Assembly: GCA_013151865.1 (NCBI GenBank) | Contig: JAADHN010000148.1 | Location: 1 to 36,540, forward strand | Reading direction: 5' to 3' | Source: Kiritimatiellota bacterium | Lineage (GTDB): Bacteria; Verrucomicrobiota; Lentisphaeria; Oligosphaerales; JAADHN01 | Length of the DNA stretch: 36,540 bases | Program-made: the position numbers and the translations under genes | In this document: piece after piece, positions 1 to 36,540 of the stretch | Layout of the letters: each line of letters begins with the position of its first letter | Numbering within the stretch: the stretch's first letter is position 1 | The notes under the pieces: generated by a model | What the model saw: only the letters and a program-made list of their open reading frames with translations | Databases searched by the model: none | What the model was told of the DNA's origin: nothing

Positions 1-574
1 CAATGTTCCGGGATTGGAGAGAACACCGACCCACAATGCATACACATATTGCGTCGTGGGGCCGGCTTCAAGCACACCTTCAGGTTTTTATGCCGCAGGC
101 GACTGCACCCGGACCGAGCACTCGAGCCTCAACTGCGCGTATCGGGTTTCCGCCTGACCTCCCGGTTGCCGGCGTTTGAAGGGGGCATTCGAAAGGGTAG
201 GGTATCCGTTGTTCCGTGGCGGCGAAATTCGGCCCCCCGCAACGTCCCGAGACAGAGGGGCGAGACTGAGACCTGCCGCTTTGGCCGTCCTCGGCAAGAG
301 GCGAGCACGTGAGACGACACAGAAGAACTCATGCGGTCTTGCAGAGGGCGGGCGTTGGCCCGCGGTCCAACCCGAACAATGCGTGGACCATCTGCTGCGA
401 TGCCGCATCTCCCACACCTTCAGCATATTGCTGTCGCCCAACGACCGAAGCGGTGTTTCAACACAGCCTCCTCTTCCGGCGTTCGGCGCAATGCCTCGAG
501 TCCGCACAAGCTGCGCCCGCTCGCCACGACGTCCATGCCTCAAGCAGGTTAAACGAGTTCGAGACGAGGAACAC
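1..574. other. Upstream region with no convincing gene
   Basis: This stretch precedes the glycyl radical enzyme gene. Open frames run through it on both strands, but their translations are rich in Arg, Pro and Ser with no recognisable domain, as expected for chance frames in GC-rich DNA. A 51-codon frame open from the left edge to a TGA at 155-157 could be the tail of an upstream gene, but its sequence matches nothing I know. I see no convincing promoter or riboswitch. The stretch is long enough to hold the enzyme's promoter and leader. Confidence 0.4.
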
Positions 575-2755
575 ATGAGAATCGCTGTCGAGGAACAAGT
601 GGTCCTGCCTAGGGATGGAACGGCAGTCGCGTTGGAGCTTCCCCGCGACCTGCAGGCGCTGCGATTGAAGGCCTTACGCCCGGAGAGCGATGCGCCCCCC
701 AATTGCAGCCCCCCGGCCTTGCCACTGATCGACGCCCGGGCGTGGGTGGCGCGCACGCACGGAGAAGACTGGCTGTTGTGGCGTGCCCGACGCACAGCGG
801 AACGCTTGGCTCGATTGCCCATCGAGATTCTTCCCGGTGAACGACTCGTGGGAAGACCGGTTCTGGGAGCACCCACGCCCGAACAGCGCGCAGCCATTGA
901 AAAGGTGCGGACGATCCTCCAATCCATTCCCCCGTTTCCCGGGGGAGACGCCGGCCACTTTCACCCCGCTTACGAGCGAACCTTCGAACTTGGGCTGGGC
1001 GGTCTGCAGGCTTGGGTCCGGCGGCTTCGAGCACAGTATGCGCACACATCCGCGAAACACACGTTCTATAGCGCCTGTGCAACGTCGTTGCAGGCGGTAA
1101 GCACTTACGCGGTTCGAACTGCCGAGGCCTGCGACGATGCCGCGGCGCGGGGGCTGCCCGGCAATTGGGAGCATAACGCTCGAATCTGCCGAAAGATCGC
1201 GACGGCACCGCCGGAGACCTTCCACGAGGCACTTCAGCTCATGTTTCTGCTCATTATCGCACTCTGGTTCGGCGAAAACCATTCCCTAACCTCGCCCGGA
1301 CGCATGGACCAGACGCTCCACCGATTCTATGAGGCCGACATCGCGGCCGGTCGCCTGACCCCTCAAACCGCGCTCGAACTGCTCGCAGCGCTGTACATCC
1401 AGTTGAACATGATCCTTGGGCCCGGTTCCGCCCTCGCCGTCATGGTCGGCGGGCGCGATGCCAAGGGCGCCCCGGTTGCAAACGATCTGACCTACCTTTG
1501 CCTGGCTGCACGACTGGCGACCCGGCTGGTCTATCCCACGGTGGGCTTGGCGTGGCATGACGAACTGCCGGATGAACTGACGAACTTTGCCATGGGCGTC
1601 CTGGCCGCCGGGTTGGGCGACCCGGCGTTCTTCAACGACGATCTCATCCAGCAGGGACTCATGGACAACGGGGTCCGTGCGGAGGACGCCTGGAATTACG
1701 TCAACTCGACCTGCGTGGAGATCAAGGTCGCCGGTGCTTCGAACATCTGGGTCACGCAGCCGTATTTCAATTGTCCCCGAGCCCTGCTCGAGGAAATGCA
1801 GGCCGTCGCTGACGGCGCCGTGCCGACCCCGGACAGCTTTGCCGAATTCGAGGCACGGGTCCGTGCCCGGATTGCCGAGTGGGTCCGGCAGGAAGCTGCA
1901 CGTTTGGACCGGATTTGGCGACAACGCGCCGAAACCGGCTGTTTTCCACTGGCGAGTTGCTTTGTGGCCGATTGTCTCGAAACGGGAAAGGATTTCGACC
2001 GGGGAGGCGCCCGGTACAACTGGGTCGAGAATTCGTTTGTGGGGCTGGCGAACCTCGTGGACGGCCTGCTGGCCGTGCAAGAGCTGGTCTTCGAGCGAGG
2101 CGATCTTTCCCTGCAAGCCCTTTGGGAGGCCCTCGACCGGGACTACGCAGGACACGAGGGACTCCGGCAGCGGATCATCAAGCGGCTCCCCAAGTATGGC
2201 AACGACCATCCGGCAGCGGACGATCTGGCCGTCCGCTGGGCGGATTTTCTGCAACGAATCACCGGAGCACAACGGGTGGGGCCTCACGCCTACGTGCCGG
2301 GGTTTTTCTGCTGGGTCGTTCACGAGCGGTTCGGACGCGAGACCGGCGCCACGCCCGACGGCCGCGGCGCCGGTCTCGCCCTGGCCGACGGGGCCGGAGC
2401 CGCCCAGGGCCGGGAAACCCGCGGACCGACCGCGGCCATCCTTTCCACAACCAAGTGGAGTCACCGTGCTGCTTTGGGGGGATTGGTGCAAAACCTGAAA
2501 GTCTCCCGGACGCACTTGCACAATCGTGCCGGCCGCACTGCCCTCCGGGCTTTGATCGAGACTTACCTGCACCGCGGCGGGTTTGAGATTCAGATCAACG
2601 CCGTGGACGCCCAAGACCTGATCGAGGCCCAGCAGCACCCCGAGAATTACCGCGACCTCCTGGTCCGTGTCGCCGGCTACAGCGACTATTTCGTGCATTT
2701 GAATCGTAATATGCAGAATGAAATCATCGCCCGGACGTTGCACGAGGAAATCTGA
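575..2755 (+). CDS. Glycyl radical enzyme, pyruvate formate-lyase-like family
   Basis: The 726-residue protein belongs to the pyruvate formate-lyase (PFL) superfamily of oxygen-sensitive enzymes that use a backbone glycyl radical to cleave C-C, C-O or C-N bonds. The radical loop near the C-terminus reads RVAGYSDYF, placing the radical at Gly701. The active-site thiyl residue is Cys380 in the motif STCVEIK. The Glu two residues after the Cys is typical of the dehydratase, lyase and decarboxylase branches; PFL itself has two adjacent Cys. The substrate cannot be told from sequence. The ATG at 575 is chosen because GAGGA lies 4 bases upstream; the frame stays open to 176, but that extension does not look like protein. 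The protein is somewhat shorter than typical members (about 780-850 residues). No radical-SAM activating enzyme lies in this window, so the activase must be to the left or elsewhere. Confidence 0.9.
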   Translation: MRIAVEEQVVLPRDGTAVALELPRDLQALRLKALRPESDAPPNCSPPALPLIDARAWVARTHGEDWLLWRARRTAERLARLPIEILPGERLVGRPVLGAPTPEQRAAIEKVRTILQSIPPFPGGDAGHFHPAYERTFELGLGGLQAWVRRLRAQYAHTSAKHTFYSACATSLQAVSTYAVRTAEACDDAAARGLPGNWEHNARICRKIATAPPETFHEALQLMFLLIIALWFGENHSLTSPGRMDQTLHRFYEADIAAGRLTPQTALELLAALYIQLNMILGPGSALAVMVGGRDAKGAPVANDLTYLCLAARLATRLVYPTVGLAWHDELPDELTNFAMGVLAAGLGDPAFFNDDLIQQGLMDNGVRAEDAWNYVNSTCVEIKVAGASNIWVTQPYFNCPRALLEEMQAVADGAVPTPDSFAEFEARVRARIAEWVRQEAARLDRIWRQRAETGCFPLASCFVADCLETGKDFDRGGARYNWVENSFVGLANLVDGLLAVQELVFERGDLSLQALWEALDRDYAGHEGLRQRIIKRLPKYGNDHPAADDLAVRWADFLQRITGAQRVGPHAYVPGFFCWVVHERFGRETGATPDGRGAGLALADGAGAAQGRETRGPTAAILSTTKWSHRAALGGLVQNLKVSRTHLHNRAGRTALRALIETYLHRGGFEIQINAVDAQDLIEAQQHPENYRDLLVRVAGYSDYFVHLNRNMQNEIIARTLHEEI

Positions 2756-2809
2756 GCCTTCTTCCACGAGGCCCCCGTCAGTCAACGCTCTCGACCCGAT
2801 GCAGAACGG

Positions 2810-2837
2810 CTCGCCCCCTTTTCAGGGGCATGGCGAG
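2810..2837 (+). terminator. Bulged hairpin, possible terminator of the glycyl radical enzyme gene
   Basis: CTCGCC pairs with GGCGAG (2810-2815 with 2832-2837), enclosing a CCCT/AGGG inner stem with loop TTTC and a four-base bulge on the 3' side. It lies 55 bases after the stop codon. There is no T-tract after it, so it may be a Rho-dependent end or a 3' stabilising structure. Confidence 0.3.
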
Positions 2838-2972
2838 TTGCATCCGGTGCGCGGGCCCTTCCGGAAGGCCATGCGCCGCCACGTTCCCCGGCTCGCTTTA
2901 CCCGAGCGGACACCCCGGGAACCTGCCTTTGCCATGCTTCCGGCCTTGTCCGGCATCGGCGCTCCCGCCGAC

Positions 2973-3000
2973 TTGACTCCTTCCCGGCAGCGGATACGTT
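2973..3000 (+). promoter_or_regulatory. Candidate sigma-70-type promoter for the cyclophilin gene
   Basis: TTGACT (5 of 6 to TTGACA) is followed after 16 bases by TACGTT (3 of 6 to TATAAT). The -10 is weak. It sits about 175 bases before the ATG at 3174 and faces the right way. The call rests on matches read by eye. Confidence 0.25.
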
Positions 3001-3173
3001 CCGAGAGTACGATTCGACCGCAGAATCCGCCGTGAACCGACGGGCGGGACTGCTGCTGTCACCGAAGGCAGGCGCACTTCCGGCGGAAAGTGTTCCGGGG
3101 GTCGACGCACCCGGTTGGCGTAAAGCCGGCCTGCTTCCCGGCGAATCGGCAGGCCGCAGTGAAAGGAAGTGAC

Positions 3174-3926
3174 ATGAAGATGCAAACTCGCGCTCTGGTC
3201 TTGTGTTCGGCCCTTCTCGCCGTGGTGGTCCACACCGAGACGGTCAAGCTCAAAGACGGACGCACGCTTCGGGGCAGTGTCGTCACCAAAAAGAACACCG
3301 TAACCGTGGTTTCCGGGACGCGCCTGTTCCAATTCGCCAAGGCCCAGGTCGCCGAAATCACTTCGGCCCCGGCCAAAGCGCCGGAAGCCGCAGCAAAGGA
3401 GAAGGCCGTGAAGAACCCGACCATCAAGATCAAGACCTCCAAAGGCGACATCACCCTCGAACTTTTCGAGGACCAAGCGCCCAACACCGTGGCCAACCTC
3501 ATCGAACTCGCAGAAAAAGGATTCTACAAGGGATTGGCATTCCATCGCATCATCCCGGGGTTCATGGTCCAGGGCGGCTGTCCTTACTCAAAAGAAGGTG
3601 CGCACGGAACACCCGGGACTGGCGGCCCAGGGTACCGTTTCGCGGACGAGTGTCGGCCCGAACTCAGGTTCGACCAACCCGGGCTTCTCGCCATGGCCAA
3701 CAGCGGGCCGAACACCAACGGCAGCCAATTCTTCATTACGCTAAAGGCCACTCCGTGGTTGAACGGACGCCATACGATTTTCGGGAAGGTCACCGACGGA
3801 ATGGACGTCCTGCGCGAGATCGAAGCGGTCGGCACGGAGTCCGGAAAGCCGAAAGAACGGGTTGCTTTCGATATCACGGTCGTCTCGAAGCGGGACCACG
3901 CTTACGCCGTAAAGAAACTGCCGTGA
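3174..3926 (+). CDS. Exported cyclophilin-type peptidyl-prolyl isomerase with N-terminal extra domain
   Basis: The 250-residue protein starts with a hydrophobic signal-like segment (roughly residues 4-20), so it should act outside the cytoplasm on folding of exported proteins. Residues about 22-60 hold a short beta-rich module (KLKDGRTLRGSVV and following) of a type I associate with secreted proteins of planctomycete-like bacteria. The rest is a cyclophilin domain with FHRIIPGFMVQGG, the MANSGPNTNGSQFFIT active-site stretch, and the conserved HTIFGKV. The start at 3174 follows GAAAGGAAG; an in-frame ATG two codons later is possible. It opens a co-directional series of envelope-type genes. A 6-bp hairpin (3940-3954) follows but lacks a T-tract. 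The isomerase assignment is firm; the role of the N-terminal module is unknown. Confidence 0.93.
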   Translation: MKMQTRALVLCSALLAVVVHTETVKLKDGRTLRGSVVTKKNTVTVVSGTRLFQFAKAQVAEITSAPAKAPEAAAKEKAVKNPTIKIKTSKGDITLELFEDQAPNTVANLIELAEKGFYKGLAFHRIIPGFMVQGGCPYSKEGAHGTPGTGGPGYRFADECRPELRFDQPGLLAMANSGPNTNGSQFFITLKATPWLNGRHTIFGKVTDGMDVLREIEAVGTESGKPKERVAFDITVVSKRDHAYAVKKLP

Positions 3927-4086
3927 CACCCGGGGGCCCGTGCGATCTTCGCACCCGTCTTTCGCGCCGGAAGTCATGTCGCACGCCTTGTTTCCGCCTC
4001 CGGCACTGGAGGTTCTCGCGACGCAACTCGGTCCCGTGCACCGCCGTCGGTCAATGGAGTTCCCGGCCAGTTCTTGTTCCGTGAAG

Positions 4087-4749
4087 ATGCGACCAGCACC
4101 CAAAACACGTTTGGCGACACGGTTGAGAGCGAAGAACGTTTGGCGGACCGTATTGGCGGCCGGGATCGCGGCGGCGGTGATCGGGATCCTGGCGGCTGTC
4201 GGGGAACACGCCGCGCGACGGGCGGCCGCCGGGCAAACTACGCGGTTCGACCCCATGATCTGGGAAGCGGCGCGACGCAACGGACTCTCCCCGTTTCTGA
4301 TCAAGGCCGTTATACTGCAGGAAAGCGGCTTTCGACCGCTGGCCCGGGGGCGGGCAGGCGAAACGGGACTGATGCAGGTCACGCCGGCGGCGATCCGCGA
4401 TTGGGAACGTCGGACCGGCTTCCGCCTCGGCAATCCCGGTTTGGCCTTCGACGCGCGACTCAACATCGAAATCGGCGCCTGGTACCTGGCCCATGCGATG
4501 ACTCAATGGCAAAACGCCGAAGACCCCCTGATCCCGGCGCTGTCCCAATACAACGCCGGACGCCGGAACGCCCTGAAATGGCACGTCGGGAATTCGTCCG
4601 GAGTCGGGCTTGAACGCATTCGTTTTTCCAGTACGCACGAATATATTAGAAACGTACAGGACCAGTGCCGCAGCCTCGAAAGTGAATTCATTCGCCGTGA
4701 ACACCGAACGACAAACCGTTTCGGCCCTGCTCAACCTCCTGCAGGATGA
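4087..4749 (+). CDS. Lytic transglycosylase (SLT domain), membrane-anchored or secreted
   Basis: The 220-residue protein has a positively charged N-terminus and a hydrophobic segment (about residues 19-40, AGIAAAVIGILAAVG), a signal peptide or anchor. The following SLT domain is goose-lysozyme-like: LQESGF carries the catalytic Glu, then GETGLMQVTPAA, an AWYLAHAM helix and SQYNAGRRNA. These enzymes cleave the MurNAc-GlcNAc bond of peptidoglycan and form anhydro-MurNAc. The start is uncertain: ATG 4087 fits the signal segment, but in-frame ATGs at 4054 and 3976 (the latter after GGAAG) would add a poorly conserved, Arg- and Pro-rich lead. The last 53 bases overlap the next gene, which suggests coupled expression. 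Confidence 0.88.
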   Translation: MRPAPKTRLATRLRAKNVWRTVLAAGIAAAVIGILAAVGEHAARRAAAGQTTRFDPMIWEAARRNGLSPFLIKAVILQESGFRPLARGRAGETGLMQVTPAAIRDWERRTGFRLGNPGLAFDARLNIEIGAWYLAHAMTQWQNAEDPLIPALSQYNAGRRNALKWHVGNSSGVGLERIRFSSTHEYIRNVQDQCRSLESEFIRREHRTTNRFGPAQPPAG

Positions 4750-5503
4750 GAACGTGAAGGTCGCATCGCTGGCCATGGAACAGCTCCTGAAGCTGGGCAC
4801 GGCAGCGGAGCAGGCCATTGCCGAGCACCAGGAAGCCCAGGACCCTCACCTTCGTACGCGCATTCACCAGCTCAGTACGATCCTGGGCCGACGCCGCGCT
4901 CGGCTTGAATTCATCCAGGCAGTACGCAATGAAAACGTGGATCTGTGGGAAGGCGTCCTGTGGATCAATGCGTTGTACGATCCCGACTGCCGTTTGGATC
5001 TTGTGAACGACACTTTGACCGACCTTCGCGCCCGGGTCGGCCCGGGGACGCCCTCGACCCCACGCCTCGCCGCGCTCATGCGCGACCAGGAATTCGCCGT
5101 ACCGGATCAGGATGTGCTGGACGTGGACCTTTTCTTGGCGGAGCGCGTACTCGAAACACGCTTCGGCAGCCCTGCCGTCCTGTGTCCGTTGGCACTCGAG
5201 ATCGGTGCGCAAACGGGCTGGCGCGCCACGATCGTTCTGTTTGAAGGACGCTTCTGTCTCGTGGATCGCAATCACCTCCTGCTGGATCCCGGCAACGACT
5301 GGCATGTAGTCAAGCTGGGAGATACCGACCGTTTTCACCCGTGCGCTCGGAAGCATATCTGGCTCGGCATACTCGCCCAGCTCTTCCTGGTCTGCCTGGT
5401 GGACGGACACCTCCGGGACCTGCACCATTTCGGGGTCCTGCTCACTGCATTGAACGACTCGGCACTGGACGCCCTGCCCCACCCGCTCGGCGAGTGCGGT
5501 TGA
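4697..5503 (+). CDS. SirB1-like transglutaminase-fold protein with HEAT-like N-terminus
   Basis: The 268-residue protein (from the GTG at 4697) begins with a helical, HEAT-like unit (SALLNLLQDENVKVASLAME). The middle and C-terminal parts resemble the SirB1/Transglut_core2 family: an N-terminal helical section with LWEGVLWINALYDPD, then FGSPAVLCPLALEIGAQTGW, then FCLVDRNHLLLDP, matching the PISL...Y and L-x-DPF signatures of that family. A Cys in the VLCPLAL stretch occupies the expected nucleophile area. Biochemical function of the family is unclear. An ATG at 4610 and a GTG at 4682 are alternative starts; with 4697 the overlap with the transglycosylase gene is 53 bases. The overlap suggests coupled production with the cell-wall enzyme. 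Confidence 0.75.
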   Translation: MNTERQTVSALLNLLQDENVKVASLAMEQLLKLGTAAEQAIAEHQEAQDPHLRTRIHQLSTILGRRRARLEFIQAVRNENVDLWEGVLWINALYDPDCRLDLVNDTLTDLRARVGPGTPSTPRLAALMRDQEFAVPDQDVLDVDLFLAERVLETRFGSPAVLCPLALEIGAQTGWRATIVLFEGRFCLVDRNHLLLDPGNDWHVVKLGDTDRFHPCARKHIWLGILAQLFLVCLVDGHLRDLHHFGVLLTALNDSALDALPHPLGECG

Positions 5504-5622
5504 TCCCGAGCGCCGGAAGCGGACGCGCCCCCGACGGATTACGGGGGGACCGACCGACACCGGCGCTCCCAGAGCACCAACAGTCACCCGAGGCCGTTCC
5601 GACTGAGTTCGGTCCCATCCGT

Positions 5623-6378
5623 ATGACGGACAATGAGGCGCAAAAAACACTGCCGAAACGCCCGGAGCTGTCGGACCCCGGACGCCGAACCCTGATCCGG
5701 CGCGGACATTCGGTGATTCACCCCGATGTCTATGTGTTCGAGACCGCGAACGGGACCAGGTTCCTGGTGAAGGACATGCATTCGCGACCCCTGATGATGC
5801 GATGGCTGGTCGGACGACGCTGCCTGCGGCACGAATATCGAATCCTGAAAGGATTGCGGAATGGGAAGAACATCCCGCAGGTATACGGAATGCCGGACCG
5901 GGACGCCCTGATCCTGGATTTCATCGAGGCCGCGCCCCTGCCCCCGGAAGACGAGCCGGGTGAGCGGGGACTGCCCGGGCCGGAGTTCTTCACGCGGCTC
6001 AAGGACGTCCTCACGAAACTGCACGAGCGCGGTGTCGCCCACGGCGACATCCGGCGGAAAAACGTTCTATGGGACGCGGACGATCAACCCTACTTGATCG
6101 ATTTCGGCACAGCCGTGTGCCGGGACGGCGCCTTCGGGTGGTTCCGGCGCCAACTGTTTCGGGCCGTTCGGCGGGTGGATGACGTCACGCTGCTCAAGTT
6201 GCAGCACAGCTACCATCCTGAGTCGCTTACCGAGGCCGAATCCATACGTCTAAAGGCCGTTCCCTGGTATTTGCAGGTGGGACGTTTCCTGCGGAAGCAC
6301 GTGTATCGGCCCTTCATCAAGCAAAAACGCTGGCACGAGCGACTCGAACGATTCAAGCGGCGACGACACCAAGAGTAA
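5623..6378 (+). CDS. RIO/Kdo-kinase-like protein kinase-fold protein
   Basis: The 251-residue protein has the catalytic elements of the protein kinase fold in a small, RIO or lipopolysaccharide-kinase-like form: HGDIRRKNVLW gives the catalytic-loop Asp and Asn, and YLIDFGTA gives the metal-binding DFG. The N-terminal lobe includes FLVKDMHSRP with the probable ATP-binding Lys. The C-terminal tail is strongly basic (KQKRWHERLERFKRRR), which would suit binding to membrane phosphate or nucleic acid. Relatives phosphorylate lipopolysaccharide core sugars (WaaP, KdkA), proteins (RIO) or act in tRNA modification (Bud32); the substrate here is unknown. The ATG at 5623 has a poor ribosome site but upstream frame sequence is not protein-like. 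The neighbours favour an envelope substrate. Confidence 0.75.
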   Translation: MTDNEAQKTLPKRPELSDPGRRTLIRRGHSVIHPDVYVFETANGTRFLVKDMHSRPLMMRWLVGRRCLRHEYRILKGLRNGKNIPQVYGMPDRDALILDFIEAAPLPPEDEPGERGLPGPEFFTRLKDVLTKLHERGVAHGDIRRKNVLWDADDQPYLIDFGTAVCRDGAFGWFRRQLFRAVRRVDDVTLLKLQHSYHPESLTEAESIRLKAVPWYLQVGRFLRKHVYRPFIKQKRWHERLERFKRRRHQE

Positions 6379-6457
6379 CAGCCCAGGCTTGCGGGCAGTC
6401 GGCACGAGTCGCGTCTGCTCTGCCCGGCCGGCTGGAAGTGGGTTCGGAGGTGGCAAC

Positions 6458-7987
6458 GTGGACACGCGGAGATTCTTCCTGCAGGGCCGATTGTCCGTCC
6501 CGAGCCGGATTCTGGCCGCCGGATTCGCAGCACTGCTGCTTCGAGGCGCTTCCCTGCCGGCGCTCGCGGCGCCGAAGCTTCCCGCCACGGGCAAAGGGCG
6601 CAGTGTATTCGTCCTGCCCATCCATGGCCCGATCGACAAGTCGCTTCTGTTCGTCTTTCGGCGTGCGTTCCGGCAGGAAAAAGAAACTCGACCGGCGGCC
6701 ATCATTGTGGACTTGAACACGCCGGGCGGAGCCCTGCGGGAAACAGAGGAAATCCTCCAGTGGCTCCGCTCGGTGGAGATCCCCACCTACGCGTTCGTCA
6801 ATCCGCACGCTCTGAGCGCCGGAGCCATCATCAGTCTTGGCACCGACGCGATCTACATGGCGCCCGGCAGCCGCATCGGCAGCGCGATGCCGGTCATGTT
6901 AAACCCGCTTGGGGGCGGCATACAGCAAATCCCCGAGGCGATCAACGAAAAAATCCTCTCCGACACCCGCGCCCTGGTTCGGGGCCTGGCCGAAGAAAAC
7001 GGTTACGACAAGAAACTGGCCATGGCCATGGTGGACCGCTCGGTTGAGTTCAAGGTCGGGAAACGGGTCATCTGCAAAGCGGGCGAACTGCTGAACCTGA
7101 CAGCCAAGGAAGCCACGGAGATCATCCCCCCGCGCACCAAACCCCTGTTGGCCGCCGGAATTGTCAAAGACATCCCGGAACTGCTCGACGAGGTCGGCCT
7201 CCGCGGCGCCTCGGTCGTTCAGTTCAGACAAATGCCCGCAGACCGTCTGGCACGGTACATCACCCTGTTCGGCCCCATCCTCTTTGCATTGGGGGCACTG
7301 GGCATCTACCTCGAATTCAAGACCCCCGGATTCGGCCTGCCCGGCATTTTCGGGGTCATCTGCCTGATCGTTTATTTCTTCGGTCATTACGTGGCGGGAT
7401 TGGCGGGACTGGAAGCCATTGCACTGGTGCTTATCGGGTTCATTCTTCTCGCAATCGAGGTGTTCGCGATTCCGGGATTCGGAGTCCCGGGCCTCCTCGG
7501 ACTGGCCTGTATCGTGGCCGGGTTCTTTTGGGGCCTGATCCCGCACCTGCCCTCATTGCCCCTGCTCCCCGGATTGCACGAAGCACTCTGGAAAAAGAAT
7601 CTTCAGACGGCACTCTGGAAAACGTTGGCCACATTGCTGTGCGGCGGATTCGGCGCGTATCTACTCGCCCGGGTCCTTCCCAAGACTTCCGCTTACGGCC
7701 GGCTGGTGCTGCAAACGGCCCTGGACCGGGATAGAGGGTACGTCGCGGTAGGCGGCGATCAGCCGACAGAAGCAGATCTGATCGGGCGCGAAGGCGTGGC
7801 CCTCACGCCGTTGCACCCTGCCGGCAAAGCCGAATTCGGAGCAAAACGACTGGACGTAGTCAGTTCGGGGGACTTGATCCCCAAAGGCACCCGTGTCCGC
7901 GTCCTGCGTGCCGAAGGCAGTCGCGTGATGGTCGAGGCCGTTCCCAGGCAAGCAGAGAAGGCCGAGACCGACAGCGTCTCGGTTTGA
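6458..7987 (+). CDS. NfeD-type membrane-bound serine protease
   Basis: The 509-residue protein starts at a GTG with GGAGG 7 bases upstream. A signal segment (about residues 10-36) is followed by a ClpP/crotonase-like protease domain: VDLNTPGGAL, then HALSAGAIISLG containing the likely catalytic Ser, then GSRIGSAMPV, with the partner Lys expected in the EFKVGKRVICKAGE region. Several membrane segments follow (roughly residues 270-395) and an OB-fold NfeD domain ends the protein (LIGREGVALTPLHPAGKAEF and on). Full-length NfeD proteases of this type cleave membrane proteins, including stomatin in archaea; no stomatin/SPFH gene is next door. The gene meets the KDPG aldolase gene tail to tail with a 16-base gap. 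Confidence 0.9.
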   Translation: MDTRRFFLQGRLSVPSRILAAGFAALLLRGASLPALAAPKLPATGKGRSVFVLPIHGPIDKSLLFVFRRAFRQEKETRPAAIIVDLNTPGGALRETEEILQWLRSVEIPTYAFVNPHALSAGAIISLGTDAIYMAPGSRIGSAMPVMLNPLGGGIQQIPEAINEKILSDTRALVRGLAEENGYDKKLAMAMVDRSVEFKVGKRVICKAGELLNLTAKEATEIIPPRTKPLLAAGIVKDIPELLDEVGLRGASVVQFRQMPADRLARYITLFGPILFALGALGIYLEFKTPGFGLPGIFGVICLIVYFFGHYVAGLAGLEAIALVLIGFILLAIEVFAIPGFGVPGLLGLACIVAGFFWGLIPHLPSLPLLPGLHEALWKKNLQTALWKTLATLLCGGFGAYLLARVLPKTSAYGRLVLQTALDRDRGYVAVGGDQPTEADLIGREGVALTPLHPAGKAEFGAKRLDVVSSGDLIPKGTRVRVLRAEGSRVMVEAVPRQAEKAETDSVSV

Positions 7988-8003
7988 TGACCCCGCCCGT
8001 TAG

Positions 8004-8642
8004 TCAGACGCAGCGGGTCGCGCGCACAACTTCGAGGGCCTCCTTCGCCGAACGCGTGATGCTCCCCCACTCACCGACACGGATCATATCTTTACGGGCA
8101 ATCCAGGACCCGGCCACGAAAGCCACATGCGGCAACCCCAGATACGTTCGCATGTTCTCGATGTTCACGCCGCCGGTCGGGATGAAACGGACCCCCAAAT
8201 GTCCGTACGGACCGGCCAGGGCTTTGAGCGTCCCAACCCCCCCCATAGCTTCGCCGGGGAAGAACTTCAGGTAGAGCAAGTCGTATTCAAGAGCGCGCTC
8301 GATGTCGCTGGGCGTACAGACCCCGGGTGCAAGCGGCAGACCAAACTCGAGCGCAGCCTCGATCACCCGTCGGCTGCACCCCGGCGCCACGGCGAACCGA
8401 GCCCCCGCATCGACCGCCCGCCGAACATCGTCCGGCGTGATCAGGGTGCCGGCCCCCAGCAGCAGATCCGGAAAGCGAGCCGCCGCACTCGCAATCGCCT
8501 CGGCGGCCGCCTCGGTCCGGAATGTAATCTCCGCAACCGACAGTCCCCCGGCCAGCAGGGCCTCGCAGGCCCGTAAACCGGCCTGGACATCCTCAACCGT
8601 CAGGATGGGAACGACACCGGTTTCCGACAATCTCGCAAACAT
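8004..8642 (-). CDS. eda: KDPG/KHG aldolase
   Basis: The 212-residue protein matches the class I aldolase that splits 2-keto-3-deoxy-6-phosphogluconate to pyruvate and glyceraldehyde 3-phosphate, in the Entner-Doudoroff and uronate pathways. Visible features are Glu38 in EITFRT, the GAGTL phosphate-side loop, VAPGCS, the Schiff-base Lys126 in LYLKFFPGE and the FIPTGGV loop. Length is typical of the family (about 205-215). The ATG at 8642 follows AAGGAG, which decides the start; the frame extends further upstream but without protein character. It is the last gene of a minus-strand run of secreted carbohydrate-related proteins, consistent with catabolism of released uronic acids. The KDPG versus KHG preference cannot be read from sequence. 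Confidence 0.92.
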   Translation of the reverse strand: MFARLSETGVVPILTVEDVQAGLRACEALLAGGLSVAEITFRTEAAAEAIASAAARFPDLLLGAGTLITPDDVRRAVDAGARFAVAPGCSRRVIEAALEFGLPLAPGVCTPSDIERALEYDLLYLKFFPGEAMGGVGTLKALAGPYGHLGVRFIPTGGVNIENMRTYLGLPHVAFVAGSWIARKDMIRVGEWGSITRSAKEALEVVRATRCV

Positions 8643-8723
8643 AACGTGCTCCTTCTGTTGAGATCGACACAGTCGGCTGCGGAATGCGTTCTGCCGGCGC
8701 ACGCCGCGGCACGGCCTTGCAGT

Positions 8724-8751
8724 AGTATAGTCCGTCCTCCGGTGCTGTCCG
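8724..8751 (-). promoter_or_regulatory. Candidate promoter for the KDPG aldolase gene
   Basis: On the minus strand CGGACA (4 of 6 to TTGACA) is followed after 16 bases by TATACT (5 of 6 to TATAAT). It lies about 80 bases before the ATG in a 196-base gap that otherwise looks empty, so the aldolase may be transcribed independently of the glycosidase-like gene upstream. Confidence 0.4.
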
Positions 8752-8838
8752 CCGGTCGGCGGCCGCGAGCCGGAGAAGCTGCGCGGGAAAGGCGCTCTGG
8801 CGGCGCGCGCGACTCGCGTGCGGCAAAACCCGTTCCCC

Positions 8839-10806
8839 TCACTCGAGCAGGAGAATGCGGTACACACGCTCGCGGTCGAGACGGGCGGTGCGCCCTCGCA
8901 TCCGAGCCGGGGTACGGTCCAGAACTTCCACGACCCGATGGCCGGCCGGCGGTGTATAATCCTGTGTCTCGTACGCCCAGACAACCTGCGGCCGACCGGA
9001 ATCGTCGCTCCATTCGACTCCGATGCAGTGCCAGGGATCGCCCGGCGCGGCGATCAACCGCCGGTGCCTCATTTGCTCACGAACCTGGCGGAAGGCACGG
9101 TTGTCGTACGTGATGCGTCGGAGGTATTCCGGGTGGTCCGTGATGGCGTTGCCGCGGTAGGTGCGGAGTGTGTATTGCCACGCCAGAATCGGGGGCGCGA
9201 GGTTCGCAAGGCGTCGGAAATACACATCGTACCGGTCGGGGCGGACATGGTACACGAAATGGCCGCTTTTGTAGGACGCGTACCCGCCTTCATCGAGGTC
9301 CCCCTGGGGATAGCCGTCGACGCCAGCCGGACCGCGGCCCTCGATGTAGAGCATTTCGAAGCCCATGTCCTGCAGTTCCTTCATGCGCCGAAACGCGGGA
9401 AGAATATTGAACCCAAGATGTTCGGGATCGCCGTAATCGACCACGGCGGCGACGGACCCGAAAGAGTCAAACCACATGCCGCGGATACCCAGGGCGCGGG
9501 CTCGGCGGAAACCGTCCATGGCCATCCGGTAGTAGCCGCTGTTCAGGTCGGTCCAGGTGAGGGTCGAGCCGGAATAGTCGTAGCGTTTGCCCTTCGTGTT
9601 CTTGGGAAACCACTCCGGGTGTTCCTTCCAGTATCGGGACGCCGTCGTCAGTTGCCCGCTGGGCGACCAAGTGTACACCCCCAGGCCGTGTTCTTCGGCT
9701 GCGGCAATCAAACGGCGCAGACCGACTTCGCCGCCGCCGTACGGCGAAAGGGTCATGTCGAGGATTTGCAGATTGGGCCGAGGCGGTTTGCGCTGGGCCC
9801 CGGCATTGTTCCAGATGCATCCCGGCCAAACCCGTTCGAAGCCGGCAGCGGCCATGCCATCCAACAAAGGAATGACGGCATCGTAGGTGGGCGTGCTGTT
9901 TCGCGGGCGAATGCCTTCGCTCGCCCGGACGCACAGCCGCCGGATGTCCGGCTCCCGAATCCCGAAGTGCGCCCGGACTTCGGCCTCGAGGGCGTCGAGA
10001 CAACGGGCGTACTCGTCCTCCAGGGCCAGACCGGTCAAACGAGCCTCCGGGCAAACCAGCACGCGACGCCACGACGTGCCGGCTTCGGTGCCGGGCGAGC
10101 ACAGGATCTCGTCCGTAAACCGGATTTCCGGCGCGCCCGCCGCACGCTCCATGCCGGTCCGAACCCAGGGCGTGCCGTCGTCGAACCGCCGCGCAATGAG
10201 CATGCACCCGGCATCCCCTCCCTGGAAGTAGAAGCACGGGGTACGGAGAAACTCGACCGCAGGACGGGTGTGCAACGAATCCCGCCCGGCAACCTGCCGG
10301 GGAGGAACGAGATAGAGATCGTCCGGACGCCCGCCGAGTGTCCAGTCCGTCAGATCCACGATTCGGCGGACCCGATTCTGCCGGCTGCGGAATCGCCAAG
10401 CGTACTCGATGCCGGCGTACTCCCTGTTCCGAACCCGTAGGGACGTCGGCCGGAACCGCCACTCGAGCCGATCCCGGACGCCGCTCTTCTTCTCCTCCAA
10501 GTCTGTAACCACCACCTGCTCGGAGCCCCGACGTTCGAGACGAACGAACCGGCACCGGGCATAGCGTCCGCCGCTCTCGGTCTCGATCAGCGGCCGTCCG
10601 GGGGTCGGGCCGTCGCTGACGACAACCGACCCGATGCGCACCCGCCCAATGCCCAAGAGATTCGATGCGTCGCCGGCGAAAACAACTTCGATATCGCTCT
10701 CGGACCATGCCAAGCGCACGACCGCCGCCGTCGCCTGCCAACCGCCCGCACCCAACATCACGCAGATGGCGATCGCAGATCGAACGCAGCAAAACCGGAA
10801 TTTCAT
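8839..10806 (-). CDS. Secreted TIM-barrel glycoside hydrolase-like protein
   Basis: The 655-residue protein begins with a signal peptide (MKFRFCCVRSAIAICVML... ending near Ala-Ala at about residue 27). An N-terminal beta-rich domain (about residues 28-300) is followed by a (beta/alpha)8-type domain resembling alpha-galactosidase-like clans: GLGVYTWSPSGQL, then IRGMWFDSFG with Asp447, then MLYIEGRGP with Glu489. Asp447 and Glu489 end predicted beta strands and are the best candidate catalytic residues, but I cannot place the protein in a numbered GH family. A small C-terminal beta domain closes it (VVWAYETQDYTPPAGHRVV). The ATG at 10806 has GGAGG 7 bases upstream. It likely acts on an external polysaccharide or glycoconjugate. 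It lies between the KDPG aldolase gene and an inverted-repeat element. Confidence 0.7.
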   Translation of the reverse strand: MKFRFCCVRSAIAICVMLGAGGWQATAAVVRLAWSESDIEVVFAGDASNLLGIGRVRIGSVVVSDGPTPGRPLIETESGGRYARCRFVRLERRGSEQVVVTDLEEKKSGVRDRLEWRFRPTSLRVRNREYAGIEYAWRFRSRQNRVRRIVDLTDWTLGGRPDDLYLVPPRQVAGRDSLHTRPAVEFLRTPCFYFQGGDAGCMLIARRFDDGTPWVRTGMERAAGAPEIRFTDEILCSPGTEAGTSWRRVLVCPEARLTGLALEDEYARCLDALEAEVRAHFGIREPDIRRLCVRASEGIRPRNSTPTYDAVIPLLDGMAAAGFERVWPGCIWNNAGAQRKPPRPNLQILDMTLSPYGGGEVGLRRLIAAAEEHGLGVYTWSPSGQLTTASRYWKEHPEWFPKNTKGKRYDYSGSTLTWTDLNSGYYRMAMDGFRRARALGIRGMWFDSFGSVAAVVDYGDPEHLGFNILPAFRRMKELQDMGFEMLYIEGRGPAGVDGYPQGDLDEGGYASYKSGHFVYHVRPDRYDVYFRRLANLAPPILAWQYTLRTYRGNAITDHPEYLRRITYDNRAFRQVREQMRHRRLIAAPGDPWHCIGVEWSDDSGRPQVVWAYETQDYTPPAGHRVVEVLDRTPARMRGRTARLDRERVYRILLLE

Positions 10807-10877
10807 GCAAAATCCTCCATCGGACGCCCAAGTTTCATGGAGACGGAAAGCCGGAACTTGTCCTGGACGATTCACGC

Positions 10878-11165
10878 ACCGCCTGAGGGCTTGTCGCTTT
10901 ATTCGAGAATTGCGCCAAAAACGCCCCAACGGGGCAATGCCACCGTAGTCTGGGGCGCCGCCCCAGGCCGTGTTGGGTTTCCGAAACATGCGCCCTGAAG
11001 GGGTGCCTCAACGTATTCATTGAGTGTAGGTTGAAGTACGCATTCAGCGTACATCGGTACGGCGCCGGCCAACCTTGGGCGTTGCCCCGGGCTACGGTAA
11101 AGTCGACCCTTCAGGCCGTCTGGGGACGCGCACAATAATCAAGCGACAGGCCCTGAAGGCGGTCC
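10878..11165. repeat. Inverted-repeat element (MITE- or REP-like), about 290 bp
   Basis: The left end (10878-10903) and right end (11134-11165) are imperfect inverted copies: read inward-out they share AATAA, AGCGACA, GCCCT and AGGCGGT with small gaps. Inside are further symmetric pieces: a TGGGGC-GCC-GCCCCA palindrome at 10951-10965, a CTCAA/TTGAG pair at 11007-11023, and matching GCATTGCCCCG and GCGTTGCCCCG stretches in opposite orientation. The core CCTGAAGG recurs in both orientations. No transposase is encoded. The element lies between two minus-strand secreted-protein genes, ending 4 bases from the stop of the downstream-lying one. From memory it resembles dispersed GC-rich repeats of verrucomicrobial or planctomycetal genomes; only one copy is present here. 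Confidence 0.65.
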
Positions 11166-11169
11166 CGCA

Positions 11170-11934
11170 CTATTCCGATCGTTTTCTTGCGGAGTCCGCA
11201 GGCGGCAACAGGCGGACTTCGACGTCGTCCACCCAAATCTCGCAAGGCTGTCCATCCTGCCATAGCCAGACTTCGAGGCGGCCCCAGTCCTGGCCGCCCG
11301 GCACGAATAGACGAGTCCCGAACGGCTTCCAGTCCCAGGAGCCGTTGACATGAGTCACGCCTTCCGGAGAGCGCAGTAGGGGCTGAGTCCAATACGTTTT
11401 CCTTGCCGGGTGGCCTTTGTAATGACCGATGTACTTGACATGCAACGTGCGAACTCCGCGCGCCCTGATCCACATTCGGAAGAAGTATTCCCGTTCGCCG
11501 ATCACCGGGAAACGATTGCTGATGAGAGGGACCGCCCAGGTTTGAGGCACGGCGGTTCGGCGCCGCCTCCAGGCAGAATAATCCCACCAATCCTCCCGGA
11601 GAATCGGCGGTGGGGATACGACCGCGGCCGAGTAGTGGAAAGACCATTCGCCGGTATGCGCTTCCCGGGAGCGTCCGAGCGTCCACGACGTCTTTCCAAG
11701 ACGCGGCGGACGGTGGTACTCGACTTGCGCCGATGTGCGCCATGCGTCCGGGCGCCCATCGCCGTCCGCGTCCACCTCCATGGACGGGTTTCGGATCAGG
11801 TTTGTCCCGGACGCGGACAGCGTCTCCGCCTCGTTGCCGCCGACCGCACCCCGCAGGGAGAGTGCCCCCAGGAGAACGATCCAACTCGGAATCCCACCAA
11901 AACTGCGATGATGCAAAAAGTATGCCTCAATCAT
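11170..11934 (-). CDS. Secreted carbohydrate-binding-like beta-sandwich protein
   Basis: The 254-residue protein has a hydrophobic signal segment (about residues 14-32, IPSWIVLLGALSLRGA) followed by one jelly-roll-like domain. NLIRNPSMEVDADGDGRPDAW is the classic opening of CBM4/9/16-like and related secreted modules, with a Ca-binding-like Asp-rich loop; WEVDDVEV-type ending (IWVDDVEVRLL) is the usual last strand. Many Trp residues (WWDYSAW, GSWDWKPFG) could stack on sugar. There is no catalytic domain, so it may bind a polysaccharide or work with its neighbours. It lies 44 bases after the GH20-like gene and is probably co-transcribed. Its stop codon abuts the inverted-repeat element. Confidence 0.65.
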   Translation of the reverse strand: MIEAYFLHHRSFGGIPSWIVLLGALSLRGAVGGNEAETLSASGTNLIRNPSMEVDADGDGRPDAWRTSAQVEYHRPPRLGKTSWTLGRSREAHTGEWSFHYSAAVVSPPPILREDWWDYSAWRRRRTAVPQTWAVPLISNRFPVIGEREYFFRMWIRARGVRTLHVKYIGHYKGHPARKTYWTQPLLRSPEGVTHVNGSWDWKPFGTRLFVPGGQDWGRLEVWLWQDGQPCEIWVDDVEVRLLPPADSARKRSE

Positions 11935-11978
11935 GGCACAAGGCCCCTGCGAGGGCGGACGCGGTAGTCGCCGGGAGT

Positions 11979-14183
11979 TTACTTGGGGACACGCACGGAG
12001 AACCGCCGGATCAGTCCCGGAAAATTTGGCCGCAACTTACCGAACGGGCCGGTCGTGGGTCGCCTGAATTCGCAGCCGACGCCCACGACCGCCGCGGACG
12101 GCGACATGGCTCGACCCACCGCGACCTGTCCCACTCGCCGGCCGTCGATGCGCAACTCGACCTTTCCCGAACCGCCCGGCGGGGGGGGCAGGTACACGAC
12201 CTCGATCCGCGCCCAACGGTCCAAAGGGAGCGCCCGCGGTCCGCTGCTGATGCCCAAAGGACGACCTTGATCCGGCCCGATCCCGGCAATCTGAAAGAGC
12301 ACATGCCGATCCTGGCCCACAAGCAGCCGAAAACCTGTATGAAAACTGCCCTTGGTCAGCAAGGCGCAGTATTCGTTCCCCTCGAACCCGCCGGTCATTT
12401 TTGCTTCGACGCGCAAGACCATTCCGCGGCACACGACGTCGTTGAAGTAATCCGAGGGCAAGAACCAAACCCGGTCGAACCAGTTCATGTCCAGCCCACC
12501 CGGACGCGGTCCGACCGGCGGACGTCCACCCTTTCGAGGGAGGGCCCGCCCCAAAGGGCCGGCGCACGCGCCGCCCAACCAGAACGGGACCTTCAAGTCG
12601 GTCACCCCCGGGACGGTGAAGTCGCCTTCGACAAGAACCCCCGGGTCCGAAGACGCGGGCAGCTCCGGCGGCCGGTCGGCCAGGACGAACCCTTGCAAGT
12701 CGTTTTTAAGGTAGACGAAACCGGATGCCGCATCGGAATAACAGAAACGGACTTGGTACTGGCTGTCCCGTGCATCCCGGGGGAGTTTAACCGTACCGTG
12801 GAGCCGGCGAGTCTTCGCTTCGAAGTCCAGCGAAACCCCGAACGGATCACCGCGCCGACTCGCAGGGGTAATCAGCAGTCGCCCGTCGCAGGCCGTGATC
12901 GGCTCGGGGACGGGCGCCTCGAAGGCCAGTGTCCGTTCGGAACGTAGAACGATGCCAGTGCGTTTTCCGTCGTCGAAAGAACCCGGCGACTTCCCCCGAA
13001 GTGTGAATACCGTCGGACCGGCCGGCGGCGGCGTGAGGTCGGGGTCCCGAAAAAACGCCGCAGACGTCGCAATGATAAAATGGAGCAGGAGGCGTTGCTC
13101 CGGCATGTAAGCGTCATGCCAGGCAGTGGCGATCATCCCCCCGCACCCCCGAGCGGCGGCGTACCGGGCGAATTGGCGAAGGTTGATCTCGTTGTGCCAA
13201 GGCGCACCCCACACGTCTTTGAAGCCCACCTGCTGGAAATAGTCCACAGACGGAAACTCGCCCGTCGGCGACGGCTGGTAGTGCCAGTCCACCACGATGA
13301 TCCGGTCGCGGTCGCGCAGGAAGTTGACCATGGCGTGCAATGCATGGTCCTGACTCTTGCCGAAAGCGGAGTGATACGCTCCCCCCGCCTGGAGCTGCAG
13401 GCGGGGATCCGGCTTGTAACCGGCCAACGCGAGACCGTGATCCCGTGTCCCGAGCGCCGGGGAGAGCATCACATCCCCCCAGATCAGGGGCGTCACTCCA
13501 CGGGCCAACACGTGGTCGGTTCCCAAATTGAGGCAATGCGCAAAAGCCTGCGGCGGGGTCATCCCCAGCTTTTTCGCCAGTTTGGCCATGTCGTCTGCAC
13601 TGAATTCGTCGATGCCGAAGAAAAAGTAGCGCGCGGGATGGTTTTTGGGATACAACGACAGCAGGTAGTCCACCAAGGCCAGGGCGGTTGCGGAGTACGC
13701 ATCGCGCCCGTCCGGCATCCGAAACGCGGCGTTGAGTACGGTCGAACGATTATTCGGGTCGATGACAAGGTCGGGGTACTTGGCCACGACCTCCCGCAAC
13801 AGGGGAAGTTGCTTGCCGATAAACTTCATCTCAAAGACCGGTTCCAGTCCCAGGTCGACGGCGTGCCGGACCAACTTGCGCAGATCCTCCGTACTACAGC
13901 CGTTGGGAACGATGGAACCGTCGGCGCGCAGAGTGATGGTCGACTTGTCCGGCGTCCCCATGCCGAACACCACCATGTTGTAGCCGAACCTGGCCAGCGT
14001 CTCGAGCCGCCGGTGAAAAACCTCCATCGGTTGCCTGTCCGGGAAAACGTGCTGGTGGTATCCCCGAACGGGAAACGGCCGGGCCGGCGGACCTTTTTCC
14101 TTCGGCGCGGCCGAGACGCCCCCGAACCCGATTGCCGCGAGGACCGAAAGACAAAGGACTTTCTGCCGGGAAACAAGTTTCAT
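11979..14183 (-). CDS. Secreted GH20-like TIM-barrel protein with C-terminal LamG-like domain
   Basis: The 734-residue protein has a signal peptide (about residues 1-25, cleaved near VSAAP). Residues about 35-390 form a TIM-barrel resembling family 20 hexosaminidase-like enzymes: RGYHQHVFPD, ARFGYNMVVFGMGT, and FFFGIDEFS, where Asp192-Glu193 sit where GH20 enzymes carry the catalytic Asp-Glu pair, followed by LIWGDVM and VVDWHYQP. The middle is a beta-rich linker domain, and the last 200 residues look like a LamG/concanavalin-like sandwich (WFLPSDYFND, RWARIEVVYLPPPPGGSGKVELRIDG). The likely role is cleavage of N-acetylhexosaminides or binding of them at the surface; activity is not proven by sequence. 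The ATG at 14183 follows AGGAG. It starts 92 bases after rfbA. Confidence 0.7.
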   Translation of the reverse strand: MKLVSRQKVLCLSVLAAIGFGGVSAAPKEKGPPARPFPVRGYHQHVFPDRQPMEVFHRRLETLARFGYNMVVFGMGTPDKSTITLRADGSIVPNGCSTEDLRKLVRHAVDLGLEPVFEMKFIGKQLPLLREVVAKYPDLVIDPNNRSTVLNAAFRMPDGRDAYSATALALVDYLLSLYPKNHPARYFFFGIDEFSADDMAKLAKKLGMTPPQAFAHCLNLGTDHVLARGVTPLIWGDVMLSPALGTRDHGLALAGYKPDPRLQLQAGGAYHSAFGKSQDHALHAMVNFLRDRDRIIVVDWHYQPSPTGEFPSVDYFQQVGFKDVWGAPWHNEINLRQFARYAAARGCGGMIATAWHDAYMPEQRLLLHFIIATSAAFFRDPDLTPPPAGPTVFTLRGKSPGSFDDGKRTGIVLRSERTLAFEAPVPEPITACDGRLLITPASRRGDPFGVSLDFEAKTRRLHGTVKLPRDARDSQYQVRFCYSDAASGFVYLKNDLQGFVLADRPPELPASSDPGVLVEGDFTVPGVTDLKVPFWLGGACAGPLGRALPRKGGRPPVGPRPGGLDMNWFDRVWFLPSDYFNDVVCRGMVLRVEAKMTGGFEGNEYCALLTKGSFHTGFRLLVGQDRHVLFQIAGIGPDQGRPLGISSGPRALPLDRWARIEVVYLPPPPGGSGKVELRIDGRRVGQVAVGRAMSPSAAVVGVGCEFRRPTTGPFGKLRPNFPGLIRRFSVRVPK

Positions 14184-14275
14184 GCGTCGCTCCTGTGTTC
14201 GTCAAGGCTTTGGCAAAACCGCGCGCGGACCTCTTGCGGAGACGTCGTCCGACGGTCGGAAAACAGTCCGCCGGC

Positions 14276-15148
14276 TCAGTCGGCTTCCTCGAGCACGCGT
14301 CGCAGGTATTCGGCATAGTCGCACTGCGGGAGGCGGTCGATCAGCTCTGCGAACTCCGCAGCGGTGATGTACCCGAGTCGAAAAGCGATCTCTTCCGGAC
14401 AAGCGATCTTGAGTCCCTGCCGCGCCTCGATGGTGTAGATGAACTGACTGGCCTCGAGCAGGCTGACCGGGGTGCCGGTATCGAGCCAGGCAATGCCGCG
14501 CCCCAGCCGAATCACCCGCAATCGCCCCTGATCGAGGTAGAGCCGGTTAAGGTCCGTGATCTCGAGTTCGCCCCGGGCCGAAGGTCGCAGGGAACGGGCC
14601 ATCAGGACCACATCCTCCCCATAGATGTAGAGCCCCGGGACAGCGTAATGACTCTTGGGATGCTCGGGTTTTTCCTCGATCGAGAGCACTCGCCCGTCAC
14701 GGTCGAACTCAACGACCCCGTAGCGCTCGGGGTCGCCCACGGGGTAACCGAAAATGCAGCCGCCGCCGCCGAAGTCGCGCACGATCTCGTTCAGTCGCAT
14801 CTTGCCGTAGAATACGTTGTCGCCAAGGATCAGAATGGCCGCGGCCCCATCAAGGAAAGCGTCCGCCAGCAAGAACGCCTGCGCAATCCCGGCAGGCTCC
14901 GGCTGCACGCAATACTCGATGGAAATCCCCCACGTCCGACCGTCCCCGAGCAGTCTGCGGAAACGGGGCAGGTCCACGGGAGTCGAGATCAACAATACCT
15001 CCCTGACCCCGGCCAGCATGAGGGTCGACAGCGGATAGTAAATCATGGGCTTGTCGTACACCGGCTGGAGCTGTTTGCTCGCCACCGAAGTCATAGGATA
15101 AAGACGTGTCCCCGCACCCCCGGCAAGAATGATTCCTTTGATGTGCAT
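14276..15148 (-). CDS. rfbA: Glucose-1-phosphate thymidylyltransferase (RfbA/RmlA type)
   Basis: The 290-residue protein joins glucose 1-phosphate to dTTP, giving dTDP-glucose, the first step to dTDP-rhamnose and other surface sugars. It carries the nucleotide-binding signature LAGGAGTRLYPMT, SKQLQPVYDKPMIYYPLSTLML, the EYCVQPEPAGIAQAFL stretch and ILGDNVFYG, and near-standard length (about 290). The C-terminus includes GIAWLDTGTP and IACPEEIAFR, typical of the large tetrameric RmlA form. The ATG at 15148 follows GAGGG. No rfbB, rfbC or rfbD lies nearby, so the rest of the pathway must be elsewhere. It lies between the processing protease and the GH20-like gene on the same strand. Confidence 0.95.
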   Translation of the reverse strand: MHIKGIILAGGAGTRLYPMTSVASKQLQPVYDKPMIYYPLSTLMLAGVREVLLISTPVDLPRFRRLLGDGRTWGISIEYCVQPEPAGIAQAFLLADAFLDGAAAILILGDNVFYGKMRLNEIVRDFGGGGCIFGYPVGDPERYGVVEFDRDGRVLSIEEKPEHPKSHYAVPGLYIYGEDVVLMARSLRPSARGELEITDLNRLYLDQGRLRVIRLGRGIAWLDTGTPVSLLEASQFIYTIEARQGLKIACPEEIAFRLGYITAAEFAELIDRLPQCDYAEYLRRVLEEAD

Positions 15149-15232
15149 TGGCCGGTCCCTCGCTGGAACCCGCCCGAACGAAGCGCGCGCGACCACGCAC
15201 CCATTTCGGACGGACGCTTGCTGTTGCAGAAG

Positions 15233-16564
15233 TCATTTCCCGGTCGCGGGTTTCGCATGCGCCTGGGGCGGAGCGGGCTCGGGCACATCCTCGAGCAGAC
15301 GCCACGCGGCCCGGAGCCGACCGTCCTCGGCCAGGCGACGTGCGACGGGCAGACGGCGCAAGACCTTGAGTCGGTCCGGGTCGCCGGCCACGGGGATATC
15401 GGGGACCAGGCCGTTCTTCTGCCAACTCCGGCCCGCGGGCGAATACAGGGCCCCGATCGTAAAACGGACGTGGTAGCCGTTTTCCAGTGGAAAGGTCCGC
15501 TCCATACTGGCCTTCCCGAACGACCGGCCGCCGATCAACAACGCCCCGGCGGAATCCTTGAGCGCCGCCGCAAGGATCTCACTGGCGGAAGCCGACTTGT
15601 GGTCGATCAACACAGCCAGAGGAACTTCGAGTGGAGTCTCGTTTCCTGAAACATAATCCTGGATCTTGCTGCCGTGTGTGACAATACGCAGCAGCCTTTT
15701 TTTCTTTGGCACAAAGAGTTCAGCTGTCTTGAGCGCCTCGGCCAGAAGTCCGCCGCCGTTCCCCCGGACGTCGACGATCACACCGGCGCACTGTCCGACC
15801 CCGTGCTTGTCCAATGCGGCCGTGAGCGTCTTGGAAACCTCCTTCGAAAAACGGCGGACTTCGGCCAACAGCACCCGATTCGGCAGGTCGGTCACGACCA
15901 CATTGTCGACGTGGACCTCGGCCCGGGTGACTACCAGGTCGAAAACGGCCACGTCACGAACGATCTTCAAGCTGACCTTCGTGCCGGGCTTCCCTTTGAG
16001 CAAGCTGTCGATCTCCGCAACTGGACGCCCTTTGAGCGGCAGGCCGTCAATCCGGACAATCCGGTCGTAGGGCTCGAGCAACGATTCGCTGGGCCCGCCG
16101 GGCATGACGTCGGTGACCGTCAGACTCCCGTCATTCGGATTGAAGGAGCTGCGGATGCCGATCGACTCTTGAACGCCGCTCAAGGACTGCTCGACCTTCT
16201 CGTACTGTTCCGGGGTCCAAATCGCCGCGAGGTTCGGGTTCTCGGGCGGAGAAATCTGCCGGAGCACGCCCTTGACCGCTCCCCACAGCAGGGCGGAGCG
16301 ATCCACATCGTCGGTGTAATAGTTGTCCAAGACCAACTTCACGACCTCCTCGAGGGTCGCTTCGGGCTTCGGAAAGGCAGGATCTGGCTTCACAGTAAAA
16401 AGCGGCTTGATACGGGGCTTGGCGGCCGGAGGCGCAGCGCCCGCGACGCCAAGCGCGAACACCGGGCCGACAACGAACAACAGAGCCGCTGCCCGTGCAA
16501 GAAGAAGACGGGAAAACTGGCGCGAAAACAAAGAACGCCTGAAGATGGCGTCGGCTGCAGGCAT
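15233..16564 (-). CDS. C-terminal processing protease (S41 family)
   Basis: The 443-residue protein has a signal segment (about residues 18-43) and the layout of carboxy-terminal processing proteases: a helical N-terminal part (LEEVVKLVLDNYYTDDVD), a PDZ domain (LTVTDVMPGGPSE...YDRIVRIDGLPLKG), and a Ser/Lys protease domain with VIVDVRGNGGG, KSASASEILAAAL and GRSFGKASME. Taking the middle Ser of SASAS as nucleophile puts the catalytic Lys 25 residues later, the spacing known for Tsp. It should cleave exported proteins at nonpolar C-termini. The ATG at 16564 follows AAGGAG, which decides the start over an upstream in-frame ATG. It heads the minus-strand run that continues through rfbA. Confidence 0.92.
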   Translation of the reverse strand: MPAADAIFRRSLFSRQFSRLLLARAAALLFVVGPVFALGVAGAAPPAAKPRIKPLFTVKPDPAFPKPEATLEEVVKLVLDNYYTDDVDRSALLWGAVKGVLRQISPPENPNLAAIWTPEQYEKVEQSLSGVQESIGIRSSFNPNDGSLTVTDVMPGGPSESLLEPYDRIVRIDGLPLKGRPVAEIDSLLKGKPGTKVSLKIVRDVAVFDLVVTRAEVHVDNVVVTDLPNRVLLAEVRRFSKEVSKTLTAALDKHGVGQCAGVIVDVRGNGGGLLAEALKTAELFVPKKKRLLRIVTHGSKIQDYVSGNETPLEVPLAVLIDHKSASASEILAAALKDSAGALLIGGRSFGKASMERTFPLENGYHVRFTIGALYSPAGRSWQKNGLVPDIPVAGDPDRLKVLRRLPVARRLAEDGRLRAAWRLLEDVPEPAPPQAHAKPATGK

Positions 16565-17025
16565 GGAACCGGCTCCTTGGCTTGGAACGTCGGGTCTGAG
16601 CCGTCCGATCAATCCGAGTTGCGCCCTTTTCCGGACGGGGGCTCCGTTCTGCGGCAATGGGAACGGGAGTACTCGAGGTGCGGGAAGCGAGTCGGAAGAC
16701 CGGCCTCCCGAAAAAGGGGTGCGAGTCGCGCGCCAAGCGCGGGAAATACAGTATGCCCGCTGCGCGAATAGTCAAAGCGTGTGCGTGCGCCCCGCCCCGC
16801 CCGGCAACGGAACGGGCGGCCGGGAAAGCGGCCGAGCGCTGTTTTCAGCCCTCTCGTCGTTTTCGTCTCCACTCATCAAAAAGCCGCTGCCGACAATGGA
16901 AATCCACGCGGCCACAGTGTATCTGTAGGCCGCGGCGAATCGCTTGGTTGACACGCCGTCGCCCCGAAGTGCCGGCACACAATCGCCCCCACTGGGCGCG
17001 AACGGCTTCATCAAGGAAAAGCACC
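16565..17025. other. Divergent intergenic region between processing protease and isomerase genes
   Basis: About 460 bases separate two divergently read genes, so promoters in both directions are expected. A TTGACT at 16775-16770 on the minus strand, with weak -10 options near 16750, could serve the protease gene. A perfect TTGACA at 16948-16953 on the plus strand has no good -10 at normal spacing. A 7-bp hairpin (CCGCCCG with CGGGCGG, 16797-16819) and a nearby repeated GCGGCCG are present. Frames through the region are Arg-rich and not protein-like. Confidence 0.4.
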
Positions 17026-17784
17026 ATGAAACTCAGTCCCTGTCTCGAGTTGTTCTTTCGCGAGCTGCCCTTCACCGAACGGATCGAAGCCGTGGCCGAC
17101 GCCGGGTTCCGGGCCGCGGAATTCTGGGGACATGCCGACAAAGACTTGACGGCTGTGGCCGCTGCCGCCGAGAGATGCGGCGTCGCCATCACCAGCCTCA
17201 CGGCCTGCGGCAACCTGACCGACCCCGAGAAACACGAACAGGCCGAAGTCGAGTTGGCGGCCGCGATCGAGGCCGCGCGGACGGTGGGCTGCAACCGACT
17301 TATCGTGCTCAGCGGAAATGTCATCCCCGGCAAGACGCACTGCGCACACGTCAAAGCGATCATCGACGGTCTCAAGCGTTTGGCGCCTGCGGCGGAACAT
17401 GCCGGGGTCGTACTTGTGATCGAACTGCTCAACTCCAAGGTGAACCATCCCGGCTATTTTCTGGACAACTCCGAAGACATGGCTGCCGTGCTGCGCGCCG
17501 TCGACCATCCCAATGTGAAGGCGCTGTACGACATCTATCATGCGGGCATTATGGAAGGGAACATCATCGAGAAAATCCGGACGAACCTGGACATCATCGG
17601 CCACTTCCATGCCGCGGGCATTCCCGGTCGACACGAAATGAAGGCCGGCGAGCAGAACTACCCGGCGATCTGCCGCGAAATCGACCGGCTCGGCTTCGAC
17701 GGCTATCTCGGCCTCGAATATTCTCCGACCAAAGATTCTCGAACGTCTCTGATCGAAACGCGGCAGTGGCTCGAACAGGCATGA
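17026..17784 (+). CDS. hyi: Hydroxypyruvate isomerase family protein (sugar isomerase TIM barrel)
   Basis: The 252-residue protein belongs to the xylose isomerase-like AP-endonuclease-2 fold. Hydroxypyruvate isomerases interconvert hydroxypyruvate and tartronate semialdehyde and have a signature near the C-terminus seen here as GIPGRHEMKAGEQNYP; metal ligands are expected in VIELLNSK, LYDIYHAG, GHFHAAG and GLEYSPT. Length (about 250-260) fits. Related family members act as inosose or other ketose isomerases or epimerases, and the next gene, an oxidoreductase, is typical of cyclitol or rare-sugar pathways, so the substrate is uncertain. The ATG at 17026 follows AAGGA. The 95-base gap to the oxidoreductase gene suggests one operon. 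Confidence 0.8.
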   Translation: MKLSPCLELFFRELPFTERIEAVADAGFRAAEFWGHADKDLTAVAAAAERCGVAITSLTACGNLTDPEKHEQAEVELAAAIEAARTVGCNRLIVLSGNVIPGKTHCAHVKAIIDGLKRLAPAAEHAGVVLVIELLNSKVNHPGYFLDNSEDMAAVLRAVDHPNVKALYDIYHAGIMEGNIIEKIRTNLDIIGHFHAAGIPGRHEMKAGEQNYPAICREIDRLGFDGYLGLEYSPTKDSRTSLIETRQWLEQA

Positions 17785-17879
17785 TCCGCCGTCTTTGGCA
17801 CGGAAACCGGGCCCCGAACCGTCGAGGTGAACATCTTTTGCGTGAAGCAGGCGCCTAAAACCTAAGGAGACAGGCAACA

Positions 17880-18869
17880 ATGGCGGACAAGGTACGTGTG
17901 GGATTCATCGGTTGCGGAGGCATTGCCAACTACCACTTCGGCCACTTCGAAAACATCGAAACGGCCCAAATCACCGCAGTATGCGACCGAGTGGACGAAC
18001 GTGTCGAGAAGGCGTCCGAACGGTTCGGCGCCACGGCGTACAACGACTTCCGGCAGATGCTCGACAAGGAGAAACTCGACGCCGTTTACGTCTGCATCGA
18101 GCCCTGCGCCCACGAACGCGACGGTGATAACGTCGAGTTGGCGATCATCGACAAGGGATGCCATCTGTTTATCGAGAAACCCCCGGCGCTAACCATGGAC
18201 TATGCCCGTAAGGTCTTGACCGGGATCGAAAAAAACAACCTGATCAGCGCGGTGGGCTTTCAGGATCGGTACCAGGACATCGTGCCCAGGATGAAGGCGT
18301 GGCTGAGTATGCAGGAAATCGGTTTCTTTAACGGATACTGGGTCGGCGGTATGCCGGGGGTCTGGTGGTGGCGCCGGCGGGAAACGTCCGGCGGTCAAGC
18401 CGTGGAGCAGACAATCCATACCTTCGACATGGCCCGAGTTCTTTTCGGCGATGTGGTGGCGGTTCACGCCATGGGACGACGCGGCATCATGACCGATGTG
18501 GAGAACTACGACACCGAAGACGCCTCCGGCGTGACCATGACCTTCAAAAGCGGCCTGATCGGCACCATTTACAGCGGCTGTTTCTCCCGGTTCGGGGGCA
18601 AAAACGGAATCGATGTCTTCTGCCGGAACGGTCGCATGGAGTATACCGAGCGCCGCGGCTTTCGCGTCCTCGAAGCCAATATGACCATCGACGCCAAAAC
18701 CGGGAACGATTTCGGCCAGGAAGAGGACGACGTGTTCATCGATGCCGTTCGTACCGGCGATCCATCCGAAATCCTGGCCCCCTATGCCGACGCGATCAAG
18801 ACCCTCGAAGTCACGTTGGCGGCAAACCGGTCCATGGACGCCGGCGGCGAGTTGGTTCAACTCGATTGA
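17880..18869 (+). CDS. Gfo/Idh/MocA family oxidoreductase
   Basis: The 329-residue protein has an N-terminal Rossmann domain (VGFIGCGGIANYHFGH, then AVYVCIEPCAHE) with the family EKPP motif (FIEKPPALTM) carrying the conserved Lys, and a C-terminal alpha/beta domain with GGQAVEQTIHTFDMARVLFG, where the His is the usual catalytic-site residue. Such enzymes oxidise or reduce sugars and cyclitols with NAD(P). The ATG at 17880 follows AAGGAGACAGG. The position after the isomerase gene suggests a two-step conversion of the same sugar or inositol derivative, but substrate is unknown. A WWWRRRE stretch after the catalytic domain junction is unusual in composition. RuvC follows after 69 bases. Confidence 0.9.
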   Translation: MADKVRVGFIGCGGIANYHFGHFENIETAQITAVCDRVDERVEKASERFGATAYNDFRQMLDKEKLDAVYVCIEPCAHERDGDNVELAIIDKGCHLFIEKPPALTMDYARKVLTGIEKNNLISAVGFQDRYQDIVPRMKAWLSMQEIGFFNGYWVGGMPGVWWWRRRETSGGQAVEQTIHTFDMARVLFGDVVAVHAMGRRGIMTDVENYDTEDASGVTMTFKSGLIGTIYSGCFSRFGGKNGIDVFCRNGRMEYTERRGFRVLEANMTIDAKTGNDFGQEEDDVFIDAVRTGDPSEILAPYADAIKTLEVTLAANRSMDAGGELVQLD

Positions 18870-18938
18870 GACCGCCGCCGGCGAGTGGGTTCCCGGTCGC
18901 GGCGCCGTGCGGCATCCGGCCGATTGCGTGGGGTCGAC

Positions 18939-19442
18939 ATGCGGATTCTCGGGGTGGACACTGCACTGCGTTGCACGGGCTTCGGCGTTCTGGAGTCCGA
19001 CGGGCGCCGATTCAGCACTGTGGACTGCGGAGTGATCCAAAGCCCGCGTGCAGCCCCGCTCAGCGAATGCCTCCGACGTTTGGCCGGAGGCATCCGCGAA
19101 CTCGTCCGCACCTATTCCCCGGCGGCCGCGGCTATCGAAGGAGCGTTCTACTTTAAGAACGTCCGAACCGCGATGGTGCTGGGAGCCGCCCGGGGAGCCG
19201 TAATCGCCGTGCTCAGCGAACACGACGTGCCGATCTTCGAGTATGCGCCCCGTCGCGTCAAACAGGCCGTGTGCGGCTACGGAAACGCGGACAAGCAACA
19301 GGTGGCCCTGCTCGTTTCGAGGATCTGTGCCCTCGATGTGGAAGAAACCCCGCGCGACGCCACCGACGCCATGGCCTTGGCCGTGTGCCATGCGCAGACC
19401 ATGGTCGCGGCCCAGGGCCTGTACCTGCCGGATCCGTTGTGA
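18939..19442 (+). CDS. ruvC: Holliday junction resolvase RuvC
   Basis: The 167-residue protein cleaves four-way DNA junctions in recombinational repair as part of the RuvABC system. The four catalytic acids are visible: Asp7 (LGVDTA), Glu67 (AIEGAFY), Asp140 and Asp143 (PRDATDAMALAVCHA), matching the E. coli arrangement. Length is typical (about 165-175). The ATG at 18939 gives the canonical N-terminus starting MRILGVD; the ribosome site is only a GTGGGG stretch. The E. coli FF motif after the Glu is FYF here. ruvA and ruvB are not adjacent; it lies between a metabolic oxidoreductase gene and proS, so it is probably read from the same transcript. Confidence 0.96.
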   Translation: MRILGVDTALRCTGFGVLESDGRRFSTVDCGVIQSPRAAPLSECLRRLAGGIRELVRTYSPAAAAIEGAFYFKNVRTAMVLGAARGAVIAVLSEHDVPIFEYAPRRVKQAVCGYGNADKQQVALLVSRICALDVEETPRDATDAMALAVCHAQTMVAAQGLYLPDPL

Positions 19443-19530
19443 TCCCGCCGGCGCCGGATATGGGCCGCGATTCGATTCGCTCGGGCGCCCACACAGACAA
19501 CACGACCAAAACGCAAGGAACAACAACCGC

Positions 19531-21261
19531 ATGAGGCTTTCGCAGCTCATTGGACAACGCCTGCACGAGGCCCCGCGAGACGCGCAGACTGCCAGTCACG
19601 TCTTTCTCATGCGCGGCGGGTTCGTTCGGCCGCTTTCGACCGGAATCTACTCCCTGTTGCCTTTGGGCAGACGCGTGACTGCCCGAGTCGAGCAGATTAT
19701 CCGCGAGGAAATGGACCGCATCCGAGGACAGGAAATCCTCATGCCCCTGGTGCAGCCCCAAGAGCTTTGGGAAGAAAGCGGACGCGCCCAGGCCATCGGT
19801 CCCGAACTGCTCCGTTTCCGGGACCGTAACGACAAACCCATGGTCCTCGCCATGACCCATGAGGAAGCCGTCGTCCACCTCGTCCGTTCGGACGTCACCT
19901 CGTACCGGCAACTCCCGTTCATGGTCTACCAGATTCAGATCAAGTACCGCGACGAAGCCCGCCCCCGTGCCGGTCTCATTCGCGTCCGTGAATTCACCAT
20001 GAAGGACGCCTACTCGTTTCATGCCGACACGGAAAGCCTCGACGAGTTTTATCTGCGTGTGCACGAGGCCTACGAGCGCATCTTTCGACGTGTCGGCCTG
20101 CGCGAGTGTGTTTCCATCGAGTCCGACACCGGCATGATCGGCGGCAGCATGTCTCACGAGTTCATGGCCTTGGCCGAGTGCGGAGAAGACGTCATTTTCA
20201 TGTCGCCCGACGGACGCTACAAGGCCAACCGGGACGTGGCCGTGAGCGGTGTCGCGTTCCGGAAGACCGAGCCACGGACGCTCGAAAAAGTCCACACTCC
20301 CGGCCGCAAGACCATCGAAGAAGTCGCCGACTTCCTCGGAATCACCCCGGCAGAAACCGGCAAAGCCGTTTTCTACGCGACCCCGGACGGACGCCTCGTG
20401 TTCGCCATGGTCCGCGGCGATTTCGAGATCAACGAGACGAAGTTGTGCAACCTCTTGCGGACGCCCGAACTCACATTCGCCAACGACGAGCAGATTCGCG
20501 CCGTCGGGGCCGAACCCGGTTACGCTTCGCCCATCGGGCTCGATTCAACCCAGATTACCGTCGTGGTGGACCGGTCCGTGGCGGAATCTTCGAACTTGGT
20601 CGTGGGCGCCAACGAACCGGATTACCACCAAAAGAACTTCAACTTCGAGCGCGATCTCCCCGCGGGCGCCACGGTGGCAGACATCGCTACTGTACGCCCC
20701 GGCGATCCGTGCCCTGTCACCGGCGAACCGTTGATCATGAAACACGGAATCGAGGTGGGCAACATCTTCAAGCTCGGCACAAAATACTCCGAAGCCATGA
20801 ATTGCCGCTTCCTCGACCGGAACGGCCGGAGCCGCCCCATGATCATGGGGTGCTACGGCATCGGCGTCGGCCGCACCATGGCCGCCGTCGTCGAACAGGC
20901 CCACGACGACTTCGGCCCGGTCTGGCCTATGAGCATCGCGCCGTTCCACGCCCACCTTATTGCCATCAATCCCGGGAAAGGAAGCGTGGGCGAAGAAGCC
21001 GAAAAACTGTACACCGAACTCCGCGAAACCGGGGTCGAAGTGCTGTACGACGACCGCGGTGAAAAAGCCGGGGCCGCCTTCTTCGACGCCGACCTCATCG
21101 GCTGCCCTATCCGCCTGATCGTCTCCCCACGCACGGTCAAGGCCGGGCAGGTGGAATTGAAACTGCGCAACGGCTCGCGCCGGGACGTCCTGCCCCGGGG
21201 CGATATCGTGGCCGAAGTCCGCAGCATTGTCGAGGCCGAACTCGCCCGCTTGACGCCGTGA
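19531..21261 (+). CDS. proS: Prolyl-tRNA synthetase, bacterial type with editing domain
   Basis: The 576-residue class II synthetase charges tRNA-Pro. Motif 1 region (PLSTGIYSLLPLGRRV), motif 2 (YRDEARPRAGLIRVREFTMKD) and motif 3 (MGCYGIGVGRTMAAVVEQ) are present. Between motifs 2 and 3 lies the inserted YbaK-like domain (TIEEVADFLGITPAETGKAV, then GDFEINETKLCNLL) that clears mischarged Ala-tRNA-Pro. The C-terminal anticodon-binding domain ends the protein. Length matches the bacterial type (about 570). The ATG at 19531 lies after AAGGAACAACAACCGC. It is 88 bases after ruvC and is followed by a GC-rich hairpin. Confidence 0.97.
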   Translation: MRLSQLIGQRLHEAPRDAQTASHVFLMRGGFVRPLSTGIYSLLPLGRRVTARVEQIIREEMDRIRGQEILMPLVQPQELWEESGRAQAIGPELLRFRDRNDKPMVLAMTHEEAVVHLVRSDVTSYRQLPFMVYQIQIKYRDEARPRAGLIRVREFTMKDAYSFHADTESLDEFYLRVHEAYERIFRRVGLRECVSIESDTGMIGGSMSHEFMALAECGEDVIFMSPDGRYKANRDVAVSGVAFRKTEPRTLEKVHTPGRKTIEEVADFLGITPAETGKAVFYATPDGRLVFAMVRGDFEINETKLCNLLRTPELTFANDEQIRAVGAEPGYASPIGLDSTQITVVVDRSVAESSNLVVGANEPDYHQKNFNFERDLPAGATVADIATVRPGDPCPVTGEPLIMKHGIEVGNIFKLGTKYSEAMNCRFLDRNGRSRPMIMGCYGIGVGRTMAAVVEQAHDDFGPVWPMSIAPFHAHLIAINPGKGSVGEEAEKLYTELRETGVEVLYDDRGEKAGAAFFDADLIGCPIRLIVSPRTVKAGQVELKLRNGSRRDVLPRGDIVAEVRSIVEAELARLTP

Positions 21262-21281
21262 CCCCCCGGCGCCCGCACTAC

Positions 21282-21307
21282 GGCCCGGGATGAGCAAGCC
21301 CGGGGCC
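21282..21307 (+). terminator. GC-rich hairpin after proS
   Basis: GGCCCGGG at 21282-21289 pairs with CCCGGGGCC at 21299-21307 with one bulged G and a 9-base loop. It lies 20 bases after the proS stop. No T-tract follows, so termination may be Rho-assisted. Confidence 0.35.
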
Positions 21308-21404
21308 CGGTAGAAGAAAGGTCGGATCGCATCGGGGAGCGGTCGACGGAACACCATCGCCGTGCTATGATACGCAACGACACGAGTACTGCGAGAAAAC
21401 GGGA

Positions 21405-21480
21405 TGGTGGGCCCGGCAGGGTTCGAACCTGCGACCAGACGATTATGAGTCGTCTGCTCTAACCGCTGAGCTACGGGCCC
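21405..21480 (-). tRNA. tRNA with anticodon CAU, probably tRNA-Ile2 (lysidine type)
   Basis: The 76-base gene folds as a complete cloverleaf: acceptor GGGCCCG/CGGGCCC, D stem GCTC/GAGC, anticodon stem GACGA/TCGTC with loop CTCATAA, T stem GCAGG/CCTGC with loop TTCGAAC, discriminator A, and CCA encoded at 21407-21405. The anticodon is CAT (21447-21445). It has a full G1-C72 pair, so it is not an initiator. The D loop AGCGGTTA, the GACTCATAATC core and the TGGTCG variable region match E. coli tRNA-Ile2 more closely than elongator tRNA-Met, and pairs C4-G69 and C5-G68 are those TilS prefers. It would then read AUA after lysidine modification. Elongator tRNA-Met remains possible. Confidence 0.93.
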
Positions 21481-21773
21481 CTAGGGTCGGTCGCGACAGG
21501 ACGCAGGAGACAGTGGGTTCGGAGTTGTCCGGGAAATCCCGCCAAAGCTGGCGCCGACACTCCCGCACGCTTGGTTGTTTTCGAAACGATCAATACTCTG
21601 CCCCGGTCCCGCACTGCCGGGACACGGAGCCACAATATGGCCCCTGGAATACCGGAAATCAAGTACGAACCGAGGCAGCACGGCTCCCCTGGAAAACCCG
21701 TTCCGCGGTCCCCTTTTCAGGATCCAATGCGCCCCCCGCCCCGCCGGAGGCGTTGCTCGCTCTTCCCGACTCC

Positions 21774-22502
21774 ATGAAGAAACAACACCTCTTTTTCTGG
21801 GTGCGCTTGGCCGGCGCTGTGCTATTCGGCAGCCTCGTGGTCGGACTGGTGCTGCTGTCCCGCCGGCACTGGTCGGACTTGACGCCCCAGGAACTGGCGC
21901 GGCGACTGAGCGAGTTCCGGTCCCTCGCCTTGCTCGGCATGCTCGGGCTGTGGATGGTGCGGCCGCTGGGCTTGGCGATACCCATGTCGGTCATGTCGTT
22001 GGCGGGAGGCTACCTGTTCGGCGGGCCCATGGGCGCACTGCTCAATATCGCCGGGATCAATCTCGGCGCGCTTTGTGCCTTTAAACTGGCCCGAGGCCTC
22101 GGCCGGGAAATCGTGGAAGCGCTCGTCGGCACCTGGACGGAACGATATCTGCGCGGTGTGCACCGGCACCCCATCGAGACCCTGCTGTTCCTCCGGCTCA
22201 TGCCGATCTTTTCCTTTACCGCCGTGTGTGCGTTGAGCGGAGTGATGCGCATCCGTCTGCGCGATTACATGCTTGGGACCGCCTTGGGGGCGGCGCCGGC
22301 GGCCGTGGTATACGCTTTTTGCGGCGACTATCTCCGACACGGCACTGCGGCCATGGCATGGTTCGTGGTCGGGTTTTCGGTCTTCATGGTGCTGCTGCCG
22401 GTGGCGCTGTACGGAGTCGTGCCGCCGGTTCGAGACCGAATCAATGCCATTCTCTGTCTCGAAGGTGGAGACGGAGAAGACTCGAACGGGTCGACAACCT
22501 GA
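21774..22502 (+). CDS. TVP38/TMEM64 (DedA-like VTT) family membrane protein
   Basis: The 242-residue protein has about five to six hydrophobic segments. The VTT core is visible as RPLGLAIPMSVMSLAGGYLFGGPMGALL, then LGALCAFKLARGLGRE, and FLRLMPIFSFTAVCALSGVMRIRLRDYMLGTALG, followed by AAPAAVVYAFCGD. Relatives act in lipid handling or scrambling, small-molecule transport and membrane homeostasis; the role here is unknown. The ATG at 21774 has no clear ribosome site, but upstream frame sequence looks noncoding. The gene stands alone: tRNA on the opposite strand to the left and a strong terminator to the right. The C-terminus (ECLEGGDGEDSNGSTT-like) is acidic and soluble. Confidence 0.85.
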   Translation: MKKQHLFFWVRLAGAVLFGSLVVGLVLLSRRHWSDLTPQELARRLSEFRSLALLGMLGLWMVRPLGLAIPMSVMSLAGGYLFGGPMGALLNIAGINLGALCAFKLARGLGREIVEALVGTWTERYLRGVHRHPIETLLFLRLMPIFSFTAVCALSGVMRIRLRDYMLGTALGAAPAAVVYAFCGDYLRHGTAAMAWFVVGFSVFMVLLPVALYGVVPPVRDRINAILCLEGGDGEDSNGSTT

Positions 22503-22523
22503 CCGTACGGCCCATAAACCTTT

Positions 22524-22557
22524 CCGGCAGGGCGGCCTGCCGGCATGTTTTCTTCTC
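22524..22557 (+). terminator. Rho-independent terminator after the TVP38 gene
   Basis: A perfect 8-bp stem, CCGGCAGG (22524-22531) with CCTGCCGG (22536-22543), closes a GCGG loop and is followed by CATGTTTTCTTCTC. It lies 21 bases after the stop codon and is the clearest intrinsic terminator in the window. Confidence 0.8.
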
Positions 22558-22602
22558 TCAACCCGCTTTTGCCGGCAATAAACGAAAAGGAGTCATGGAC
22601 AA

Positions 22603-23760
22603 ATGGCACCCGAAAAAGGCGTGGTTCGCATGGGCGTGATTGGGGTCGGCGGCATGGGCCAGGGACACTGCAGGACCATGCAGGCCGTGGACGAAATGAA
22701 GCTGACGGCCGTGTGCGACATCGATCCCGCTACGGCCGAAAAAGTGGGCGCCGACTACGGAGTGCGGTGGTTCGCAAACCACCGCGACCTGATCCGCTCC
22801 GGGCTTTGCGACGCCGTTCTCGTGGCGACCCCCCATCCCCCGCGTCCTCCGATCGCCGTCGACGCCATGAAGGCCGGTTTGCATGTCCTGGCCGAAAAAC
22901 CCCTGTCCGAACGAGTCAGCACGGCAGACAAGATGATCGCCGCCGCTCGGGAAAGCAAAGTCGCGTTTGCGGTGGATTTCCAGCGCCGGACCGAACCGGC
23001 CTTCAAGAAAGCCATCGAACTGGTCCGCAGCGGCATCCTGGGCCGGATCTACCGGCGTACGTTGATCTCGCCGGAATACCGCAGCCAAGCTTATTACGAC
23101 TCGGGCGGTTGGCGCGCCACCTGGACCGGAGAAGGCGGCGGAGTCATGATGAACCAATCGCCTCACATCCTGGATCTTTTCATCCTGCTCGGCGGCATGC
23201 CGTCTCGAGTCATGGGCAAAACTGAAACCCGCCTGCACCGCATTGAAGTCGAGGATTTGGCCGAGGCCACCCTCACCTACCCCGACGGCGGCACGGGATA
23301 CTTCTATTGCTCCACCTGCGAAGCCGGCCCCGGGCAAATGATCGAGATCTTCGGCGACAAGGGAAAGCTCTGCTGGCGCAATGGAAAGCTCAGCCTCTTC
23401 CGGTTCGACCCGCCTATCGCGGAATTCACCCGAACCAGCGAAAAGATGTGGGGCGGCCCGAAATGCGAAGAAGTCCCCGTCGACATCCCCGACGGCCCTC
23501 GGGGTCACATCAACATCCTTCGCAACTTTGCCCGAAACATCCTCTGCGGCGAACCGCTGGTCTCCCCCGGTGAAGAAGGCATCCGGTCCCTTGAACTGGC
23601 CAACGCCGTCTGGCTCTCCGCCTTTCGCGGCCGCCCCGTGGACTTGCCCCTGAACCGCAGGGCCTACGACCGCTTCCTGGGCCGTATGCGACGGGAGTCC
23701 AAGTTCGAGAAAGATCCGGCAAGAATCCATAGAGAAACCGATCCGCATCACCTCGTCTGA
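22603..23760 (+). CDS. Gfo/Idh/MocA family oxidoreductase
   Basis: The 385-residue protein has the Rossmann signature VIGVGGMGQGHCRTM, the LVATPHPPRP strand end and the EKPLS motif with the conserved Lys, followed by a C-terminal substrate domain with GGGVMMNQSPHILDLFILLGG carrying the expected His. It is longer than the copy at 17880 and only distantly similar, so the two are not recent duplicates. It probably oxidises or isomerises a sugar with NAD(P). The ATG at 22603 has AAGGAG about 10 bases before it. A second ATG at 22595 lies closer to that site but opens only a 14-codon frame in another phase. The UXS-like gene follows after 63 bases. Confidence 0.88.
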   Translation: MAPEKGVVRMGVIGVGGMGQGHCRTMQAVDEMKLTAVCDIDPATAEKVGADYGVRWFANHRDLIRSGLCDAVLVATPHPPRPPIAVDAMKAGLHVLAEKPLSERVSTADKMIAAARESKVAFAVDFQRRTEPAFKKAIELVRSGILGRIYRRTLISPEYRSQAYYDSGGWRATWTGEGGGVMMNQSPHILDLFILLGGMPSRVMGKTETRLHRIEVEDLAEATLTYPDGGTGYFYCSTCEAGPGQMIEIFGDKGKLCWRNGKLSLFRFDPPIAEFTRTSEKMWGGPKCEEVPVDIPDGPRGHINILRNFARNILCGEPLVSPGEEGIRSLELANAVWLSAFRGRPVDLPLNRRAYDRFLGRMRRESKFEKDPARIHRETDPHHLV

Positions 23761-23823
23761 CCGGCGTGGACACAGACAATCCGAACCGCCGCCGCGGAGC
23801 GGGGGCAAGCCAGGGAGTCACGC

Positions 23824-24804
23824 ATGAAAGGCCTGAAGAAGAAGATCCTGGTCACCGGCGGCGGCGGGTTCCTCGGGTCGCACCTGTGCGACAGACTGCT
23901 GGGGGACGGAGCCGAGGTGCTCTGCATCGACAACTTCTTCACCGGCGACAAGCGGAACATCCGCCACTTGGTCGGTCAGCCGGATTTCGAGCTGATCCGA
24001 CATGACGTCACGTTCCCGATCTACCTCGAAGTGGACGAGATCTACAACTTGGCCTGTCCCGCCTCCCCGATCCACTACCAGTTCGATCCGGTCCAGACAA
24101 CCAAGACCAGCGTACACGGGGCCATCAACATGCTCGGCTTGGCCAAGCGCGTTCGGGCTCGCATTCTCCAAGCCTCCACATCCGAAGTCTACGGCGACCC
24201 CCAGGTTCACCCGCAGACCGAAGACTATTGGGGACACGTGAACCCGATCGGAATCCGGTCCTGCTACGACGAAGGCAAACGCTGCGCCGAAACCCTGTTC
24301 TTCGATTATCGGCGACAGCAGGGACTGGCGATCAAAGTCGTACGAATCTTCAACACGTACGGCCCGCGAATGCACCCGCACGACGGACGTGTGGTCAGCA
24401 ATTTCATCGTTCAAGCCCTGCTGGGCCGAGACATCACCATCTATGGGAACGGCGAGCAAACCCGGTCGTTCTGCTACGTGGACGATCTCATCGAAGGCTT
24501 GGTCCGCATGATGGCCACTCCGGACGAAGTCACCGGCCCGATCAATCTGGGCAACCCGGTCGAAACCTCGATCCGGGAGTTGGCTGAAACCATCCTCGAA
24601 CTGACCGGAGCCAAATCCAAACTGGTCTTTCGCCCGTTGCCCGCCGACGATCCGGTCCGCCGGCGTCCGGTCGTCGACAAGGCGCGGGCCGTGTTGGATT
24701 GGCAGCCGACCGTGCCGCTCCGCGAAGGACTCACGCAGACTATTGCCTATTTCCGCGGCCTGCTCCAGGAAGTCGGGCCGGCCCGGTTGGGCGGGGGAGA
24801 GTGA
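23824..24804 (+). CDS. UDP-glucuronate decarboxylase-like NAD-dependent epimerase (UXS type)
   Basis: The 326-residue extended short-chain dehydrogenase has the NAD motif [53 protein letters not shown], the catalytic YDEGK pair and [21 protein letters not shown]. These blocks are typical of UDP-glucuronate decarboxylases (UXS), which make UDP-xylose from UDP-glucuronate for cell-surface polysaccharides; related epimerases share some of them. The ATG at 23824 follows a purine-rich GGGAGTCACGC. The next gene begins at the base after the stop codon (TGA then ATG), so expression is coupled with the HAD phosphatase. NDP-sugar chemistry for envelope polymers is the likely role. Confidence 0.88.
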
Positions 24805-25422
24805 ATGCGACTCGGGATCGACTTGGACGACGTACTGGCCGACCTCGTCGGCGGCCTGATCGAACTGCACTACGCCATGTCCGGGGTGTGGCTGGACCGG
24901 GAACAGGTGGCGGATTGGGACGACTTCCCTCCCGAAGTGCACCGCCGGATGCGGGAAACGGGTTACGCGCGCCTCAGCCCTCTGCCGGCCGCGCGGGAAT
25001 TCCTCGAAACGCTGAAACAAGACGGCCATCATGTGTTCATCGTTACCTACCGCAACCCCGAGGCAGGCCCCGTCACGCGCCGCTGGCTCGATAGGTATCT
25101 CGACGGCCTGTATGACGGCTTGTGCTGCACCGGCGGCAGTAAAGTCGAAGTTTGCCGCGCCCATCGTGTGGATTTGATCGTGGACGACAGCCCGAACCAA
25201 GTGCAAGCGGTGACTCGAGCGCTGGAGGTCCCCGGCATTCTTGTTACGACCCCCATGAACCGCGCGTTCCGAACCGGCGGACTGATTCGACGCGCCGACG
25301 ACCTCGCGACCGCGGGCCGGCAAATTGCGGAGTTCGCAACCCTGGGCGCCGCCAAACCGCCCGGCCTCGTAAAACCGCGTCCCTGCCCCCCGCTTCCCCC
25401 ATGCCCCGGAGACCGAACATGA
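24805..25422 (+). CDS. HAD-family 5'-nucleotidase-like phosphatase
   Basis: The 205-residue protein starts MRLGIDLDDVLADL, the HAD motif 1 with nucleophile Asp6 and acid Asp8, followed by a helical cap region, motif 2 in the VFIVTYRN stretch, a Lys in GSKVEVCR, and motif 4 as LIVDDSPN. This pattern fits the NT5C-like/5'(3')-deoxyribonucleotidase group, which often act on phosphorylated sugars or nucleotides in bacteria. Substrate is unknown. It starts directly at the stop of the UXS-like gene and its own stop overlaps the next start as ATGA, so the three genes are translationally coupled. A role in removing phosphate in NDP-sugar metabolism is a guess. The C-terminal 20 residues are Pro-rich and may be a linker. 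Confidence 0.8.
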   Translation: MRLGIDLDDVLADLVGGLIELHYAMSGVWLDREQVADWDDFPPEVHRRMRETGYARLSPLPAAREFLETLKQDGHHVFIVTYRNPEAGPVTRRWLDRYLDGLYDGLCCTGGSKVEVCRAHRVDLIVDDSPNQVQAVTRALEVPGILVTTPMNRAFRTGGLIRRADDLATAGRQIAEFATLGAAKPPGLVKPRPCPPLPPCPGDRT

Positions 25423-26003
25423 AAAACTGGGTCCGAAACTTCCTGGCCGGGTTCGACACCCCCCTGAAACGGACCGTCGGGGCTGTGGGACTGGTTCTGG
25501 TCGTGTTGCTCGTGGCTCTGGCGGTCAGTTGGGCGGTCGCCCCCACGTGGCGGCACTACCTGCTTCGCCCGATCGACCTGCAAGTGGAACTCCCGCGCCC
25601 GCCGGTCCAGTCGGTCGGCTCCGGGACATCATCCGAAAACGTGGCCTTCGAGTCGCGCAGCCCCCGTCTTGCCGTGTTGCTCGCCGGGCAGTCGTTCTCC
25701 GAATCCGACCGGCCCGAATCGCTGGCGGAACTGGCGCACCGGGTCATGTCGGCAATCGAAAAGCACCCCGACATCACGGAGGTCAAGTACAAAACACAGC
25801 CGGGTACTCTGGGCGACAAGACGGGCCTGCGCATCGCGGGAGAACTCAAGCGCAAAGGGGTGCCGGGGCGCGTGCAGGGATTCGTCGCCGTGGAGGGGCC
25901 CAGAGCGTGGGAGGTGGTCGTGTTCTTCAGCGACAATGCCGGGGCCCGCGATGCGGACCGAGTTCTCGGGTCGTTGCGCTTCACCGCGGGAACGCAAGAC
26001 TGA
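25419..26003 (+). CDS. Single-pass membrane protein of unknown function
   Basis: I do not recognise this 194-residue protein. One strong membrane helix occupies about residues 20-43 (VGLVLVVLLVALAVSWAVAP) after a basic start, so most of it should be outside the cytoplasm. The outer domain has an ESRSPRLAVLLAGQSFSESDRPESL stretch in pieces and a compact alpha/beta look with EVKYKTQPGTL and a closing WEVVVFFSDNAG. It has no visible catalytic motif. The ATG overlaps the HAD gene stop by ATGA; an in-frame ATG at 25401 is an alternative. A hairpin directly after the stop could end the coupled trio. Confidence 0.7.
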   Translation: MKNWVRNFLAGFDTPLKRTVGAVGLVLVVLLVALAVSWAVAPTWRHYLLRPIDLQVELPRPPVQSVGSGTSSENVAFESRSPRLAVLLAGQSFSESDRPESLAELAHRVMSAIEKHPDITEVKYKTQPGTLGDKTGLRIAGELKRKGVPGRVQGFVAVEGPRAWEVVVFFSDNAGARDADRVLGSLRFTAGTQD

Positions 26004-26030
26004 TTTCGGGGGAGGAGAACCCGTCCGAAA
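26004..26030 (+). terminator. Hairpin at the end of the UXS-HAD-membrane protein transcript
   Basis: TTTCGGGGG (26004-26012) pairs with CCC and CCGAAA (26020-26022 and 26025-26030) around a two-base bulge and a 7-base loop. It begins at the first base after the stop codon. No T-tract follows. Confidence 0.4.
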
Positions 26031-26207
26031 AGCGCGGTCAATGCCGGTTCGCTTGGAAAAAACCACCCCGACAGCTCAAAATGGCGACGCAACTCCGTCA
26101 ACGAGATCGGGGAAACCGGCAGCAACGATCATCCGTCTCTTCCCACGCCAAGCAGTTGCCGCGGGGTGCTCCGTTTCACCGGGGAAACTCGGGGACATCG
26201 ACATACA

Positions 26208-26236
26208 TCCGGCGGGGGAGGGAACCACCGGCCGGA
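26208..26236 (-). terminator. Possible terminator hairpin after the roadblock gene
   Basis: TCCGGC and GCCGGA (6 bp) enclose a loop with partial further pairing just downstream of the roadblock stop on the minus strand. It lacks a T-tract. It faces the hairpin of the convergent plus-strand operon. Confidence 0.25.
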
Positions 26237-26240
26237 CTCC

Positions 26241-26714
26241 TCATTTCCCGGCGCCGAACAACGGCGCTCCCTGACGCAGGACAAACGTGTGCCCGGGAGG
26301 CGCCGTCTCCTCCTCCGACCGGGCCCGAACCCGGTCCAACACGGAGCGCATCGCCGCGGCCGCCGGCGAAGCGTAGAGTTTGACCAACCCCAGATTCGCG
26401 GATGTCCCGAAAATGACAAGCAGCAGGGACTGCTCGTCCACGGCACAGATCAGAATGCTGCGCCGGGTGCCCTGGTGCACGACGGAGCTGAATTCGTTTT
26501 CTCCCAAGAGTCCCGCCAGTTCCCGCGTAGCGGCAAAAACCCCGGCCCCGAGTGCGGACATCAGGTGCGGGTCCTGAGATTCGAGCCCCTCTTCCGCCAA
26601 GACGTGCCCGGCCTGGTCGCAGACCACGCAGGCATCCGCCTCGGAACGGTCCAGCAGCTCGAGCAGAATGCGGCGCATCCGCCGCACGTCCTTGGACCCC
26701 ATGCTATACGCCAT
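26241..26714 (-). CDS. Roadblock/LC7-domain protein (MglB-like)
   Basis: The 157-residue protein has the roadblock fold: a first helix (VRRMRRILLELLDRSEADACVVCD), the glycine-rich strand AGHVLAEEGLE, DPHLMSALGAGVFAATRELAGLLGENEF, and the paired strands ILICAVDEQSLLLVIF. MglB-type roadblock proteins form dimers that act as GTPase-activating or exchange partners of MglA-type small GTPases. The MglA-like gene lies 78 bases upstream on the same strand, so they likely form one functional pair. A C-terminal tail of about 35 residues is added to the usual domain. The ATG at 26714 follows GAGGGG; ATG 26702 is also possible. Confidence 0.82.
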   Translation of the reverse strand: MAYSMGSKDVRRMRRILLELLDRSEADACVVCDQAGHVLAEEGLESQDPHLMSALGAGVFAATRELAGLLGENEFSSVVHQGTRRSILICAVDEQSLLLVIFGTSANLGLVKLYASPAAAAMRSVLDRVRARSEEETAPPGHTFVLRQGAPLFGAGK

Positions 26715-26792
26715 TGTTTCTTGCCCCTCTGACTCATTCCCGTTGTCGTCGTCGCTGTCGACAACCGTTGCGGACGCCCGGCGCCGGCAAGA

Positions 26793-27425
26793 CTATGCAA
26801 GGACGAGCCGGGCGTCCTCGACCTGCTTGCCGCTGTATTCCCGAATAAACTTGAGCAGCACCAACTTGGCAATCATGTTCAACGTCTCGAAAACGCCCCT
26901 TCCTTCCGTGGCCACTCCTTCGACGGCCGGACGCCGAACGCGCCGGTTGTTCAAGAGGAAATCCAGGTAATGCCGGGGAGCAACATTGGAAAGGTCGCGC
27001 TTGTTGTACTGAAAAACACACGGCAAAGCCTCGATATCGTCAGATTGCAAACGCAGGTTCTCTTCGAGATTCTTGAAGCTCTCGACGTTCTCGGGCATTT
27101 TGTCCCATTGGCTGTCCGCCACGAAAACCAGACCGTCCACTCCCCGCAGCACGAGACGCCGGGTCATGTTGTACATCACCTGGCCCGGTACGGTGTACAT
27201 CTGAAAACGGGTCTGAAAGCCCTCGACCGCATCCGCCACCAGCGGCATGAAGTCGAAGAAGAGCGTCCGATCCTGCGCGGTTGCCAACGAGGTCAGACTC
27301 CCCTTGCTGTCGTCGCTGACCATCCGATGGATCGTTTGCAGGTTGGTGGTCTTGCCGCAAAGGGCGGGACCGTAATAAACGATCTTCAATTGGATTTCGC
27401 GTGACTCATAATTCACGAAGGCCAT
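26793..27425 (-). CDS. mglA: MglA-like small Ras-superfamily GTPase
   Basis: The 210-residue protein has the P-loop GPALCGKT at residues 19-26, the MglA-type switch region with FDFMPL and TVPGQVMYN, where the Ras DTAGQ is replaced by TVPGQ, the FVADSQWDKMPEN stretch after G3, and NKRD as G4. MglA sets cell polarity and gliding direction in Myxococcus; related proteins in other phyla have polarity or signalling roles. It begins at ATG 27425 with GAGGAG 7-8 bases upstream; the open frame extends to 27680 but that lead is Arg-rich and unlike protein. A good promoter lies at 27532-27560. With the adjacent roadblock gene it forms an mglAB-like unit. Confidence 0.9.
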   Translation of the reverse strand: MAFVNYESREIQLKIVYYGPALCGKTTNLQTIHRMVSDDSKGSLTSLATAQDRTLFFDFMPLVADAVEGFQTRFQMYTVPGQVMYNMTRRLVLRGVDGLVFVADSQWDKMPENVESFKNLEENLRLQSDDIEALPCVFQYNKRDLSNVAPRHYLDFLLNNRRVRRPAVEGVATEGRGVFETLNMIAKLVLLKFIREYSGKQVEDARLVLA

Positions 27426-27531
27426 GAGCCTGCTCCTCGAGGAACGCCGTACGCCGACCGCCGCGCCGAAAGCCGCGCCCACCTCATGTTTCCCCCCGCG
27501 CAGTGACACACAGCCCCCGGCTTTGGAGAAA

Positions 27532-27560
27532 ACCATACCCTCCCTGGCGCCGAATTTCAA
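27532..27560 (-). promoter_or_regulatory. Candidate promoter of the mglA-roadblock pair
   Basis: On the minus strand TTGAAA (27560-27555, 5 of 6) is followed after exactly 17 bases by TATGGT (27537-27532, 4 of 6). It lies about 107 bases before the mglA ATG in the 258-base gap after the protease gene, so the pair can be transcribed apart from htpX. Confidence 0.45.
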
Positions 27561-27683
27561 TTCGATGTCCTGTAACCGCTTGAATCCGCGGTGAGTCCGG
27601 TGTGCGGCGGGATCAGCCGGACGCGCTGTCGCGCCCTCCCCGGCGCCCGCCTCGGAAGGACGGACCACACACCGCCGCACGGA

Positions 27684-28922
27684 TCAACGTTCCGCGCCGT
27701 CCGCCCTCGGCACTTCGTGCTCACGGTGACACTTCGGACAGCGCACGCGGGACGCCGTGAATTCCGGCGGCACTTTCAAACGGACACCGCACGGACAAGC
27801 AATGAAACCGTACCGGTTCAATCGCCACAGGGCGTCGGTGGTTTCCCGCACCCGGCGCACCTGCGATTCGCGCGCCTCCCCCCCTGCGGGCGGCGACGGT
27901 CGTGCCGGCACTTCCGCCGCATCGTCGGCGAGGGCCGTCCGGGGCAGTACGCCGGACCGATTCGTGACGCGCCGGTATGCCTCCTCGTAGTTCAAAAACC
28001 CCGCACCGCCGGCCATGCTGCGCAGAATGCGGACCCGCTCATCGATCGGTGGGTGGGTTGCTCTCAGGCTTGCGGCATTCAACTTGCCGCCACGCAGCGG
28101 ATTCACGATGTACATCGGCGCCGTGGCCCGGTTGGCGTGCTGCAGGGGGCGACTTGCCGCTCCGATTTTTTCCAGAGCCGAAGCCAACCCCTCGGGAAAC
28201 CGGGTGAACTGAGCGGCACACGCATCCGCAAGGTACTCGCGCCGCCGGGAAACGGCGAGGTAAATGAGCTGGGCAATCAACGGAGCCAGTATCGCCAGGA
28301 CCAGTGCGATGACGATCAGGACCAGTTGCGCCTGTCCGCTCTCTCGCGAGGTCCGACTGCGCCGACGCCCGCCCATGCTGCTGTAAAAGAAGACGCGCAA
28401 CAGAACATCCGCCAGCATCACGATCGACCCCATCATCACGCCGACCATAATCATCAACAACACGTCCCGATTGCGAACGTGCGCCATCTCGTGGGCAATC
28501 ACGCCTTGGAGTTCGTCTCGGTTGCACAAGTTCAGGAGGCCGCTGGTCACCGCTACAGCGGCGTGCTCGGGGTCCCGTCCCGTGGCAAATGCGTTCGGAG
28601 AAGGATCGTCGATGATATACACCGCGGGCATGCCCGGGAGGCCCGAGGCGATCTGCATCTCCTCGACCACGTTGTACAGCCGGGGGTGGTCCTTTTTCTC
28701 GATACGCCGTGCCCCGCTCACGGCCAGCATAATGTCGCCGCCGCCATAATAGCTGACAAGGCTGAGGATCAGCCACAGGATAAAGGCCGCCCCGAGCCCG
28801 ACAGGCCCCGCACCCGGCTGAAGCGCCTCGGCCCCGACGTAACCGAGCACGAACAGAAGCGCCGCCATGGCAACCACCATGCCAGCCGCTTTGTGCTTGT
28901 TGGCTCGAATCTGCTCCCACAT
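27684..28922 (-). CDS. HtpX-like M48 membrane metalloprotease with C-terminal zinc-ribbon
   Basis: The 412-residue protein has two N-terminal membrane segments (about residues 13-30 and 40-62) and the M48 zinc-protease signature HEMAH in GVIAHEMAHVRNRDVLL, with the third ligand in REYLADACAA. Further membrane segments follow the HEMAH helix. HtpX removes misfolded membrane proteins. The protein is about 120 residues longer than E. coli HtpX: after the protease (ending near SMAGGAGFLNYEEAYRR) come a disordered Pro/Arg-rich linker and a Cys4 unit, Cys376-x-Cys378 and Cys395-x2-Cys398 (CPCGVRLKVPP and RCPKCH), probably a zinc-ribbon. The ATG at 28922 follows GGGGGAG. It is 153 bases after the BatA-like gene. 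Confidence 0.9.
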   Translation of the reverse strand: MWEQIRANKHKAAGMVVAMAALLFVLGYVGAEALQPGAGPVGLGAAFILWLILSLVSYYGGGDIMLAVSGARRIEKKDHPRLYNVVEEMQIASGLPGMPAVYIIDDPSPNAFATGRDPEHAAVAVTSGLLNLCNRDELQGVIAHEMAHVRNRDVLLMIMVGVMMGSIVMLADVLLRVFFYSSMGGRRRSRTSRESGQAQLVLIVIALVLAILAPLIAQLIYLAVSRRREYLADACAAQFTRFPEGLASALEKIGAASRPLQHANRATAPMYIVNPLRGGKLNAASLRATHPPIDERVRILRSMAGGAGFLNYEEAYRRVTNRSGVLPRTALADDAAEVPARPSPPAGGEARESQVRRVRETTDALWRLNRYGFIACPCGVRLKVPPEFTASRVRCPKCHREHEVPRADGAER

Positions 28923-29075
28923 GGGATGGGTCTCCCCCGGGTCTTTTTGCTCGTCTCAAAACAATACCGGAGCGCAGGCGTATGCCCGGCCCCAACAGAA
29001 TCGTCCGATTCGCTCTGCGAAGCTCCGTTCAAGGGGCGACCCGGCAGCGCCCGAACATTTCTCGCCGCAACACGT

Positions 29076-31103
29076 TCAGTGCCCGGTCTTCCCGCCTCCG
29101 CCCGCGGCCCGCGGCAGTCCGGCAACAACCATCTCCAACAGAAAAAACACCGCCGCCGCCCATGCCAGGAGGCCTCGGAACTCCCTGCCGCGCCGTAGCG
29201 ACGCACTGCCGCGTGAGGCCTCACCCGAGACAGCCGTCCTCCCGCTCGGCGCGACGCCCGCGGCCCAGCGTGCCCGCAACACGTCGAGTTCGGCGCGGCG
29301 GACCGTCGACTCCAGCCGAGAGACATTGACTTCGAACGGGATCCCCTGGACCGAGAAGGCGCCCGGGCGATCAGTGTCGATTCTCGCGTCTTTCCTCCGG
29401 CCCGCCGGAGGCTGTTCGCCGAGCAGTGTGGACGGCAACGCTGCACGCGCACCGCACTCAAGCCGACGGATCCGGCTTCGCCCTTCTCCCGTCCCGTCGG
29501 CCAGCAGTTCCCGCAGAAACGGCAGGAACGAAGCGGACAAGGGAAAATCACTCCAGCCCGGCTCGAACGCGAACGCACTCACGAACAGACGCCCACGCCC
29601 CACGGCCGCTTCGACCAGGGCCGGGTCGCCCTGCTCGGTCTTGAGAATCACATGGACCCCGGGACCGGCCTTGAACCTGGCGTAGCGCCGGACCGCAAAA
29701 AGGAACAGGTCCGTCTGCCGCTCTCCCGAAAAAAGCCGCCCCACCGGGCTTTCGGGATCCACCCAGCCCAGCGTGAACGGCAATGCGTCCGCGCGACGGT
29801 GTTGACCGACTATACCGCGGAATTCCAGCGACGCCAGACCGGATGTCTGTAATACCTTGAACAGCAATGCAGTTCCGGCTCCGGGAGTGCAAAAGACCGT
29901 CCCGCCGTTATCGAGATACTGCCGCAACATTTGCAGCTCGGCTGTTTGAAAGCGTTCGAGCGCACCGAGCAAAAACACCGCGTCGGCGGCTTCCAGGTTC
30001 AGGGCGAAGAACTGGGACACGTCCACCGCCTCCACCTTGAATTCGGCAATCCCGCCCTCGGGGACCGCCTCGAGGGCTTTGCGCAAGAAAAACATTTCGG
30101 CGCGTTTGGCGGGTTCTGTCTCGAAGGGCGCGGCAATCAGAATGGGAACCGCGGGGACCGGACCGGACCAAAACACGAAACGGTCGTCCGGTGTATAGGC
30201 GTCCGGGTCGAGTGTCGCCGTACCCACCGTGCTGTCCGTTTTCGGCAATACAAAGGTCTTGCGCACCACGGCTCCGGGGGCGATCTCCGCACGCACACTC
30301 GACCGTGCACTGCCGATGCGCACCTCGACAGTTCGGGTCTCGACTTGAAAGCCGTAATTCTGCATCGACACCGTGACCCGCACTTTGCGGTGCCCGAGCA
30401 GTCGCGCCGTGGCCCGGAGCACCCCCACGTTGCGAGTGTAGTCCGGGTCCACGTTCACAAGGTCGAGTCCGATCCCTGGGCCGGGCGAACGCAAAGCCGC
30501 GTCCTGCCAATCCGTCTCCTGAAAATCGGAAAAGACAACCAGACGCCCTGCCGGGACGGCGCGGAGCATCGCGACGGCTTGCCCGAGCGCCGCGGCATGC
30601 CGCCCGCGCGACAATCCCGGCGCCAACTTGCTCAGCGCAGCCCGGAGCCCGGAGTGATCGGCCGACAGCGGGACGGTCTCCACGCTCCTGCCCTTGGAGG
30701 CAACCAGTCCCGCGGGTTGCCCCGGGTGCGTCCGAAGCCAGGATTCGATCCGCGCACGGGCCGTCGGTACGGCCCGTGCGACATTCATGCTCGCGGACAA
30801 GTCCAGCAAGAAAACCGTCGGGACGGCGCCGGCGCCACTCCCCCCGCCGGCCCCGCGGAAGCGCCAGACGGGACGCGCAAACGCCAAGATGAGAGCCGCC
30901 ATGAACAAGAGACGCAGCAGCAGCAGGAAGAGGTCGCGCAATCGCCGGCGCCCGCCTTCCTGCGGCAGGCCGGCGGGCCGAATGAAACGGACCGACGGAA
31001 ACACCCGCTCCAAAGGACGCTCCCGCTCCATCAGGTGCAGCGCCACGGGAACGGCAAGGCCCGCCAACGCCAGAAGAAACCATGGATGGACGAAGGACAG
31101 CAT
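29076..31103 (-). CDS. BatA-like VWA-domain membrane protein
   Basis: The 675-residue protein opens with the aerotolerance-regulator N-terminal domain (FVHPWFLLALAGLAVPVALHLMERERP, then a second membrane helix about residues 58-75). A von Willebrand A-like domain follows with the metal-site sequence FLLDLSASM. A long beta-rich extracytoplasmic section and a glutamine-amidotransferase-like segment with VFLLGALERF follow. The last membrane helix is WAAAVFFLLEMVVAG near the C-terminus. Such proteins accompany MoxR ATPases and DUF58 proteins and are thought to take part in assembly or quality control of envelope complexes. The start ATG overlaps the DUF58 stop as TGATG, so translation is coupled. 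Confidence 0.85.
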   Translation of the reverse strand: MLSFVHPWFLLALAGLAVPVALHLMERERPLERVFPSVRFIRPAGLPQEGGRRRLRDLFLLLLRLLFMAALILAFARPVWRFRGAGGGSGAGAVPTVFLLDLSASMNVARAVPTARARIESWLRTHPGQPAGLVASKGRSVETVPLSADHSGLRAALSKLAPGLSRGRHAAALGQAVAMLRAVPAGRLVVFSDFQETDWQDAALRSPGPGIGLDLVNVDPDYTRNVGVLRATARLLGHRKVRVTVSMQNYGFQVETRTVEVRIGSARSSVRAEIAPGAVVRKTFVLPKTDSTVGTATLDPDAYTPDDRFVFWSGPVPAVPILIAAPFETEPAKRAEMFFLRKALEAVPEGGIAEFKVEAVDVSQFFALNLEAADAVFLLGALERFQTAELQMLRQYLDNGGTVFCTPGAGTALLFKVLQTSGLASLEFRGIVGQHRRADALPFTLGWVDPESPVGRLFSGERQTDLFLFAVRRYARFKAGPGVHVILKTEQGDPALVEAAVGRGRLFVSAFAFEPGWSDFPLSASFLPFLRELLADGTGEGRSRIRRLECGARAALPSTLLGEQPPAGRRKDARIDTDRPGAFSVQGIPFEVNVSRLESTVRRAELDVLRARWAAGVAPSGRTAVSGEASRGSASLRRGREFRGLLAWAAAVFFLLEMVVAGLPRAAGGGGKTGH

Positions 31104-32008
31104 CAGTGCCGCGTCCCCCTCCGATGCAGGTATGCGGCCAGAAGGCGCCCGAGGTTGTCCGTCGTGCAAGCCTGCAAGTAGTCCGCGCCTTGTTCGAGGG
31201 CCGCCAGCCGGAGTCGCCCGGAAAAACGCTCCATGTCCCGCCGGTAGGAGTCGGCCACCACTTCGGGGGCCGTCACCACCTCAACGCCGTCCTCGGCATC
31301 GTGGAACTTGATCGACCCGGAGAAAGGAAAATCCAGTTCGTCCGGGTCCAGGACCTGAACCACAACGCACTCGTGCCCGGCAAACCGGAAACGGCGCAGC
31401 CATTGCGCCAGCTTTTCTTCGGCCCCCAAAAAGTCGGATACCAGCACAATCACCCCGCGACGCCGCAGATCTTCGGCCACCTGCCCCAGCACCACGTCGT
31501 GCCGAGCGCATCCGGCAGCGCGCACCCGCGCAATCTCCACCAGCACCCGATGCAAGTGACCAGTGCGGGTCCCCGGTCGGACCGCCGAAGTCAGCCCCTC
31601 GTTGTACGCGTAAAACCCCACCCGATCCCCCTGGCGCCGGGAAACATACGCCAGGCACGCCACCAGCATGGACGCATAACGTAACTTGGTGCAGGGCGCG
31701 CGGTCCCCGCGGTACGACATCGAGGCACTCGCATCCAGGACGAAACAACAATTCATGTTCGTCTCTTCCTGGAACAGTTTGATGTAGTAACGATCCCTGC
31801 GGGCGAACGCCTTCCAATCCAGGTACTTGAGGTCATCACCGGGCACGTAGTCCCGGTATTGGAAAAACTCGCTGCCATAGCCCTGGAGCAAACTGCGGTG
31901 CAAACCGGACAGCACCCCGTCGACAACCGTGCGCGCCAAAAGCGCATAATTGTCGATCCGTGCCAAAACAGCCGGTGACAACAACTCGATGATGTCGGCG
32001 TCGGGCAT
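31103..32008 (-). CDS. DUF58 family protein
   Basis: The 301-residue soluble protein carries the DUF58 domain: RSLLQGYGSEFFQYRDYVPGDDL in pieces, LDWKAFARRD, and a VWA-like metal site DASASMS. Its partners in bacteria are MoxR AAA+ ATPases and BatA-like proteins, as seen here. This is the short form without the two N-terminal membrane helices of larger members. The start is at 32008; the leader from the MoxR stop (32153) is about 144 bases and contains two hairpins. Its TGA overlaps the start of the BatA-like gene. The family probably acts as a substrate adaptor for the ATPase. Confidence 0.9.
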   Translation of the reverse strand: MPDADIIELLSPAVLARIDNYALLARTVVDGVLSGLHRSLLQGYGSEFFQYRDYVPGDDLKYLDWKAFARRDRYYIKLFQEETNMNCCFVLDASASMSYRGDRAPCTKLRYASMLVACLAYVSRRQGDRVGFYAYNEGLTSAVRPGTRTGHLHRVLVEIARVRAAGCARHDVVLGQVAEDLRRRGVIVLVSDFLGAEEKLAQWLRRFRFAGHECVVVQVLDPDELDFPFSGSIKFHDAEDGVEVVTAPEVVADSYRRDMERFSGRLRLAALEQGADYLQACTTDNLGRLLAAYLHRRGTRH

Positions 32009-32081
32009 TGGGTCCGATCCAGTCCCCGCGGTCCCCGAGCGGCCGCCGGCGGGAGGCCGGCACGAGCCGGGAACAAAGCGG

Positions 32082-32100
32082 AGTGAAACACATTTTCACT
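32082..32100 (-). other. Perfect 7-bp hairpin in the moxR-DUF58 spacer
   Basis: AGTGAAA and TTTCACT frame a 5-base loop. It lies about 75 bases before the DUF58 start. It may be a processing site or attenuator; no T-tract follows on the minus strand. Confidence 0.4.
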
Positions 32101-32132
32101 GGGAGTCGGCAGCAGCGACACCGTCCGACGAG

Positions 32133-32149
32133 GCCGGCGCCGCGCCGGC
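32133..32149 (-). other. GC-rich 8-bp palindrome just after the moxR stop
   Basis: GCCGGCGC, one base, then GCGCCGGC gives an almost perfect dyad, 4 bases beyond the MoxR stop. It could end or shape the transcript or be a dyad-binding site. Confidence 0.4.
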
Positions 32150-32152
32150 CGG

Positions 32153-33148
32153 CTATTCCGGAACGGCAGCCAGAAGTTCGCGGATGATGTCTTCGGAAGT
32201 CACCCCTTCGGCGTCCGCCCGGAAGTTCGTAATGATCCGGTGGCGCATGACCGGCGCCGCCAAGGCGCGGACATCCTCAATGGCCACGTTGAGCCTTCCG
32301 TTCAGCAGGGCCCGGGCTTTACCGCCCAGAATCAGGGCCTGCGACGCACGTGAACCCGCCCCCCACTTGACCTTCTCCGTGACGATCTCCGGGGCGGCGG
32401 AACTCCCCGGACGACTCGCCGCCACCAAACGCACCGCGTACGAAACCACATTTTCCGAAACGGGTACCTCCCGCACGAGTCGTTGGAGTTCGAGAATCTC
32501 CTCGACGGCAAACACCGGGCGCAGGTCCGCACCTTCGGGCGCCGTCGTGGCCGTGACCATGCGAACCTCGTCCGCTTCGGAGAGGTAGTCGATGACAATG
32601 TTCAGCAGAAACCGGTCAAGCTGCGCCTCGGGCAGTGGGTACGTGCCCTCGAGTTCGATCGGGTTTTGGGTCGCCAGCACAAAAAACGGCGGGGCCAACG
32701 GGTACGTCTTCCCGCCGACCGTCACATGACGTTCCTCCATGGCCTCGAGCAGGGCGGCCTGGGTCTTCGGCGGCGTTCGGTTGATCTCGTCCGCCAGCAG
32801 AATATTGGCGAACACCGGCCCCTGGACGAACCGGAACTGCCGTCGCCCCGTGCCCGGATCTTCTTCCATGACTTCCGCGCCGAAGATGTCTGCGGGCATC
32901 AGGTCCGGAGTAAACTGTATCCGCTTGAAACTCAACGAGAACAATTGGGCTATGCTCTTGACCAACAAAGTCTTGCCCAGTCCGGGGACCCCTACGATCA
33001 GGCAATGCCCGCCCGAGAGCAGGGCGAGCACGATCTGTTCGACCACTGTGTCCTGGCCGTAGAAGACTTTGCGGAGTTCGCGATCAAGAGCCGCTCTGGC
33101 CTCTTGCACTTTTGCGGTCACACGGTTCTCGACAAGGGTGGAACTCAT
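32153..33148 (-). CDS. MoxR-family AAA+ ATPase
   Basis: The 331-residue protein has Walker A GVPGLGKT, Walker B ILLADEINRTPPKTQAALLEAMEE in pieces, the sensor-1 stretch FFVLATQNPIE, and GTYPLPEAQLDRFLL, the MoxR signature, plus the C-terminal lid helix domain. MoxR ATPases act as chaperones that insert metal cofactors or mature envelope complexes with DUF58 and BatA partners, all present here in order. The ATG at 33148 lies after AGGA; the open frame continues far upstream but is Pro/Arg-rich. A candidate promoter is at 33220-33249. The gene lies about 205 bases after the DUF4091 gene. Confidence 0.95.
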   Translation of the reverse strand: MSSTLVENRVTAKVQEARAALDRELRKVFYGQDTVVEQIVLALLSGGHCLIVGVPGLGKTLLVKSIAQLFSLSFKRIQFTPDLMPADIFGAEVMEEDPGTGRRQFRFVQGPVFANILLADEINRTPPKTQAALLEAMEERHVTVGGKTYPLAPPFFVLATQNPIELEGTYPLPEAQLDRFLLNIVIDYLSEADEVRMVTATTAPEGADLRPVFAVEEILELQRLVREVPVSENVVSYAVRLVAASRPGSSAAPEIVTEKVKWGAGSRASQALILGGKARALLNGRLNVAIEDVRALAAPVMRHRIITNFRADAEGVTSEDIIRELLAAVPE

Positions 33149-33219
33149 GGGCGCTACGTCCTGCGGGGTGTGTTGCGGCAGTCGGGTCCGCGGCGGGGAT
33201 ACCGTTCGGCGGAAAACGT

Positions 33220-33249
33220 CTAATCTGGCCCGGAATCCCTGGATTTCAA
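33220..33249 (-). promoter_or_regulatory. Candidate promoter for the moxR transcript
   Basis: On the minus strand TTGAAA (33249-33244, 5 of 6) is followed after 18 bases by GATTAG (33225-33220, 3 of 6). It is about 72 bases before the ATG. The -10 is poor. Confidence 0.3.
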
Positions 33250-33336
33250 GCGCCGGACCGCCGTGCTGAATGCAGAACGCCGAACCGGTTGGCCTGGCCC
33301 ATCCTCCGAACTGCGGGAGAGACGACCCCGACTGAC

Positions 33337-33355
33337 GCGGCAACGAAGCCGCCGC
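33337..33355 (-). terminator. Hairpin with UUCG-containing loop after the DUF4091 gene
   Basis: GCGGCGG and TTGCCGC pair (five Watson-Crick and two G-U pairs) around CTTCG, a stable UUCG-type loop. It starts at the last base of the stop codon. It has no T-tract. Confidence 0.35.
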
Positions 33356-36261
33356 TACGGCCGAGGCGCGACAGTTGCGATCCGCGGCACTTCTTCGGGA
33401 TCGCGCGCCGGAGGCCGAAGGTCCGCCAGCCTGCGCAGGGAACTCGGTGCCGCCGCATCCAAGAGCCCCCCCACGATGGTGCGCAGCCGCCAAAGCTGCA
33501 CAGGGTCCGCGGACTTGAACACCAGCCGACCGGCATCCTGTTCGCCATTCTGCACAAACTCGGGGCCGGTACCCAAAAACCGCCCAACAGCCCCGGCAAC
33601 GGCCCAGCGGGAAACGCCCTTGGTCCGCATGAGCATCACCAGGTATTCGACGTCCTGTTGGCCCCGGCGAAACGCCTTGAGGCGCAGGGACGGCGCAGGG
33701 CCATCGAGCCCGGACGGACCGGGGGGGTAAAGCAGCGCCAGCGTGTCCGCTCGGCGCCAGGAGGCGCCCTTGCCGATCGTTTGCCACGGCAACACACCGT
33801 CCGCACCACGCCGCCAAGCGTCGAGACACCAGCTCACGCATTGCGCGTTCGATTCCGACACCGGGTTCGGACTGCCGTAGGTGAGCACCAGATGGCGCTC
33901 GCGCCGTTTGCGGTCCGTCACGAGGCGCGTGTACTGCCGAAACGCACCGCCGACCACGTTCACATCGAGCAACCCATCGAGCAAATCACGCTGCCATTGG
34001 GGTCTCGATATGTCGCACCGAAAGGCAAGTGCAGCCTTGCCCCGGACCGGGAAAACCCCCTCGTGAAACGCCCGTCCAAACCAGCGCAAGGCCCAAAAGT
34101 CCTGCGTGTGCATCGGTTCGTCGAAAATCCAGGGCGCCGAACATCGGCGCCAACCGGACTTCTTGTAGTAGACCTTGCCGTTCAGGTAGAACTCGAAGAC
34201 CGGTTCGCGCCAGCCCTTGGCCGCCACGTGTGTCGCAAAACGGCGCGCGGCCCGGACGAACTGCGCGCGATAAGCTCCCGTCAGGGCTTCGTCGGCCCAG
34301 TAACCGCCTTTGAATCCCCGCTCGATGCTCACGGGCCAATTCTCGTTCAGCGGCAGGTAAAACGTGTCCACCGGCACGCCTTTGCGCGGCAAATCCAGGA
34401 ACGCCGTCCCGTCCAGGAGCGGGCCGAAACGCCGGTCGTAGCCCCTCCAATCGAACCCGCTTTTCTTCACTTCGGGGGCGCAGCCCGGGGCCGGGACTCC
34501 CCGCCAGTTGTAGGGCAGACGATTCAGGCAGGTGCGATGCCGGTGGGCCAGGCGGTACCATTTCACCTCGTCGGGCGGGCCGGGCAGGCCGTAGCAATTC
34601 ATCTCCGGAATGAACGAGAGCACGTCCGGAAGCGCGAACCTCCACGTCCGCACCACGATGTGGAGCGTGAGCCGCCTGTCGGCGGCGGTGATACGGAGCC
34701 GACCGGCGTGCAGCCCCGGAGCCGCGTCGTGCCTCACGTACAGATCGACAAAAAAAACAGCGTAGGGCGCCCCCGGCGCGGCGGCGTCCTCAACGCCCCC
34801 GGTCCCCACGGGCACGAGCGGGTCCGGAAGAGGGCCCGCCTTGGACGCCACGTTCCATGCACGCAACACCCTGCCCTGCACCGCATCGTCTTGAAAATCC
34901 AGGTCGACCGACACGCCGCCGGCCACGCGGCCCTTGATCACCACCTGAAACGCCGCAAACTCGTTGCGCGCCGCGTACAACCGAATCCGGCGCGCCCGAG
35001 CACTCCACAGATGATTCGCCCGGCGATAACCCGGAGCGTGCGCCGGAAGCAGTTCGCCGGTCTCGGCGTTGATTTTGTCCAGGGGATCGATGACGAAAAC
35101 CTGCACCGGGCCTGCCGACGGCAGAGCTTCGCCCCCGGCACGAAAAATCTCCGGGGCCGCCGCATCGCGCAGCAATTCCGGGGGGCGCCCCGAAAGCGTG
35201 ATCCGAGCCACTCCGATCGGACCGCGGTTTCCCGCGGCGTCCACGGCGCAGACCCCAAGGCGAATCTCTTTCCCCGCCAGTTCCGGGGGCAAGTCACGCA
35301 ACTTCATGACCACTTCTTCGCCTGCACGGCGCGCCGCAGGAATCAACCACCGCGGCACGGGCCGGGCCGTCGCCCAGTCGAATCGCGCCCCCACCCTCCA
35401 ACGCACAAAGAAGCCGATCACGCCGGCAGGACCCCGGTCCCGAGGTGTGCGCCATATCACCCGCGCCCGCCCCGGGGGCAATCCGAGACTATTCGAGGCG
35501 ATGCCTCGGACCGGGTCGGGCGGCAAACGATCGGAGCCGTTCACATAGATTGTAAAGAACGGTGCGGAATTCGCACCCGCCTCGCGACTGGCCATGTACC
35601 GGTTTGGAAACTGGTGGTAGACGAACTTCTCCCCATGCCGTTCGTACTCCGAACCCACGTCGTCGAACACCACAAACCCGTAACTGATCCCGGCAATCCG
35701 GGCCGCAACCACCTGGGGGGCCACCGGGATCGTCTGCCACCCTTGCGAGTCCGGCGACGACGCATCGGCGAACCCCCAAAGCGTATTCCCCAATCCGTTC
35801 ATCACCGCCGTGATGTCGCTGCCGGACCATGCCCACGGCCGGGCGCCTTGCCGCGCCCAATTGAAGGAGGTCGCGCCCGACTCCGTCCGGTACGTGGGCG
35901 AAGTCCCTTCCACCCAGTCCGATGCCAAGCTCGAAACCGTCACACGCTTTTGGACATCCTTGGAAACCGAGCGGACATGCAGCAATGCACCCGTCACGAT
36001 CTTCCCCCGGAGCACGGCAGGGTCCAAGTCCACCAGCGTGAATTCCTGGAAGCTTTTCGTCTTGAGTCGACGCGCCCCGCCCAGGTTCGCATCCCGCTCC
36101 GTCTTGTACGACGACACCCAGGTGTCCCGCGATACCGGCACACGCAACGGGATCCAGGCCGGCGGCCAGTCCCCCCCCCGGCAAACCATGGCCAAGAGGA
36201 CAAGCACGGCGCCCATCCGGGGCCCAACCCATCCGCTGTCGGCCTGCTTCCAATACGACAC
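33355..36261 (-). CDS. Secreted DUF4091 (GH123-like) protein with N-terminal DNRLRE-like domain
   Basis: The 968-residue protein begins at a GTG (36261) with GGAG 8 bases upstream, giving a signal segment GAVLVLLAMVCRGG (residues about 17-30). Residues about 35-220 resemble a DNRLRE/CBM96-type domain (DTWVSSYKTERDANLGG, then a WVEGTSPTYRTESGATSFNW stretch in pieces). A Fn3-like section and a beta domain follow. The C-terminal half is the DUF4091/GH123-type TIM barrel: FIPEMNCYGLPGPPDE, FYLPLNENWP, and WIFDEPMHT with Asp714-Glu715, the pair used in GH123 beta-N-acetylgalactosaminidases, then RRGQQDVEYLVML near the end. Likely an extracellular glycosidase for amino-sugar glycans. Alternative ATG starts lie at 36297 and 36216. 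Confidence 0.82.
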   Translation of the reverse strand: MSYWKQADSGWVGPRMGAVLVLLAMVCRGGDWPPAWIPLRVPVSRDTWVSSYKTERDANLGGARRLKTKSFQEFTLVDLDPAVLRGKIVTGALLHVRSVSKDVQKRVTVSSLASDWVEGTSPTYRTESGATSFNWARQGARPWAWSGSDITAVMNGLGNTLWGFADASSPDSQGWQTIPVAPQVVAARIAGISYGFVVFDDVGSEYERHGEKFVYHQFPNRYMASREAGANSAPFFTIYVNGSDRLPPDPVRGIASNSLGLPPGRARVIWRTPRDRGPAGVIGFFVRWRVGARFDWATARPVPRWLIPAARRAGEEVVMKLRDLPPELAGKEIRLGVCAVDAAGNRGPIGVARITLSGRPPELLRDAAAPEIFRAGGEALPSAGPVQVFVIDPLDKINAETGELLPAHAPGYRRANHLWSARARRIRLYAARNEFAAFQVVIKGRVAGGVSVDLDFQDDAVQGRVLRAWNVASKAGPLPDPLVPVGTGGVEDAAAPGAPYAVFFVDLYVRHDAAPGLHAGRLRITAADRRLTLHIVVRTWRFALPDVLSFIPEMNCYGLPGPPDEVKWYRLAHRHRTCLNRLPYNWRGVPAPGCAPEVKKSGFDWRGYDRRFGPLLDGTAFLDLPRKGVPVDTFYLPLNENWPVSIERGFKGGYWADEALTGAYRAQFVRAARRFATHVAAKGWREPVFEFYLNGKVYYKKSGWRRCSAPWIFDEPMHTQDFWALRWFGRAFHEGVFPVRGKAALAFRCDISRPQWQRDLLDGLLDVNVVGGAFRQYTRLVTDRKRRERHLVLTYGSPNPVSESNAQCVSWCLDAWRRGADGVLPWQTIGKGASWRRADTLALLYPPGPSGLDGPAPSLRLKAFRRGQQDVEYLVMLMRTKGVSRWAVAGAVGRFLGTGPEFVQNGEQDAGRLVFKSADPVQLWRLRTIVGGLLDAAAPSSLRRLADLRPPARDPEEVPRIATVAPRP

Positions 36262-36439
36262 GATACGATCTCCAGGTTCCGATTGCGTCGGTCCCATGGT
36301 GGTGCGGACGGGCCCCGGCCGCAATGCTTCCTTGCGTGTAAAGCAGGCAGGGCCCCTGGGACCACCGTCGCCCACGACGACGGCATTCGCCTTCCCGTCC
36401 TCATCCGTGCCTTCTTGCCTCCCCTCCCTCTGTCTTCTC

Positions 36440-36540
36440 TTATGAAATCGGGTTCAATCGCCGCCAGGAATAGATTCCGGCCGCAACGTCGCCCTGCCGC
36501 GCCACCGCCAACCGCTTCTTCTCCGCCCGTTCCGGATCGA
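36440..36540 (-). CDS. C-terminal end of an unidentified gene running off the right edge
   Basis: A minus-strand frame runs from the right edge to a TAA at 36442-36440, giving 32 residues that end AAGIYSWRRLNPIS. Charged residues and a Tyr-Ser-Trp end look more protein-like than the competing frames, and the pattern could be the tail of a glycosyltransferase, but this is a guess. It would be the gene preceding the DUF4091 gene in transcription, with a gap of about 180 bases. Confidence 0.4.
   Translation of the reverse strand, partial: DPERAEKKRLAVARQGDVAAGIYSWRRLNPIS

Follow-up and report, generated by a model that had tools for sequence, protein, structure and literature searches.

The window analysed here (bases 1-36,540 of the 36,942-bp contig C10, from a 6.2-Mb, 97%-complete genome of 176 contigs) carries near its left end a gene that is predicted to encode an intact, oxygen-sensitive glycyl radical enzyme (GRE). 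Our best explanation, which as a whole we hold to be rather more probable than its denial, is that this is a functional CxE-type GRE of a distinct subfamily, TCVE, that is activated in trans and acts as an eliminase on a sugar-like substrate. It draws direct support from the intact residues, the predicted fold, the coherence of the family and the presence of an activase in the genome.

The gene and the TCVE subfamily

The 726-aa translation contains the motifs NSTCVEI and LVRVAGYSDYF. It matches the Pfam domains PFL-like (E 3.9e-94) and Gly_radical (E 1.7e-25), and with such E-values the GRE motifs have not arisen by chance. The Gly loop around Gly701, RVAGYSDYF, follows the superfamily pattern RVxG[YF]S, and Cys380 lies in a thiyl loop within a predicted GRE barrel fold. 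An earlier sequence-only reading of this DNA had picked out Cys380-Val-Glu382 and Gly701, both of which are present on translation, and had held that radical chemistry should work, which the intact radical residues make likely. The same reading had called the protein shorter than standard members; it is indeed so when set against the 759-897 residues of most solved full-length GRE chains, and with a family median of 718 aa the short length appears to be a family trait.

Table 1. Positions of the GRE gene, its key residues and other features of the window
Feature	Positions	Strand	Basis or remark
Left contig end	1..574		end of an open frame that stops at 157, then ~417 bp apparently non-coding
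GRE gene, TCVE subfamily	575..2755	+	726 aa translation, Pfam, profiles, alignment, model
His128 in GxxGH motif	956..958	+	75/75 sequences covering the position
Thr379-Cys380-Val381-Glu382, Cys loop: thiyl Cys and CxE Glu	1709..1720	+	invariant 76/76; codons Thr379 1709-1711, Cys380 1712-1714, Glu382 1718-1720
Trp483 and Glu485 (NWVE)	2021..2029	+	invariant, family-specific
Trp580 and His583 (FCWVVHE)	2312..2323	+	nearly fixed, family-specific
Gly701, glycyl radical site in RVAGYSDYF	2675..2677	+	translation, Pfam, alignment
Cyclophilin-type prolyl isomerase	3090-3926		ordinary neighbour
KDPG/KHG aldolase	8004-8984		ordinary neighbour
Long ORFs of 716, 734 and 1006 aa	8839-10989, 11979-14183, 33355-36375	-	zero Pfam matches
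Xylose-isomerase-like TIM barrel adjoining Gfo/Idh/MocA oxidoreductase	16,657-18,869	+	14 kb from the GRE; such pairs typify sugar or inositol catabolism
Class II tRNA synthetase with editing domain (prolyl-type)	19243-21261		ordinary neighbour
Further Gfo/Idh/MocA oxidoreductase	22603-23760		

The best relatives retrieved by an unseeded protein search share 40-60% identity, and STCVE is found in 18/18 sequences of the unseeded alignment, the window protein included. A scan of the collection returned 80 loci from many phyla; because one of its two search patterns contained NSTCVEI, this set is partly seeded for the motif, and the unseeded relatives agree with it on motif invariance. Across the 76-sequence alignment, partly motif-seeded as it is, Thr379, Cys380, Val381, Glu382 and Ile383 never vary, nor do Trp483 and Glu485, while Trp580 and His583 show almost no variation. 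The 76 relatives span Lentisphaerota, Armatimonadota, Poribacteria, Planctomycetota, Chloroflexota, Latescibacterota and others. The replacement by Thr of the Gly that usually precedes the Cys, which the earlier reading had pointed out, is therefore real but not peculiar to this protein: being invariant in the seeded and unseeded alignments alike, Thr379 is a family signature and not a lesion.

In the tree, the window's clade (mostly RVAGYSDYF and CVEIK) stands apart from the rest (mostly RIGGYTDYF and CVEITP). Loss of the Gly in homologs was considered and excluded, the alignment showing the variant Gly loop RIGGYTDYF. In two homologs (L122:6978-9135 and L145:3-2863) the match does not lie in one frame and is spread over two overlapping or split ORFs; these are either sequencing errors or decaying copies.

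All full-length GRE equivalogs score at most 302 bits against the window protein, with 994-1150 required, and the best reaches 302 of the 1000 needed. The NCBIfam cut-offs for HypD, CutC, sulfopropanediol dehydratase, HPAD and indoleacetate decarboxylase are missed by wide margins (213-302 vs 1000-1150 bits), and sampled TCVE relatives likewise fall below the equivalog cut-offs. Glycerol dehydratase, diol dehydratase, PflD and CutC group together in the tree, outside the fully supported TCVE clade; the close grouping with a characterised family that the sequence-only reading had named as fatal to its view was not found. With scores so far below all curated models, and with pocket residues of its own, the TCVE group is apparently a coherent, uncharacterised subfamily of the CxE type (eliminase-like), widespread across phyla; on the sequence evidence it does not appear to be a CHARACTERISED family. 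A literature search returned no description of it, which is weak evidence given how thinly subscription papers were covered. That the substrate could be new, as had been suggested, is plausible, since the protein is close to no characterised family.

Fold, active site and proposed chemistry

AlphaFold2, run on the family alignment, gave a model with pLDDT 94.2 and pTM 0.94. Among solved folds, glycerol dehydratase, PflD, diol dehydratase and CutC superimpose on it with Z 41-42 over ~700 residues at 2.0-2.2 A, and benzylsuccinate synthase with Z 41.8. The best Foldseek match of the model is 1r8w, and a profile search of solved relatives placed CutC, diol dehydratase and glycerol dehydratase on top. 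CxE eliminases combine a Cys-X-Glu motif with a partner His, and the TCVE enzyme has both, as Cys380-Val-Glu382 and as His128, which aligns with the GH of glycerol dehydratase, diol dehydratase and PflD. Judging by the shared GxxGH motif, His128 should be the counterpart of His160 in HypD, which lies 2.5 A from Glu436, both residues being essential (PMC7077986).

The pocket is another matter. The WHD Asp that follows the Cys loop in glycerol/propanediol dehydratases is Thr or Ala in all family members, so the leaving-group chemistry may differ from that of glycerol and diol dehydratases. Because this Asp is replaced and the family has its own Trp483-x-Glu485 and Trp580/His583, we regard the protein as resembling the eliminases while differing from them in its pocket; the Trp580/His583 region should correspond to the HypD barrel strand that carries the substrate-binding Thr645. 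In pyruvate formate-lyase (PFL), the residue before the thiyl Cys is the catalytic, acyl-carrying Cys418. Position 379, we assume, is the position of Cys418, and for that reason Thr379 may reach the substrate.

The CxE motif occurs in decarboxylases too, so eliminase chemistry is something we infer. A decarboxylase, or another non-eliminase GRE sharing the motif, is nevertheless unlikely: arylacetate and 4-hydroxyphenylacetate decarboxylases have the same fold (Z 38-41), and the diol dehydratase WHD Asp is missing as noted, yet the decarboxylase models give 213-239 bits against ~290-300 for eliminase models, the solved decarboxylases come below the eliminases in sequence searches, and the set of His plus CxE matches the eliminases. 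We give hardly any credence to a PFL variant in which Thr379 takes the place of the Cys418 nucleophile. The generic PFL-like annotation and the presumed coincidence of the two positions speak for it. Against it, PFL has a Cys-Cys pair without the CxE Glu where this protein has Thr-Cys-Val-Glu, with Glu382 invariant; the PFL model TIGR01255 scores 90 bits where 994 are required; and the PFL fold reaches only Z 30, compared with 42 for the eliminases. The Glu had already been taken to argue against a true formate lyase, a judgement that these results bear out.

As an eliminase, the enzyme would work as follows. A radical-SAM activase encoded elsewhere, on contig 175, would install the radical on Gly701, from which it would pass to Cys380, and Cys380 would abstract a hydrogen from the substrate. 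With His128 tuning it, Glu382 would take care of a hydroxyl proton of the substrate, and the group next to that hydroxyl, in the simplest case water, would be eliminated as in glycerol, diol and hydroxyproline dehydratases. Thr379, Gly in those dehydratases, may turn its hydroxyl toward the substrate. In short, the TCVE enzyme probably removes water from a sugar-like compound.

What that compound might be can be judged from gene context. The operon-like neighbours of TCVE relatives vary, the commonest family being URO-D-like at 6/96, and the neighbourhoods of relatives hold no constant pathway gene. Xylose-isomerase-like TIM barrels, Gfo/Idh/MocA oxidoreductases, SDR epimerases, Fe-ADH and amidohydrolases recur, and a few relatives have 3-keto-disaccharide hydrolase, sulfatases or GH2 beside them. 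These genes fit, weakly, sugar or cyclitol metabolism. Sugar-derived polyhydroxy compounds are our best guess, and we put the chances of a carbohydrate-derived substrate at about even. GREs can open sugar-like rings, as YbiW and PflD do (PMC12441222).

Activases and their distribution

The enzyme had been called an orphan, with no activase within 34 kb downstream. This holds for the whole of contig C10, where a profile search found no radical-SAM protein or GRE activase. To the left, 574 bp separate the gene from the start of the contig, and they contain neither an activase nor a second GRE; an open frame stops at 155-157, and Pfam and BLAST searches with its fragment at 2-154 gave no match. 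An activase directly to the left, which would have spoken against the orphan claim, is thus absent from what can be seen, the sequence further left being unassembled; since the contig simply starts there, the left flank is unavailable and should not be taken for empty. Contig C91, which has a GRE at its left end, was considered as the upstream partner of C10; its GRE is of the GGCME type and not the GGCTE partner, and the pairing is unsupported.

Searching the rest of the genome showed that activases do exist there. Two exceed the TIGR02494 cut-off: that on C146 adjoins another GRE, and no GRE turned up in the vicinity of the other, on C175. This solo protein (323 aa, CPLACPWC, 322.8 bits to TIGR02494) is 48-58% identical to activases near TCVE enzymes in other genomes, as against 43-46% for activases that neighbour another type of GRE or lie at a distance from the TCVE gene, and in the activase tree it nests among TCVE-linked activases with modest support (81-85). 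We infer that it activates the window GRE in trans. The orphan claim thus stands for the contig but gives way before this solo activase.

Nor is such a separation unusual. An activase over the cut-off is present in 26/27 genomes bearing the TCVE subfamily. Among loci flanked by 3 kb or more of sequence on each side, an activase lies within 5 kb at 1/15 loci of the window's clade and at 11/26 of the sister clade. The Latescibacterota MAG G085 has one GRE, of the TCVE subfamily, and one activase, on different contigs; in the closed genome of Oligosphaera ethanolica, a sister-clade member, the TCVE gene, at 635 kb, has no activase in its vicinity. Because activase-free TCVE loci are this common in the window's clade and occur in a closed genome of its sister, the orphan claim dissolves into a general pattern: these lineages separate GREs from activases.

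An ordinary operon pair in cis, whose dedicated activase lies just beyond the contig break, is accordingly improbable. The break is only 574 bp from the gene and the sister-clade count shows that pairs exist; however, such pairs are confined to a single flanked locus in the window's own clade, both over-cut-off activases lie elsewhere in a 97%-complete genome, and a 417-bp gap and another frame intervene between gene and break.

In these genomes GREs outnumber activases. By hand count, the 27 TCVE-bearing genomes hold ~221 Gly-radical domains and 55 activases, or ~4 GREs per activase, a figure that is approximate owing to MAG binning and cut-offs. The source genome encodes nine GREs with the Cys loops CVE, CTE, CME, CWE, CNE, CHW and TCVE, of which 0/9 reach an equivalog, and one or two activases appear to serve all nine. 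The eight other GREs (L082, L084, L086-L091) are found on C147, C46, C125, C170, C146, C129, C91 and C15; the one on C15 has GCHWT and hence no CxE Glu.

In other genomes a GGCTE-type GRE directly adjoins the TCVE enzyme (for example at L093, L096, L099, L129, L148, L157, L160, L162 and L168); the GGCTE relative in the source genome is alone on C46, unlinked to the TCVE gene. Three GREs accompany one activase at L148, L160 and L162. At L154:2077-14144, five GREs follow one another on one strand in a 12-kb run and are followed by one activase; their Cys loops are GCTE, SCMG, TCVE, ACNR and GCYE, two of them without the CxE Glu. Operons with three to five GREs were not described in the literature we searched, again weak evidence because subscription papers were thinly covered. 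Two threonyl radical enzymes beside one activase have been called atypical (PMC11528403). A wider reading, in which Lentisphaerota and their allies use one or two shared 'hub' activases to turn on an entire set of divergent GREs, the operons of three to five GREs run sequential carbohydrate steps and the TCVE reaction is new, is one we put forward tentatively and would not bet on.

Comparison with known systems

GREs are among the main means by which anaerobes break C-O, C-N, C-S and C-C bonds, and the TCVE subfamily, which spans many phyla, seems to be without an assigned reaction. Its host lineages depart from the usual expectation that a GRE is accompanied by an activase of its own, on which genome mining relies to detect and confirm GREs; methods based on adjacency will miss or mislabel such enzymes. 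The question is open to experiment, Oligosphaera ethanolica DSM 24202 being a member in culture.

The GGCTE-type GREs (L093, L096, L099) occur in the same genomes as the TCVE enzymes, often in tandem operons, but have a different Cys loop and form a separate clade, both clades being fully supported; the literature search found no reaction for them. With trans-4-hydroxyproline dehydratase, HypD, the TCVE enzyme shares Cys-Val-Glu and, by motif, His160 (PMC7077986), whereas it scores 295 bits to a HypD model that needs 1100. YbiW and PflD, which cleave 1,5-anhydroglucitol-6-P and 1,5-anhydromannitol-6-P, resemble it in fold (Z 40-42), and PflD also in the CVE motif; a sugar-derived substrate is a plausible analogy, although identity is 28-30% and the pocket residues differ.

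The B12-independent glycerol/propanediol dehydratases (1r8w, 5i2a) share with the TCVE enzyme the fold (Z 42), the GH, CVE and RVAGYS motifs and, probably, radical elimination. In contrast to them, it is 29% identical by structural alignment and at least 60 residues shorter, has Thr for Gly before the Cys, lacks the WHD Asp, and carries Trp483, Glu485, Trp580 and His583 where they have other residues. Finally, the threonyl radical enzyme pairs (PMC11528403) offer a precedent for more than one radical enzyme per activase. There, Thr replaces the radical Gly, whereas the TCVE enzyme keeps the Gly and has its Thr before the Cys; and where those enzymes come in pairs, the related operons described here have up to five GREs to one activase.
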